From Thiomonas sp. FB-6 (lineage in GTDB: Bacteria > Pseudomonadota > Gammaproteobacteria > Burkholderiales > Burkholderiaceae_C), in NCBI RefSeq assembly GCF_000377645.1, contig NZ_KB898471.1:505084-569083 (forward strand): a stretch of DNA of 64,000 nucleotides. The letters run 5' to 3'. Made by a program: the position numbers and the translations under genes. The notes beneath the pieces are model-generated. The model was given only the letters and a program-made list of their open reading frames with translations. It was not told the DNA's origin and did not search any database. This document shows, piece by piece, positions 1-64,000 of this stretch (position 1 is its first letter; each line of letters starts with the position of its first letter).

Positions 1-224
1 TAATGCCGCGCGTCGCCCTGGCGCTGCAGCAGGGCGGCCTGTTCGAGCTGCGCCAGCATGCGGTGCACGGTGGGCTTGGGCAGGCCCAGTTCCACGGCCA
101 TCGACTGCAGCGTGAAGGGCTGGTCGCGTCCGGCCACCGCCTCGAGCAGCCCGAACAGCCGCGCCAGCGGCGTGTCCGCGGCGCCCGCGCTGTGCACGGG
201 GGGCGGGATGTCAAGGCTTTGCAT
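1..224 (-). CDS. IclR-family transcriptional regulator, N-terminal part (cut by window edge)
   Basis: Only the first ~74 residues are inside the window; the gene runs off the left edge. The translation shows an IclR-type winged helix-turn-helix: a helix reading ARLFGLLEAVA, then LQSMAVELGLPKPTVHRMLAQLE, which matches the recognition-helix pattern of the family. An in-frame stop lies about 50 bases upstream of the chosen ATG at 224, so this is the only good start. It is divergent from xsc across 184 bases, so it could control itself and xsc. A second IclR regulator at 8529 is an alternative controller. The effector domain is not visible, so the ligand cannot be inferred. Confidence 0.85.
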   Translation of the reverse strand, partial: MQSLDIPPPVHSAGAADTPLARLFGLLEAVAGRDQPFTLQSMAVELGLPKPTVHRMLAQLEQAALLQRQGDARH

Positions 225-279
225 GGACTCGGGCTCGGGGAAGGGGTGGTTGTGATTTCGATTTTTGAAACATCATATA

Positions 280-293
280 CCGGAATCCGGAAT
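280..293. repeat. CCGGAAT tandem repeat in the regulator/xsc intergenic region
   Basis: The 7-base word CCGGAAT occurs twice in tandem (280-286, 287-293), immediately upstream of the -35 element of the xsc promoter. It could be part of a regulator site, but two copies alone do not prove this. Confidence 0.35.
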
Positions 294-299
294 TCGCTG

Positions 300-328
300 T
301 TGACTCACGGACGGGCCGAACCTATAGT
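300..328 (+). promoter_or_regulatory. Sigma-70 promoter of xsc-pta
   Basis: TTGACT at 300-305 and TATAGT at 323-328 are separated by exactly 17 bases, a good match to the sigma-70 consensus in a GC-rich context. The predicted transcription start near 335 gives an xsc leader of about 75 bases, which contains the GTCTCG-N5-CGCAA element at 355-370. Confidence 0.75.
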
Positions 329-354
329 TCGCCCACCGTCGAGTGGAATGTTGC

Positions 355-370
355 GTCTCGTTTTTCGCAA
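355..370 (+). promoter_or_regulatory. Putative operator GTCTCG-TTTTT-CGCAA in the xsc leader
   Basis: This 16-base element differs at one position from 8341-8356 between the sauT- and sauR-like genes, and fits GTCYCG-N5-CGCAW together with an inverted copy at 8404-8389. It lies about 20-35 bases downstream of the predicted xsc transcription start, where a repressor would block elongation. An IclR-type regulator (the one at 8529 or the one at 1-224) is the likely ligand; this is inferred from sharing and position only. Confidence 0.5.
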
Positions 371-408
371 ATCCATCGCCGTCCTGTTCCCACCGGAGAC
401 TTCCCGCC

Positions 409-2229
409 ATGAGCCAGACCCCTCCCGCCGACAACCGCAAAGTCGTCACCGGCGTGCAAAAGATGACCCCTTCCGAGGCCTTTGTCGAAACCCTGGTCGC
501 CAATGGGGTGACAGACATCTTCGGCATCATGGGCTCGGCCTTCATGGATGCGATGGACATCTTCGCGCCGGCCGGCATTCGCCTGATTCCCGTGGTGCAC
601 GAGCAAGGCGCCGCGCACATGGCCGATGGCTACGCCCGCGTCAGCGGCCGCCACGGCGTGGTGATCGGGCAGAACGGCCCCGGCATCAGCAACTGCGTCA
701 CGGCGATTGCCGCCGCCTACTGGGCGCACAGCCCGGTGGTCATCGTCACCCCCGAGACCGGCACCATGGGCATGGGCCTGGGAGGCTTCCAGGAGGCCAA
801 CCAGCTGCCGATGTTCCAGGAGTTCACCAAGTACCAGGGTCACGTGGTCAACCCCAAACGCATGGCCGAGTTCACCGGCCGCTGCTTCGACCGCGCCATC
901 AGCGAGATGGGACCGACCCAGCTCAACATCCCGCGCGACTACTTCTACGGCGAGATCCAGTGCGAGATCCCGCGCCCGATGCGCGTGGACCGCGGAGCCG
1001 GCGGCGAGCAGAGCCTGAACGACGCGGCCGAACTGCTGGCGCAGGCCAAGTTCCCGGTGATCCTCGCCGGCGGCGGCGTGGTCATGGGCGACGCGGTCGA
1101 GGAATGCAAGCAGCTGGCCGAACGCCTGGGCGCTCCGGTGGTCACCGGCTACCTGCGCAACGATGCCTTCCCCGCCAGCCACCCGCTGTGGGCCGGCCCG
1201 CTGGGCTACCAGGGCTCCAAGGCGGCCATGAAGCTGATCGCCCAGGCCGACGTGGTGGTGGCGCTGGGCTCGCGCATGGGCCCCTTCGGCACCCTGCCGC
1301 AGCACGGCATGGACTACTGGCCCAAGAACGCCAAGATCATCCAGGTCGAGGCCGATCACACCAACCTGGGCCTGGTGAAAAAGATCACGGTGGGCATCTG
1401 CGGCGACGCCAAGGCGGCCGCCAAGGCCATCGCGCAGCGCCTGCAGGGCCGCACGCTGGCCTGCGACGCGAGCAAGGCCCAGCGCGCCGACACCATCCGC
1501 TCCGAGAAGGCGACCTGGGAGAAGGAACTCGACGCCTGGACCCACGAGCTCGACGCCTACAGCCTGGACATGATCGAGGAGGCGAAGCAGGAGAAGCCCT
1601 TCAGCGGCGGCGACTACCTGCACCCGCGCCAGGTGCTGCGCGAACTCGAGAAGGCCATGCCGCCGCGCGCCATGGTGTCCACCGACATCGGCAACATCAA
1701 CTCGGTGGCCAACAGCTACCTGCGCTTCGAGGAGCCGCGCAGCTTTTTCGCGCCCATGAGCTTCGGCAACTGCGGCTACGCGCTGCCGACCATCATCGGC
1801 GCCAAGCTGGCGGCGCCCGACCGCCCGGCCATCGCCTACGCCGGCGACGGCGCCTGGGGCATGAGCATGGTGGAGATCATGACCTGCGTGCGCCACGACA
1901 TCCCGGTCACCGCGGTGGTGTTCCACAACCGCCAGTGGGGCGCGGAGAAGAAGAACCAGGTGGACTTCTACAACCGCCGCTTCGTCGCCGGCGAGCTGGA
2001 AAGCGAGAGCTTCGCCGGCATCGCGCGCGCCATGGGCTCGGAAGCCATCGTGGTCGACCGCCTGGAGGACGTGGGCGCGGCGCTCAAACGCGCTGTGGAC
2101 ATGCAGATGAACCAGCGCAAGACCTGCGTGATCGAGATCATGTGCACCCGTGAACTGGGCGACCCCTTCCGGCGCGACGCGCTGAGCAAGCCGGTGCGCT
2201 TCCTCGACAAGTACAAGGACTACGTGTGA
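409..2229 (+). CDS. xsc: Sulfoacetaldehyde acetyltransferase
   Basis: ThDP enzyme of 606 residues that splits sulfoacetaldehyde with phosphate into acetyl phosphate and sulfite, the step where taurine and sulfoacetate catabolism converge. The N-terminal PYR domain carries the conserved Glu65 (VVHEQGAAHMADGYAR). A central domain follows, and the C-terminal PP domain has the ThDP/Mg motif starting at GDG 479-481 (GDGAWGMSMVEIMT...NRQWGAEKKNQ). The residue pattern is that of Xsc rather than acetolactate synthase. The ATG at 409 has GGAG 10 bases upstream; an earlier ATG at 343 would add 22 uncharacteristic residues. The stop overlaps the GTG start of pta, so translation is coupled. Both sulfonate branches in this island feed this enzyme. 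Confidence 0.95.
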   Translation: MSQTPPADNRKVVTGVQKMTPSEAFVETLVANGVTDIFGIMGSAFMDAMDIFAPAGIRLIPVVHEQGAAHMADGYARVSGRHGVVIGQNGPGISNCVTAIAAAYWAHSPVVIVTPETGTMGMGLGGFQEANQLPMFQEFTKYQGHVVNPKRMAEFTGRCFDRAISEMGPTQLNIPRDYFYGEIQCEIPRPMRVDRGAGGEQSLNDAAELLAQAKFPVILAGGGVVMGDAVEECKQLAERLGAPVVTGYLRNDAFPASHPLWAGPLGYQGSKAAMKLIAQADVVVALGSRMGPFGTLPQHGMDYWPKNAKIIQVEADHTNLGLVKKITVGICGDAKAAAKAIAQRLQGRTLACDASKAQRADTIRSEKATWEKELDAWTHELDAYSLDMIEEAKQEKPFSGGDYLHPRQVLRELEKAMPPRAMVSTDIGNINSVANSYLRFEEPRSFFAPMSFGNCGYALPTIIGAKLAAPDRPAIAYAGDGAWGMSMVEIMTCVRHDIPVTAVVFHNRQWGAEKKNQVDFYNRRFVAGELESESFAGIARAMGSEAIVVDRLEDVGAALKRAVDMQMNQRKTCVIEIMCTRELGDPFRRDALSKPVRFLDKYKDYV

Positions 2230-3248
2230 AGGCCGGCCCCGTCCCCCCGGGCGGGGTCGCGCCCGGCGCGGGTTGCGGGGGCGCCGGCGAGTCCCGCGGC
2301 GACCCGGGCTCGTCCCGCGACTTTCCGCGCCTGCGCGAGCTCATCGAGCGCGCCCGCCTCGTCGCCTCGCGGGAACGCGCGCGCGTCGGGCTGGTGCATC
2401 CCTGCGATGCGCTGGCCCTGCAGGCCGCCCGGTTGATCCGCGACGAAGGCGTCGCGCAGCCCCTGCTGGTCGGCAACCGGCGCCTGATCGAGGTCGCGGC
2501 CGAGCAGGCCGGCGTCGACGCGCGGGACTTCGAGATCGCCGAGACCGCCGCCGACGCGCCCGCGGCGGCGGCCCGTGCGGTCGAGCTGGCCCGCGAGGGC
2601 ACGCTGCGCGCGCTGATGAAGGGCTCGCTGCACACCGACGAGCTGATGTCCGCCGTGGTGCACCGGGAAACCGGCCTGCGCTCGAGCCGGCGCATCAGCC
2701 ACGCCTTCGTGTTCGACCTGCCCCGCTATCACAAGCTGCTGGCCCTGGCCGATTGCGTGGTGAACATCACGCCGGACCTGAAGTCCAAGCTCGACATCGT
2801 CGGCAATGCGCTGGACCTGCTACGCCGCATCGGCGTCGCCCACCCCTCGGCGGCGGTCGTGGCCGCGGTGGAGACCGTGAACCCGGCGATCGCCGCGACC
2901 CTGGACGCCCAGGAACTGGTGCGCCTGGGGCGCGAGGGCCGCTGGGGCGACGCCGACATCGAGGGCCCGCTGGGCTTCGACAACGCCTTCTCCGCGCAGG
3001 CGGCGCGCACCAAGCGCATCGAGTCCGTGCACGCCGGAGACTTCGACCTCATGGTCGTGCCCGACCTCAACGCCGGCAACATGCTCTACAAGAGCTTCGT
3101 CTACGTGGGCGGCGGCGAGTGCGCCGGACTGGTGCTGGGCGCACGCGTGCCCATCGTGCTGACCTCCCGCGCCGATTCGCTCACCGCGCGTGTGGCCTCC
3201 GTCGCGCTGGCGGCGATCGCCACCCGCGAGGACGCGGCGCAGCCCTGA
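2226..3248 (+). CDS. pta: Phosphate acetyltransferase, short type (Xsc partner)
   Basis: 340-residue enzyme of the phosphate acetyl/butyryltransferase family (VGLVHPCDALALQAARLI near the start, GPLGFDNAFS and VVPDLNAGNMLYKSFVYVGGG near the end). It converts the acetyl phosphate from Xsc into acetyl-CoA, conserving the bond energy; short Pta enzymes are typical xsc partners. The start is GTG at 2226, overlapping the xsc stop, with AAGGA six bases upstream. The first ~30 residues are Gly/Pro/Ala-rich and encoded by a GC palindrome resembling the intergenic repeats of this genome, so the functional N-terminus may be nearer FPRLRELIERARL. No better start codon is in frame there. Confidence 0.88.
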   Translation: MKAGPVPPGGVAPGAGCGGAGESRGDPGSSRDFPRLRELIERARLVASRERARVGLVHPCDALALQAARLIRDEGVAQPLLVGNRRLIEVAAEQAGVDARDFEIAETAADAPAAAARAVELAREGTLRALMKGSLHTDELMSAVVHRETGLRSSRRISHAFVFDLPRYHKLLALADCVVNITPDLKSKLDIVGNALDLLRRIGVAHPSAAVVAAVETVNPAIAATLDAQELVRLGREGRWGDADIEGPLGFDNAFSAQAARTKRIESVHAGDFDLMVVPDLNAGNMLYKSFVYVGGGECAGLVLGARVPIVLTSRADSLTARVASVALAAIATREDAAQP

Positions 3249-3290
3249 GGGTTCCCGCGCCGGGCCGCGGCCCGGCGCGCGGGGGCGCGG

Positions 3291-3328
3291 CAAAAAAAGG
3301 GGCCTCGTGCGCAAGCGCGACGAGGCCC
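3291..3328 (-). terminator. Intrinsic terminator of the sauT-tctCBA transcript
   Basis: Arms GGGCCTCGT (3300-3308) and ACGAGGCCC (3320-3328) form a perfect 9-bp stem. Read on the minus strand the hairpin is followed by seven T residues, so it terminates transcription arriving from tctA. On the plus strand there is no T run, so it is a weaker stop for pta. Confidence 0.8.
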
Positions 3329-3397
3329 GGACAAACACGAGGATCTCGGACCGGCACACCACCCCGGCGGGCGGCGTGCCTGTGCATCCTGCGCGCC

Positions 3398-4951
3398 TCA
3401 GCCGCGCGGATGGGAGGCGGTTCCGGCGATCGCCGGCCGGCGCCCTCGCCGGCGCAGCCAGTGCAGCAATTCGCGCGAGACGGGGTAGAACACCGCGAAG
3501 GCGGACATCGCCAGCAGGGTGCCGCTGAGGGGCTCGATGAAGGGCGCCGTCCAGTTGCCGTGGTGCACCACCATGCTGCGCATGAAGTTGGTCTCGCCGA
3601 TGGGCCCGAGGATCGCGCCCAGCACCATGGGCGAGATCGGGAAACGGTACTTCTCGAACAGATAGCCCAGCACGCCGAAGATCAGGATCATCCAGACGTC
3701 GGACATGGAGTTGCGGTCGGCGTAGGCCCCCACCAGGCAGAACAGCACCACGATGGCGTTGAGCAGGTACTGCGGGATCAGCAGCACGCGCACGACCAGG
3801 CGGATCCAGAAAAAGCCGATCAGGCACATGCCGATCACCGCCACGAACATCGAGGCCAGGATGGTGTAGACCGTCACCCGCGAGGCCGGATCCGACAGCA
3901 GCATGGGCCCGGGCTGCACGCCGTGCAGCAGGAAGGCCGCCAGGATCACCGCGGTGGCGGCGCTGCCGGGAATGCCCAGCGTGAGCATGGGGATCAGGTG
4001 TCCGGCCACCGAGGCGGTGGAGCCGATCTGCGGCGCCACGATGCCGCTGGGGTGCCCGGTGCCCAGCTTGGCGCGCTCGCGTCCGTACTGCTTCTCCACG
4101 CCGTAGCAGATGAAGGAGGTGATGGTCGCGCCGGCTCCCGGAACCACCCCCAGCAGCGTGCCCAGCACGCTGCTGCGCAGGATGGTGCCGCGCACCCCCC
4201 AGATCTCGCGCAGGCGCGGGAACGTGGTCTGCACCTTCACCTTGGCATCGGAGGGCGCGCCCTTGATGGCCAGGCCCTGCCCGATGCGCTTGAACACCTC
4301 GCCCAGGCCGTACATGCCCACCAGCACCGCGACCAGCTGCACGCCGTCGCCCAGGATGGGCACGCCGAAGGTGTAGCGACTGACGCCGTAGATGCTGTCC
4401 ACGCCGATGCAGGCCACCAGCAGCCCCAGGGAAAGGCTCACGAAGGCTTTGACCAGCGACTTGCCGGCCAGCGAGACCACCGTGGTCAGGCCGAACACGA
4501 TGGCGGCGAAGTAGTCCTCGGAATTGAACTTCAGGGCCACGTCGGTCAGCGGCTGGGTCAGCGCGACCATCACCGCGGAAGACACCAGGCCGCCGATCAG
4601 CGCGGCCACCAGCGCCCAGCCCAGCGGCTTGGCCGCGCCCTCGCGCTTGCCCATGGTGTAGCCGTCCCACAGCAAGGGAACGTCGTTGGGCTCGCCCGGG
4701 ATGCGGTAGAGGATGGTGGTGAAACACCCGCCGTAGGTGCCGGAGAAGTAGATCGAGGTGAGCAGGATCACCGCCGGCTCGATGTCCATCTTGTAGGTGA
4801 AGGGCAGCGCCAGGATCACGCCCATGACGAAACCCAGCCCCGGCATGATGGACACCAGCATGCCCACCAGGATGCCCACGACCAGCATGAGCAGGTCGTA
4901 GGGCTGGAACACGTGCATCAGCCCGATGGCCAGATCGTGCAGAACGTTCAT
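3398..4951 (-). CDS. tctA: Tripartite tricarboxylate transporter, large membrane subunit (TctA family)
   Basis: 517-residue, very hydrophobic protein with about a dozen membrane segments, the usual length for TctA. Family hallmarks are visible: an N-terminal IMPGLGFVMGVILALPFTY segment and a mid-protein GVVPGAGATITSFICYGVEK segment. The start ATG at 4951 overlaps the tctB stop by one base (TGATG). TctA is the transport channel that works with the small subunit TctB and periplasmic TctC. The operon begins with a CoA ligase assigned to sulfoacetate activation, so the likely substrate is sulfoacetate or another C2 sulfonate rather than citrate. This is context inference; TctA sequence does not reveal substrate. 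Confidence 0.88.
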   Translation of the reverse strand: MNVLHDLAIGLMHVFQPYDLLMLVVGILVGMLVSIMPGLGFVMGVILALPFTYKMDIEPAVILLTSIYFSGTYGGCFTTILYRIPGEPNDVPLLWDGYTMGKREGAAKPLGWALVAALIGGLVSSAVMVALTQPLTDVALKFNSEDYFAAIVFGLTTVVSLAGKSLVKAFVSLSLGLLVACIGVDSIYGVSRYTFGVPILGDGVQLVAVLVGMYGLGEVFKRIGQGLAIKGAPSDAKVKVQTTFPRLREIWGVRGTILRSSVLGTLLGVVPGAGATITSFICYGVEKQYGRERAKLGTGHPSGIVAPQIGSTASVAGHLIPMLTLGIPGSAATAVILAAFLLHGVQPGPMLLSDPASRVTVYTILASMFVAVIGMCLIGFFWIRLVVRVLLIPQYLLNAIVVLFCLVGAYADRNSMSDVWMILIFGVLGYLFEKYRFPISPMVLGAILGPIGETNFMRSMVVHHGNWTAPFIEPLSGTLLAMSAFAVFYPVSRELLHWLRRRGRRPAIAGTASHPRG

Positions 4952-5481
4952 CAGTGGATCCCCAGCAGCTTGAACACCAGCAGCGAGACCTGCATGAAAG
5001 GTCCGACGCCCAGCGGTAGCGACACGTACACGACCTTCATGAAAATCAGCGTGAACACCCCGGACAGCGCCAGCGCCGTCCACGGAAGCCAGGCCCAGCG
5101 CCGCATGCCGCCGATGAGCAGCAGCGCGCCGGCGAACAGCAAGGTGGCGATGAAAAAGCCCAGGTACGGCATCGAGGCCACGTACACCCCGGTGGCCGCC
5201 ACCCCCACCCACACCAGGTAGGGATGGGTCTCGGGCGGCGACAGCAGCGCCTCGTCGACCGGCTCGGGCTCCAGCGCCTCGCCCGACGCGAAGACCGCGC
5301 CCAGCAGCCCGACCAGCGACACCGCGGCGAGCAGCACGCAGATCATCTTGGGCCACAGGTCGGGCCCGGGCATGCGGGCCGTGCTGAGAATGGGGAACCG
5401 GTCGGCCTGCATGTACAGGAACACGGCCAGCGCGAGGGTGATCAGGTATGGGATCACGCGCTTGAGCATGCTGGTGGACAT
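4951..5481 (-). CDS. tctB: Tripartite tricarboxylate transporter, small membrane subunit (TctB family)
   Basis: 176-residue membrane protein with four predicted transmembrane helices (starting at ITLALAVFLYMQA, ICVLLAAVSLVGLL, YLVWVGVAATGVYV and FFIATLLFAGALLL) and a C-terminal hydrophobic stretch. Size and layout match TctB. I chose ATG 5481 because GGGAGAGG lies just upstream; an in-frame start at 5538 would place 19 Arg-rich residues encoded by the strong hairpin at 5506-5540. It lies between tctC and tctA and overlaps tctA by one base. Confidence 0.82.
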   Translation of the reverse strand: MSTSMLKRVIPYLITLALAVFLYMQADRFPILSTARMPGPDLWPKMICVLLAAVSLVGLLGAVFASGEALEPEPVDEALLSPPETHPYLVWVGVAATGVYVASMPYLGFFIATLLFAGALLLIGGMRRWAWLPWTALALSGVFTLIFMKVVYVSLPLGVGPFMQVSLLVFKLLGIH

Positions 5482-5505
5482 CGCCTCTCCCTGGCAATCG
5501 ATCCG

Positions 5506-5540
5506 GCGTGGGCGCCGCGCCCGCGGCGCGGCGCCCACGC
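5506..5540 (-). other. 14-bp perfect hairpin between tctC and tctB
   Basis: Arms 5506-5519 (GCGTGGGCGCCGCG) and 5527-5540 are perfectly complementary with a 7-base loop, starting two bases after the tctC stop codon. No T run follows on the minus strand, so it is unlikely to be a full terminator. A stem in this place could stabilise the tctC message and reduce read-through, giving more binding protein than membrane subunits. Confidence 0.65.
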
Positions 5541-5542
5541 GT

Positions 5543-6535
5543 TTACTTCGAGATCTCGATCGTGTGCTCGGCCTGGCGCAGCCAGCCTGCCATGAAGGCG
5601 TCGGCGTTCTGCATGGGCACGTAGCTGTTCGGATCGGCGTACTGCTGGTTCAGGTAGGCCTTGAACTCGGGAGTCTGCGCCACCTTGGCCAGCGCGTCGG
5701 CAAGCTTCTTCACACGGTCAGGCGGCGTACCGGCCTTGACCACGATGGCCCGGAACTGCGGCAGGGTCACGTCCAGCCCGAGCTGGCCCGACACGGGCAC
5801 CTTCTCGAAGGCGGGAATCGGCACCGGCTTGGGATAGAAGAACAGCACCGGGCGGAACTTGCCAGAATCGAAGTAGCTGCGCACGTCGCCCGTCTGCTCG
5901 TACACGATGTCGGCATTGCCGCCGAGGATCGAGCTGTAGCGCTGGCCGGGCTTGGCGAAGGGCACCGACTCGAGCTTGATGCCCAGCTTGTGCGCCAGGT
6001 AGCGGGTGGTGATGTCGTCGGCACTGCCGAAACCGGTCACCGCGACGGTGAGGGTCTTCTTCTTGGCGGCGTTCTCCACGTCCTGCCAGGTCTTCAACGG
6101 GCCCTTGGCATTGACCCAGTAGCCCGAGGGCTGCTGGATCATGATGGCCAGCGGGATGATCTGGTTGAGCTTGAACGGCGGGTTCTTGCCCGACAGTAGC
6201 GCGAAGGTGTCGCCGATCAGCACGGCGACGTTGTAGCCGTCGGCCGGCGAGGTCAACAGCTTGGTCATGCCGACCACGCCGTCCGCGCCGGGCACGTTGA
6301 TCACGGGCAGCGACACGCCGAGCTGCTTCTCCATGATCTTCGAGGAGGTGCGCGCCAGCAGGTCGGCACCGCCGCCGGCCCCCCAGGGCACGATGAAGTT
6401 GATCGGGTGGTCCGGGTAGGCCGCGTGCGCCAGGGGCAAGGCGGCGGCCAGGCCCAGCGCGCAGGCCGCCTTGCGCAGGCGCCCCGTCCACGACGCACGC
6501 GGCGTCTCGCTTCCTCGGGTTGATGAATGCAGCAT
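5543..6535 (-). CDS. tctC: Periplasmic substrate-binding protein (TctC/Bug family)
   Basis: 330-residue secreted binding protein. A Sec signal peptide with basic n-region (RLRKAACALGLAAALPLAHA) should be cleaved after Ala38. The mature protein begins with the Bug-type YPDHPINFIVPWGAGGGADLLAR motif, then NVPGADGVVGMTKL. AGGAGA precedes the ATG with good spacing. The gene sits 91 bases downstream of the sauT-like ligase; that gap contains an inverted GTATCA/TGATAC pair (6557-6562, 6588-6593). Bug proteins bind diverse carboxylates. Sulfoacetate, which has a carboxylate and a sulfonate, is the ligand suggested by context. Confidence 0.85.
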   Translation of the reverse strand: MLHSSTRGSETPRASWTGRLRKAACALGLAAALPLAHAAYPDHPINFIVPWGAGGGADLLARTSSKIMEKQLGVSLPVINVPGADGVVGMTKLLTSPADGYNVAVLIGDTFALLSGKNPPFKLNQIIPLAIMIQQPSGYWVNAKGPLKTWQDVENAAKKKTLTVAVTGFGSADDITTRYLAHKLGIKLESVPFAKPGQRYSSILGGNADIVYEQTGDVRSYFDSGKFRPVLFFYPKPVPIPAFEKVPVSGQLGLDVTLPQFRAIVVKAGTPPDRVKKLADALAKVAQTPEFKAYLNQQYADPNSYVPMQNADAFMAGWLRQAEHTIEISK

Positions 6536-6626
6536 GGTCTGTCTCCTGTTGGCTTTGTATCAGGGTACTGCCAGGTGTGTCGCCGGGTGATACCCCGACA
6601 ACGGCCGGCGCCGGCCCGGCTCCGGA

Positions 6627-8228
6627 TCAGGCGGGTTGCAGGCGTAGCGAGCGACGCACTGCCTCCGCCGGAAGTTCGGTGAGTTTCAAGCGCTGGATCT
6701 TTCCCGAAGGTCCGCGCGGAAGATCGTCGACGATGTGGCAGGCCCTGGGCATCTTGTACCGACCCAGATGCTGCAGGCAATGCTCGCGCAGCTCCTGCTC
6801 CTCCAGCCCCGCCCCGGGCCGCAGCACCAGGTAGGCCTCGATATTCTGACCGTAATTGCTGTCCTTCACACCCACGGCGGCGGCCTCCAGCACCGAGGCA
6901 TGCTTGAGCAAGGCTTCATCGATCTCGCGCGGCGCGATGTTCTCGCCGCCCTTGATGATCAGTTCCTTCGCGCGTCCCGTGATGAAGTAATAGCCGTCGG
7001 CGTCGCGGTAGCCGAGGTCGCCGGTGCGGAACCAGCCGTCGGCGGTGAAGGCCTTGGTGGTCTCCTGGGGATTCTTCAGGTATCCGCGCATGACGTTGCC
7101 GCCGCGCAGCTGGATCTCGCCCACCTCGCCGTCGCCCAGCACGGCGCCGTCGGCCCCGGCCACGCGGGCCTCGGTGCCCGAGGGGCGCCCGATGCTGCCG
7201 ATCTTGCGCAGTTCGCGCTGCACGGGATTGCTGAACGAAGGGGCGGCGGTCTCCGTCAGCCCCATGGTCTCGATGATGTCCACGCCGAAGCGCTGCTCGA
7301 AGGCGCGATGGTGCTCGGGCGGCAGCGCCGCCGACGCGGAACGGCAGAAGCGGATGCCGGAGAGTTCGCGCGGCCCGAGTTCGGGCGGAGCCGACTGGAT
7401 CAGGTAGGCGATGATGGTCGGCACCGCGTTCACCCACGTGCAGCGGGTTTGCAGCGCGTCGCGCCAGAAGCTCGAGGCCGAGAAACGCGCCGGCATGGCC
7501 AGTGAACCGCCGTGGGTCAGCGGCGTGACCAGGTTCACCACCAGTGCGTTGATGTGGTACAGGGGCAGCGGCGCGAGGCCGCGGTCGGCCGGACCCAGCC
7601 GGTGCTCGCGGCTGATGTTCACCCCGTTGGCGCACAGATTGCCGTGGCTGAGCAGCACGCCCTTGGGCGTGCCGGTGGTGCCGGAGGTGTACATCAGCAG
7701 CGCGGCGTCGTCCAGCTCCGGAGGCCGCGCCGGCTGGCGCGCCACGCCGCGCGCGCGCTCCAGCCAGCCGGCGTCGCCGATCACCTCGATGTGCAGCTCG
7801 CGCGAGGCCTGCGCCGCCAGGCTGCGCAGCAGGCTTTCGTGCTCGGGCACCGTCAGCACCAGGCGCGTCTCGCTGTGCTCGAGGATGTAGGCCAGTTGCG
7901 CGGGCTGCGACAACAGGTTGATGGGATTGACCACCATGCCCTGGTACATCGTGGCCAGGATCAGCATCGCCGCTTCCAGCCCGTTGGGCATGAACAGCGA
8001 GACCACGTCGCCCTGCGCCAGGCCATGGGAGGCGAAATACGCGCCGAGTTCCGCGCACACGCGCTGCACCTCGGCGAACGAGAGTTCGCGCCCGCTGTCC
8101 GTGGCCACGAAATAGATGGCTCCAGGATCGCGTTCGGCATTCGTGTCCACGAGGGACTGGATGCTGCACAACTGGCCGTTCTCGGCGGGCAGCAGGGCTT
8201 GGGCGAAAGGGCTCTCGGGACGGTTCAT
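6627..8228 (-). CDS. sauT: Acyl-CoA synthetase, probable sulfoacetate-CoA ligase (SauT-like)
   Basis: 533-residue AMP-forming ANL enzyme. The P-loop TSGTTGTPKG is at residues 181-190, followed by the family motifs GLTETAAPSF, GWFRTGDLGYRD and GRAKELIIKGGENIAPREID, and the catalytic C-terminal Lys510 (GPSGKIQR). It would activate a carboxylate to an acyl-CoA via an acyl-AMP. Neighbouring genes are a CoA-acylating aldehyde dehydrogenase, an IclR regulator and xsc-pta, the gene content described for sulfoacetate degradation in Cupriavidus necator (sauRST plus transporter). I therefore assign sulfoacetyl-CoA synthesis. It leads the minus-strand operon that continues into tctC-tctB-tctA. No clear ribosome-binding site precedes the ATG at 8228. 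Confidence 0.72.
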   Translation of the reverse strand: MNRPESPFAQALLPAENGQLCSIQSLVDTNAERDPGAIYFVATDSGRELSFAEVQRVCAELGAYFASHGLAQGDVVSLFMPNGLEAAMLILATMYQGMVVNPINLLSQPAQLAYILEHSETRLVLTVPEHESLLRSLAAQASRELHIEVIGDAGWLERARGVARQPARPPELDDAALLMYTSGTTGTPKGVLLSHGNLCANGVNISREHRLGPADRGLAPLPLYHINALVVNLVTPLTHGGSLAMPARFSASSFWRDALQTRCTWVNAVPTIIAYLIQSAPPELGPRELSGIRFCRSASAALPPEHHRAFEQRFGVDIIETMGLTETAAPSFSNPVQRELRKIGSIGRPSGTEARVAGADGAVLGDGEVGEIQLRGGNVMRGYLKNPQETTKAFTADGWFRTGDLGYRDADGYYFITGRAKELIIKGGENIAPREIDEALLKHASVLEAAAVGVKDSNYGQNIEAYLVLRPGAGLEEQELREHCLQHLGRYKMPRACHIVDDLPRGPSGKIQRLKLTELPAEAVRRSLRLQPA

Positions 8229-8340
8229 GGAAGCTGTGGCCGGTTCGGCATCGCGTGTTCGCCCCTGCCCGCGTGCCGCCTGGAAAACCGGCTGCTGCGG
8301 GGGGCGTGTCGGCAATTTAGGGAAAAAATGCCAACGAACA

Positions 8341-8356
8341 GTCCCGTTTTTCGCAA
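8341..8356 (+). promoter_or_regulatory. Putative SauR operator copy 1 (GTCCCG-TTTTT-CGCAA)
   Basis: 15 of 16 bases are identical to the element in the xsc leader (355-370). It forms an inverted pair with copy 2, centres about 48 bases apart. Confidence 0.5.
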
Positions 8357-8388
8357 TCGATCGACAATTGAAGCGCCGTGATGTTTCG

Positions 8389-8404
8389 ATGCGTTTTTCG
8401 GGAC
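8389..8404 (-). promoter_or_regulatory. Putative SauR operator copy 2 (GTCCCG-AAAAA-CGCAT)
   Basis: Read on the minus strand, both outer blocks GTCCCG and CGCA match copy 1 while the five central bases are A instead of T. Conservation of the outer blocks but not the spacer argues for a real two-part protein site. Confidence 0.5.
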
Positions 8405-8528
8405 GATTCCAGGCCGATTTCCGCTCCGAGAACTGGATACAGTTCAGTCCATGGCCTGCGCGTGGGCTTTGCGCGCTCGCCTTTCGCCGCCCGAACCCCC
8501 ACCGCCTGCCGTGTCCAGCCGAACAGCC

Positions 8529-9341
8529 ATGACCTCGAACCAGTCCAACGCCGCGGCGGTGCGCGCATTTCGCGTGCTCGAGCTGCTCAGCACCGCCGAA
8601 TCCATGAGCCTGATGCAGATCTCCGAAGGCCTGCAGTTGCCCAAGCAGACGGTGCACCGCATCCTCAAGACCCTCGGCGCCGCGCAGCTGGTGGTGCGCA
8701 ATCTCGACGGCCAGGGCTACGAATGCGGGCCGCGAGTGCGCCAGATGAGCGTGTCGGCCCTGATGCACACGGGCCCGGCGACGGCGCGCCGCGCGGTGCT
8801 GCGCAAGCTGGGCGAAAGCCTGGGCGAGACGGTGAACCTGACGGCGCTGGACGGCGACCTCATCGTCTACCTCGACCGCGTGGAGACCGACTCTCCGCTG
8901 CGCATGCACCTGCAGCCCGGCTCGCACGTGCCGCTGCATTGCACCTCCAGCGGCAAGCTGCTTCTCAGCCTGCAGCCCGCGGCGATGCGCAACCGCATCG
9001 TCGACTCGCTGCCGCTGCGCAAGATGACCGAGCACACCATCACCGACGTGGCGCGCCTGCGCCAGGAACTGGCCGACACGCGCCGCCGGCGCATCGGCAT
9101 GAACGATCAGGAATTCATCCAGGGCATGGTGTCGATCGCCGTGCCGGTGATGCGCGACGCCTATCGCGCATGGGGCGCGGTGGCCGTGCAGGCCCCACTG
9201 GCCCGCCATGACATCGAGGCGCTTCTGCGCCATGTGCCGGCCATGCGCGAAGCCGCCGACGCCATCGCCGAGATGGTGCCCCCGTCGTCGCGCAAGGCAC
9301 GCGCGCCGGCCCAGGAACCCGCCACCGACGAGGCCGCCTGA
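8529..9341 (+). CDS. IclR-family regulator (SauR-like)
   Basis: 270-residue regulator. The N-terminal winged helix (VRAFRVLELLS...MSLMQISEGLQLPKQTVHRILKTLG) is followed by an IclR effector domain with the LHCTSSGKLLLSLQP and IAVPVMRDAYRAWGAVAVQAP signatures. I start at ATG 8529, which aligns with IclR N-termini; ATG 8451 would add 26 unstructured residues. Neither has a clear Shine-Dalgarno. It is divergent from the sauT-like gene and 69 bases upstream of sauS, so it probably senses sulfoacetate or its CoA ester and controls both transcripts. The matching operator in the xsc leader suggests it may also govern xsc-pta. Confidence 0.82.
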   Translation: MTSNQSNAAAVRAFRVLELLSTAESMSLMQISEGLQLPKQTVHRILKTLGAAQLVVRNLDGQGYECGPRVRQMSVSALMHTGPATARRAVLRKLGESLGETVNLTALDGDLIVYLDRVETDSPLRMHLQPGSHVPLHCTSSGKLLLSLQPAAMRNRIVDSLPLRKMTEHTITDVARLRQELADTRRRRIGMNDQEFIQGMVSIAVPVMRDAYRAWGAVAVQAPLARHDIEALLRHVPAMREAADAIAEMVPPSSRKARAPAQEPATDEAA

Positions 9342-9410
9342 GCCCGTGGATCGGCTTTCCACGGCCCCGGCTTCCGCGCTTCCCTTCACCCCAGCATCGA
9401 GGATTTCCGC

Positions 9411-10844
9411 ATGGACATGAAGACTTCCCCTTCTCCCGAGCACGACGGCGTGCGCCGCCAGGTGGCCGAATGCGTGGCGCGCGCCCGCGCCGCGCAACGC
9501 GTGTACGACGGCTTCGACCAGGAACGCGTCGACGAGGTGGTGCTGGCCGCCGGCTGGGCCATCATGGAGCCGGCGCGCAACCGCGCGCTGGCCGAGCTCG
9601 CCGTCGCCGACACCGGCCTGGGCAACGTCGAGGACAAGGTGATCAAGAATCACCGCAAGACCCTCGGGCTGCTGCGCGACCTGCGCGGCGCGAAGTCGGT
9701 GGGCGTGATCTCCGAGGACAAGGCCAAGGGGGTGATCGAGATCGCGCGCCCGATCGGCGTGGTCGGCGCCGTGACGCCGTCGACCAACCCCGGCGCGACC
9801 CCGGCCAACAAGATCATCAACGCGCTCAAGGGGCGCAACGCCGTCATCCTGGCGCCGTCGCCCAAGGGCCACGGCACCAGCACCCTGCTGCTGCGCTACA
9901 TCCACGAGGAGCTCGACCGCGTGGGCGCCCCGCGCGACCTGGTGCAGCAGCTGGCGGCTCCGGTGAGCAAGGCGGCCACGCAGGAGCTGATGCGCCAGGT
10001 GGACCTGGTGGTGGTCACCGGCTCGCAGAACAACGTGCGCGCGGCCTATGAAAGCGGCACCCCGGCGATCGGCGTCGGCGCGGGCAACGTTTCGGTGATC
10101 GTCGACGAGACGGCCGATCCGGCGCAGGCGGCCGAGAAGATCCGGCGCTCCAAGACCTTCGACAACGCCACCAGTTGCTCCTCCGAGAACAGCGTGGTGA
10201 TCGTCGAGGCCGTGTACCAGCGCATGCTCGACGCGTTGCGCGAGCAGGGAGGCGTGCTGCTGGACGCGGCCCAGAAGCAGCGCCTGCAGCAGACCATGTG
10301 GCCCGCCGGCAAGCTGTCGGCCGCGGTGACCGCCAAGGCCGCGCCGGTGATCGCCGCGCTGGCCGGGCTGCACGGCCCGGCTTTCGACAGCGCGCGCTTC
10401 CTCATGGTGGAGGAGACCGGCACCGGCGAGCAGCACCCCTTCTCGGGCGAAAAGCTCTCCCCGGTGCTGACGGTGTATCGCGCGCGCGATTTCGAGCACG
10501 CGCAGGACATCGTGCGGGCCATCTACGCCTACGAGGGCGCGGGCCATTCCATCGGGCTGCACTCGCAACGTCCGCAGCGCGCGCTGCACCTGGGACTGGT
10601 GATGCCGGCCTGCCGCATCATCGTGAATCAGGCGCACTGCTTCGCCACCGGCGGCAGCTTCGACAACGGACTGCCCTTCTCGCTGTCCATGGGTTGCGGC
10701 AGCTGGGGGCGCAACAGCATCTCTGATAACCTGAACTACAAGCACTATCTCAACATCACGCGCGTCGCCGCCCCGTGCACGCCGGACGAGCCGAGCATGG
10801 ACGACATGTTCGGCGCGTACCGCAGGCGCCACGGGCTCGCCTGA
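9411..10844 (+). CDS. sauS: CoA-acylating aldehyde dehydrogenase, probable sulfoacetaldehyde dehydrogenase (SauS-like)
   Basis: 477-residue enzyme of the CoA-acylating aldehyde dehydrogenase group (EutE/AdhE-N type). The catalytic cysteine is Cys256 in FDNATSCSSENS, and the cofactor region contains PIGVVGAVTPSTNPGATPANK. In this context it would reduce sulfoacetyl-CoA to sulfoacetaldehyde, which Xsc then cleaves. GAGGA lies seven bases before the ATG. It follows the IclR gene on the same strand and is followed 48 bases later by the tauR-like gene. Acylating dehydrogenases for other short aldehydes look similar, so the substrate rests on the neighbourhood with a CoA ligase and xsc. Confidence 0.75.
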   Translation: MDMKTSPSPEHDGVRRQVAECVARARAAQRVYDGFDQERVDEVVLAAGWAIMEPARNRALAELAVADTGLGNVEDKVIKNHRKTLGLLRDLRGAKSVGVISEDKAKGVIEIARPIGVVGAVTPSTNPGATPANKIINALKGRNAVILAPSPKGHGTSTLLLRYIHEELDRVGAPRDLVQQLAAPVSKAATQELMRQVDLVVVTGSQNNVRAAYESGTPAIGVGAGNVSVIVDETADPAQAAEKIRRSKTFDNATSCSSENSVVIVEAVYQRMLDALREQGGVLLDAAQKQRLQQTMWPAGKLSAAVTAKAAPVIAALAGLHGPAFDSARFLMVEETGTGEQHPFSGEKLSPVLTVYRARDFEHAQDIVRAIYAYEGAGHSIGLHSQRPQRALHLGLVMPACRIIVNQAHCFATGGSFDNGLPFSLSMGCGSWGRNSISDNLNYKHYLNITRVAAPCTPDEPSMDDMFGAYRRRHGLA

Positions 10845-10892
10845 GCCCGGGGCCGCCGCACGCGGCGCGGCCGCGCCGCGTGCCGCCGCCCG

Positions 10893-12386
10893 ATGAACCA
10901 GCGCACCAACACCCTGCTGTGGAAACAGCTGCTGCAACGCAGCGCACGCAGCAACCTGAGCCTGCAGGGCCAGATCCGCGAAATGCTGGTGTCGGCCATC
11001 CTCGACGGCCTGATCGAGCCGGGGAGGCCCGTGCCCTCCGGACGCGAACTGGCCGAACAGCTGGGCGTGGCGCGCAACACCGTGGTGCTGGCCTACAAGC
11101 AGCTGGCCGACGAGGGCTACCTGCTGTCGCGCCAGCGCAGCGGGCACTTCGTGAACGCCGAATTCGTGGCCGGGCTGCGCGCGCACGGGCCGGGCGCGGA
11201 GGACAGCGGCGCGGCCTCCGCCCCCATCGACTGGGATAGCCGCCTGCGCCTGCGACCCACCCGCCAGCGCAGCATCCACAAGCCGGCCGACTGGCAGAAG
11301 TACCCCTACCCTTTCCTGTACGGGCAGTTCGACGCCTCGCTGTTTCCCACCGCCAACTGGCGCGAATGCTGCCTCAAGGCGCTGTCCGTGCTGGACATCC
11401 GCGACTGGGCTCCCGACCACATCAACCGCGACGACGAGACCCTGGTGCAGCAGATCCGCACCCGCGTGCTGCCGCGCCGCGGCGTGTGGGCTCAGGCGGA
11501 CGAGATCGTGGTCACGGTGGGAGCCCAGCACGCCCTGTACATGGTGGCCGACCTGCTGCTGGGCGAGCACAGCACGCTGGCGCTGGAGAACCCGGGCTAC
11601 CCCGACGCGCGCAACATCTTCGCCGCGCGCACCTCGCGTCTGCTGCCCATCGACGTGGACGCCGACGGCCTGCCGGTGGACCAGCGCCTGCACGGGGCCG
11701 ACTACCTGTACGTCACGCCCAGCCATCAGTGCCCCACCGGCGTGACCATGCCGCTGGAACGCCGGCAAAGTCTGCTGCACTGGGCCGAGCGCAACGACCT
11801 GATCATCATCGAGGACGATTTCGAGAGCGAGAACCGCTTCGGCGGCGAGCCCATTCCGGCGCTCAAGAGCCTGGACCACAAGCATCGCGTGATCTACATC
11901 GGCAGTCTGTCCAAGAGCTGGGCGCCGGGGCTGCGCCTGGGCTACATCGTCGCTCCGGCGCCGCTGGCCCGCGAGTTCCGCGCGCTGCGCCGCCTGATGC
12001 TGCGCCACCCCTCGACCTTCGTGCAGCGGGCCTTCGCGCTGTTCCTGTCCCTGGGCCACCACGACGCCCAGTTGCGGCGCATCGCCATGGCCCAGCAGCA
12101 GCGCAGCCAGGCCGTGCTGCGGGCGCTGGCCGAGCACCTGCCGCAATGCGAAGTCACCCCGGTGATCGGCGGCGGCTCGTGCTGGCTGCGCCTTCCCGAC
12201 GGCATCGACACCATCGAGCTGGCGCGTCGCGCCGCCGAGCAAGGCGTGCTGCTGGAGTCCGGCGACGTGTTCTTCTTCCAGCAACCCGCCCCCGGATCCT
12301 TCCTGCGCCTGGGCTGGCAATCGATCCCCGACAAGGCCATCGAACCCGGAATCGCACTGCTGGGCAAAACCCTACAAAGCCTGTAA
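10893..12386 (+). CDS. tauR: MocR-type (GntR/aminotransferase) regulator, TauR-like
   Basis: 497-residue fusion typical of MocR proteins: a GntR winged helix (LIEPGRPVPSGRELAEQLGVARNTVVLAYKQL) joined to a class I aminotransferase fold with the PLP-binding lysine at 341 (IGSLSKSWAPGLRLGY). Such regulators sense an amine or amino acid through PLP. TauR of Rhodobacter capsulatus activates taurine genes through direct repeats containing CTGGAC, and CTGGA-containing direct repeats occur here before both tauX and tauY. That supports TauR as the name. It probably shares a transcript with sauS and is convergent with the tauB end of the ABC operon. The start has no obvious ribosome-binding site. Confidence 0.82.
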   Translation: MNQRTNTLLWKQLLQRSARSNLSLQGQIREMLVSAILDGLIEPGRPVPSGRELAEQLGVARNTVVLAYKQLADEGYLLSRQRSGHFVNAEFVAGLRAHGPGAEDSGAASAPIDWDSRLRLRPTRQRSIHKPADWQKYPYPFLYGQFDASLFPTANWRECCLKALSVLDIRDWAPDHINRDDETLVQQIRTRVLPRRGVWAQADEIVVTVGAQHALYMVADLLLGEHSTLALENPGYPDARNIFAARTSRLLPIDVDADGLPVDQRLHGADYLYVTPSHQCPTGVTMPLERRQSLLHWAERNDLIIIEDDFESENRFGGEPIPALKSLDHKHRVIYIGSLSKSWAPGLRLGYIVAPAPLAREFRALRRLMLRHPSTFVQRAFALFLSLGHHDAQLRRIAMAQQQRSQAVLRALAEHLPQCEVTPVIGGGSCWLRLPDGIDTIELARRAAEQGVLLESGDVFFFQQPAPGSFLRLGWQSIPDKAIEPGIALLGKTLQSL

Positions 12387-12469
12387 GCCCCGAGGCCGCC
12401 GAACGCAGCTACGCTTCCCACCTGAAAGCCCTGGCTACCGCGACACGGCTCCAATGTCAGGAGCACTCC

Positions 12470-12553
12470 CGCCGCAGGGCCGCCCCAAGGCGGGGTGCGT
12501 CCCCCCTGGGGGGACGGAGCGGGGGCCGCCCCCCGCGACGGAGGGGGCCCACG
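12470..12553. repeat. REP-like GC palindromes between tauR and tauB
   Basis: Between the convergent tauR and tauB stops lies a near-pure GC stretch with a palindrome of GTCCCCCC (12499-12506) and GGGGGGAC (12508-12515) around one base, flanked by CGCCCC/GGCGGGG pairs. This kind of element is common between genes in Burkholderiales and may act as a bidirectional transcription barrier. It has no T runs. Confidence 0.6.
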
Positions 12554-13291
12554 TCAATGCGCCAGGATGCCCATGGCCTGCTTTTTCAGCTCCAGGAACT
12601 GGGGCTCGAAGCTGGTCTCGGGCGTGCGCGGGCGCTCGAGCTCGATGGGCACGTCCAGCGCCACCCGGCCCGGGCGCGCCGACAGCACCACCAGGCGCGT
12701 GCCCAGGAAGATCGCCTCGTCGATGTCATGGGTGATGAACACGATGGTGCAGCGCAGCTTCTCCCACAGCGAGGTGAGGAAGGACTGCATGGACGCGCGG
12801 GTCTGCGCGTCCAGCGCGCCGAAGGGCTCGTCCATCAACAGAACCTTGGGCTTCATCACCAGCGCGCGGGCGATGGCCACGCGCTGCTGCATGCCCCCGG
12901 ACAGCTCGTAGGGCTTGTGGCGCGCGAAACCTTCCAGGCCGATGATGCCCAGGATCTCGGCACTCTCGCGCCGGCGCTGCTCGCGCCGCATGCCCTGCAG
13001 TTCCAGCCCGAACTCGATGTTGTCCTGCACGTTCAGCCAGGGGTACAGGCCCGCCTGCTGGAACACCACCACGCGGTCGGCGCCGGGGCGGCTCTTGACC
13101 TCCCCGTCGATGTAGATGGACCCGCGCGACGGCGTGGTCAGGCCCGCCAGCAGGTGCAGCAGCGTGGTCTTGCCGCAACCCGAGGATCCGAGCACGGTGA
13201 CGAACTCGCCGCCCTGGAACTGCAGGTTGATGTTCTCCAGCGCGGTGGTGGCGCCGAAGGTCTTGTACAGGGAATCGATGACGATGTTCAC
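12554..13291 (-). CDS. tauB: Taurine ABC transporter, ATPase subunit
   Basis: 245-residue ABC ATPase of the nitrate/sulfonate/taurine group. Walker A is GSSGCGKTT, the Q-loop is VFQQAGLYPWL, the signature is LSGGMQQRVAIARAL, and Walker B is VLLMDEPFGALD followed by ITHDIDEAIFLG. The start is GTG at 13291 with GAGGA upstream. It is the last gene of the tauX-tauC-tauA-tauB operon and energises uptake through TauC. Sequence alone does not separate taurine from other alkanesulfonates; tauR, tauX and tauY nearby favour taurine. Confidence 0.87.
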   Translation of the reverse strand: MNIVIDSLYKTFGATTALENINLQFQGGEFVTVLGSSGCGKTTLLHLLAGLTTPSRGSIYIDGEVKSRPGADRVVVFQQAGLYPWLNVQDNIEFGLELQGMRREQRRRESAEILGIIGLEGFARHKPYELSGGMQQRVAIARALVMKPKVLLMDEPFGALDAQTRASMQSFLTSLWEKLRCTIVFITHDIDEAIFLGTRLVVLSARPGRVALDVPIELERPRTPETSFEPQFLELKKQAMGILAH

Positions 13292-13343
13292 GTGCCTGTC
13301 CTCGGCGGGGCGGCGCTCGCCGCCCCGCGGTTGAAACGCCGGG

Positions 13344-14363
13344 TCAATGCGCGAGGTGCTCGGAGTACTGCGGGGCGACGTTGTCGGCGAAGCTCGCCGG
13401 CACCTGCTGGATACGCCCGATCTGCTGCAACACCTTGGCCGTGTTGACCAGGGTCATGTAGGTGGCCGAGGTCTTCACGCCCGCGCCCTGGCCCATGCCC
13501 TTGGGCGAACTCTGGTCGGCGCCGGAGAACAGCTCGTAGCCGGCCAGTTCCTTGCGCGCCACCGGCACCGTCACGCCGGTCTGGCGCGCCATGTCGGCGA
13601 TCGCCTGCTCGGTGTCCTTGCGGGTGATCTGGTAGCCCTCGTCCATGGCCGCCACGAAACCGCGCACCAGCGCCGGGTGCGCGGCCGCCCACTTGGAATC
13701 GGCGATGCACACGTTGTAGCTCGAGGCCGTGCGCGGCAGGTCGCCGTCGGTCTTGAGCACCTTGCCTCCGGCGGCCTGCAGCGCGCTGAACACGGGATCC
13801 CAGACGATGGCCGCGTCGATCGCGCCGGTCACCCAGGAGGTGCGCATCTGCGGCGGGGCCATGTTGATCTGGGTCACCGAGTCGTAGGCCACGTGCGCCT
13901 CGGCGAGGAAGGTGGCCAGCTCGAAGGAGGCCTGGGAGCCGGCGACGATGGCGATCTTCTTGCCCTTCAGGCCGGCCACCGTGGTGATGCCGCTGCCGGG
14001 CTTGACCACGATGCCCGCGGCCGTGGTGTAGCGCTCCTGGTTGTACACGATGGTCATCGGCAGGCCCTGCGCGATCGCCGTGACCAGCGGCGGCACGCCC
14101 AGGCCGCACATGAAGGTCAGGCTGTTCGAGGCCAGCGCGCTCATCGCCGCGGGGCCGGAACTGAACATCTTGTACTCCACCTTGGCATGCATGTCCTTCT
14201 CGAACAGGTGCCGGGCCATGGACACCATGTAGGGATCGGCGCCGTTGTTCTCGTAGCCGATGATCACGTCGGGCTTGTCGGCCGCCATGGCCGCCATCGG
14301 GACCAGGCCTGCTGCCAGGGTGCAGGCGGCGAGCGCGCCGCGCATCCAGGATCGCTTGTTCAT
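13344..14363 (-). CDS. tauA: Taurine ABC transporter, periplasmic binding protein
   Basis: 339-residue secreted binding protein. The signal peptide (basic MNKRSWMR, hydrophobic core, AMA cleavage near residue 27) precedes a mature protein starting ADKPDVIIGYENN. SsuA/TauA-type features include GLGVPPLVTAIAQGLPMTIVYN, LKGKKIAIVAGSQASFELATFL and TGAIDAAIVWDPVFSAL. AGGAGA precedes the ATG. It lies between permease and ATPase genes, 58 and 52 bases from them. It captures taurine or a close sulfonate in the periplasm. Confidence 0.87.
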   Translation of the reverse strand: MNKRSWMRGALAACTLAAGLVPMAAMAADKPDVIIGYENNGADPYMVSMARHLFEKDMHAKVEYKMFSSGPAAMSALASNSLTFMCGLGVPPLVTAIAQGLPMTIVYNQERYTTAAGIVVKPGSGITTVAGLKGKKIAIVAGSQASFELATFLAEAHVAYDSVTQINMAPPQMRTSWVTGAIDAAIVWDPVFSALQAAGGKVLKTDGDLPRTASSYNVCIADSKWAAAHPALVRGFVAAMDEGYQITRKDTEQAIADMARQTGVTVPVARKELAGYELFSGADQSSPKGMGQGAGVKTSATYMTLVNTAKVLQQIGRIQQVPASFADNVAPQYSEHLAH

Positions 14364-14421
14364 GTGCTCTCTCCTGCGTTGGGGGATGTACTCGAAGCCC
14401 TGCGGGCCGTGGATGAAAATG

Positions 14422-15273
14422 TCAGTTGTGCCCGCGCCAGGGCACGACCAGGCTTTCGATCTTGCGGATCACCAGTTCCATCGCGTAGCCGATGAGCCCG
14501 ATGACCACGATGCCGACGATGACGATGCTGACCTGCAGCGCCTGCCCGGCGAACTGCACCAGCCAGCCCAGGCCGCTGCTGGCGGCGATCAGCTCGGCCG
14601 CCACCAGGCAGGTCCAGGCCACGCCGATGCCCACGCGCATGGCGGTGAAGATCTCCGGCATCGCCGACGGCAGGATCACCTTGCGGAAGATCTGCGCGTT
14701 GCTCGCGCCCAGCGTGCGCGCCACCGACACGCGCAGCGGCGGCGTGCTCTTCACCCCCGAGATGGTGCCGATGATGATCACCGGGATCGTGCCCACCAGG
14801 ATCAGGATGGCCTTGGGAAGCTCGCCGATGCCGAACCACACCACCAGCAGCGGGATGTAGGCCAGCGGCGGCACCGGGCGCACGAACTGCAGCAAGGGAT
14901 CGACGATGTCGAACACCACCTTGTTGCGCGACATCAGCAGGCCCACCGGGACGCCGATGACGATGGCGCCGACGAAGCCGATCAGGATGCGAAAACAGCT
15001 GATGCCGATGTCGGCGCTCAGCGACTGTCCGCCGTAGCCCTGGCGCACGATGGCCACGAAGGCCTTCCACACCGCCACCGGCGAAGGCAGCGCGAAGGGA
15101 GGGAACACCCCCGCGACGGCCACCAGCTGCCAGGCGACCAGCGCGCCCAGCAGCACCAGCACGGTGATCCACTGCGGCGCGAGTTTCAGGCGCGCCCTGC
15201 GCTCGGGGCGGGCGGGAGGGGGCGGCGCGGAAACGTTCATGTTCTGGCCTCGCGGTTCGGGGATCGCACTCAT
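14422..15273 (-). CDS. tauC: Taurine ABC transporter, permease
   Basis: 283-residue permease with about six transmembrane helices and the EAA-type loop RTLGASNAQIFRKVILPSAMPEIFTAMRVGIGVAWTCLVAAE, as in TauC/SsuC. The chosen ATG at 15273 has GGAGG eight bases upstream; a later ATG at 15240 is possible. It begins only 14 bases after the tauX-like stop, so the two are cotranscribed. Confidence 0.87.
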   Translation of the reverse strand: MSAIPEPRGQNMNVSAPPPPARPERRARLKLAPQWITVLVLLGALVAWQLVAVAGVFPPFALPSPVAVWKAFVAIVRQGYGGQSLSADIGISCFRILIGFVGAIVIGVPVGLLMSRNKVVFDIVDPLLQFVRPVPPLAYIPLLVVWFGIGELPKAILILVGTIPVIIIGTISGVKSTPPLRVSVARTLGASNAQIFRKVILPSAMPEIFTAMRVGIGVAWTCLVAAELIAASSGLGWLVQFAGQALQVSIVIVGIVVIGLIGYAMELVIRKIESLVVPWRGHN

Positions 15274-15287
15274 GGAAGGGGCCTCCG

Positions 15288-15665
15288 TCAGCGAGCGGGG
15301 ATGCGTTCCTTGCGGAACGCGTTCTTCACCGCGATGCGGCCGCCGGCGAAGGTGAACACGTCGACCATGCGGGCCTCGATGCGCACACCGTCGGCGCGCG
15401 TGCCGCGGAAGGTGGACTCGGTGACTCCGCGCTCGCCGCATACGAAATGCACCGGGTCCAGCCAGGCGGCGTCGGGAAAGGTCTTCCAGGCCAGTTCGAA
15501 GCCGGCACGCACCTCGTCGCGGCCGCGGAAACTGCGGCCGAGCACGTCCGGGCCGCCCACCGCATGGAATACGCAGTCGTCCGCCATGAAGCTCATCAAT
15601 GCTTCGAGATCATGCGCATTCCACGCGTCTGAAAATGCCTGGAGAGTATCTACGGTCGGACTCAT
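15288..15665 (-). CDS. tauX: SnoaL/NTF2-like small protein, probable taurine dehydrogenase small subunit (TauX)
   Basis: 125-residue protein with a SnoaL/NTF2 fold pattern (LQAFSDAWNAHDLEALMSFMADDCVFHAVGGPD, then FRGRDEVRAGFELAWKTFPDA). In Paracoccus and relatives, taurine dehydrogenase consists of a small TauX and a FAD-containing TauY encoded beside tauABC, tauR and xsc; this protein has the size and position for TauX, although here it is divergent from tauY. I start at ATG 15665 because the alternative at 15749 lies inside the paired CTGGA operator and upstream of the -10 element. It leads the tauX-tauC-tauA-tauB operon. An unrelated SnoaL-like hydrolase or isomerase is the main alternative. 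Confidence 0.62.
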   Translation of the reverse strand: MSPTVDTLQAFSDAWNAHDLEALMSFMADDCVFHAVGGPDVLGRSFRGRDEVRAGFELAWKTFPDAAWLDPVHFVCGERGVTESTFRGTRADGVRIEARMVDVFTFAGGRIAVKNAFRKERIPAR

Positions 15666-15707
15666 ATTCAACGGCTCTGCGGTTTTGACGATGGCTTCGG
15701 TTTTTTC

Positions 15708-15769
15708 AATATAGTGATGCGCCGCCTCGCCTGTGTAGATCCAGTTCATCGCTTTTGATTGGTCCAGAT
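15708..15769 (-). promoter_or_regulatory. tauX promoter with paired CTGGA direct repeats (TauR site)
   Basis: On the minus strand ATCTGGACCA begins at 15769 and AACTGGATCT begins at 15746, a 23-base period (about two helical turns). A -10 element TATATT lies at 15713-15708, 33 bases from the start of the second repeat, with no consensus -35, as expected for an activated promoter. MocR regulators bind direct repeats of this geometry. Confidence 0.7.
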
Positions 15770-15932
15770 CGGCGGCCGGGACTCTGCTCCGTGGGAGCCT
15801 CGGCTTTCGTTCAGGAATCGCGGGTTTCTACCCCTCTGGAAAACCCGGATGGTTCCGTGTCCGGACGGCTTCGCACCACGATTGTGCATCGCGCAAAATC
15901 GGTGGACGATTATGGTGCGGCGCACGCACCGA

Positions 15933-15993
15933 ATCTGGACCACCATTTTGGTGCGATCTGGATCCATGCCCGCCCAAAATCGGAATCTATCAT
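15933..15993 (+). promoter_or_regulatory. tauY promoter with paired CTGGA direct repeats (TauR site)
   Basis: ATCTGGACCA begins at 15933 and ATCTGGATCC at 15956, again 23 bases apart and in the same order (CTGGACC then CTGGATC) as on the tauX side. TATCAT at 15988-15993 fits a -10 element, 32 bases from the start of the second repeat. The 163-base core between the two operator pairs (15770-15932) also holds a CGGGTTT/AAACCCG inverted repeat (15821-15827, 15841-15847) of unknown role. Confidence 0.7.
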
Positions 15994-16048
15994 GGCTCGT
16001 AAATCTCTTGGTTCCACGAGTTTCCTTGAATCCCCGGGCACGACTCCC

Positions 16049-17476
16049 ATGAATGTCTCCGCCGAAACCGAAGCGCGCTCCGCGCAGCAGCCCTACGACC
16101 CCCGCTACGACCCCCTGGTGAACGCCACGCCCGGACAGGGCAGGGACTACGCGCCCACCTACTGGGTCGGGACGGCCGGGCCCCCTCCGGCCGACGACGG
16201 CCCGGTGCGCGGCGACCTGGACGTCGACGTGGCCGTTGTCGGCTCGGGCTTCACCGGGCTGTCCGCCGCGCTGTTCCTGGCGCGCGAGCACGGCATCCGC
16301 GCCACCGTGCTGGAAGCCAACCAGACCGCCTGGGGCTGCACCAGCCGCAACGGCGGCCAGGGCCAGAACGCCAGCGGCCGCCTGTACCGCTCGCAATGGA
16401 TCGCACGCTGGGGGCGCGACGTGGCCGTGCGCCTGGACCGGGAGATCCGCGAGGGCTTCGAGACCTTCAAGTCCCTGGTGGCCGAATTTCCCGAGTGCGA
16501 ACCCCAGCCGGGCGGGCATCTGTACATCGCGCACCGGGACAAGAAGATGGACTTCCTGCGCAACGAGGCGCAGGTCATGCGCGAGGTGTTCGGCTACGAC
16601 ACCCGCATGCTCAGCCGCGCCGAGGTGCACGAGCGCTACGTGCGCGACGCCGAATGCAGCGGCGCGCTGCACGAGCCCGACGGCATCGGCGTGCATCCGC
16701 TGAAACTGGCCTTCGCCTACCAGCGCGCCGCGCGCGCGCTGGGCGTGCGCATCCACACCGCCAGCCCGGTCCAGCGTTTCGAGGGCGCCAAGGGCCGCTA
16801 CCTGCTGCACACACCGGGCGGCGTGGTGCGCGCGCGCGCGGTGGCCTTCGCGACGGGCGGCTACACCAGCAACGCGCTGCACCCGCGCCTGCGCAACAAG
16901 ATCCTGCCCATCCTGTCGAACTCGCTGGTCACGCGCGTGCTGAGCGACGACGAGATCGAGGCCACGGGATTCCGCACCCACGAGGTGATCACCGACACGC
17001 GCACGCTGCGCTTCTACTACCGCCTGCTGCCCGACCGCCGGGTGCAGATCGGCAGCCGCAGTTCGATCACCGGCGCCGACGCGCCCCATCCCCGGCACCT
17101 GCAACTGCTCATCGGCGGACTGCATCGCAAGTTCCCCGCGCTGCGCGGAATCGACATCGACTATTCGTGGTGGGGATGGGTGGACGTCAGCCACGACATG
17201 ATGCCGCGCATCACCCAGCCCGACCCCGCCGAACAGGTGTTCTACGCCCTGGGCTACGGCGGCAACGGCGTGTCCTTCTCGGCCCATGCCGGGCGCCGCC
17301 TGGCCCAGCGCGTGGCCGGCAAGGCGCCGCCGGTGCTGGACCTGCCGATCTACGCCGGCGAGCTCGAGTACCCCAACGCCTTCGACCTCGTGCGCTCGCC
17401 GCTGCTGGCGCCCATGCGCCGGTTGGGCCAGCGCTTCCTGTACCGCTGGTACTACCTGCGCGACGAAAGGCTTTGA
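16049..17476 (+). CDS. tauY: FAD-dependent amine oxidoreductase, probable taurine dehydrogenase large subunit (TauY)
   Basis: 475-residue DAO-family flavoprotein. The dinucleotide-binding motif GSGFTG is at residues 65-70 (DVAVVGSGFTGLSAALFLAREHG), followed by SRNGGQGQNASGR; late motifs are YALGYGGNGVSFSAHAGRRLAQ. It would oxidatively deaminate taurine to sulfoacetaldehyde, the Xsc substrate. Start choice: an in-frame ATG at 15992 overlaps the predicted -10 box, so ATG 16049 is preferred, giving a ~48-base leader. No taurine-pyruvate aminotransferase is present in the window, consistent with a dehydrogenase route. A glutamylputrescine-oxidase-like enzyme is the main alternative from sequence alone. 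Confidence 0.68.
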   Translation: MNVSAETEARSAQQPYDPRYDPLVNATPGQGRDYAPTYWVGTAGPPPADDGPVRGDLDVDVAVVGSGFTGLSAALFLAREHGIRATVLEANQTAWGCTSRNGGQGQNASGRLYRSQWIARWGRDVAVRLDREIREGFETFKSLVAEFPECEPQPGGHLYIAHRDKKMDFLRNEAQVMREVFGYDTRMLSRAEVHERYVRDAECSGALHEPDGIGVHPLKLAFAYQRAARALGVRIHTASPVQRFEGAKGRYLLHTPGGVVRARAVAFATGGYTSNALHPRLRNKILPILSNSLVTRVLSDDEIEATGFRTHEVITDTRTLRFYYRLLPDRRVQIGSRSSITGADAPHPRHLQLLIGGLHRKFPALRGIDIDYSWWGWVDVSHDMMPRITQPDPAEQVFYALGYGGNGVSFSAHAGRRLAQRVAGKAPPVLDLPIYAGELEYPNAFDLVRSPLLAPMRRLGQRFLYRWYYLRDERL

Positions 17477-17503
17477 ACCCCGCGCCGGCTCCAGGCCGGC
17501 ATG

Positions 17504-17544
17504 CGAAGGCCCCGGCGCCTTGACGACGCCGGGGCCTTTTTCGC
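17504..17544 (+). terminator. Intrinsic terminator after tauY
   Basis: Arms 17506-17517 (AAGGCCCCGGCG) and 17527-17538 form a perfect 12-bp stem with a 9-base loop, followed by T residues to 17541. It ends the tauY transcript and separates it from the convergent MFS gene. Confidence 0.9.
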
Positions 17545-17586
17545 ATCGGCCCGCGGGGCGGGCCGTCCCTGCTCGCCCGCGCGGCC

Positions 17587-18933
17587 TCAGGCGCGCTGCG
17601 CATCCTCGCGGGAGATGCCCCGCATCAGGCTCACGGACACCAGGCTGACCAGCGACACCACGACCATGTAGCCGGCCACCAGCCAGGGCTTGCCATGGCC
17701 CACACCGATCAGCGCGGTGGCGATCAGCGGCGTCAGGCCGCTGGCGAAGATGCCGGAGAACTGGTAGGCGAAGGACACCCCGGTGTAGCGCACGTGGGCG
17801 TCGAACTGGCTGGCGAACAGCGAGGACTCGGGCCCGTAGACCATCGGGTAGCCCAGGCTGAAGGGGATGATCAGGCCCAGCAGCACGACGCCGTAGTTGT
17901 GCGCGCCCCAGTTGTGCATGATCCAGAAGGACAGCACCGTGGACACCGCGATGAACACCGTGCCGATGGAGAAGATCCGGCGCAGCCCGAAGCGGTCCGC
18001 GGCCCAGCCCGACAGCACGATGAAGGGCAGCATCAGGGCCGAGGAGATGATCACCGCGGTGAGCGCGTCGCCGCGGGTCAGGCCCAGCGAATGGGTGATG
18101 TAGTAGATGCTGAACACGCCGAAGGTGTTGAAGCAGGCGCCCTCGACGTAGCGCGCGCCCAGGGTCAGCAGCACCTCGCGCTTGAAGTCGCGGAACATCA
18201 CCGCCACCGGCACCGGCACGATGCGCTTTTCCCGCTGGGCGCGTTCGAAGTCCGGCGTTTCCAGGATCTTCAGGCGCACGTACAGGCCGATGGCCACGAG
18301 CAGTCCGCTCATGAAAAAGGCCACGCGCCAGCCCCAGCTGATGAAGGCGCTGTCCGGCAGCAGGTTGAGCACGGCCACCACCGCGGCACTGCTCATCAGG
18401 CCCAGGGGAACGCCCAGCTGCGGCCAGCTGCCGTACAGCGCGCGCTTGCCCGGGCTGGCGTGCTCGATGGTCATGAGCACCGCGCCGCCCCATTCGCCGC
18501 CGATGCCGATGCCCTGCAGCACGCGCAGCACCAGCAGCAACAGCGGAGCGGCCACGCCCACCGCCGCGGTGGTGGGCAGCGCGCCGATCAGGAAGGTCGA
18601 GCCCCCCATGATCAGCATGGTCAGGACCAGGATGGTCTTGCGTCCGATGCGGTCGCCGAAATGCCCGAAGATGATGCCGCCGATGGGCCTGGACAGGAAA
18701 CCCACCGCGAAGGTGGTGTAGGCGGCGATGGTGCCGATCACCGGCGACAGGTTGGGGAAGAACAGGCGGTTGAGCACCAGTGGCGTGAGCACGCCGTAGA
18801 GGAAGAAGTCGTACCACTCGATGGTCGTTCCCAGCGTGCTGGCGAACACGATCAGGGCCTTGCTGGTGCTCGGCGCGGCCAGGCCAGGGGATGCCCCGGG
18901 ATCGGGCATGGCCCGCGATGGTGATGCGCTCAT
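17587..18933 (-). CDS. MFS transporter, metabolite:H+ symporter (MHS) family
   Basis: 448-residue, twelve-helix transporter. MHS hallmarks are GTTIEWYDFFLYG near the start, the loop 2-3 motif GHFGDRIGRKTILVLTM, and LRVLQGIGIGGEWGGAVLMTIEHA. Relatives carry alpha-ketoglutarate, shikimate, proline or aromatic acids; the substrate cannot be read from the sequence. ATG 18933 has GAGGAG upstream. It is convergent with tauY and has its own promoter, so it could be a sulfonate-island accessory (import of a sulfonate) or unrelated. Confidence 0.85.
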   Translation of the reverse strand: MSASPSRAMPDPGASPGLAAPSTSKALIVFASTLGTTIEWYDFFLYGVLTPLVLNRLFFPNLSPVIGTIAAYTTFAVGFLSRPIGGIIFGHFGDRIGRKTILVLTMLIMGGSTFLIGALPTTAAVGVAAPLLLLVLRVLQGIGIGGEWGGAVLMTIEHASPGKRALYGSWPQLGVPLGLMSSAAVVAVLNLLPDSAFISWGWRVAFFMSGLLVAIGLYVRLKILETPDFERAQREKRIVPVPVAVMFRDFKREVLLTLGARYVEGACFNTFGVFSIYYITHSLGLTRGDALTAVIISSALMLPFIVLSGWAADRFGLRRIFSIGTVFIAVSTVLSFWIMHNWGAHNYGVVLLGLIIPFSLGYPMVYGPESSLFASQFDAHVRYTGVSFAYQFSGIFASGLTPLIATALIGVGHGKPWLVAGYMVVVSLVSLVSVSLMRGISREDAQRA

Positions 18934-19075
18934 GGTGTCTCCTCGACGAAAGGGCGTTGGGGCTGCACTGCTGCTGCGCCCCGGCCTGGCGGCCGGGACT
19001 CGGCACGGAACCCGCGGGCCGACGGCCGACGCGAATTGTTTTTTAAAAAATGAGACGTTTTGTTCCGTAGACGCC

Positions 19076-19104
19076 ACTATATGCGCCGCCCGTCCGGACC
19101 ACAA
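19076..19104 (-). promoter_or_regulatory. Promoter of the MHS transporter gene
   Basis: On the minus strand TTGTGG (19104-19099) and TATAGT (19081-19076) are exactly 17 bases apart. The ~140-base leader before ATG 18933 contains an AT-rich TTTTTTAAAAAA palindrome near 19040 that could be an operator. The 275-base gap between this gene and lolC holds no other visible feature. Confidence 0.6.
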
Positions 19105-19208
19105 CGTTCCACACATCGGGATTTGCCCTAGCTACGACGCGCGCGCCACCGTCCGCGTGCCCCCCGCGCCGGGCCCGCCCGCGGGCAACACGCATACACT
19201 GCTCGCCC

Positions 19209-20525
19209 ATGTCCGCCCCCCCCGTTCCCGCCGGTTCGCCCCTGCCCGCACCGCCGCCCGCGCCCTCGGCCTGGCCTTTCGAACTGCTGATCGGCTGGCG
19301 CTACACGCGCGCCGGCCGGCGAACCCGGCACAACGGTTTCATCTCCTTCATCTCCTTCATCTCGGTGGCGGGCATCGCGCTGGGCGTGGCCGCGCTGATC
19401 GTGGTCATCTCGGTCATGAACGGCTTCCAGGAACAGGTGCGCGACCGCATGCTGGGCGTGATTCCCCACGTGCAGGTGCTCAGCGCCGACGGCGGCTCGC
19501 TGGGGCCGGACTGGCAGGCCCTGGCCGCGCGCCTGCGCCGCGACCCGCAGGTCACCGGCCTCGCCCCGGTGGTGCAGGGACAGGCCCTGCTGGCCCAGGG
19601 CAATTCCCTGTTCGGCGTGCTGGCCTGGGGGGTCGAGCCCCGGCTGGAGCCCCAGGTCTCGAGCATCGCCTCGCACATGGTCGCCGGCTCGCTGGACGCG
19701 CTGCGCCCCGGTGAATTCGGCGTGGTGCTGGGCGAGGACCTGGCACAGCGCCTGGGCGTGGGCGTGGGCGATCTGGTCACCATGGTCGTGCCCAGCGGCT
19801 CGCTGACCCCGGCGGGCATGATCCCGCGCCTGCGCAGCCTGCGCGTGGTCGGCGTGTTCCGCATCGGCCACTACGAATACGACTCCAGCCTGGCCCTGCT
19901 GGACCTGCGCGACGCCTCGCGCCTGTTCCTCACCCAGGGCCCCACCGGGCTGCGCCTGCAGACCCGCTCCATCGACGACGCGCCGGCGGTCGCCCAGCAA
20001 CTGCAGGCGATGCTTCCGCCCAACCTGGTCGCGCAGCCCTGGACCGCGCAGAACCGCACCTGGTTCGAGGCGGTGGTGATCGAGAAGCGCATGATGTTCA
20101 TCATCCTGGCGATGATCGTCGCGGTGGCCGCGTTCAACCTCGTGTCCACGCTGGTGATGACGGTCACCGACAAGCAATCGGACATCGCCATCCTGCGCAC
20201 CCAGGGCGCCAGCCCGCGCTCGATCATGGGCATCTTCGTGGTGCAGGGGGCCGTCACCGGAGTGTTCGGCGTGCTCTCCGGCGTGGCCCTGGGCCTGCTC
20301 ATCGCCTTCAACGTGGACCCCATCGTCTCCTTCCTGGAATGGCTGTTCCACACCCAGTTCCTGCCCAGCAGCGTGTACCTGATCCACACCATGCCCAGCG
20401 ATCCGCGCCTGGGCGACGTGCTGAGCATCACCCTGATCGCGCTGGGCCTGAGCCTGCTGGCCACGCTGTACCCGAGCTGGCGCGCCTCGCGCGTGCAACC
20501 CGCGGCCGCGCTGCGCTACGAATGA
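19209..20525 (+). CDS. lolC: Lipoprotein-releasing system permease (LolC/LolE family)
   Basis: 438-residue inner-membrane protein of the LolC/LolE type. A first transmembrane helix (HNGFISFISFISVAGIALGVAALIVVISVMNGFQEQVRDRMLG) carries the family signature, a ~220-residue periplasmic domain follows, and three C-terminal helices end in the YPSWRASRVQPAAALRYE terminus typical of FtsX-like permeases. It would extract outer-membrane lipoproteins from the inner membrane for LolA. Its ATPase LolD, often the next gene, is absent here; a DUF4337 gene follows instead. Confidence 0.87.
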   Translation: MSAPPVPAGSPLPAPPPAPSAWPFELLIGWRYTRAGRRTRHNGFISFISFISVAGIALGVAALIVVISVMNGFQEQVRDRMLGVIPHVQVLSADGGSLGPDWQALAARLRRDPQVTGLAPVVQGQALLAQGNSLFGVLAWGVEPRLEPQVSSIASHMVAGSLDALRPGEFGVVLGEDLAQRLGVGVGDLVTMVVPSGSLTPAGMIPRLRSLRVVGVFRIGHYEYDSSLALLDLRDASRLFLTQGPTGLRLQTRSIDDAPAVAQQLQAMLPPNLVAQPWTAQNRTWFEAVVIEKRMMFIILAMIVAVAAFNLVSTLVMTVTDKQSDIAILRTQGASPRSIMGIFVVQGAVTGVFGVLSGVALGLLIAFNVDPIVSFLEWLFHTQFLPSSVYLIHTMPSDPRLGDVLSITLIALGLSLLATLYPSWRASRVQPAAALRYE

Positions 20526-20571
20526 ACCCGGCGCCGAGCGCGCCCCCGCCCCGAGACGAGGACCGAAGACC

Positions 20572-21156
20572 ATGAGCGAGAACGGCGTTCACGCCCACGC
20601 CCCCCACGAGGAAATGCTGCACCACGCCGCGCAGGCCCATCCCTCCCGCCTGAACCAGTGGGTCGCGGTGTTCACCGCGGTGCTGGCGGCGCTGGGCGCG
20701 CTGGTCAGCTACCAGGGCTCGGTGCTCATGGAAGAGGTGCTGCTGAACAAGAACGAGGCGGTGCTGGAGAAGGCCCATGCGACCGACCAGTGGAACTACT
20801 ACCAGGCGGTGAGCACCAAGCAGCACCTGATGGAGCTGTCGCGCGACCTGGCGCCGGCCGAACGGCGCCCCGCGATCGACGCCAAGATCGCCAAGTACGT
20901 GGCGCAGAAGGGCGAAATCGCGAAAAAGGCGCGTGAGCTCGACGCCGCCTCGGCCCACGCCAACGAACACTCGCTGCACCTGAGCCGCCCGCACGCGGCG
21001 ATCCTGCGCGCCATCATCGCGCTGCAGATCGCCATTTCCCTGGCCTCGATCACGGCGCTGACCGGCAAGCGCTGGCTGTTCGGCATCGCCGCGCTCAGCG
21101 CGCTCGCCGGCGTCGGCCTGTGGATCGCCGCGCTGGGCTGGAAGGTGCTGGCGTGA
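20572..21156 (+). CDS. DUF4337 membrane protein
   Basis: 194-residue protein with an N-terminal transmembrane helix (WVAVFTAVLAALGALVSYQGS), a central charged helical region (residues ~55-125, DQWNYYQAVSTKQHLMELSRDLAP...) and two C-terminal helices. This is the DUF4337 layout; function is unknown. It starts 46 bases after lolC and its stop overlaps the GTG of the next gene, so the three may form one operon. Confidence 0.75.
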   Translation: MSENGVHAHAPHEEMLHHAAQAHPSRLNQWVAVFTAVLAALGALVSYQGSVLMEEVLLNKNEAVLEKAHATDQWNYYQAVSTKQHLMELSRDLAPAERRPAIDAKIAKYVAQKGEIAKKARELDAASAHANEHSLHLSRPHAAILRAIIALQIAISLASITALTGKRWLFGIAALSALAGVGLWIAALGWKVLA

Positions 21157-21725
21157 ACGGCCCCTGGTGGTATGCCTGGGGCGGGCTCAACCAGCGCCTG
21201 TTCCTGGACGTCAACCACGCCGGATCGGGGTGGCTGTGGAACCACCTGGCCGCCTGGGGCACGCTGGCGGGCGACCATCTGTACTACCCGCTGTGGGCCG
21301 CGCTCGCGCTGGCCCTGGCGCACAAGCGTCCTCAGTTGCTGGACCCGCGCGCGGTGCTGTGCTTCCTGATCGCCTACCTGTTCGACTGGCTGTTCGTGGC
21401 CTCGATCAAGCCCTGGCTGGATTTCCCGCGCCCGCCCCTGGTGCTGGGTCTGGGCGCCGTGCACGTGATCGGTCGCCCCGAGCTGTACCACAGCTTTCCC
21501 TCGGGCCACAGCGCCTTCGCCTTCACCGCCATGGCCAGCATGCTGCCGGGCGCGCACTGGAGCCTGCGCGGGCTGCTGGTGGCCTACGCGCTCTGGGTCG
21601 CATGGTCGCGCATGGCGGTGGGCGCGCATTTCCCGGCGGACGTGCTGGGAGGGGCGCTGATCGGCGTGTTCTCGGCCTGGCTGGCAACCCACGTGCTGGA
21701 GTGGACCGGCTACGGCCGGCGCTGA
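21153..21725 (+). CDS. PAP2-superfamily membrane phosphatase
   Basis: 190-residue membrane protein with all three PAP2 signatures: KPWLDFPRP (motif 1), SFPSGHSAF (motif 2) and SRMAVGAHFPADV (motif 3, catalytic His and Asp). The family dephosphorylates lipid phosphates such as undecaprenyl pyrophosphate or phosphatidic acid; which one cannot be told. The GTG at 21153 overlaps the preceding stop (GTGA); an ATG at 21120 in the same frame is an alternative. Confidence 0.85.
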   Translation: MNGPWWYAWGGLNQRLFLDVNHAGSGWLWNHLAAWGTLAGDHLYYPLWAALALALAHKRPQLLDPRAVLCFLIAYLFDWLFVASIKPWLDFPRPPLVLGLGAVHVIGRPELYHSFPSGHSAFAFTAMASMLPGAHWSLRGLLVAYALWVAWSRMAVGAHFPADVLGGALIGVFSAWLATHVLEWTGYGRR

Positions 21726-21747
21726 AGCCGCCGCACGGCCCTTCCCG

Positions 21748-23391
21748 TCAATCCATGGGCCAGGCGCGGCGCAGCAGCGCGTCGGCCTGGCCGATGGGCA
21801 CGCCGACGCCGAACACCCGCCCGCCCGCCCCGCGCAGGCGGGTGTCGACGAAGGCGTCGGCCACGGCCTGCGGCGCGTGCGCGCTCAGCAGCGCGGCCTG
21901 CACCAGCAGCACCAGTTGCTGCGCCAGCTGGCGCGCCAGCGAGGCGTCGTGCAGCGCCTGCGCGCACAGCAGCTCGAAGTCGCGCAACGCCTGTGCCGGC
22001 AGCGTGCCGGCGCGCGCCAGCCATTCGCGCAGCGCGGCACCGGCCTCCGGCTCCGTGCGCAGGGCGCGCAGCAGGTCCAGCACCACCACGTTGCCGCTGC
22101 CCTCCCAGATGGAATTCACCGGCGCCTCGCGCAGCAGGCGCGGCAGCGCCGACTCCTCCACGTAGCCGTTGCCCCCCAGCACTTCCATGCACTCGGCCAG
22201 GGCCTGCACCGCGCGCTTGCACACCCAGAACTTGGCGGCCGGGGTCAGAATGCGCTGCAGGGCGCCTGCCAGCGGGTCCGCGCCGGCGTGCTCGTAGGCC
22301 CAGGCCAGGCGCAACGCCAGCGTGGTGGCCGCCTCGCTCTCCAGCACGAGGTCGACCAGCACGGCCTGCATCGCGGCATGCGCCTGCAGCGCCTGGCCGA
22401 AGGCGCGCCGCCGCCTGGCGTGGTGCAGCGCGGCCACCAGGCCCGCGCGCAGCAGCGCGGCGGAACCCAGCACGTTGTCCATGCGCGTGGAGTGGGCCAT
22501 GCGCAGCACGGTGGCGATGCCGCGCCCGGGTTCGCCGATCATCAGGCCCCAGGCGTCCTCGAACTCCACCTCCGCGCTGGCGTTGGAACGGTTGCCCATC
22601 TTGTCTTTCAGGCGCTGCAGGCGCAGCGCGTTGCGCCGGCCGTCGGGCGTCCAGCGCGGCACGTAGAAACAGCTGGGCGCGGCACCGGGCTCGCGCGCCA
22701 GCACCAGGTGCGCGTCGGACTGGGGCGCCGAGAAGAACCACTTGTGCCCGCGCAGCGCGTAGGCGCGGCCGCGCCCGGGCGCCTCCAGGGCACGCGCCTG
22801 GGTGCTCAGCGCGCGCAGGTCCGAGCCTCCCTGCTTCTCGGTCAGGCCCATGCCGACCAGCATGCCGCGCTTGGCCGGCAAGGGCGCGTCGGCGGGGTCG
22901 TACTCGGCGCTCAGCACATGCCCCTGCACGCTGTCCCACAGTTGCGGCTCGGCGCGCAGCAGCGGCACCGATGCGAAGGTCATGGTGGTCGGGCACAGCG
23001 TGCCCGCCTCCACCTGCCCCTGAAGCACGAAGGCCGCGGCGCGCGCGACGAAGGCGCCGGGACGCGCCTGCAGCCAGGGCGAACAATGCAGGCCGCGGCG
23101 CCAGATGCCCTGCATGAGTTCGTGCCACGCCGGATGAAACCGCAGCTGGTCGACCCGCCGCCCCTGGGCATCGTAGGCGTGCAACTCGGGCGGGTGGGCA
23201 TTGGCCAGGCATGCGAGTTCGGCCTGGCGCGCCTGGCCCAGCTCGGCGCCGATGCCGTGCAGCGCATCGTCGGCCCAGGCCGCGCCTTCGCGCAGCACCG
23301 CCTCGCGCAGCGCCTGGTCGGCATCGAAGAGGTTGTGCTCGGGAGGGGGGTCGACCACGTTGTCGACCTCGTGGGTGGTCCAGTCCTGCAT
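21748..23391 (-). CDS. AidB-like acyl-CoA dehydrogenase
   Basis: 547-residue flavoprotein of the acyl-CoA dehydrogenase superfamily, with the AidB length and N-terminal motif (THEVDNVVDPPPEHNLFDADQAL). Further motifs are MGLTEKQGGSDLRALST, YALRGHKWFFSAPQSDAHLVLA and LGGNGYVEESALPRLLREAPVNSIWEGSGNVVVLDLLR, which match the AidB group including the R-x-x-x-W-E-G-S/T-x-N active-site region. E. coli AidB belongs to the adaptive response to alkylating agents; catabolic relatives also exist. The gene stands alone, convergent with the PAP2 gene and divergent from minC. Confidence 0.82.
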   Translation of the reverse strand: MQDWTTHEVDNVVDPPPEHNLFDADQALREAVLREGAAWADDALHGIGAELGQARQAELACLANAHPPELHAYDAQGRRVDQLRFHPAWHELMQGIWRRGLHCSPWLQARPGAFVARAAAFVLQGQVEAGTLCPTTMTFASVPLLRAEPQLWDSVQGHVLSAEYDPADAPLPAKRGMLVGMGLTEKQGGSDLRALSTQARALEAPGRGRAYALRGHKWFFSAPQSDAHLVLAREPGAAPSCFYVPRWTPDGRRNALRLQRLKDKMGNRSNASAEVEFEDAWGLMIGEPGRGIATVLRMAHSTRMDNVLGSAALLRAGLVAALHHARRRRAFGQALQAHAAMQAVLVDLVLESEAATTLALRLAWAYEHAGADPLAGALQRILTPAAKFWVCKRAVQALAECMEVLGGNGYVEESALPRLLREAPVNSIWEGSGNVVVLDLLRALRTEPEAGAALREWLARAGTLPAQALRDFELLCAQALHDASLARQLAQQLVLLVQAALLSAHAPQAVADAFVDTRLRGAGGRVFGVGVPIGQADALLRRAWPMD

Positions 23392-23675
23392 CGCGGTACG
23401 GCGGGCCCGCCTGCGCGGCCCCGCGGATCCGGCGGCAATGGCCGCGGTTGCCTTCGCGTTATAGGCCCGCCTGTGCGGCCGGGCAAGCACGCGGCCAAGT
23501 ACCATACGCGGGGTCGGGCCCCTTCGAGCCCTCAACCTGCCCCCATCGCCCCCTTCGAGCCAGCGTTGCGCACCGTGATTTCGCCGCCCCGCCCCGAGTC
23601 GACCCCAACCCCGCGGGCAGCGGGCTGCAAGCAGCCCGGCCCCCCGCATGCCGCCGGCCTGCCGGCCCGCCGCCC

Positions 23676-24407
23676 ATGACGGCGCGCAAATCCCCGCTGT
23701 TCGACCTGCGCGCCGGCGCCGTCGAGGCGCTGCAGCTCAGTCCGCGCAGCGCAGACCCGGGCGCGCTGCGCGAGGCGCTGGAACAGCACCTGGCCGGCTC
23801 GCCCGACTTTTTCCGCGGCGAGGCGCTGGTCATCGACCTGAGCCGCCTGCCCGAAGGTCATGCGCTGGACGTGGACGCGCTGGCCGACTGGCTGGCCGAG
23901 CGCGGGCTGCGTCCGCTGGGCCTGCTCGCCGGCGCCGGCGAGGCGCCGGCCACGCGCCTGCCGCTGCTGCACGGGCGGGCGCGGCCGGCGGCCGACGCCG
24001 CCCCGCAGCCCTCCGGCGCGGCCGTGCCGGCCGCCGAAGCCGCGAAGGCCGCTGCCGCGCCTGCCGCGGGTGCGTCGACCGTGCTGGTCGACCGGCCGCT
24101 GCGCTCGGGCCAGCGCGTGTACTCGGCCGGCGACGTGATCGTGCTGGACGCGGTCAGCCACGGCGCGGAGATCATCGCCGGGGGCAACATCCACGTCTAC
24201 GCGGCGCTGCGCGGGCGCGCACTGGCCGGCGCGCACGGCGACGCCGGCGCGCGCATCTTCTGCAGTTGCCTGGAGCCCGAACTGGTGGCCATCGCCGGCG
24301 TGTACCGCACCGCCGAGCAGCCCCTGCCGGCCGAGGTCGCGGGCAAGAGCGCGCAGGTGCTGCTCGAAGGCGACACGCTGCGCTTCGAGCCGCTACGCGG
24401 GCGCTGA
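23676..24407 (+). CDS. minC: Septum site-determining protein MinC
   Basis: 243-residue division inhibitor. The N-terminal FtsZ-destabilising domain (residues 1-~95, [14 protein letters not shown]...[15 protein letters not shown]) joins via a long Ala/Pro linker (~95-132) to a C-terminal beta-helix with the MinC signatures [48 protein letters not shown]. It blocks FtsZ ring assembly away from mid-cell together with MinD. The 284-base gap upstream, shared with the divergent aidB-like gene, shows no other feature. minD follows 80 bases later. Confidence 0.93.
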
Positions 24408-24487
24408 GCCCCCAGGCAGCGAGCCGGAACTCCCGATCCATTCCCCCATTTCCCCAGCGGCCCTACTCCCATTCGTTTTCCGTCACC

Positions 24488-25300
24488 ATGGCAAAAATCA
24501 TCGTCGTCACCTCGGGCAAAGGCGGAGTCGGCAAGACCACGACCAGCGCGGCCTTCGCCTCCGGCCTGGCCCTGCGCGGGCACAAGACCGCGGTCATCGA
24601 CTTCGACGTCGGCCTGCGCAACCTGGACCTGATCATGGGTTGCGAGCGCCGTGTGGTGTACGACTTCATCAACGTCATCCAGGGCGAGGCCAAGCTGAAC
24701 CAGGCGCTGATCAAGGACAAGGTCTGCGACCAGCTGTTCGTGCTCCCCGCGTCGCAGACCCGCGACAAGGACGCATTGACCCCGGAAGGCGTGCAGAAGG
24801 TGCTGGAGGAACTCGACGCGATGGGCTTCACCTACATCGTCTGCGACAGCCCGGCGGGCATCGAGAGCGGCGCGCTGCTGGCCATGCACTTCGCCGACGA
24901 GGCGCTGATCGTCACCAACCCCGAGGTGTCCTCGGTGCGCGATTCCGACCGCATCCTGGGCATCCTGGGCTCCAAGACCCGGCGCGCCATCGAAGGGGGC
25001 GAGCCCATCCGCGAGCACCTGCTGATCACCCGCTACAACCCCCGGCGCGTCGCGGAGGGGGAGATGCTGTCCATCGACGACATCCAGGAAATCCTGCGCC
25101 TGAAGCTCATCGGCGTGGTGCCCGAGAGCGAGGCCGTGCTGCAGGCCTCGAACCAGGGCACCCCGGCCATCCACCTGGACGGCTCCGACGTGGCCAGCGC
25201 CTACCAGGACGTGATCGCGCGCTTCCTCGGCGAGGAGCGCCCCCTGCGCTTCACCGAGTACCAGAAGCCCGGTCTGTTCAAGCGCCTGTTCGGCCGGTGA
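24488..25300 (+). CDS. minD: Septum site-determining ATPase MinD
   Basis: 270-residue ParA/MinD ATPase. The deviant Walker A is GKGGVGKTT at residues 10-18, with [16 protein letters not shown] after it and Walker B-like [15 protein letters not shown]. The C-terminus [11 protein letters not shown] is the amphipathic membrane-targeting helix. MinD recruits MinC to the membrane and oscillates with MinE. minE follows after 14 bases. Confidence 0.97.
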
Positions 25301-25314
25301 GCAGGAGAATGCCC

Positions 25315-25566
25315 ATGTCCATCCTGTCCTTCCTGCTGGGCGAGAAGAAGAAGACCGCGAGCATCGCCAAGGAACGCCTGCAGATCATCCTCGCCCACGA
25401 ACGCGCCTCCGGCGCGCCGGCCGATTACCTGCCGGCGCTGCAACGCGACCTCATGGAGGTGATCTCGCGCTACGTGCGCATCGATCCCAACGACATCCAG
25501 GTCAAGCTCGAACGCCACGAGTCCCTCGAGGTGCTGGAGGTCAAGATCGAGATCCAGCAGTCCTGA
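25315..25566 (+). CDS. minE: Cell division topological specificity factor MinE
   Basis: 83-residue MinE with its N-terminal membrane/MinD-binding segment ([31 protein letters not shown]) and beta-rich dimerisation half ending VEIK-type ([18 protein letters not shown]). Two ATGs lie two codons apart; AGGAG at 25303-25307 is seven bases before 25315 but only one base before 25309, so 25315 is the start. Confidence 0.97.
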
Positions 25567-25570
25567 GCGC

Positions 25571-25645
25571 CCCCAGGGCCGGGCTGCGCCCAGCCCGCCC
25601 CCCGTGGGGGTCAAGAAAACTTGGGGCGGCCCGGCGTTTTCTTGA
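25571..25645. repeat. REP-like palindromes and hairpin after minE
   Basis: A GC palindrome (GGGCCGGGCTG...CAGCCCGCCC) is followed by a perfect 10-bp inverted repeat, TCAAGAAAAC (25611-25620) and GTTTTCTTGA (25636-25645), around a GC loop. It separates convergent minE and rmlD and may stop transcription from both sides. Confidence 0.6.
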
Positions 25646-25689
25646 GAGGCCACACCCGCGCCCGCGGGCCTGGGGTCCTGTCCCCTGGC

Positions 25690-26616
25690 TCAGAGCGCGT
25701 AGGCTTCGTCGAGCATGCGCTCGACCTGCGGCTGCCAGGGCGGCAGCCACACCCCCAGCCAGGCCTGCAGCGCCTGGCAGTCCAGGCGGGAATTGGCCGG
25801 GCGCGGCGCCGGCACCGGGTAGTCCGCGGTGCCGATGGCCTGCACGTCCGCGGCCCGGCAGCGCAGGCGCATGCCGCGGCGCTCGACATGCTCGAGCACA
25901 TGACAGGCGTAACCGTGCCAGCTGGTGCTACCGCTGCTGCTCAGGTGGTACAGCCCGGCATTGGCGCGGGCGAGTTCCGGCTCGCGCAACAGGCGGTGCA
26001 GCGCCAGCGCGCTGAGGTCGGCGATCAGCTCCGCGGAGGTGGGCGCGCCCACCTGGTCGGCCACCACGCGCAAGGATTCGCGCTCGCCCGCCAGGCGCAC
26101 CATGGTCTTGGCGAAATTCGCCCCCCGCGCCGCGAACACCCAGGACGTGCGCAGAATCAGGTGGGCGCAGCCGCTGGCGCGGATGGCCCGCTCGCCGTCG
26201 AGCTTGCTGCGCCCGTACACGCTCAGCGGGCGCGGCGCATCGTCCTCGCGCCAGGCCCGCGTGCCGCTGCCGTCGAACACGTAGTCGGTGGAATAGTGCA
26301 GCAGCCAGGCGCCGCTGGCCGCCGCGTAGTCGGCCAGCAGCGCCGGGCCTTCGGCGTTCACGCGCTGCGCCGCCTCCGGCTCGTCCTGCGCGCGGTCCAC
26401 CGCGGTGTAGGCGGCGGCGTTGACCACCACCTGCGGACGCAGGCCGGACAGCAGCGCACGCAGCCCCGCGGCGTCGCCCAGGTCGGCCTGCGCGCGTCCC
26501 ATGGGCACCAGTTCGCCCAGCGGCAGCAGCGCGCGGCGCAATTCCCAGCCGAGTTGCCCGTCGGCGCCCAGCAGCAGGATGCGCGGACTCCGGCCGGAGC
26601 GCAGCGCTGCGTTCAC
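25690..26616 (-). CDS. rmlD: dTDP-4-dehydrorhamnose reductase
   Basis: 308-residue extended SDR. The N-terminal nucleotide-binding motif is [17 protein letters not shown], the catalytic motif is YGRSKLDGE, and [21 protein letters not shown] and [17 protein letters not shown] are RmlD signatures. It makes dTDP-L-rhamnose for O-antigen or other surface polysaccharide. The GTG start at 26616 overlaps the rmlB stop (GTGA), so translation is coupled. rmlA and rmlC are not in the window. Confidence 0.93.
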
Positions 26617-27659
26617 GGCAGGCTCGCCTCGCGGTAGCTGCCGTCGAGCACATGCGCCACCCAGTCCTCGCGTTCCAGGTACCAGCGCAGCGTGCGTTCC
26701 AGGCCGGCGGCGAAGTCCACCTGCGGGGCCCAGCCCAGTTCGGAGGCGATGCGCGAGCCGTCGATGGCATAGCGGCGGTCGTGCCCCGGACGATCGGCGA
26801 CGAAGGCGATCTGCCCCGCATAGCTGGCCCCGTCGGCGCGCGGGCGCAGGGTATCCAGCAGGGAGCACAGGCGGCGCACCAGGTCGATGTTGCGCACCTC
26901 GTTGCGCCCGCCCACGTTGTAGCTGCGCCCGGGTTCTCCGCGCGCCAGCACGAGCTCGATGGCCCGGCAGTGGTCCTCCACGTACAGCCAGTCGCGCACA
27001 TTGCTGCCGTCCCCGTACACCGGCAGGGGCTTGCCCGCCAGTGCATGGTGGATCATCAGCGGAATGAGTTTCTCCGGGAACTGGTAGGGCCCGTAGTTGT
27101 TCGAGCAGTTGGTGGTCAGCACCGGCAGCCCGTAGGTGTGGTGCCAGGCCCGCACCAGATGGTCGCTGGCCGCCTTGCTGGCCGCGTAGGGGCTGTTGGG
27201 CGCGTAGGCCGTGGTTTCGCGAAAGGGCGCGTCCTGCGGGCCCAGCGAGCCGAAGACCTCGTCGGTGGACACGTGCAGGAAGCGGAAGGCGCCCGCCTGC
27301 TCGCGCTCCAGGCCCGCGAGATGGGCGCGCGCGGCTTCCAGCAACTCGAAGGTGCCCTGCACGTTGGTGCGGATGAATTCGCCCGGCCCGTCGATGGAAC
27401 GGTCCACGTGGCTTTCCGCGGCGAAATGCACCAGCGCGCGCGGCCGGTGCCTGCGCAGCAGTTCCTGCACCGCGGGCCGGTCGCAGATGTCCACGCGCGC
27501 GAAGCCCAGGCGGCTGTCGCCACGCAACTCGGCGAGGTTTTCCGGATTGCCGGCGTAGGTCAGCGCATCCAGCACCAGCAGCGGCTCGTCCTTGCGCCGC
27601 AGCCAGGAATGCACGAAATTGGCGCCGATGAACCCGGCCCCTCCGGTGACGAAGATCAT
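26613..27659 (-). CDS. rmlB: dTDP-glucose 4,6-dehydratase
   Basis: 348-residue SDR enzyme. The NAD motif is [16 protein letters not shown] at the N-terminus, [12 protein letters not shown] carries the catalytic Thr-Asp-Glu, and [15 protein letters not shown] contains the Tyr/Lys pair. [17 protein letters not shown] and [20 protein letters not shown] are RmlB hallmarks. It is the second step of dTDP-rhamnose synthesis. I start at ATG 27659, where the Rossmann motif begins immediately; an upstream in-frame start at 27707 adds a non-conserved leader. It is divergent from pgi. Confidence 0.94.
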
Positions 27660-27729
27660 GGGTGGGAAGTCGCTCTCGTTGGACGGCGGCGGCCTGCCGC
27701 GCCGCACATTCTAGAGTCCCCTGCCGCGC

Positions 27730-27763
27730 GGTCCGCCGGCCAAGCCGGCGGACCCGGTAGAAT
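27730..27763 (+). promoter_or_regulatory. pgi promoter region: 11-bp inverted repeat followed by -10 TAGAAT
   Basis: GGTCCGCCGGC (27730-27740) and GCCGGCGGACC (27744-27754) form a perfect inverted repeat with a CAA loop, three bases before a -10-like TAGAAT (27758-27763) facing pgi. The repeat occupies the -35 region, so it may be an operator. A mirror-oriented TAGAAT near 27710 may serve rmlB. Confidence 0.45.
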
Positions 27764-27885
27764 CCCCAGGTTTGGCGCGGGGGAAACCAAGCAGGTCCCT
27801 GAGAAGCACACGCCGACAAGCACACGCCCTCGAAGGCGTACGCCGCCCTCCCGAACCCGCCCGGTGCGCCGGGCCGACGCCCGAC

Positions 27886-29394
27886 ATGCCCGCAAGTTCC
27901 ACCATCGACACCTCGGGCCTGCGCCTGGAGTTCACGCGCCACGGCGCGCAGGCGCTGGCCACGGCCCGCACCACGCTGGCCACGCTGCCCCAGCAGCCCG
28001 CCGACCTGGTCTCCAGCAGCGTGCTCAACGGCAGCGAGGGCCGCCCGGCCTGGCACATGCTCTCGCGCCTGGGGGCGCAGGGGCGCGACGCAGCCTCCGC
28101 GGCCGCCGCCGGCTTCCTGCAGGCCGAACACGTACGCATGGTCGAGTGGGCCGAAGATCTGATCGGCTCGTCCGGGCAGCCGCTGGACATCATCCACCTG
28201 GGCGCCGGGGGTTCCGAGACGCCGATGCTGGCTCTGCACACCGCGCTGTCGGTGCTGCGCGAGCCACGCTGCCGCGTGCACTGGGTGGCCAACCTGGACG
28301 GATCGACCCTCGACGCCGCGCTGCGGGCCAGCGACCCGGCACGCACCTGGGTGCTGATCAACAGCAAGTCCTTCCGCACCCAGGAGGTCATGCGCAACGC
28401 CGAATCGGTGGTGCAGTGGCTGCAGGCCCATCTGGGGCCGGCCGGAGCGCGCGCCCGCCTGGTGGCGCTGACCGCCAACGCCGAGGCCGCCTACCAGCGC
28501 TTCGGCATGCCCATGGCCCAGGTGTTCCGCTCGCTGCCCGAGATCGGTGGGCGCTTTTCCCTGTGGAGCGCCCATGGCATGGCCCTGCTGCTGGCCTTCG
28601 GCGCCGACGCGGTGGCCGAGCTGCACGCCGGGGCGCTGGAGATGGACCGGCATTTCCTCGAGACTCCGCTGGGCGCCAGCGCTCCGGGGCTGCTGGCCGG
28701 CCTGTCGCACGCCTACCGCGTGCGCTTCGGGCTGCCGCTGCTGTCCATCGGCCTGTACGGCGACGCCTTCGCCCACATGCCGCTGTACCTGCAGCAGCTG
28801 TTGATGGAATCCCTGGGCAAGTCCACTTCGGCCGACGGCCTGCAGCCGGTGGCGGTGAGCGGCCCGGCGGTGATCAGCGGCGTGGGCACGCCGGTGCAAC
28901 ACACCTACTTCCAGCTGCTGCACCAGGCGGCGGTTCCGGTGTTCCACGAGATCGTCGCCGTGGCCAGGCCCTGGCATGCGCGCCAGGCCGAGCACCTCGC
29001 ACTGCTGTCCAACGCGCTGGGCCAGGCCGACGCGCTATGGAACGGCAAGGACGCGTCGAGCTGGCAGCGCGAGCTGATGCAGCAGGGCATGCCCGCGGCC
29101 GAGGCGCTGCGTGCCGCGCACCACCGCGCCTGTCCGGGCGGGCGCCCGTCGACCTTCATCTGGATTCGCGAACTGTGCCCGCACCAGTTGGGCGCCCTGC
29201 TCGCGCTGTACGAGCACCGCACCGTGGTCGAGGGCTGGCTGTACGGCATCAACCCCTTCGACCAGTGGGGCGTGGAGCTGGGCAAGACCCTGGCCACGCG
29301 CATCGAGCAGGCCCTGCTGACCCGCGACGCGCAGGGGCTGAGCGACGAGACCACCGCTTCCATCGATTACCTTCGCCAACAACTCGCCTCATGA
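27886..29394 (+). CDS. pgi: Glucose-6-phosphate isomerase
   Basis: 502-residue PGI. Recognisable elements are the phosphosugar-binding [17 protein letters not shown], ...[23 protein letters not shown] (GRxS motif), a central [13 protein letters not shown] and the C-terminal [21 protein letters not shown] signature containing the catalytic region. It interconverts glucose-6-phosphate and fructose-6-phosphate. The stop overlaps the lysS ATG (ATGA). Confidence 0.94.
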
Positions 29395-30920
29395 CCAAGC
29401 CATCCGCCGAAGCGCCCGGCGCAAGCGCGCCCAGCAGTCCCGCGAACGCCTCCGCTCTGCTGGGCGAACGCCGAGCCAAGCTGGCCGCGCTGCGCGCGCA
29501 GGGCAGCGCCTACCCGAACGACTTCAAGCCCGACTCCCGCGCGGACTCGTTGCACGCCGACTACGACCCGGTGCCCGCCGACGAGTTGCCGGCGCTGGCG
29601 CGCCAGGTTTCGGTGGCGGGGCGCCTGATGCTCAAGCGCGTGATGGGCAAGGCCAGCTTCGGCACCCTGCAGGACGCCAGCGGGCGCATCCAGATCTACG
29701 TCACCAACGACCATACCGGCGAGGCCGGCCACGGCGCCTTCAAGCACTTCGACCTCGGCGACATCGTGGCCTGCCGCGGCACCCTGTTCAAGACCCGCAG
29801 CGGCGAGCTCACCGTGCAGGCCGCCGAGGTGCGGCTGCTGGCGAAGAACCTGCATCCGCTGCCGGACAAGTTCCACGGCCTGGAGGACGTGGAGACGCGC
29901 TACCGCCAGCGCTACGTCGACCTGCTGGTCACGCCGGAGGCGCGCCAGCGCTTCGTCGACCGCGGGCGCATCGTCTCGGCGCTGCGCCTGGAGATGGAAC
30001 AGGCCGGCTTCGTCGAGGTGGAGACCCCGATGCTGCACCCCATCCCCGGCGGCGCCAACGCCAAGCCCTTCATCACCCACCACAATGCGCTGGACCAGCA
30101 GATGTTCCTGCGCATCGCGCCCGAGCTGTACCTGAAGCGCCTGGTGGTGGGCGGCTTCGAGCGGGTGTTCGAGATCAACCGCAACTTCCGCAACGAGGGC
30201 ATCTCGGTACGCCACAACCCCGAGTTCACGATGATGGAGTTCTATTGCGCCTACTGGAACCACCAGGACGTGATGGACTACACCGAGGGCCTGTTGCGCC
30301 AGGCCGCGATCCGCGCCCGCGGATCCGCGCGCTTCCAGTACCAGGGCCGCGAAATCGACTTCGACTCCGGCTTCGCGCGGCTGAGCGTGCGCGACTCGGT
30401 GGCGCTGCATGCCGGGCTGGACCCGGCCTCGCTCGACGACCCGCAGGCGCTGCGCGAACTGCTGCGGCGCGCCGGCGAGCCGGCGCCCGCGCACTGGGGA
30501 GTGCCGGAACTGCAATTCGGCGTGTTCGAGGCCGTGGTCGAGGAAAAGCTATGGCAGCCGACCTTCATCGTCGACTACCCGGTGGAGGTGTCGCCGCTGG
30601 CCCGCGCCAGCGACGCCGACCCGACGGTGGCCGAACGCTTCGAGCTGTTCATCGCCGGGCGCGAGATCGCCAACGGCTTTTCCGAACTCAACGACCCCGA
30701 GGACCAGGCGGCGCGCTTCGCCGCGCAGGTGGCGAACAAGGACGCCGGCGACGAGGAGGCCATGTATTTCGACGCCGACTACATCCGCGCCCTCGAGGTG
30801 GGCATGCCCCCGGCGGGCGGCTGCGGCATCGGCATCGACCGCCTGGTCATGCTGCTCACCGACGCCGCCAGCATCCGCGACGTGATCCTGTTCCCGGCGC
30901 TGCGCCGCACGGCTGGATGA
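29391..30920 (+). CDS. lysS: Lysyl-tRNA synthetase, class II
   Basis: 509-residue class II LysRS. The N-terminal OB-fold anticodon domain ([30 protein letters not shown]) precedes a catalytic core with motif 2 ([20 protein letters not shown]) and motif 3 ([13 protein letters not shown]). It is translationally coupled to pgi at its start and to the spermidine-synthase-like gene at its stop by ATGA overlaps. Confidence 0.97.
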
Positions 30921-31678
30921 TGCGGCGCCGCCGCCGTCCCGACGAGCCTTTCCTGTGCCAGGAGCGAGGCGAGGTCTCGCTGCACTTCGGCATGTCGGCC
31001 CTGCAAAGCCGCATGCGCAGCGCCGACCCCACCCAACTGGTGCTGGACTACACGCGGGCGATGATGGCCTTCGTGCTGGTGCTTCCCTGGCCGGAGCACG
31101 TGGTCATGATCGGGCTGGGCGGCGGCTCCCTGGCCAAGTACTGCCGTGCCCACCTGCCCGGCTCGCGCTTCACGGCGGTGGAGATCAACCCCGACGTCAT
31201 CGCCATGCGCGGTGCCTTCGCCGTGCCGCCCGACGATGAACGCTTCGCCGTGGTGCAGGCCGACGGAGCCGCGTGGATCCGCGAGCACGAGCGCAGCTGT
31301 GACGTGCTGCTGCTCGACGGCTTCGATTCCGCCGGGCTGCCGGAGTCGCTGTCCAGCCAGGAGTTCTACGACGCCTGCGCGCGCGCACTGCGACCGGGCG
31401 GCCTGCTGGTGTCGAACCTGTGGGCGCCGCAGTTCCGGCGCGACGAGGCGATCCGGCGCATGCGCGCGGCCTTCGAGTCGGGGGTCGCCGCGATGAGCGC
31501 CGAGCAGGGCGAGAACACCATCGCGCTGGCGCGCCGCGCCGGCGGCTGGCCCTCGCCGGAGCGGCTGTTCCAGCGCGCCCGTGAACTCGAGCCCGAGCAC
31601 GCACTGGACCTGCAGGCAGCCGCGCGGCGCCTGGTCATGGCCCTGCAGGGGGCGCCGGTCGAACCGGATCCCTGCTGA
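30917..31678 (+). CDS. Spermidine-synthase-like (SpeE family) Rossmann protein
   Basis: 253-residue protein with the class I methyltransferase-like fold of polyamine synthases: [32 protein letters not shown] and [41 protein letters not shown]. It is shorter than SpeE at the N-terminus and lacks the usual D-x-x-D-P polyamine motif, so the aminopropyl-transfer function is doubtful. Such genes often sit next to lysS in Burkholderiales. A small GAAACCC/GGGTTTC palindrome overlaps its stop codon (31677-31691). Confidence 0.75.
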
Positions 31679-31788
31679 AACCCCGGGTTTCTTGCGGGAA
31701 AGGCCTGCACGGCGCGGGCCGGGCGCGCTACAGTGCCGGCAGGCTCGGCAGCTCAAGCGCCGGAGCCGGGCCCTGCCGGACCTTCCCG

Positions 31789-32268
31789 ATGAGCACCCTG
31801 CTGCATGTCCTTTTCTGGCGTCATGCCGAAGCGGAGGAATCCGCGCCCGGCGGCGACGACCTGCGCCGCGCGCTGACCCGCGAGGGCCGGCGCGACGCCA
31901 GCGCGATGGCCGCGTGGATCAAGGCCCACGTGCCCAAGCCCTGGACCGTGTGCTGCAGTCCCGCGCTGCGCAGCCGGCAGACCGCGCTGGCGCTGGCGGA
32001 CTACCCGGTCGAGCGCGCCGAACTGGCGCCCGACCGCGGCGTGGTGGACATCCTGGACCTGATCGAATCCAGCCGCGAGGACGGCCACGCGCTGGTGCTG
32101 TGCGGACACCAGCCCTCGCTGGGCAGTGCCGCGCTGCGCTGGCTGTGCGAGGCCGAGGCCGCGTTCACACTGCGCAAGGCCGGCCTCGTGTGGGTGTGCG
32201 AGCGCGAGCGCGACGGCCAGCCCAACCGCGTGCTGCGCGCCTGCGTCAGCCCTGATCTGATCGACTGA
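31789..32268 (+). CDS. sixA: Histidine phosphatase, SixA-like
   Basis: 159-residue phosphoglycerate-mutase-superfamily protein. The catalytic RHAEAE motif is near the N-terminus, CSPALRSRQTALAL is the second arginine motif, and LCGHQPSLG carries the second catalytic histidine. It resembles the phosphohistidine phosphatase SixA. The 110-base upstream gap contains a -10-like TACAGT but no clear -35. It stands on its own before the PhoB-box region of the next gene. Confidence 0.88.
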   Translation: MSTLLHVLFWRHAEAEESAPGGDDLRRALTREGRRDASAMAAWIKAHVPKPWTVCCSPALRSRQTALALADYPVERAELAPDRGVVDILDLIESSREDGHALVLCGHQPSLGSAALRWLCEAEAAFTLRKAGLVWVCERERDGQPNRVLRACVSPDLID

Positions 32269-32318
32269 GACCGCGGTGGGCCCACGGCTCGGCACGGGGC
32301 CGGCCGTGGCGCCCGAAT

Positions 32319-32374
32319 CTGTCATCGCGGCGTCACGGTTTGGTCACGGGATCGACATGTGGCTCTCGTATCGT
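32319..32374 (+). promoter_or_regulatory. Four-unit PhoB box and -10 element before the OlsB-like gene
   Basis: Seven-base units spaced by four bases: CTGTCAT (32319-32325), GCGTCAC (32330-32336), TGGTCAC (32341-32347), TCGACAT (32352-32358). The strict 11-base period and G-T-C-A-Y core match the PhoB half-site. A -10-like TATCGT at 32369-32374 lies ten bases after the last unit, the spacing expected when PhoB replaces the -35 contact. GAGGAG at 32392-32397 precedes the ATG. Confidence 0.72.
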
Positions 32375-32403
32375 GTTGCAACACCCCACACGAGGAGCCT
32401 GGA

Positions 32404-33186
32404 ATGTTCGATCACGACCCCGCGGATTCTTCCCGCCAGGGCCGGCATTGCACCGAGACGGCCAGCGCGCGCGGCAAGCTGCGCATCTCCTGGGCGCGTC
32501 ATGCGGACGAGGTGCGCGAAGCCCAGCGCCTGCGCTGGAAGATCTTCGTCGACGAACTCGGCGCGCGCAGCGGCAGCCCCGAGCCGGGCCACGACATCGA
32601 CATCTTCGACCCCTACTGCGACCACCTGCTGGCGCGCGACGCCGAGGACCGGCTGGTGGGCACCTACCGCGTGCTGCCCCCGCACCAGGCCAAGCGCATC
32701 GGCGGCCTGTATTCCGAGACCGAATTCGACCTCACGCGCCTGCTGCATCTGCGCCCGCGCCTGCTCGAGCTGGGCCGCGCCTGCGTGCACCGCGAGCACC
32801 GCAGCGGTGGCGTGATCATGGCGCTGTGGGCGGGACTGGCCGACTACATGCGGCGCCACGAGCTGCAGGCGATGATCGGCTGCTCCAGCGTGTCCATGCG
32901 CGATGGCGGGCACTACGCCGCCAGCCTGTGGGCGCGGCTGCGCGCCACGCACCTGGCGCCGGCCGAGGATCAGGTGCAAGCCCGCGTCGCGCTGCCGGTG
33001 GACAACCTGCGCAAGGACCTGCCCGCGGAAGCCCCGGCCCTGCTCAAGGGCTATCTGCGCGTGGGCGCGCGGGTCTGCGGCGCGCCGGCCTGGGACCCCG
33101 ACTTCAACACCGCCGACTTCCCGCTGCTGATGCGCCTGGACGCCGTGCAGCAGCGCTACGCGCGGCACTTCCTCGGCAACGCTTGA
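32404..33186 (+). CDS. olsB: OlsB-like N-acyltransferase (ornithine lipid synthesis)
   Basis: 260-residue GNAT-fold acyltransferase. The OlsB pattern is visible in AQRLRWKIFVDELGAR, FDPYCDHLLARDAEDRLVGTYRVL, and LLELGRACVHREHRSGGVIMALWAGLADYM. OlsB transfers a 3-hydroxyacyl chain to ornithine to give lyso-ornithine lipid, a phosphorus-free membrane lipid. The PhoB-box array upstream and the adjacent ppx/ppk/pst genes fit synthesis during phosphate starvation. The second acyltransferase, OlsA, is not in the window. A related hemolysin/autoinducer-like GNAT is an alternative. The gene is convergent with ppx, 14 bases apart. Confidence 0.75.
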   Translation: MFDHDPADSSRQGRHCTETASARGKLRISWARHADEVREAQRLRWKIFVDELGARSGSPEPGHDIDIFDPYCDHLLARDAEDRLVGTYRVLPPHQAKRIGGLYSETEFDLTRLLHLRPRLLELGRACVHREHRSGGVIMALWAGLADYMRRHELQAMIGCSSVSMRDGGHYAASLWARLRATHLAPAEDQVQARVALPVDNLRKDLPAEAPALLKGYLRVGARVCGAPAWDPDFNTADFPLLMRLDAVQQRYARHFLGNA

Positions 33187-33200
33187 GGGGGGACAGCCCC

Positions 33201-34730
33201 TCAGGACACGAGCTGGGCCTGCAGCTGCAGTTGCAGGTCCAGGCCCACGCGCTGCCACTCCGAGACCTCCTGCTCCAGACTGTACTGGGTGAGCGGCGAG
33301 GCGCGCAGCCAGCGCGCGCCGGCCTCGATGCGCGTGCCCGACACGCCCTGCGCGCCGGCCACCAGGCGCAGCCCGCCGTCGAGTTCCACGTCGCGCCGGT
33401 TGCGCGCCAGCAGCACCGCCAGGCGCAGCGCGAGCAGCGAGCGCAGGTCCACCGGCGGGCCGGTCAGCGCGCCGAGTTTTTTCAGTTTGCCGCCGTGGCA
33501 CAGCAGCATCTCCGCCATCGCCGCCTGCTCGCTGCGCGAGAAGCCGGGCATGTCGGCGTTGCCGACGATGTAGGCGGAATGCTTGTGGTAGGCGCTGTGG
33601 GAGATCGACAGGCCCACCTCGTGCAGCTGCGCGGCCCAGCGCAGCGCCTGGCGGCGCTCGGACGAGGCCTGCGGATCGAGCTGCCCGAGCAGCGCCAGCG
33701 CCAGTTGCTCCACGCGCGCGGCCTGGCGCGCGTCCACCGCGTAGCGCTCGGTGAACTGCTGCACCGTGAGTTCGCGCATGTCCTGCTGCTGCTCGCGCCC
33801 GAGCAGGTCGTACAGCACCCCCAGGCGCAGGCCGGCGTCGGTGGCCTCCATGTCCTTCAGGCCGAGCTCCTCGAACACCGCCAGCATGATGGCCAGGCCC
33901 CCGGCGGCCACCGGCAGGCGGTCGGGCTTGAGCCCCGGCATGCGCAGGGTGCTCAGGTCCTCGGCCTGCACGTAGATCTTGCGCAGGCGGCGCAGGCCGC
34001 CACGCGTGATGCCCAGGCTGGCGCCGGAATCATTGAGCTGGCTGCCCACCAGGATGTCGGCCAGTGCGCGCGCCGTGCCGCTGGAGCCCACCGCCGAGGC
34101 CCAGCCGGTCTTGCGGAAACCGCGCGCGATGATCTGGATCTCGCGCCGAGCCGCCAGCTCGGCCGACTTCATGCGCTGCTCGTCGACCCGCCCGGCGGGG
34201 AAGAATTCGCGGGTCATCGACACGCAGCCGATGTACAGCGATTCCATCACCCGCGGCTCCAGCCCCGAGCCGATGATGAACTCGGTGGAGCCGCCGCCGA
34301 TGTCCACCACCAGGCGGTGCCCCGCGGACGGGGTCACCGAGTGGGCCGCGCCGATGTACACCAGGCGCGCTTCCTCGCGCCCGGCGATCACCTCGATCGG
34401 GAAGCCCAGCGCCTGCTGCGCCCGTTCCAGGAAGGCCGGCGCGTTCTTGGCCACGCGCACCGCGTTGGTCGCCACCGCGCGCACCCGCTCGGGGTGGAAC
34501 TGGCGCAGGCGCTCGCCGAAACGGCGCAGCGTGGCCAGCGCGCGCTGCTGGCTCTCCTCGGTGAGGCTCTTGTTCTCGTCCAGGCCCGCGCCCAGGCGCA
34601 CCGGCTCACGCAGCGAATCCAGCGGGTAGATCTGCGCGCCGTGCGGGCTCTCGGCGGCCTTGCCCACCAACATGCGAAAGCTGTTGGATCCGAGATCGAC
34701 GGCGGCGAGATGCTGGACTTTCAGGGACAT
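33201..34730 (-). CDS. ppx: Exopolyphosphatase (Ppx/GppA family)
   Basis: 509-residue ASKHA-fold phosphatase. The phosphate-binding motif AAVDLGSNSFRMLVG is at the N-terminus and the second motif is VVDIGGGSTEFIIGSGL; the C-terminal half is the HD-like domain (AAQLHEVGLSISHSAYHKHSAYIV). It releases phosphate from polyphosphate ends or hydrolyses pppGpp. It is divergent from ppk1, whose intergenic region carries PhoB-type repeats in both orientations. Confidence 0.93.
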   Translation of the reverse strand: MSLKVQHLAAVDLGSNSFRMLVGKAAESPHGAQIYPLDSLREPVRLGAGLDENKSLTEESQQRALATLRRFGERLRQFHPERVRAVATNAVRVAKNAPAFLERAQQALGFPIEVIAGREEARLVYIGAAHSVTPSAGHRLVVDIGGGSTEFIIGSGLEPRVMESLYIGCVSMTREFFPAGRVDEQRMKSAELAARREIQIIARGFRKTGWASAVGSSGTARALADILVGSQLNDSGASLGITRGGLRRLRKIYVQAEDLSTLRMPGLKPDRLPVAAGGLAIMLAVFEELGLKDMEATDAGLRLGVLYDLLGREQQQDMRELTVQQFTERYAVDARQAARVEQLALALLGQLDPQASSERRQALRWAAQLHEVGLSISHSAYHKHSAYIVGNADMPGFSRSEQAAMAEMLLCHGGKLKKLGALTGPPVDLRSLLALRLAVLLARNRRDVELDGGLRLVAGAQGVSGTRIEAGARWLRASPLTQYSLEQEVSEWQRVGLDLQLQLQAQLVS

Positions 34731-34752
34731 GGCGCAAGTGGAACACGGCCGG

Positions 34753-34770
34753 ATGACACGCCCTTGACGA
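34753..34770 (-). promoter_or_regulatory. Candidate PhoB box facing ppx
   Basis: On the minus strand TCGTCAA (34770-34764) and GTGTCAT (34759-34753) are separated by four bases. A weak -10-like TCCACT (34742-34737) follows after ten bases, which would place the transcription start at or near the ppx ATG. Weaker than the other boxes. Confidence 0.42.
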
Positions 34771-34787
34771 TGTCATGTAGATTTCAT
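34770..34787 (+). promoter_or_regulatory. Candidate PhoB box facing ppk1
   Basis: ATGTCAT (34770-34776) and ATTTCAT (34781-34787) are separated by four bases, the 7-4-7 layout of a PhoB box, followed after ten bases by a weak -10-like GATCGT. An in-frame ATG at 34786 lies in this box, which argues for the later start of ppk1. Confidence 0.58.
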
Positions 34788-34845
34788 GGGAATGTGGGAT
34801 CGTAAGCCTTTCCCGATTCCGCCCGCGTCCGTTTCCCGCCGATCC

Positions 34846-36936
34846 ATGGCCAAGCCAGCACCCTCTCCCCTGATCAACCGAGAAATCGGTATCCTGGCCT
34901 TCAACCGCCGCGTGCTGGCGCAGGCGCAGGATCCGGCCATTCCTCCGCTGGAGCGCCTGCGGTATCTGTGCATCGTCGCGTCGAACCTGGATGAATTCTT
35001 CGAGACCCGCGTGGCGCAGCTGCAGGACCTGCTGGAACACGAGCCGGCCGCGCTGACCCCCGACGGCCTGCCGGTGGCCGAGGCGCTGCGCCTGATCGCC
35101 GACGACACGCACGCGCTGGTGGCCGAGAAGTACCGGGTGCTGCAACAGGCCATCTACCCCATGCTGCGCGACGTGGGCGTTCGTTTCGTCACCAGCGGGG
35201 AATGGTCGCCGCGCCAGCAGCGCTGGGCGCGCTCCTATTTCGAGCGCGAGGTGCTGCCGGTGCTCACGCCCATCGGCCTCGACCCCGCGCACCCCTTTCC
35301 CAAGGTGCTCAACAAGAGCCTGAACTTCGCCGTCATGCTCGAGGGCACGGACGCATTCGGGCGCAACGTGGACCTGGGCATCATCCAGGCACCCAGGGCC
35401 CTGCCCCGGGTGCTGGAAATGCCCCAGGATCTGGTGGAGGACGACAAACTGCACAGTTTCGTGCTGCTGTCCTCGCTGATGCAGGCCTACGCCGGCCATC
35501 TGTTCCCCGGCCTGAAGGTGCAGGGCGTGCACCAGTTCCGCGTCACCCGCAACAGCGAACTGTTCGTGGACGACGACGAGATCACCAACCTGCGCACCGC
35601 GCTGCAGGGCGAGCTGCGCGCGCGTCACTACGGCGACGCCGTGCGCCTGGAGGTCACCTCCGCCTGCCCGCAGCCGCTGCTGGAGCGCCTGATGCGCGAG
35701 AACGGGCTGCACGCGCGCGACTGTTTCCGCGTGGACGGCCCGGTCAACCTGGCGCGCCTGCAGTCGGTCATCGACATGCTGCCGCAGTCGCGCCTGACCT
35801 ATCCCCCCCACCTGCCGGCCGCGCTGCCCGGCTGGCCGGGCGCCGAGCCCGAGCTGTTCGAGCGCATCCGCGCCGGCGACGTGCTGTTGCACCACCCCTA
35901 CGACAGCTTCGCGCCGGTGGTGGATCTGGTGCGCACCGCCGCGCGCGACCCCCAGGTGCTGGCCATCAAGCAGACCATCTACCGCGCCGGGCACACCTCC
36001 GACCTGATGGAGGCGCTGATCGAGGCCTCGCGCAACGGCAAGGAAGTCACGGTGGTGCTGGAACTGATGGCGCGCCTGGACGAGGAAACCAACATCAACT
36101 GGGCGGCGCGCCTGGAGGCCGAGGGCGCGCATGTGGTGTACGGTGTGGTGGGCTTCAAGTGCCACGCCAAGATGCTCATGGTGGTGCGCCGCGAACGCAC
36201 CGGGCGCCGCACCGAGCAGCTGCGCCGCTACGTGCACCTGGGCACCGGCAACTACCACACCCGCACCGCGCGCCTGTACACCGATTTCGGGCTCATGACC
36301 GCCGACGAGGCGATCTGCGCCGACGTCAACCAGGTGTTCCTGGAGATCACCGGCTCCTCCCGCTTCGCGCCGCTGCGCCGCCTGTGGCAGTCGCCCTTCT
36401 CGCTGCTGGACAAGCTGATCCGTTCCATCCGCCACGAGGCGCGGCTGGCGCGCGCCGGCAAGCCCGCGCGCATCTGGGCGCGGGTGAACGCGCTGCTCGA
36501 GCCCACGGTGATCGGCGAGCTGTACAAGGCCGCGCGCGCCGGCGTGGAGATCCGCCTGCTGGTGCGCGGGCCCTGCATGCTGCGCCCGGGCATCGCCGGA
36601 CTGTCCGAGAACATCCGCGTGCGCTCGGTGATCGGCCGCTTCCTGGAGCATGCGCGAGTGTTCTACTTCCACAACGACGGCGCCGAGGATGTGTGGATCT
36701 CCTCGGCCGACTGGATGGAACGCAACCTGTTCCGCCGCGTCGAGATCGCCGCGCCCATCCTGGACCCCGAGGCCAAGGCGAAGGTCATCCGCGAAGGCCT
36801 GCGCGTGCACTGGACCAACCCCGGCAATGCCTGGGACATGGACGGCGCCGGCAACTGGCGCCGCGCCCGCGGCTGGCAGCGCGGCCGCAGCAGCCACCAG
36901 GTGCTGATCGACTCGCGCGAACCCGAGACGCCCTGA
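34846..36936 (+). CDS. ppk1: Polyphosphate kinase 1
   Basis: 696-residue PPK1 with the expected four-domain layout: an N-domain starting LINREIGILAFNRRVLAQA, the head domain, then the two catalytic C-domains with DVLLHHPYDSFAPVVDLVRTAARDP, KCHAKMLMVVRR containing the autophosphorylated histidine, and YVHLGTGNYHTRTARLYTDFG. It polymerises ATP gamma-phosphate into polyphosphate. I start at ATG 34846 rather than 34786, which lies within the PhoB-like box. It is divergent from ppx and convergent with phoR, 23 bases apart. Confidence 0.96.
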   Translation: MAKPAPSPLINREIGILAFNRRVLAQAQDPAIPPLERLRYLCIVASNLDEFFETRVAQLQDLLEHEPAALTPDGLPVAEALRLIADDTHALVAEKYRVLQQAIYPMLRDVGVRFVTSGEWSPRQQRWARSYFEREVLPVLTPIGLDPAHPFPKVLNKSLNFAVMLEGTDAFGRNVDLGIIQAPRALPRVLEMPQDLVEDDKLHSFVLLSSLMQAYAGHLFPGLKVQGVHQFRVTRNSELFVDDDEITNLRTALQGELRARHYGDAVRLEVTSACPQPLLERLMRENGLHARDCFRVDGPVNLARLQSVIDMLPQSRLTYPPHLPAALPGWPGAEPELFERIRAGDVLLHHPYDSFAPVVDLVRTAARDPQVLAIKQTIYRAGHTSDLMEALIEASRNGKEVTVVLELMARLDEETNINWAARLEAEGAHVVYGVVGFKCHAKMLMVVRRERTGRRTEQLRRYVHLGTGNYHTRTARLYTDFGLMTADEAICADVNQVFLEITGSSRFAPLRRLWQSPFSLLDKLIRSIRHEARLARAGKPARIWARVNALLEPTVIGELYKAARAGVEIRLLVRGPCMLRPGIAGLSENIRVRSVIGRFLEHARVFYFHNDGAEDVWISSADWMERNLFRRVEIAAPILDPEAKAKVIREGLRVHWTNPGNAWDMDGAGNWRRARGWQRGRSSHQVLIDSREPETP

Positions 36937-36959
36937 GCCCAGGCAGGCCTCGGGCGGGC

Positions 36960-38312
36960 TCAGGCGCCGGGCTCGAGGGCCGGCACCTGCGGCGCCGCGG
37001 GCTGCGCGACCACCACGCGCTGCGAGGGGAAGCGGGCACTGAAGGTGCTGCCATCGCCCAGCTGGCTGGCAATGCGCAGCTCCGCCTGGTGGCGCAGCAG
37101 CGCGTGCTTGACGATGGCCAGCCCCAGTCCGGTGCCCCCCGATTCGCGCGAGCGCCCGCGGTCGACGCGGTAGAAGCGCTCGGTCAGACGCGGGATGTGC
37201 TCGACCGCGATGCCGATGCCGTCGTCGCTGACGCTGAACTCGCCTCCCGCTTCGCCCAGGCCGCTGTCCAGCACGCGCCAGCGGATCTGGATCAGCCCGC
37301 CTTCGGGGGTGTAGCGCACGGCATTGCTCACCAGGTTGCCGAAGGCGCTGGAGAGCTCGCCGCCGGCGCCGCGCAGCTTGCTCAGGTCGGCCTCGGCCTC
37401 GATGCGGTGGCGCCCGCCCGACAGCGCGCGTGCGTCGGCGGCCAGGCGCGCCACCATGTTGGGCATGTCCAGCAGTTCCTCGGCGGGTTGGTGCGGGTCG
37501 CCTTCCAGGTGGGCCAGGGTCAGCAGGTCCTCCACCAGATGGCGCATGCGGTCGCTCTGCTGCTGCATCAGCACCAGCACGCGCTCGCGCTCCTCGGCGG
37601 AGAAGTCCAGGCTGCGCAGGGTCTCGACGAAACCCGCGATCACCGTCAGGGGCGTCTTGATCTCGTGGGAGACATTGGCCACGAAGTCGCGGCGCATCGC
37701 CTCGGTGCGTTCGATCTGCGTGACGTCGCGCGACAGCAGCAGGCGGTCGCCGTCGCCGTAGGGAATTACCTGCACGCTCAGCAGCAGGGTGCCGTGGCTG
37801 CCGTTGCGGCGCATCAGCAAGGGTTCGGCGAACTGGCGCCCCGCCAGGTAGCCGACGAACTCGGGGTTGCGGATCAGGTGCACCGCGTGCTGGCGCATGT
37901 CGCGCCGCGGGTCCAGCCCGAAATGCCCGGCCGCGGTGGCGTTGCACCAGTCGATCTGCCCGTGCTCGTCGATCAGCATCACCCCGTTGGGCGAGGCCTG
38001 CAGCGCCTCGATGAAGCGCGCGAGCTTGTTCTCCTCGCGCTGCACCCGGCTTTGCCACAGGCGCAGCTGGCGCGCGCTGCGGTAGAACACCTCGCCCCAG
38101 GCGCCGACCGAGGCCGGAATGCTGTCGCGCTGCGGGAAGCGCAGCCAGCTGAGCAGTCGGGCACGGGCCAGGGTGTCGAAGGCGACGACCCCGAGCGCGA
38201 TCGCGCACGCCAGCGCCAGGCCGGCGGCCTCGTCCAGCCAGTGCGCCACCAGCGCGCCGGCCAGCGCCATCACGGCCCCGATGGCGGCCAGGCGGATGAT
38301 CACGGAACGCAT
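36960..38312 (-). CDS. phoR: Phosphate regulon sensor kinase PhoR
   Basis: 450-residue membrane histidine kinase. Two N-terminal transmembrane helices (residues ~4-22 and ~30-47) precede a PAS domain (~95-195, FIEALQASPNGVMLIDEHGQIDWCNATA). The HisKA phosphoacceptor is His216 (FVANVSHEIKTPLTV), and the HATPase has GNLVSNAVRYTPEGG, SDDGIGIA and GGTGLGLAIVKH. PhoR lacks a large periplasmic domain and responds through PstB/PhoU. It is the last gene of the pst-phoU-phoB-phoR unit, 16 bases after phoB. Confidence 0.95.
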   Translation of the reverse strand: MRSVIIRLAAIGAVMALAGALVAHWLDEAAGLALACAIALGVVAFDTLARARLLSWLRFPQRDSIPASVGAWGEVFYRSARQLRLWQSRVQREENKLARFIEALQASPNGVMLIDEHGQIDWCNATAAGHFGLDPRRDMRQHAVHLIRNPEFVGYLAGRQFAEPLLMRRNGSHGTLLLSVQVIPYGDGDRLLLSRDVTQIERTEAMRRDFVANVSHEIKTPLTVIAGFVETLRSLDFSAEERERVLVLMQQQSDRMRHLVEDLLTLAHLEGDPHQPAEELLDMPNMVARLAADARALSGGRHRIEAEADLSKLRGAGGELSSAFGNLVSNAVRYTPEGGLIQIRWRVLDSGLGEAGGEFSVSDDGIGIAVEHIPRLTERFYRVDRGRSRESGGTGLGLAIVKHALLRHQAELRIASQLGDGSTFSARFPSQRVVVAQPAAPQVPALEPGA

Positions 38313-38328
38313 GGGCGGGAAAGGCGGC

Positions 38329-39051
38329 TCAGCCGGCGGCGGTGGCGCCCTGGCGCTGCGTGAACCGGTAGCCGGCTCCGCGCACCGTCTCGACCAGCTC
38401 CGAGCAGTTCGCCGGGGCCAGCGCCTCGCGCAGGCGCTTGATGTGCACGTCCACGGTGCGCTCCTCGATGAACACGTGGTCGCCCCAGACCTTGTCGAGC
38501 AGCGCGCCGCGGCTGTGCACGCGCTCCGGATGGGTCATCATGAAGTGCAGCAGCTTGAACTCGGTGGGACCCAGGCGCAGTTCCTTCTCCGCGCCGTCGG
38601 GCGCGGTGTAGGTGACGCGCCGCGTGCCCGGGTCGACGGCCAGCGCGCCCGCGCGCACCGGCTCGTCGGTGAGCTGGGGCGAGCGCCGGCGCAGCACGGC
38701 GCGGATGCGCGCCAGCAGTTCCTTGGGCGAAAAGGGCTTGGTGATGTAGTCGTCGGCGCCCGCGTCGAGCCCGGCGATGGTGTCGGTTTCCTCGCTGCGC
38801 GCGGTGAGCAGGATCATCGGGATGCCGCGGGTGCGCGCCCCCTGGCGCAACTCGCGCAGCAGCGCGACGCCGGACATGCCCGGGAGCATCCAGTCCACCA
38901 GCATCACGTCCGGCAATACGTCGCGGATCAGACGCAGGGCCTCCTCGGCGCTCCCCGCCACGATGGGGCAGTGCCCCGCGTGGCGCAGGTTCACCGCGAG
39001 CAATTCGGCGATCGCGGGTTCGTCTTCGACTATCAGGATGTTGCTGGGCAT
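38329..39051 (-). CDS. phoB: Phosphate regulon response regulator PhoB
   Basis: 240-residue OmpR-type regulator. The receiver domain has acidic residues at the start (ILIVEDEPAI), phosphorylated Asp53 (MLVDWMLPG) and the switch region ILLTARSEETD...GADDYITKPFSPKELLARI. The winged-helix DNA-binding domain ends in VDVHIKRLREAL...VRGAGYRF. It is the predicted activator at the PhoB boxes before pstS, ppk1 and olsB in this window. Confidence 0.96.
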   Translation of the reverse strand: MPSNILIVEDEPAIAELLAVNLRHAGHCPIVAGSAEEALRLIRDVLPDVMLVDWMLPGMSGVALLRELRQGARTRGIPMILLTARSEETDTIAGLDAGADDYITKPFSPKELLARIRAVLRRRSPQLTDEPVRAGALAVDPGTRRVTYTAPDGAEKELRLGPTEFKLLHFMMTHPERVHSRGALLDKVWGDHVFIEERTVDVHIKRLREALAPANCSELVETVRGAGYRFTQRQGATAAG

Positions 39052-39100
39052 GGATCGGTCTCGGGCTCGCGCTTCCCTCCCGCGGCGCGCGCGCAGGGGT

Positions 39101-39802
39101 TCACAGGGTTCCCGCCACCTCGTTGAAGGCTTCCTTGTTGTGGCGTACGTCGGTGCCGCGCACCACGTAGATGACGAACTCGGCGATGTTCTTGGCGTGG
39201 TCGCCGATGCGCTCGATGGCCTTGGCGATGAACACCATGTCCAGGCTGGCCGAGATGTTGCGGGGGTCTTCCATCACGTAGGTGATGAGCTTGCGCATGA
39301 AGGAATCGAACTCGGCGTCGATGGCGCTGTCGGCGGTGACGATGTCCACCGCGGCGCGCTCGTCCAGGCGCGCGAAGGCGTCCAGCGCCTTGCGGATCTG
39401 CGCCACCGCGAGGTCGGACTCGCGAATGATCTCGTTGAAGGAGATGCTCAGGTTCGCCCCGGCCTCGATCAGGTCGCGCGCCATGCGCGCGATACGGTCG
39501 GCCTCGTCGCCGACGCGCTCCAGGTTGGTGATGGTCTTGGAGATCGCCAGCATCAGGCGCAGGTCACGCGCGGTGGGCTGGCGCTTGGCGATGATCTGCG
39601 CCACGTCGGCGTCGATCTCCACCTCGAGCTGGTTCACCCGCTTCTCGGTGAGCATCACCCCGCGCGCGGCCTCGGCGTCGAAGTGGCGCACCGCGTAGAC
39701 CGCCTGCGCGATCTGCGACTCGACCAGGCCGCCCATCTCCAGCACGCGGGTGGTGATGGCGCTGATCTCGGCGTCGAACTGGGTGGAAAGGTGCTTGTCC
39801 AT
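39101..39802 (-). CDS. phoU: Phosphate transport regulator PhoU
   Basis: 233-residue all-helical protein with two PhoU repeats; the signature stretches are LRLMLAISKTITNLERVGDEADRIARMA and its second-repeat counterpart MVFIAKAIERIGDHAKNIAEFVIYVVRG, which contain the metal-binding E/D-x-x-x-D motif. It restrains PhoR signalling when phosphate is plentiful and modulates Pst uptake. It lies between pstB and phoB in the same operon. Confidence 0.96.
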   Translation of the reverse strand: MDKHLSTQFDAEISAITTRVLEMGGLVESQIAQAVYAVRHFDAEAARGVMLTEKRVNQLEVEIDADVAQIIAKRQPTARDLRLMLAISKTITNLERVGDEADRIARMARDLIEAGANLSISFNEIIRESDLAVAQIRKALDAFARLDERAAVDIVTADSAIDAEFDSFMRKLITYVMEDPRNISASLDMVFIAKAIERIGDHAKNIAEFVIYVVRGTDVRHNKEAFNEVAGTL

Positions 39803-39824
39803 GGCTGTTTCTCCTGGCGTGCCG

Positions 39825-40643
39825 TCAGCCGAAACGGCCGGTGATGTAGTCTTCCGTTTCCTGCTTGCGCGGCTTGAGGAAGATCTGGTTGGTGTCGCCG
39901 AACTCGATGAGCTGACCCAGGTACATGTAGGCCGTGTAGTCCGACACGCGCGCGGCCTGCTGCATGTTGTGGGTGACGATGGCCACCGTGTAGTCGCTCT
40001 TGAGCTCGGTGACCAATTCCTCGATCTTGCCGGTGGAGATCGGATCCAGCGCGGAGGTCGGTTCGTCGAGCAGCAGCACCTCGGGCTTGATCGCGATCCC
40101 TCGCGCGATGCACAGCCGCTGCTGCTGCCCGCCCGACAGGCTCATTCCGCTCTGCTTGAGCTTGTCCTTGACCTCGGCCCAAAGGCCGGCGCGCGTGAGG
40201 CTCGCCTCCACGCGCTCATCCATGTCGGCGCGACTCATCCGCTCATACAGGCGCACCCCGAAGGCGATGTTCTCGTAGATCGACATCGGAAAGGGCGTGG
40301 GCTTCTGGAACACCATGCCGATCTTCGCGCGGATCAGCGAGACGTCCGTCTTCGTGCCCAGGATGTTCTCGCCATCGATCACGATCCGACCTTCCGCGCG
40401 CTGCTCCGGATAGAGCTCGTGCATGCGGTTGAACGTGCGCAGAAGGGTCGACTTGCCGCAGCCCGACGGCCCGATGAACGCCGTGACCTGGTTCTCGGGG
40501 ATATCGAGGTTGACGCTCTGGATGGCGCGAAACTTGCCGTAGTAGAAATTGAGATCCCGCACCTCGATCTTGGTGCGGTGCTCGACGGTCTTGGCCTCGC
40601 CGGCTTCGGCGACAGGCAGCGCAGCACTCATGGACATGTTCAT
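39825..40643 (-). CDS. pstB: Phosphate ABC transporter ATPase
   Basis: 272-residue ABC ATPase. Walker A is [17 protein letters not shown], the signature is [16 protein letters not shown], and Walker B is [23 protein letters not shown] followed by [28 protein letters not shown], diagnostic for PstB. Three in-frame ATGs cluster in the first seven codons (40643, 40637, 40631), so the exact start is uncertain. Confidence 0.96.
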
Positions 40644-40668
40644 CGAAGTTCGTTCGGTGGGCGCGCGC

Positions 40669-41520
40669 TCAGCTCTTTTCCCCGCGCCGGCGCAGCAGCC
40701 AACGCGAGCCGGCGCTCAGCAGCAGAATGAAGACCATGGCGACGAACGCTCCGGCCCAGGCCATCTGCTGCCAGTTCGCGTAGGGGCTCATCGCGAAGTT
40801 GAAGATGACCACGGGCAGGTTGGCCATGGCATGGTTGACGTCGAGACTGAAGTACTGATTGTTCAGCGCCGTGAACAGCAGCGGCGCGGTCTCGCCACTG
40901 ATGCGCGCGACACCGAGAATGATTCCGGTGAGGATGCCGGTGGAAGCCGCCCGCCAGGTGATGTGCGTGATCACCTTCCAGTAGGGGGTGCCCAGCGCGA
41001 TCGCCGCTTCGCGCAGCGAGCCGGGAACCAGCCGGAGCATCTCGTCGGTGGTGCGCACGACCACCGGGATGAGAATCAAGGTCAGCGCGATGCCGCCGGA
41101 AAACGCCGAGAAATGCCCCATCGGATCGACGACGATGGCATAGGCGAACAAACCGATGACGATCGACGGCGCACTCAGCAGGATGTCGTTGAGAAAGCGC
41201 ACGATCGCACCCAGGCGGTGCTTGACGGCGAACTCGCCGAGCCACGTCCCCGCGAGCACGCCCACGGGCGTGCCGATGAGCACGGCCATGCCCAGCAACA
41301 GCAAACTGCCGACGAAGGCGTTGCGCAAGCCGCCGCCGTCGGCTCCCGGCGCCGGCGTGTCCTGCGTGAACAGTGCCCAGTTCATGGCCGGCAAGCCATA
41401 GCGCAGCGTGGTCCACAGGATCCAGACCACCCAGAAGATGCCGAACACGGTCATCAGCACCGCGATCGACATGTTGATCCAGTTGGTCAGGCGACGACGC
41501 CTGTACAGCAGCGTGTTCAT
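40669..41520 (-). CDS. pstA: Phosphate ABC transporter permease PstA
   Basis: 283-residue permease with six transmembrane segments and the loop [54 protein letters not shown] typical of PstA. The ATG at 41520 overlaps the pstC stop (ATGA). Confidence 0.95.
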
Positions 41521-42524
41521 GATCGGGCCCCCTGCGCTGCCGACTCCAGCCGCATCAACAACAGCTTGGCCAGCACGAGCACGATGAAGGTGATCACGAA
41601 CAGGATCAGGCCCAGCGCCAGCAGCGAGGAACGGTACAGGTCGCTGGTCGCCTCGGTGAACTCGTTGGCGATGACCGAGGCGATCGAACTGCCCGGCATC
41701 AGCAAGCTGGCCTGCAGCCGGTTCGCATTGCCGATGATGAAGGTCACGGCCATGGTCTCGCCCAACGCCCGGCCCAGTCCGAGAAAAATTCCGCCCGTCA
41801 CGGCAGTCCGCGTGAATGGCAGCACGACATACCGCGCCACCTCCCAGGTGGTCGCACCCAGGGCGTACGCCGATTCCTTGAGGGCCGGCGGGGTCACCAT
41901 GAACACGTCGCGCATGATCGACGAAATGAACGGGATGATCATGATCGCCAGCACGATGCCCGCGGCCAGCATGCCGATGCCCATGGGCGGGCCCTGAAAC
42001 AGCAGGCCGAGACCCGGAATGGCGCCCAGATGATCGTTGATCCACGGCTCGAATGCCGCGAACCATGGCGCGAAGACGAGCAGGCCCCACATGCCGTAGA
42101 TGATGCTGGGAATGGCCGCCAGCAGTTCGATCGCGGCGGAAACGGGGCCGCGCAGCCAATTGGGCGAAAGTTCCGAAATGAACAAGGCGATGCCGAAGCT
42201 CACCGGCACCGCGATGACCATCGCGATGGCCGAACTGATCAACGTGCCGCCGATGAAGACCAGCGCCCCGAACTGGTTGTTGACCGGGTCCCAGGTGCTG
42301 GTGACCAGGAACCGCCAGCCGAAGGTATGCAGCGCCTTCGAGCCCTCCCCCACCAGCGAGATCATGATCGCCACGAGCGAGATCGCGACGAGGAAGGCGA
42401 CGACTCCGGTCGTCTTGCGGAACAGAAAATCCGCCAGGACGGACGGAGCCTTCCTGGCGGACTTCGCCTGTCCCGGGATATCCGCCGCCGATGCTTCGGC
42501 GGCGAGAGCCTCGGAACCGTTCAT
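41517..42524 (-). CDS. pstC: Phosphate ABC transporter permease PstC
   Basis: 335-residue permease. An N-terminal cytoplasmic stretch of about 30 residues is followed by six membrane segments and the PstC loop LKESAYALGATTWEVARYVVLPFTRTAVTGGIFLGLGRALGETMAVTFIIGNAN. It pairs with PstA and lies 20 bases after pstS. Confidence 0.95.
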   Translation of the reverse strand: MNGSEALAAEASAADIPGQAKSARKAPSVLADFLFRKTTGVVAFLVAISLVAIMISLVGEGSKALHTFGWRFLVTSTWDPVNNQFGALVFIGGTLISSAIAMVIAVPVSFGIALFISELSPNWLRGPVSAAIELLAAIPSIIYGMWGLLVFAPWFAAFEPWINDHLGAIPGLGLLFQGPPMGIGMLAAGIVLAIMIIPFISSIMRDVFMVTPPALKESAYALGATTWEVARYVVLPFTRTAVTGGIFLGLGRALGETMAVTFIIGNANRLQASLLMPGSSIASVIANEFTEATSDLYRSSLLALGLILFVITFIVLVLAKLLLMRLESAAQGARS

Positions 42525-42544
42525 TTCAGCCTTTCAGCATGGGC

Positions 42545-43582
42545 TCACAGGCCCAGGTTCTTCTTCCAGTACGCCTTGATCGCGTCGACCGTGCTCGGGG
42601 GCAGCGGGCCGAACGCAATGTCCTTGGCCATCGACTGGCCGTGGTCGAAGCCCCACAGGAAGAACTTGGTGACTTCGGCGTTGGTTTCCTTCGGCGCCTT
42701 GGTGCTCAGGATCTGCCAGGTGCAGCCCGAGATCGGCCACGTGCCGTCGCCCGGCTGGTCGGTCAGGATCACGTAGAAATCCTTCGCCTTCGTGAAGTCG
42801 ACGTGCGCGGCGGCGTTCTGGAAGCCTTCCAGGCTGGGCGAAACCACCTTGCCGGCCTGGTTGATCATGCGCGAGTACGTCAGCTTGTTCTCGAGGATGT
42901 AGGCATACTCGACGTAGCCGATCGAGCCCTTGATGCGCTGCACGTAGGCCGCGACGCCTTCGTTACCCTTGCCGCCCACTCCCACCGGCCAGTTCAGCGA
43001 GGTATTCGCCCCGATCTTCTGCTTCCACTCCGGGCTGACCTTCGACAGGTAGTCCGCGAACGTGAAGGTGGTGCCCGAACCATCCGAACGGTGCACGACG
43101 GTGATGTCCATGTCCGGCAGCTTCACGCCCGGATTGAGCTTGGCGATCGCAGGATCGTTCCACTTCTTGATCTTGCCCAGGTAGATGTCGGCGACCACCG
43201 GGCCGCTGAGGATCAGTTCACCCGGCTTGATACCCGGCAGGTTCATCACCATGTCCTCGCCGGCAATCGCCGTCGGGAACTGGATCAGATGGCTCGCGGA
43301 CAGCTCGTCCGGCTTGAGCGGCATGTCGCTGGCGCCGAACGCAACCGTCCCGGCCTTGATCTGGGCGATGCCGCCACCCGAGCCGATACCCTGGTAGTTG
43401 ACCTTGTTGCCGGTTTCCTTGGCGTAGGCAGCCGACCACTTCACGACCAAGGGATAGACCCAGGTGCTGCCGGCACCCGTGAGATTGACCGAGGCCAGGG
43501 CGTTGCCCGCCAGGCCCAGACCGAAGATGCCGGAGACGGCGCCGGCCAGCGCGAGTTTGGTGAAGGTACGACGAGTATTCAT
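42545..43582 (-). CDS. pstS: Periplasmic phosphate-binding protein PstS
   Basis: 345-residue secreted protein with a signal peptide cleaved near Ala30 (MNTRRTFTKLALAGAVSGIF...NALA). The mature protein begins VNLTGAGSTWVYPLVVKWSAAYAKETGNKVNYQGIGSGGG, the phosphate-binding signature; HRSDGSGTTFTFADYLS is the second site. AGGAGAA precedes the ATG. It is the first gene of the pst-pho operon behind a strong PhoB box. Confidence 0.97.
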   Translation of the reverse strand: MNTRRTFTKLALAGAVSGIFGLGLAGNALASVNLTGAGSTWVYPLVVKWSAAYAKETGNKVNYQGIGSGGGIAQIKAGTVAFGASDMPLKPDELSASHLIQFPTAIAGEDMVMNLPGIKPGELILSGPVVADIYLGKIKKWNDPAIAKLNPGVKLPDMDITVVHRSDGSGTTFTFADYLSKVSPEWKQKIGANTSLNWPVGVGGKGNEGVAAYVQRIKGSIGYVEYAYILENKLTYSRMINQAGKVVSPSLEGFQNAAAHVDFTKAKDFYVILTDQPGDGTWPISGCTWQILSTKAPKETNAEVTKFFLWGFDHGQSMAKDIAFGPLPPSTVDAIKAYWKKNLGL

Positions 43583-43627
43583 GGATAGTTCTCCTGTTCA
43601 GGCGATGGTTTTCTCACTGCGATGGCC

Positions 43628-43661
43628 ATCCTAGGAACCCAATATGACGATCATATGACAA
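43628..43661 (-). promoter_or_regulatory. PhoB box and -10 element of the pst operon
   Basis: Minus strand: TTGTCAT (43661-43655), four bases, TCGTCAT (43650-43644), ten bases, then TAGGAT (43633-43628) as -10. The layout is that of a PhoB-activated promoter, with a start point about 40 bases before the pstS ATG. Confidence 0.82.
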
Positions 43662-43686
43662 CGCCGCCCGCCCTCCAAGACCGGGA

Positions 43687-45012
43687 TCAGGCTCCCTGCA
43701 GCACGTCCGCCAGTCCCCGGGCGAGGGTTTCACCGAACTCGCGGCGTGCATGCTCGACCATGATGCGCAACACCGGCTCGGTACCGCTGGGGCGGATCAA
43801 CAGACGGCCCTGGCCGTCGAGGCGTCGCTCGGCCTCCTCGCGCGCCTTCGCGAACCCGGCGTGGCCGCGCCAGTCCAGGCCGTCGCGCATGCGCACGTTC
43901 AGCAGCGTCTGCGGCAGCAGTTGCAGGCTGGCCAGTTGCTCGGCCAGCGAGCGCCCCGTGCGCACCACCAGCTCGAGCATCTGCAACGCCGCCACGATGC
44001 CGTCGCCGGTGGTGTGGCGGTCCAGCAGCAGCATGTGCCCGGAGCCCTCGCCGCCGAGCTTCCAGTCGCGCGCCAGCAATTCCTCCAGCACGTAGCGGTC
44101 GCCCACCGCGGCGCGCACGAATTCCATGCCCTGCGCGGCCAGCGCCTGCTCCACCGCGAGGTTGGTCATCAGCGTGCCGACCACGCCCGGGGGACGGCGG
44201 TCCATGGCCAGCAGGTACAGCAGCTCGTCGCCGTTGAACAGGCGCCCGCTGGCGTCCACCAGCTGCAGCCGGTCGGCGTCGCCGTCCAGCGCGATGCCGT
44301 AGTCGGCGCGCTGCTCGCGCACCGCCGCGATCAGCGCCTGCGGCGCCGTGGCGCCCACGCCCTGGTTGATGTTGAAGCCGTCGGGCTGCGCGCCGATGGC
44401 CACGACTTCGGCGCCCAGCTCGTGGAACACCGAGGGGGCGATGTGGTAGGCCGCGCCGTGCGCGCAGTCGACCACCAGGCGCAGGCCCTTGAGGGTGCGG
44501 TCGTTGGGAAAGGTGCTCTTGCAGAACTCGATGTAGCGCCCGGCTGCGTCGTCCAGGCGACGCGCCTTGCCCAGTTGCTCGGAGGGCACGCAGCCCTCGG
44601 CACGCGGCAGTTCGGCCTCGACCTGCAGCTCCCAGCTGTCGGGCAGCTTGCTGCCGCCGGCCGAGAAGAACTTGATGCCGTTGTCCGCGTAGGGGTTGTG
44701 GGAGGCGCTGACCACGACGCCCAGGTCCAGGCGCAGCGCGCGGGTCAGGTAGGCCACCCCGGGCGTGGGCAGCGGGCCCACCAGCACGACGTCGCAGCCG
44801 GCGGCGGCGAAACCGCACTCCAGCGCCGCCTCCAGCATGTAGCCCGACACCCGCGTGTCCTTGCCGATCAGCACCGTGGGTCGCCGCGCGCCCTGCGCGC
44901 GCAGCACGCGTCCGGCCGCCTGGCCCAGACGCAGGCCGAATTCCGGAACGATCGGCGCCGTGCCCACGCGCCCGCGCACCCCGTCGGTGCCGAAATATTT
45001 CCTGCTGCCCAA
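43687..45012 (-). CDS. glmM: Phosphoglucosamine mutase
   Basis: 441-residue alpha-D-phosphohexomutase. The N-terminus [12 protein letters not shown] is followed by the active-site phosphoserine loop SASHNP (Ser104 by this numbering), the metal loop DGDADR and the C-terminal phosphate-binding [14 protein letters not shown]. It converts glucosamine-6-phosphate to glucosamine-1-phosphate for peptidoglycan and LPS. No in-frame ATG lies near the conserved start; TTG at 45012 with AGGGGAG/GGAG upstream gives the expected [10 protein letters not shown] terminus and length (~445 in E. coli). Confidence 0.95.
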
Positions 45013-45070
45013 GATCTCCGCTCCCCTGGTTTGGTGGCTTGCGATGCATGCGCGATGCGCGCCCGATGGC

Positions 45071-45892
45071 TCAGGCGCGCATCGCCTCGAAGGTCCGTAC
45101 GGCGTCGCGCGTGGCGGCCACGTCGTGCACGCGCAGAACCTGCGCGCCGGCGGCCACGCAGGCCAGCGCAGCGCCCAGGCTGGCGGCCACGCGCTCGCGC
45201 GGCGCCTGGCCCGACGTGGCGGCCAGCATGGACTTGCGCGACACCCCCACCAGCAGTGCGCAGCCCAGGCCGCGAAGCTGGCCCAGGCGGCGCGCAAGCT
45301 GCAGATTGTGCTCGCGTGTCTTGCCGAAGCCGAAACCCGGGTCGACGCACAGGCGCTCGAGCGCCACGCCGGCCTGGCGCAGCGCCTGCACGCGCTGACC
45401 CAGGAAGCCTGTCACCTCGGCCGCCACGTCGTCGTAGTGCGGCGCCTGCTGCATAGTCGAGGGCTCGCCCTGCATGTGCATCAGGCAGGCGCCGGCGGCG
45501 GGGCTGGCGGCCACGGCCTCCAGCGCGCCCGGCCGGCGCAGCGCCCACACGTCGTTGACCACGTCGGCCCCCATCTCCAGCGCCGCGCGCATGGTGCGAG
45601 GATGGTAGGTGTCCACCGACAGCGGAACCTTCCAGCTCACCAGTTCGCGCAGCACCGGCTCCAGGCGGCGCCATTCCTCCTCGTCGCCCACCGGCACGGC
45701 ACCCGGCCGGGTGGACTCGGCGCCCAGGTCCAGCAGGTCCGCGCCCTCGTCGAGCAGGCGCCGCGCATGCGCCAGCGCGGCCGCGGGCGCGGCGTGCTGC
45801 CCGCCGTCGGAGAAGGAATCGGGCGTGAGATTGACGATGCCCATCAGCAGCGTGCGCCGCAGCTCCAATGCGAAGCGCCCGGCCTGCCACAC
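45071..45892 (-). CDS. folP: Dihydropteroate synthase
   Basis: 273-residue TIM-barrel enzyme with [17 protein letters not shown], the pterin-binding [34 protein letters not shown] and [11 protein letters not shown]. It joins p-aminobenzoate to the pterin in folate synthesis. There is no ATG in a plausible place. GTG at 45892 gives a normal-length N-terminus ([21 protein letters not shown]); TTG at 45943 is the alternative. Both lie just downstream of the ftsH stop, so expression likely depends on ftsH read-through. Confidence 0.93.
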
Positions 45893-45960
45893 CCTCGCGG
45901 GGGGCAGGCCGGGCGCGTCGGGTTTCGACGCCGGCTCGGCCAAGGCGGACGGGGCCCGGC

Positions 45961-47862
<1,902 letters not shown>

Positions 47863-48081
47863 GACAGACTCCTCAAGCCCCGCAGGGACGGACGCTGCGC
47901 GCCATTCCCTTCAATGTGTTGCCGATTCTAGGCGAATCAAGCCCCCGCGCCCTGATTCTGCTCAGTCGACGCGCGGGTCCTTCGCAAATCCGGTAATTCC
48001 CTTGAAAGCCGCAAGGTCAAATACCGGTCCTTGGTTTATGCCTGTTTTCTATCAATTCATATCTCATGATAGCTTCGATTT

Positions 48082-48729
48082 TCAGTTCGCGCCGGGCTTG
48101 GGGTGCATGGCCAGCACGAACACCTCGGCCGAGCGCTCGCGCGAGGCCTTGGGCTTGAGGGTCTTGACGCTTTGAAAGCGCTGCTTGTAGCGCGCGACGA
48201 TCTGGCTGAAGTAGCCGCTGTGGAAGGTCTTGATCAGCAGCGAGCCGTCCTCGGCCAGCCAGTTGCCGGCGAACTCCAGCGCCAGGTCGGCCAGGTGCTC
48301 CACGCGCGCGGCGTCCGCCGAGGCGATGCCCGAGAGGTTCGGCGCCATGTCCGACAGCACCAGGTCGACGCGCCGGCCGGCCAGCATCTCCTCGATGCGC
48401 CGCAGCATCTCGGCTTCGCGGAAGTCCCCCTGGACGAACTCCACCCCCTCCACCGGCTCCATGGGCAGCAGGTCCAGCGCAACCACGCGCCCCTTCAGCG
48501 CGCCCGCGGCGTCGCTGCCCAGGCGGCGCGCCAGGTACTGCGACCAGGCCCCGGGAGCGCTGCCGAGTTCGACGATCAGCTGCCCCGGGCGCACCAGCCG
48601 GTGGTCCTCGTCGATCTCCTGCAGCTTGTAGACGGCGCGCGAGCGGTAGTTGTCCTTCTGCGCCCGTTTCACGAAGGGATCGTGCAGGTGCTCGTTGAGC
48701 CATTTCTTGCTGAATCGGTTCTTCTTCAT
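48082..48729 (-). CDS. rlmE: 23S rRNA 2'-O-ribose methyltransferase RlmE (FtsJ/RrmJ)
   Basis: 215-residue SAM methyltransferase that modifies U2552 in the 23S A-loop. The N-terminus KKWLNEHLHDPFVKRAQKDNYRSRAVYKLQEID contains the first catalytic lysine; the SAM motif is VELGSAPGAWSQYLARRL, the DLVLSDMAPNLSG motif provides the aspartate, and LLIKTFHSGYF the second lysine. It is divergent from yhbY and upstream of ftsH, the classic order. Confidence 0.96.
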   Translation of the reverse strand: MKKNRFSKKWLNEHLHDPFVKRAQKDNYRSRAVYKLQEIDEDHRLVRPGQLIVELGSAPGAWSQYLARRLGSDAAGALKGRVVALDLLPMEPVEGVEFVQGDFREAEMLRRIEEMLAGRRVDLVLSDMAPNLSGIASADAARVEHLADLALEFAGNWLAEDGSLLIKTFHSGYFSQIVARYKQRFQSVKTLKPKASRERSAEVFVLAMHPKPGAN

Positions 48730-48795
48730 GCGCTTGCCGCGGAATTTTGCAGGCCGCGCGCGGAGTGCCGCGGCGGGAAGACGGATAATGCACCC

Positions 48796-49275
48796 ATGAG
48801 CGCCCTACTACTGACCCCGGCCGAGCGCAGCGCGATGCGCGCACTGGCCCATCCCCTCAAGCCCAGCGTGCTGATCGGCGACGCCGGACTGAGCGAGGCC
48901 GTGCTGGCCGAGATCGACCGTGCGCTGAATGCCCACGACCTGATCAAGGTCCGCGTGGCCGGCGACGACCGCGACGAACGCGCGCGCATGCTCGAGGCCA
49001 TCTGCGAGCGCCTGGGCGCCGCGCCGGTGCAGAGCATCGGGCGCATGCTGGTGCTGTTCAGGCCCCTGCCGCCGAAGGAGCCCGAGGCCGCCGAGCGTGT
49101 CGGCCGCGGAGCCGCTCCGCGCAGGGTCAAGGTGGTCGTGCCCTCGAGCAGCCCCACCCACCGGCCGAAGGTCAAGCGCCTGACCGTGCTGGGCAACCAG
49201 CGCGTCACGCCGACGGGAAAGGTCAAGCGCGCCAAGCCGCGACGCTCCAGTGTGAAAAAGGTGCGCCTGGGCTGA
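48796..49275 (+). CDS. yhbY: YhbY-type CRM-domain RNA-binding protein
   Basis: 159-residue protein. The first ~95 residues form a CRM domain (LTPAERSAMRALAHPLKPSVLIGDAGLSEAVLAEIDRALNAHDLIKVRV...), which in YhbY associates with pre-50S subunits. A basic, low-complexity C-terminal extension of ~60 residues (rich in Lys, Arg, Pro) is longer than in E. coli YhbY. It is divergent from rlmE across 66 bases. Confidence 0.9.
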   Translation: MSALLLTPAERSAMRALAHPLKPSVLIGDAGLSEAVLAEIDRALNAHDLIKVRVAGDDRDERARMLEAICERLGAAPVQSIGRMLVLFRPLPPKEPEAAERVGRGAAPRRVKVVVPSSSPTHRPKVKRLTVLGNQRVTPTGKVKRAKPRRSSVKKVRLG

Positions 49276-49277
49276 GT

Positions 49278-49727
49278 TCAGGCACTCGGGCGCGGCAGGT
49301 CGCGCCCGAGCTGCGAGGGCAGCAGCCAGGCATAGGCCAGCACGCACAGCGCCTGCGCGAGGTACACGGTGCTTGCCGCCACGTGCCAGCCGGCGGCCGC
49401 CGGCGCCCCGGCCGCGGCCGCCGTCAGCAGGTTGGGCACGACCACGAATTCGCCCAGCACGTCGAAGAACAGCCCGCCCATGACCAGCAGCAGCGGCGTG
49501 CCCATGCCCGAGCTGCGCTGGCGCTCGACCACCAGCAGCACGGCGCCGAGGATCACGCCGGCCAGCGCCATCAGGTAGAACATGCGGCTGGCCACCGCGG
49601 CCGCGCTCATCCTGGGCTCCACCAGCGCGAAGGCGGTGGGCGCGCCGATCAGGCCCACGGCGGCGAGGCCGCCCAGCCACAGCCCCACGAGCAGGATCTG
49701 CAGGCGGAGTCTGCGTAGAGGGGCCAT
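49278..49727 (-). CDS. DUF4149 membrane protein
   Basis: 149-residue protein with four predicted transmembrane helices (ILLVGLWLGGLAAVGLIGAPTAF, FYLMALAGVILGAVLLVV, TPLLLVMGGLFFDVLGEFVVV, TVYLAQALCVLAYAWLL). The F-x-x-L-E/V-P region after helix 1 and its place beside greA and yhbY are typical of DUF4149. Function is unknown. It lies 34 bases after greA and its stop is two bases from the convergent yhbY stop. Confidence 0.82.
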   Translation of the reverse strand: MAPLRRLRLQILLVGLWLGGLAAVGLIGAPTAFALVEPRMSAAAVASRMFYLMALAGVILGAVLLVVERQRSSGMGTPLLLVMGGLFFDVLGEFVVVPNLLTAAAAGAPAAAGWHVAASTVYLAQALCVLAYAWLLPSQLGRDLPRPSA

Positions 49728-49761
49728 GGCGGATGCGCTCCGGGCTGGGTGCGTGGGAGAT

Positions 49762-50235
49762 TCAGGCGTAGAAGACCTTGACGATGCTGTAGCTGCGCGT
49801 CCCGGCCGGCGCCAGCACCTTCACCAGGTCGCCTTCCTCCTTGCCGATCAGCGCGCGCGCGATGGGCGAACTCACCGAGATCATGCCCTGCTTCAGGTCG
49901 GCCTCGTCGTCGCCGACGATCTGGTAGGAGACCTCGTCGCCGCTGTCCTCGTCGCACAGTTCCACGGTGGCGCCGAACACCACGCGCCCGTCGGCGTCGA
50001 GCGCGGACGGGTCGATGACCTGCGCCGAAGACAACTTGCCCTCGATTTCGGCGATGCGTCCCTCGATGAAGCCCTGGCGGTCCTTGGCCGCCTCGTATTC
50101 AGCGTTCTCCGACAGGTCGCCCTGCGCGCGGGCCTCGGCGATGGCCTGGATCACCGCGTGGCGCTCGACCGTCTTCAGACGCTGCAACTCGGCGCGCAGT
50201 TTTTCCGCGCCGCGGCGGGTCATGGGGGTAGGCAT
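49762..50235 (-). CDS. greA: Transcription elongation factor GreA
   Basis: 157-residue GreA with the N-terminal coiled coil ([57 protein letters not shown]), acidic tip residues and the C-terminal FKBP-like domain ending [13 protein letters not shown]. It rescues backtracked RNA polymerase. ATG 50235 gives the normal length; an in-frame ATG at 50304 would add 23 residues. No clear ribosome-binding site precedes either. Confidence 0.95.
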
Positions 50236-50308
50236 GGGAACGAAGAATCCTCTGGACAAACGAAACAAAAAAGAAAAGTGCCGGAAGCTTTCGCGTCCGG
50301 CCAAACTT

Positions 50309-53542
<3,234 letters not shown>

Positions 53543-53599
53543 GGGACTTCGGAGTTCAGGTGTTGGCGGGGTTCGTGCGGGCTCGGGCGGTCGCGGCGC

Positions 53600-54250
53600 T
53601 CAATGCGGCGAGGCGGTGGCCAGGCGCACGCTGAAGGCCATGAAGGCGCCGCCCAGCGCGCCGGTCAGCCCGGCCGCGACGCGGCGCCTGCGGCGGAACG
53701 CGTCGGCCAGGCGCGAGCCGGCGAAGATCAGCGTGGACAGGTACAGCAGGCTGAAGAACTGCACGATCGCGCCCAGGATCAGGAAGGACAGCGCCGGGTG
53801 GGCGTAGCCCGGCTGCACGAACTGGATGAAAAAGGAGATGAAAAACAGGATGGCCTTCGGGTTGAGCAGGCTGATCAGCAGCGCCTTGCCCAGCGGATGC
53901 GAGGCATCCACCTTCGCTGGGTGCACCGCCGCGGCCTCGGCGCGGCGCCAGTTGCGCAGTCCGGCCCGCAGCATGCCCAGGCCGATCCACGCCAGGTACG
54001 CGGCGCCGGCGAACTTCACCAGCATGAACAGCCAGGCCACCGTCGCCAGCAGGCTGGCCAGCCCGGCCGCCGCCAGCACCATCAGCACGCTGTCGCCGAG
54101 GAAGATGCCGAGAGCGCCGAGGTAGCCGGCGCGCACGCCGCGCTGCGCCGCCAGCCCCAGCACGTACAGCGAGTTCGGACCCGGCAGCAGCACGATGAAC
54201 ACCACGCCGAGCACGTACAGCGGGAGGTCGGTGATGCCGAAAGGATGCAT
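53600..54250 (-). CDS. LysE/RhtB-family amino acid exporter
   Basis: 216-residue membrane protein with about six helices and the LysE-family N-terminal pattern (VFIVLLPGPNSLYVLGLAAQRGVRAGYLGALGIFLGDSVLMVLAAAGLASLL) and NPKAILFFISFFIQFV. It probably exports an amino acid such as leucine; the substrate is not readable. It sits 11 bases after carA and 57 before carB in the same transcript, an arrangement seen in Comamonadaceae. Confidence 0.88.
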   Translation of the reverse strand: MHPFGITDLPLYVLGVVFIVLLPGPNSLYVLGLAAQRGVRAGYLGALGIFLGDSVLMVLAAAGLASLLATVAWLFMLVKFAGAAYLAWIGLGMLRAGLRNWRRAEAAAVHPAKVDASHPLGKALLISLLNPKAILFFISFFIQFVQPGYAHPALSFLILGAIVQFFSLLYLSTLIFAGSRLADAFRRRRRVAAGLTGALGGAFMAFSVRLATASPH

Positions 54251-54261
54251 GCCGGGGCCTC

Positions 54262-55422
54262 TCAGGCGGCGCTGGCGCGCTGCATCATGGCCGCGAAGCG
54301 GTCGAAGAGCTCGCCGATGTCGTGCGGCCCGGGGCTGGCCTCGGGGTGGCCCTGGAAGCCCATGGCCGGGCGGTCGGTGTAGGCGAAGCCCTGCAGCGTG
54401 CCGTCGAACAGCGACACGTGGGTGGCGCGCAGGTTCGCCGGCAGGCTGTCCGGGTCCACCGCGAAGCCGTGGTTCTGGCTGGTGATGCTGACCCGGCCGG
54501 TGTCCAGGTCGCGCACCGGATGGTTGGCGCCGTGGTGGCCGAATTTCATCTTGAAGGTCCGCGCACCCGCGGCCAGCGCCAGGATCTGGTGCCCCAGGCA
54601 GATGCCGAACACGGGCACGCCGCACTGCATCAGTTCGCGCGCCGCGGCGATGGCGTAGTCGCAAGGTTCCGGATCGCCCGGCCCGTTGGACAGCAGCACG
54701 CCGTCGGGACGCAGGGCCAGCACTTCGGCCGCGGCGGTCTGCGCCGGCACCACGCTGACGCGGCAGCCGCGCTCGGCGAGCAGGCGCAGGATGTTGTGCT
54801 TCACGCCGAAGTCGTAGACCACCACGTGCGGCCCGTCGGCCTGGCGCTGCACGTAGCCGCGGCCCAGCGCCCAGGCCGAGCCGGTCCAGGCGTAGGCCTC
54901 GGCGGTGCTGACCACCTTGGCCAGATCCATGCCGGCCAGGCTCGGCGTGGCCCGTGCCCGAGCCACCGCGCGCTCGCGCAGTTCCGCGCTCACCGCCTCG
55001 CCGGCCGGCAGCGCGACGATGCAGCCATTCTGGGCGCCATGGGTGCGCAGCAGCCGGGTCAGGCGGCGCGTGTCGATGTCGGCGATGGCCACGGTGCCGT
55101 GGCGCTGCAGGTACTGCGCCAGGCCCTCGGCGCGGCGGAAGTTGGAGTCCAGCAGGGGAAGGTCGCGGATCACCAGCCCGGCGGCGTGGATTCGCGTGGA
55201 TTCGGCATCCTCCGGGTTGGCTCCGACGTTTCCGATGTGCGGATAGGTCAGCGTGACGATCTGGTGGCTGTAGCTGGGGTCGGTCAGGATTTCCTGGTAG
55301 CCGGTGATGGCGGTGTTGAACACCACCTCCCCGGCGCTCTCCCCGGCGGCACCGATCGACACCCCCTCGAAGACCGACCCGTCGGCCAGGGCCAGGATCG
55401 CCTTCGCTTGCAACGGCAGCAT
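54262..55422 (-). CDS. carA: Carbamoyl-phosphate synthase small subunit
   Basis: 386-residue glutaminase subunit. The N-terminal CarA domain ([42 protein letters not shown]) joins a class I glutamine amidotransferase domain with nucleophile Cys275 ([13 protein letters not shown]) and [17 protein letters not shown] precedes ATG 55422. It is the first gene of carA-lysE-carB-greA-DUF4149. Confidence 0.97.
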
Positions 55423-55600
55423 GGATGTTCTCTCCGCTCGAGCACCGCGCCGTGGGGCTGCTCGCTGACCGTGCGGCGCGTGCCGGCTCGGGCGTGCTGG
55501 GACGCCAGGCTGGCAGGGCGGGAGCGGTTCGGCGAAGGGCGCCTCGGCTGCGGCGTTATGGGTTGGGCGCCGGCCGCGCAGGCCGCACGCAAACCTTGGT

Positions 55601-55606
55601 ATTGTA
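55601..55606 (-). promoter_or_regulatory. -10 element of carA
   Basis: Minus-strand TACAAT within an AT-rich island of the 373-base carA/BI-1 gap, about 180 bases before the carA ATG. No consensus -35 is present at 17 bases. A TACACT at 55725-55730 may be the counterpart facing the BI-1 gene. The rest of the gap shows no gene. Confidence 0.45.
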
Positions 55607-55795
55607 CATTTTTTCGGCCCCTTCGCCTCGCATGCGGCAGCGCAACACGCACGGATTCCGCCCGGATTCCCATGCTGCGGGGGGTTTGATTCCGGCACTT
55701 CAGCCCCATTTCAGGCATAGGCCCTACACTGGGTCCGAATTGGCGCCGTGGGCGGTCTTGCGTCCGCCGCCACATCTCGTATCGGGAGAACCTAG

Positions 55796-56506
55796 ATGAA
55801 CGATCGCTTCCAACCGCAAATCCCGTCGTATGCCTCGGGGGGCTACGCCGTCGAGCGCAACCGCGTGCTGCGCAACACCTATACGCTGCTGGCGATCTCC
55901 CTGGTGCCCACGGTGGCGGGCGCCTGGGCCGGCCTGGCCACGGGCCTGGGCCAGTGGATGCTCCTGAACCCCGGAATGGGCATGATCCTGTTCCTGGCCG
56001 GAGCCTTCGGGCTGATGTTCGCGGTGCAGCGCAACCGCGAGTCCGGCCTGGGCGTGGCCTTCCTGTTGGGCTTCACCTTCTTCATGGGGCTGATGCTGTC
56101 GCAGATGCTCAGCGTGGTGCTGGGCCTGGCCAACGGCGTGCAGCTGATCAGCATGGCCTTCGGCGGCACCGCGATCATCTTCGCGGCGATGGCCTCGCTG
56201 GCCACGGTGGTCAAGCGCGATCTCAGCGGCCTGGCCAAGTTCCTGTTCGTCGGCGTGATCATGCTGATGATCGCCGGCATCGCCAACATCTGGCTGCAGA
56301 TGCCCGCGCTGATGATCGCCTTCTCGGTGGCCGCGGTGGGCATCTTCTCGGCCTTCATGCTGATCGACGTGCGGCGTGTGCTCGACGGCGGCGAGACCAA
56401 CTACATCTCGGCCACGCTGGCGATCTACCTCGACCTGTACAACGTGTTCGTGAACCTGCTGGCGCTGCTGAGCATCTTCGGCGGCGGCGGCGGCAGCCGG
56501 CGCTGA
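55796..56506 (+). CDS. Bax inhibitor-1/YccA family membrane protein
   Basis: 236-residue protein with seven transmembrane helices in the BI-1 layout, beginning VLRNTYTLLAISLVPTVAGAWAG and including FAVQRNRESGLGVAFLLGFTFFMGLMLS, and the C-terminal signature DVRRVLDGGETNYISATLAIYLDLYNVFVNLLALL. E. coli relatives modulate FtsH (YccA) or act as channels. GGGAGAA is five bases before the ATG. A terminator follows at 56545. Confidence 0.93.
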   Translation: MNDRFQPQIPSYASGGYAVERNRVLRNTYTLLAISLVPTVAGAWAGLATGLGQWMLLNPGMGMILFLAGAFGLMFAVQRNRESGLGVAFLLGFTFFMGLMLSQMLSVVLGLANGVQLISMAFGGTAIIFAAMASLATVVKRDLSGLAKFLFVGVIMLMIAGIANIWLQMPALMIAFSVAAVGIFSAFMLIDVRRVLDGGETNYISATLAIYLDLYNVFVNLLALLSIFGGGGGSRR

Positions 56507-56544
56507 TTCCGGCACGATCCGCGGGGACAGTCCCCGCCCCCGTC

Positions 56545-56569
56545 AAGCCCGGCCTCGGCCGGGCTTTTT
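56545..56569 (+). terminator. Intrinsic terminator after the BI-1 gene
   Basis: AAGCCCGGCC (56545-56554) and GGCCGGGCTT (56557-56566) form a hairpin ending in TTTTT (56565-56569). A second palindrome, GCGGGGA-CAG-TCCCCGC, lies just before it (56521-56537). Confidence 0.88.
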
Positions 56570-56586
56570 GTTGGGCTGGCGCCGTT

Positions 56587-56808
56587 ATGGTCGCAGCAGG
56601 CGCGCGCCGGCTGCGTGACTGCATCGTGAGCGCGGTGGCCACAACGGGCGATCATCCCTACCTGTACAGGCCCGGCCGGATCGCGGGAACGCGCGAGCTC
56701 ATAGCCCATCCGAACTACATCGTTGTCGACAAGGTCGGCGAACGCGTCGACGTGCTGGGCGTGTTGCACTCCCGCCAGCGCTACCCGCTGGATGATCGAG
56801 TCCGGTAG
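56587..56808 (+). pseudogene. Truncated ParE/RelE-type toxin remnant
   Basis: A 73-codon frame matches the C-terminal two-thirds of ParE-family toxins: [62 protein letters not shown]. The first strand and helix of a normal ~95-100-residue ParE are missing; the frame begins right after the BI-1 terminator. No antitoxin gene is adjacent, and its 3' end overlaps the rlmD 3' end by 28 bases. I read it as a decayed toxin fragment, not a functional system. Confidence 0.7.
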
Positions 56809-58337
56809 ATGGCGGCTTGGGCTGGTCGTTCGAACACCGCGATCGACTCCACGTGGGAGGTGTGGGGGAACATGTTGACCACCCCCGCCGCCTTGAGCAC
56901 GTAGCCACCCTGGTGCACCAGCACGCCGGCGTCGCGCGCCAGCGTGGCCGGGTTGCAGGACACGTAGACGATGCGGCGCGGCGGCACGAAGCCGGTCAAG
57001 GCCGCCTCCCCTCCCGACGGCTCGATGGCCGACGCTTCGACTCCCGGCGCTTCGACTTCCGGCGGCTCGACTCCCGGTGCATGCTCGGCGCCTGCGAGCG
57101 CCTCGTCCGCGGCGCCGCGTCCCATCGCCCGCACCAGCGCCTTGCACAGGGCCAGCGCCCCCTCGCGCGGCGGGTCCACCAGCCATTTGTCGAAGTCCCC
57201 GCAATCCCGCAGGAAAGCGACATCGGCCTCGAACAGGTTCGCGGCGCGGAAGGCCAGGCGCTCGGCCAGACCGCTGGCGCGCGCGTTGTCCATCGCGCGG
57301 GCCAGCAGGGATTCGCTGCCCTCGACCCCGAGCACGAAGGCGGCGCGCGTGGCCAGTGGCAGCGTGAAATTGCCCAGGCCGCAGAACCAGTCGGCCACGC
57401 GCTCGCCCGGCGCCAGCCGCAGCAGGCGCAGCGCACGCGAGACCAGCGCGCGGTTGACGCTGTGGTTGACCTGGGTGAAATCGGTGGGCCGGAAGGGCAT
57501 GCGAAGGCCGAACTCGGGCAGCGTGTAGGACGGCAGCGCCTGCCCGGGCTCCAGCGGCTCGGCGGTCTGCGGACCACCCGGCTGCAGCCACCATTGCACC
57601 CCGTGCTCGGCGCCGAAAGCGCGCAGGCGGTGCAGGTCCTGCTCGTCCAGGGGCACCAGGTTGCGCAGCACGAGCACGATGCTGTCGTCGCCCATGGCCA
57701 GTTCGATCTGGGGCAGCCGGTCCGGGCAGGACAGTGAGCCGACCAGCGCGCGCAGCGGCAGCAGCAGCGCCGAGACCTGCGGCGGCAGCACCTGGCAGGA
57801 GCGCATGTCGGCCACGTAGCTGGAGCCGCGCTCGTGGAAACCCACCAGCACCCCGCCCTTCTTGGGCACCAGGCGCACCGTCAGGCGCGCGCGCCGGCGG
57901 TAGCCCCAGTCGGGCCCGGCCAGCGGGCGCAGCATCAGCTCGGGGCGAAGCTGCGCCAGATGCTGCAGGTCGTCCTCCAGCGTGCGCTGCTTGAAGGCCA
58001 GTTGCGCGCGCAGTTCGATGTGCTGCATGCTGCAGCCGCCGCAGGTGCCGAAATGCTCGCAGCGCGGCTTCACGCGCGTGGACGCGTCGCCGCGGCGCTG
58101 CAGCACCTCGGCCTGTTCCCACTTGGGCTTGCCGCGCAGCACCCGCACCCGCACGTGTTCGCCGGGCAGCGCGTCGTGGATGAACACCACCTTGCCGTCC
58201 GCGCGATGGGCGACGCCGCGAGCCTCCAGATCCAGGGATTCGACCTTCAGCCACTCCTGTTCGGCTTCGGCGGCCGCCGGGCTGGCGGCGCGCTTCGCGG
58301 CGGGGTCGGCCCCCCGGCGGCTGCTGCGCCGGTTCAT
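56781..58337 (-). CDS. rlmD: 23S rRNA (uracil-1939-C5)-methyltransferase RlmD
   Basis: 518-residue RlmD/RumA. The N-terminal TRAM domain ([35 protein letters not shown]) is followed by 4Fe-4S cysteines in [16 protein letters not shown] and by SAM-binding [16 protein letters not shown]; the catalytic cysteine is in [13 protein letters not shown]. An extra Glu/Pro/Ala-rich insert of about 35 residues, encoded partly by a 15-base tandem repeat, sits before that last motif. The extreme C-terminus ([11 protein letters not shown]) runs into the parE remnant. The ATG overlaps the exonuclease stop (ATGA). Confidence 0.93.
57033..57077. repeat. Three-copy 15-bp tandem repeat inside rlmD
   Basis: Units CGCTTCGACTCCCGG (57033-57047), CGCTTCGACTTCCGG (57048-57062) and CGGCTCGACTCCCGG (57063-57077) differ at one or two positions. 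In the rlmD frame they encode pentapeptides ending in Glu ([10 protein letters not shown] type). The length suggests in-frame slippage expansion. Confidence 0.8.
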
Positions 58338-59119
58338 GCCCAGGCCTGCATGTACTCGGCCCAGTGCGGCTCGGCCGCGGCCCATTCACCCACGGTGCGC
58401 CGCACCAGATCGATTTCGTCCGCGTGCTCCTGCGGGGCGAGCCCGCCGCGCATGAGCAGGAAGCGGCAATACAGCAGGTAGGTGTTGAGCACGTCGGTCT
58501 CGCAGTAGCGGCGGATCGCCTCGAGCTCGCCGCGCTGCCAGGCCGCGTAGACCTGCGAACCGTCCATGCCGAGCTTGCCCGGCAGGCCGCACAGCTGCGC
58601 CAGGGTGTCCATGCCGGCATTCGCGCGCGCCTGGTACAGCGCCAGCAGATCCATCAGGTCCAGGTGCCGGCTGTGGTAGCGCGAGATGTAGTTGTTCCAC
58701 TTGTACTCGCGGTCGTCCTCGCCCATGTCCCAGTACTTGGGCGCCTGCACGCCGTGCACCAGGCCGCGGTAGTGCAGCACCGGCAGGTCGAAGCCGCCGC
58801 CGTTCCACGACACCAGCTGCGGCTCGTGACGGTCGATGAGCCGGAAGAAGCCCTGCACCACGGCCGCCTCCTGGCCGCCGCGGTCGACGAAGGAATGCAC
58901 CTTCAGGCCCTTGCTGGCCTCGCGGAAGATGCAGGAGATGACCACCACGCGCTGGCAGACGATGGGCAGGAAGTCGCTGCCCGTGGCCTCCAGCCGGCGC
59001 TGGCGGGCCTGTTCGATGGCGGCGGCGTCGTCCAGCCCGGCCTCGGCCAGGCCGGCCGCGCGCACGGCCTGCGCGTCGGGAATGGTCTCGATGTCGAACA
59101 CGACGATCGGTGCGGCCAT
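58334..59119 (-). CDS. PolB-like 3'-5' exonuclease
   Basis: 261-residue DEDD exonuclease domain protein without a polymerase domain. Exo I is [10 protein letters not shown], Exo II is [18 protein letters not shown], and Exo III is [18 protein letters not shown]. This matches the predicted 3'-5' exonucleases related to the DNA polymerase B proofreading domain. Substrate is unknown. It lies 11 bases after rpoS and overlaps rlmD. Confidence 0.88.
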
Positions 59120-59130
59120 CGGCTTGCCCT

Positions 59131-60174
<1,044 letters not shown>

Positions 60175-60213
60175 GGAGGGGCGCGGGGAGCGGGGCCGAG
60201 GGGACGGGGCCGC

Positions 60214-61143
60214 TCAGCGCGGCGGCAGCACCTGCGTCGGGTCGATCGGCTTGCCGCGCAGGCGGACCTCGAAATGCAGTTCCACGCGCGGCGCGTCGGT
60301 CGAGCCCATCAGCGCGACGGTCTGGCCGCGCCGCACCTCCTCGCCTTCGTGCACCAGCAGCTTCTGGTTGTGCGCGTACACGGAGATGTAGTCGGCGTTG
60401 TGCTTGACGATCACCAGGTTGCCGAAACCGCGCAGTTCATTGCCGGCGTAGACCACCTTGCCGGCGGCCGCTGCGCGTACCGGCTCGCCCGCCTTGCCGG
60501 CGATGTCCAGGCCCTTGCTGGTGCCGCCGTTGTAGCCTTGCGCGATACGCCCCTGCGCGGGCCAGGACCAGCTCAGGCCTGCGGCCACCGCATGCGCGCC
60601 CGCCGACGGCGTGGCCGGCCCGCTGGGCGCGGGCGCCGGCCGGGCGGCCGCGGGCGCGGCGGCACTAGCCGCCTCGCGGCGCGCGCCGCTGGCCGCGGCG
60701 GCGGCCCGGGCAGGCGGCTGCGCCGCGCTGCCGGCGGGCGCCAGCGCCACCACCTGCGGTGCCGACGGCGCCGCCGCGGGCGCCGCCACCGCAGCGCCGC
60801 TGGCCGCGGCCAGCGGCGGCGCGGATGGCGACACGCGCAGCACCTGGCCGACCTCGATGACGTTGGGGTTGCTCAGCTGGTTCATGGCCGCGAGCTGCTG
60901 CCAGCTCTGGCCGTTGCTGCGCGCGATCGAGCGCAGCGTGTCGCCGCGCTGCACGCGGTAGTAACCGGGCGGCAGGGGCACGCTCGCGAGGGCCGAGGCG
61001 GCGGACGCGCCGGGCACGGGCTGCGCCGCCGAAGCCACGGGCGTGGCGGTGCGGCTGACCACCGGCGCCGGATTGAGCGCCACGGTGGAACAGCCGGCCA
61101 GGGTTGCGCAGAACAGCAGGATGGCAGCGGGCAGCAGACGCAT
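60214..61143 (-). CDS. nlpD: LysM/LytM lipoprotein NlpD (amidase activator)
   Basis: 309-residue lipoprotein. The lipobox LAGC puts the acylated Cys at 18. A LysM domain (YYRVQRGDTLRSIARSNGQSWQQLAAMNQLSNPNVIEVGQVLRV) follows, then a long Ala/Pro-rich linker, then a LytM/M23 domain. In the LytM domain the first zinc-ligand histidine is replaced (TSKGLDIAG) while VELHFEVR remains, so it is catalytically dead, as in E. coli NlpD, which activates AmiC. ATG 61143 begins the signal peptide; the in-frame ATG at 61188 would add 15 residues. Confidence 0.93.
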   Translation of the reverse strand: MRLLPAAILLFCATLAGCSTVALNPAPVVSRTATPVASAAQPVPGASAASALASVPLPPGYYRVQRGDTLRSIARSNGQSWQQLAAMNQLSNPNVIEVGQVLRVSPSAPPLAAASGAAVAAPAAAPSAPQVVALAPAGSAAQPPARAAAAASGARREAASAAAPAAARPAPAPSGPATPSAGAHAVAAGLSWSWPAQGRIAQGYNGGTSKGLDIAGKAGEPVRAAAAGKVVYAGNELRGFGNLVIVKHNADYISVYAHNQKLLVHEGEEVRRGQTVALMGSTDAPRVELHFEVRLRGKPIDPTQVLPPR

Positions 61144-61184
61144 GGTGGAGTGCGGGCAGGAGCCTGTTACAGGGTCTCGCGAGT

Positions 61185-61976
61185 TCACAGGACGCCTGAT
61201 TTTAGGGGGACGAAGCGCGCATCCTCGACACTCCAGCTCTCCACCCTGCCGCCGCCGAGCTTGCGCATGGCGGTCAGGCGCTGGGGCTGGCCCAGCGGGG
61301 CCAGCAGCACGCCGCCCGGGCGCAGTTGTTCCAGCCAGGCGGGCGGGGCCTGCTCGCCGGCGGCGGCGCTGATCACCGCGTCGAAGGGGGCGCCACCGGG
61401 CGCGCCGAGCATGCCGTCGCCCAGCAGCAGGCGCAGGTTGGGAAGGCGCAGCGCGCGCAGGTTGCGTCGCGCCAGTTCGTGCAGCGCGCGGATGCGCTCG
61501 ATGCTGTAGACCTCACCGGCCACGCCGGCCAGCACGGCCGCCTGATAGCCGCAGCCGGTGCCGATCTCCAGCAGCCTGGCCGGGCGCGCGCCCAGCGCCT
61601 GCAGCAGCACAGAGGCCGCGCGCGCCACCACAGAGGGCTTGGAGATGGTCTGGCCGTGGCCGATGGGCAGTGCGTTGTCCAGGTAGGCCTGCGCCGCCAG
61701 CCCCGGTTCCAGGAACAGGTGCCGGGGCACGCGCAGCATGGACTCCAGGACCGCCGGCTCCATGCCGCCGAGCGCGCGCAGGCGCTCGACCATCGCGTCG
61801 CGCACCGCCTGGGAGTCCATGCCCGCACCGCTGGGCAGCGGCGGCACGGCTGCGCGAAGCACGGCGGCCCCGCCCGGGCGCACGGCCGCGCGAGGCCCCG
61901 CGGCGGGCGGCGTGAAGCCCGCGCCAGGCAGGCGCGCCGGGAAATTCGCGCGTTTCGGAGGCGTGCCGGTCGCCAT
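61185..61976 (-). CDS. pcm: Protein-L-isoaspartate O-methyltransferase
   Basis: 263-residue PCMT. The SAM motif is LLEIGTGCGYQAAVLAGVAGEVYSIERI, with the substrate region LDNALPIGHGQTISKPSVVARA and GVLLAPLGQ. It repairs isoaspartyl residues in aged proteins. A ~50-residue N-terminal extension (KRANFPARLPGAG...) precedes the core that begins at MDSQAVRDAMVERLRALGG. Parts of the extension occur in other betaproteobacterial PCMTs. It lies between surE and nlpD. Confidence 0.94.
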   Translation of the reverse strand: MATGTPPKRANFPARLPGAGFTPPAAGPRAAVRPGGAAVLRAAVPPLPSGAGMDSQAVRDAMVERLRALGGMEPAVLESMLRVPRHLFLEPGLAAQAYLDNALPIGHGQTISKPSVVARAASVLLQALGARPARLLEIGTGCGYQAAVLAGVAGEVYSIERIRALHELARRNLRALRLPNLRLLLGDGMLGAPGGAPFDAVISAAAGEQAPPAWLEQLRPGGVLLAPLGQPQRLTAMRKLGGGRVESWSVEDARFVPLKSGVL

Positions 61977-61986
61977 GCGCTGGGCC

Positions 61987-62733
61987 TCAGAGATCCGCGA
62001 ATCGCTCGCGGCTGGACTCCAGCAGGCGATGGTGGGTGAGATCGAGCTGCAGGGGCGTCAACGCGGCGAAGCCCTGCGCAATGGCATGGAAATCGGTGCC
62101 GGGCTGATCGTCCAGCGCGTCGCCGGCCGAGCCGATCCAGTACACCGGCTCGTTGCGCGGATTGCGTTGCATCACCACGGGCTGGCTGGGGTGCCGCTTG
62201 CCCAGGCGCGCGACCTGCACGCCGCGCAATTGCGCATGTGGCAGGTTCGGCACGTTCAGGTTGTACAGCACCGCCGGCGAGCCGGCCTCGCGCATCATGC
62301 GCTCGACCACGCGCACCGCCACCTCGACGGCGGTGTCCACATGCTCCCAGCCCTTGTGCACCAGCGAAACCGCCAGCGCCGGCAATCCGAACAGGAAGCC
62401 CTCGGTCGCCGCGGCCACGGTTCCGGAGTAGATGGTGTCGTCGCCCAGGTTGGCGCCGTTGTTGACCCCGCTGACCACCAGGTCCGGGCGGAAGTCCAGC
62501 AGGCCGGTGAGCGCGATGTGCACGCAATCCGAGGGCGTGCCGTTGACGTAGAGAAAGCCGTTGTCGGCCCGGAACACCGAAAGGGGGCGGCTCAGCGTCA
62601 GGGCGTTGGAGGCGGCGCTGGCGTTCTGTTCCGGCGCCACCACCGTGACCTCGCCCAGGCGCCGCAGCCCAGCGTACAAGGCATGCAGGCCGGGGGCCAG
62701 GTAGCCGTCGTCGTTGGCGAGCAGGATGCGCAT
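61987..62733 (-). CDS. surE: 5'/3'-nucleotidase SurE
   Basis: 248-residue SurE. The metal site is ILLANDDGY (Asp8, Asp9), with [34 protein letters not shown] and [27 protein letters not shown]. It dephosphorylates nucleotides under stress. It is first in the surE-pcm-nlpD-rpoS order, ten bases before pcm. Confidence 0.97.
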
Positions 62734-62767
62734 GCCCGCAGTGTATCGGGCCGGCGCGGGGCGGGCC

Positions 62768-63709
62768 TCAGGCGAGCAGTTCGCGCAGCAGGGGCAAGGC
62801 GTGCTCGGCGGCGCGCAGGCCCTCGGCCATGGCCAGCTCGCCGCGGTGGAAATCCAGCGGCCCGATGCCCGAGACGCGGGGGCGGATCACCACGTCGGCC
62901 GGCTCGCCGGCCATGCGGCTGTTGGTGATGCGCACCTGCATGATGTTCAGGCTGGCGGTGAGCACGCCCAGCATCGAGGGCATGGGCAGCGCCGGCGGTC
63001 CGTCGCTGGCGGGCCACAGGCGGCGCCACAGCGCATCCAGGCCGCGGCGGCGCCCCGGCTCCTGCGCCGCGGCTTCGGCCTCGGCCTCGGCTTCGGGCGA
63101 CTCTGTCGGCTCGGCGTACAGCGAAGGGGACGGGCGCGAGCGCCGGCCCACCAGGTCCCAGTTGAGGTCGACCGCGATCACCACGTCGGCCCCCATGGCG
63201 CGGCACAGCGACACCGGCACCGGGTTGACCAGGCCGCCGTCGACCAGCAGGCGGCCGTCGCGCTGCGCCGGCGTGAACAACCCCGGCATCGCGATGGACG
63301 CGCGCACGGCATCGATCACCGGGCCGTCGCGCAGCCAGACCTCGCGCCCCGTGTCCAGCTCGGTGGCCACGCAGGCATAGGGCCGCGCCAGGGCCTCGAT
63401 GCCGGCGTCCTCGAAATGGGCGCGGAAATAGTCCACCAGCTTGCGCCCCTCGATCATGCCGGCCGAGAGTTTCAGGTCGATCAGGCTCATCACGCCCTGG
63501 CGGGTCAGGGAAGCGACCCAGCGTTCCATGCGGTCGATCTGCCCGGCGGCGTAGGCGGCCCCGACCAGCGCGCCGATGGAACTTCCGCATACCAGGTCCG
63601 GCTCGATGCCGGCGCGCAGCAGCGCGCGGATCACCCCCACGTGCGACCAGCCGCGCGCGGAGCCGCTGCCCAGCGCCAGCCCGATGCGAATCCTGCGATG
63701 TGGGTCCAA
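62768..63709 (-). CDS. Patatin-like phospholipase, RssA type
   Basis: 313-residue patatin-family hydrolase. The oxyanion loop is [12 protein letters not shown], the nucleophile elbow GSSIG has Ser44, and the dyad aspartate is Asp157 in [11 protein letters not shown] Glu/Ala-rich stretch (residues ~200-220) is an insertion compared with short RssA proteins. The start is TTG at 63709 with GGAGG seven bases upstream; no ATG is near the conserved N-terminus. Substrate lipid unknown. Confidence 0.88.
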
Positions 63710-63824
63710 AGCCTGTCCTCCGCCCTGGCCCGGACCATAACAGTTCGCGCCGCTGCGCTCGGACCCTGGAGGCGACTACAGTTGACCCTTTTCCCCTGGG
63801 TGTCTCCCCGCGCCGGCTCCGCCG

Positions 63825-64000
63825 ATGAGTTATGTCGATCGCCACCTGCTGAGCAGCGAGCGCGTGCTGTACCGCGCACGCCTGAGCCGCACCGTATTCG
63901 CGCTGCCGCTGGCCATGCTGGCGGCGGCGGCTGCGCTGCCCCTGGTGGGCGGCGCCGCCGTCGGCCTGGGCGCCCTGCTGGCGCTGTTCGCGCTGGGCTA
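63825..64000 (+). CDS. PH-domain (bPH2-like) membrane protein, N-terminal part (cut by window edge)
   Basis: Only 58 residues are visible: MSYVDRHLLSSERVLYRARLSR, then a hydrophobic segment TVFALPLAMLAAAAALPLVGGAAVGLGALLALFALG. The MSYVDRxLLxxERVLYRxRL start followed by membrane helices is typical of bacterial PH-domain proteins of the YdbS group. Divergent from the patatin gene across 115 bases. No ribosome-binding site is obvious. Confidence 0.65.
   Translation, partial: MSYVDRHLLSSERVLYRARLSRTVFALPLAMLAAAAALPLVGGAAVGLGALLALFALG

Follow-up and report, generated by a model that had tools for sequence, protein, structure and literature searches.

Mirrored CTGGAYC repeats between tauX and tauY are predicted operators of the MocR-type regulator TauR in Thiomonas sp. 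FB-6

In the DNA analyzed here, the two subunits of a taurine dehydrogenase are encoded by genes that face away from each other. The window, a 64-kb stretch of Thiomonas sp. FB-6 DNA, contains tauX (15288..15665, minus strand) for the small subunit, an SnoaL/NTF2-like protein of 125 amino acids (Pfam SnoaL_2), and tauY (16049..17476, plus strand) for the large FAD subunit (Pfam DAO; 61% identity to the S. meliloti gene). In many tau loci, relatives of TauX and TauY are encoded next to each other. Downstream of tauX, also on the minus strand, lie tauC (14422-15273), tauA (13344-14363), and tauB (12554-13291), which encode a taurine-type ABC transporter; the matches of these three genes (12554..15273) to taurine transporter models score below the curated cut-offs. 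A gene for a MocR-type regulator with a GntR winged-helix domain and an aminotransferase-like domain, tauR, is located at 10893..12386 on the plus strand.

Analysis of the tauX/tauY intergenic region identified the arrangement CTGGACC-N16-CTGGATC twice, once on each strand. The plus-strand pair (15935-15964) points toward tauY and consists of box 1, CTGGACC (15935..15941), and box 2, CTGGATC (15958..15964). Its minus-strand counterpart (15767-15738) points toward tauX and consists of CTGGACC (15761..15767) and CTGGATC (15738..15744). The preliminary description of this DNA had reported two such mirrored pairs with a 23-base period, and both are exact on their respective strands. Each pair is followed by a putative −10 element, TATCAT for tauY (15988..15993, plus strand) and TATATT for tauX (15708..15713, minus strand, also recovered by a promoter scan), with the end of box 2 placed 23 bp (tauY) or 24 bp (tauX) before it. 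The distance from the start of the second repeat to the −10-like box, earlier given as 32-33 bases, needs correction to 30 bases for tauY and 31 for tauX. The gene starts proposed with the repeats are supported, as the ATG codons at 15665 (tauX, minus strand) and 16049 (tauY, plus strand) are kept in an alignment of the genus; longer open reading frames starting at 15749 (minus strand) or 15755 (plus strand) would cross the operators.

Both pairs resemble sites of the published TauR regulog in being direct repeats with a CTGGAC/CTGGAY core, in a box spacing of two or three helical turns in the direction of the regulated gene (period 23), and in lying upstream of taurine genes in a locus that contains a TauR gene. 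The preliminary description had also stated that CTGGAC direct repeats are described for TauR of Rhodobacter capsulatus, and the consensus CTGGACYTAA is indeed given for them (PMC5320631). The full consensus is not matched by the boxes of the window (CTGGACCACC/CTGGATCCAT and CTGGACCAAT/CTGGATCTAC), in which the core is kept and the TAA tail is absent. TauR motifs are, however, called similar rather than identical across regulons in the same source, and the claim is therefore narrowed to the wider TauR family.

Conservation of the pairs was analyzed in 28 genomes of the genus (the Thiomonas sp. FB-6 genome included), 12 of which carry tauY (E up to 1e-100). Counts on the tauY side cover 11 genomes, as the G006 contig contains no upstream sequence. 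A tauY-directed pair at period 23 is present in 11/11, with box 2 as CTGGATC, CTGGCTC, or CTGGCCC, and the 23-bp distance from its end to the tauY −10 is the same in all 11, the −10 reading TATGAT in one. The divergent tauX/tauY arrangement (divergon) occurs in 10 of these 11 genomes, the G025 copy being split over two contigs; in G021, tauX does not adjoin tauY. All 10 divergons (the one in the window included) have a tauX-directed pair at period 23, with one mismatch in box 1 of a single genome, and all 10 place TATATT 24 bp after box 2. Thus, the search of relatives that the preliminary description had suggested, for CTGGAYC pairs 23 bases apart, finds both sides kept in every same-genus divergon.

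Column-by-column comparison of the nine unbroken intergenic regions showed that the box columns have a mean pairwise identity of 96%, with 25/28 invariant, compared with 60% and 83/341 for the remaining columns. Across these nine loci, box 1 of tauY, box 2 of tauX, and the tauX −10 are invariant, box 2 of tauY has one variable column (A/C), and 5/7 columns of box 1 of tauX are invariant. When sets of four 7-base windows were chosen at random 20,000 times, 6 sets were as conserved as the boxes. This conservation argues for a function of the box pairs.

Outside the genus, 68 regions upstream of tauX, tauY, tauA, and tauR were scanned for pairs at periods of 9-45. In the direction of the gene, period 23 was found in 7 regions at up to 1 mismatch (no other period in more than 1), in 9 regions at up to 2 mismatches (versus 5 for period 22), and in 21 regions at up to 3 mismatches (versus 6 for period 22). 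In the opposite direction, the counts for period 23 were 3, 4, and 8 at these limits, with period 22 (5 regions) ahead of period 23 (4 regions) when up to 2 mismatches were allowed. These counts vary with the mismatch limit, many outside boxes being loose matches with up to 3 mismatches in 14 positions, and pairs at other periods are also present within the outside stretches that were retrieved.

The pairs outside the genus tend to accompany TauR genes. Sixteen outside loci, two of them from S. meliloti, encode TauR within the stretch, and 13 of these have a period-23 pair toward tauX, tauY, or tauA (up to 3 mismatches of 14); S. meliloti is counted among the 13, although its better pair is at period 22. 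Among loci with no TauR in the stretch, a period-23 pair toward the gene was found in 0/6 (L024, L064, L065, L068, L069, and L082), and L054 comes without upstream sequence. The three TauR loci that yielded no period-23 pair in the main scan (L066, L070, and L057) have other boxes, which are after-the-fact fits found by eye or with looser scans. In L066 (at 8599) and L070 (at 8990), which represent another family, STGGTAC boxes stand at period 23, so that the half-site is changed and the geometry kept; these are the only STGGTAC pairs at this period in 423 kb of 22 loci scanned at periods 15-35. In L057, two-mismatch pairs at period 22 flank a tauX/tauY divergon on both sides. A further divergon, in L056, has pairs on both sides, the tauY-side one with 3 mismatches. 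The L056 stretch also contains a second tauX-like gene (4198-4569, minus strand) with an upstream period-23 pair at 3 mismatches.

Several lines of evidence suggest that the likely binder of the boxes is the MocR-type TauR encoded at 10893-12386. This protein has the MocR architecture (Pfam PF00392 and PF00155), includes GabR among its solved structural relatives, and contains the PLP lysine at residue 341 in the sequence GSLSK. It is the best match in the genome to S. meliloti TauR (the copy of strain MABNR56 served as reference), with 45% identity and 390.9 bits compared with 128.8 bits for the next protein. In a tree with five MocR paralogues from the same genome, some of them fragments or on long branches, the TauR clade is split from the paralogues with 100/100 support and includes S. 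meliloti TauR. The S. meliloti protein has been shown experimentally to be a transcriptional activator of taurine genes (PMC4254191).

It is quite unlikely, in our assessment, that the boxes are instead bound by another regulator of the neighborhood, either the IclR-type protein encoded at 8451-9341 or PdxR, which is a MocR-type regulator of vitamin B6 genes. The cluster does include an IclR gene, and the name that NCBIfam gives to the MocR protein is PdxR, as its score of 360.9 exceeds the cut-off of 320 for NF052282. This cut-off is also exceeded by S. meliloti TauR (346.3), so the model cannot separate PdxR from TauR and the PdxR name is not to be trusted for the protein of the window; automatic annotation may misname TauR as PdxR. 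Location counts against TauR, because tauR is 3.3 kb from its targets and is not divergent beside one of them, and MocR regulators are commonly encoded divergently beside their target. L082, a locus with IclR genes and no TauR in the stretch, offers one loose period-23 pair that points away from tauY. Against an IclR-type binder, the acyl-CoA ligase and IclR genes are separated by an intergenic region with other conserved elements (GTCCCGTTTT...TTTTTCGGGAC) and no period-23 pair, the pairs near the IclR gene are two-mismatch ones at period 34 (8123) and period 25 (8543), and period-23 pairs occur in TauR loci that have no match to the IclR query (e.g. L055, L059, L061, L062, and L084). As an aside, the loose pair of L082 (3 mismatches) lies upstream of tauY and is directed toward a DUF3311/sodium-solute symporter gene pair.

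Taken together, conservation within the genus, the co-occurrence of the pairs with TauR genes in the loci compared, and the consensus published for TauR agree with the earlier assignment of the pairs as predicted TauR operators. We therefore favor, with a probability of about 0.87, the reading that the intergenic region holds two independent and opposed TauR operators, one per promoter, each activating in the presence of taurine and PLP. The sequence of the boxes, their geometry, their conservation, and their association with TauR genes are its observed basis. A TauR dimer would bind in head-to-tail fashion to two CTGGAYC boxes whose 23-bp period amounts to about 2.2 helical turns, and box 2 would immediately adjoin the −35 position; when taurine and PLP are present, the dimer would recruit RNA polymerase to a promoter with a recognizable −10 and a poor −35. 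One operator would drive tauX-tauC-tauA-tauB, for the small dehydrogenase subunit and the transporter, and the other would drive tauY, for the large subunit. With one operator per transcript, we propose, both subunits would be induced together although they are transcribed apart. Binding by TauR, control by taurine and PLP, activation, the start sites, and the operon are each assigned by analogy with work on S. meliloti and R. capsulatus.

The promoters are consistent with such an activator. If transcription starts about 7 bp after the −10 element, as is the general rule, box 2 would cover positions from about −43 to −36, and box 1 those from about −66 to −59. The promoter scan found a possible weak −35 (TACACA) for tauX directly after box 2, and for tauY it found no sigma-70-type match. 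As box 2 touches a poor −35, the arrangement would be that of a class II activator.

An alternative in which TauR does bind, yet mainly represses when taurine is lacking, or in which a single TauR assembly contacts both operators at once through a DNA loop, also has a low probability. It can draw on the report that MocR regulators often repress their own genes besides activating targets (PMC5320631). The position of box 2 speaks against repression, as its end lies 23-24 bp before the −10, where a poor −35 would start and where an activator is expected. As for a fixed loop, the gap between box 1 of tauX and box 1 of tauY takes values of 131, 166, 167, 177, and 190 bp over the nine loci, with no constant helical phase. 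Looping between the two operators was rejected on this ground, and the same variation is the reason that they are probably independent. Autoregulation of tauR through this motif is not indicated either, since no CTGGAYC pair was found upstream of tauR.

In judging two independent operators, the frequency of the motif also has to be considered. Single CTGGAYC words are common, with 56 in the window versus 19.6 expected. Exact matches to CTGGAYC-N16-CTGGAYC number two in the whole 64-kb window, namely the two intergenic pairs, and six in the 4.2-Mb genome, these two included; the other four are probably coding, because each falls within a run of 150 or more codons free of stops. The rarity resides in the pairing of CTGGAYC, not in the word. 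When the 380-bp intergenic region was shuffled 50,000 times with its dinucleotides preserved, a same-strand CTGGAYC pair of any period from 9 to 60 on either strand appeared 37 times, and the mirrored same-period arrangement did not appear (0/50,000), which agrees with the earlier statement that such agreement in order, spacing, and orientation is unlikely by chance. A motif-blind test, in which exact pairs of whatever 7-mer counted if they were mirrored and had the same period, was passed by 539 of 2000 shuffles; it is uninformative and was not used as support, so that significance rests on the published CTGGAC word together with conservation. The idea that these are chance repeats in a GC-rich genome where CTGGACC is a common word has a negligible probability, as the excess of single words and the non-significant motif-blind mirror test that speak for it are set against pairs conserved in 10/10 divergons and a period preference that extends across genera.

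A SauS-like acylating sulfoacetaldehyde dehydrogenase gene (9411..10844, plus strand; NCBIfam NF047625, 787.8 bits versus a cut-off of 600) is located directly upstream of tauR. The lower pathway is represented by xsc (409-2229, plus strand; TIGR03457 over cut-off) and a pta-like gene (2226-3248, plus strand), the latter assigned from its translation and position. An acyl-CoA ligase gene is also present in the window. The order xsc-pta-transporter-ligase-IclR-SauS-TauR-TauBACX-TauY-MFS is kept in the six relatives with enough sequence (L092-L097, read jointly with L071-L074, L076, and L078), with one extra ligase match in L096. We infer that this is a combined taurine and sulfoacetate locus whose arms meet at sulfoacetaldehyde. 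The tauR gene starts 48 bp past the end of the SauS-like gene on the same strand; the two may be cotranscribed, which would tie the supply of TauR to the sulfoacetate arm.

Control of xsc-pta by TauR through the same motif was considered and rejected, because the part of the window that precedes xsc, 408 bases in length, contains no CTGGAYC pair. An IclR gene adjoins xsc in six relatives, and xsc-pta may be under the control of such a gene. The intergenic region between the acyl-CoA ligase (minus strand) and IclR (plus strand) genes, at about 8170-8450, has conserved blocks of its own, including the inverted repeat GTCCCGTTTT...TTTTTCGGGAC (seven loci aligned), a possible candidate for an IclR operator.

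Between the two promoters lies a palindrome, GGGTTT-N13-AAACCC (15822..15846), which points to a possible further regulator. All 12 arm bases are kept in 10/10 divergons of the genus, with spacer letters that vary, and the palindrome is single-copy in each of the 10 assemblies with the divergon. Six other genomes of the genus, G014 among them, have one copy elsewhere, and around the copies in the other five (G003, G006, G011, G021, and G022) no match to a window protein was found. The reversed control pattern occurs in 4/28 genomes. The IclR protein was rejected as the binder, as the ligase/IclR intergenic region (seven aligned loci) contains no such palindrome and the window has just this one exact copy.

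The period itself differs between lineages. Period 22 is found in five alphaproteobacterial loci, those of Cereibacter, Paracoccus, Limimaricola, Shinella, and S. meliloti (L104, L106, L107, L108, and L081 taken together), in the region from tauR to the first tau gene. In a tree of 22 proteins, whose bootstrap is unsettled and whose period labels were assigned by hand, a single branch sets apart the six proteins labelled period-22, but its support is only 76/68 and the place of L057 is unsure; the five alphaproteobacterial ones are grouped at 100/100. It is a tentative suggestion that the divergon acts as a two-input switch private to this locus, with two TauR operators for the split subunits and another factor on the palindrome, and that the TauR period shifted as the regulator lineages split (alphaproteobacterial loci have 22, whereas an Acinetobacter plasmid and most loci from the order to which the window belongs have 23), one family having taken up the STGGTAC half-site at an unchanged period. 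The contrast between periods 22 and 23, together with the STGGTAC variant, provides a natural series for studying how spacing and sequence are recognized by a MocR dimer in head-to-tail arrangement.

A search of titles and abstracts in mainly open-access literature found none that describes the layout of a tauX/tauY divergon or of a combined sulfoacetate-taurine cluster. Nor did that literature yield an account of the palindrome, of a mirrored divergon in which the subunits are split, or of the contrast between periods 22 and 23, although a box-distance figure in PMC5320631 may already show this contrast.

The GabR operator of Bacillus subtilis has other boxes and another effector. Like the sites predicted here, it consists of spaced direct repeats and belongs to a MocR regulator (PMC5320631); for direct repeats of MocR regulators, that source gives a spacing of two or three helical turns. 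The alphaproteobacterial tau loci (Cereibacter sphaeroides 2.4.1, Paracoccus, Limimaricola, Shinella, and S. meliloti) likewise have CTGGAY boxes, located in the region that separates tauR from the tau operon. They differ in having period 22, and the four annotated ones have tauX, tauY, xsc, and pta together on one strand. The TauR operators of R. capsulatus were reportedly the subject of work by Wiethaus in 2008. Unlike R. capsulatus and the TauR regulog, the window has boxes without a TAA tail, a single intergenic region that carries two mirrored operators, tauX and tauY on separate transcripts, and a tauR gene that is not divergent from a target. The likenesses are direct CTGGAC-type boxes, a MocR-type TauR, and tauXY plus tauABC as targets (Suvorova and Rodionov 2016, PMC5320631). 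Because TauR direct repeats (CTGGACYTAA in R. capsulatus) and betaproteobacterial TauR regulons with tauXY and tauABC, the latter predicted, have already been published (PMC5320631), the predicted operators between tauX and tauY belong to a known kind; they indicate where the promoters and gene starts of a taurine locus are likely to lie and offer a clean, testable operator.
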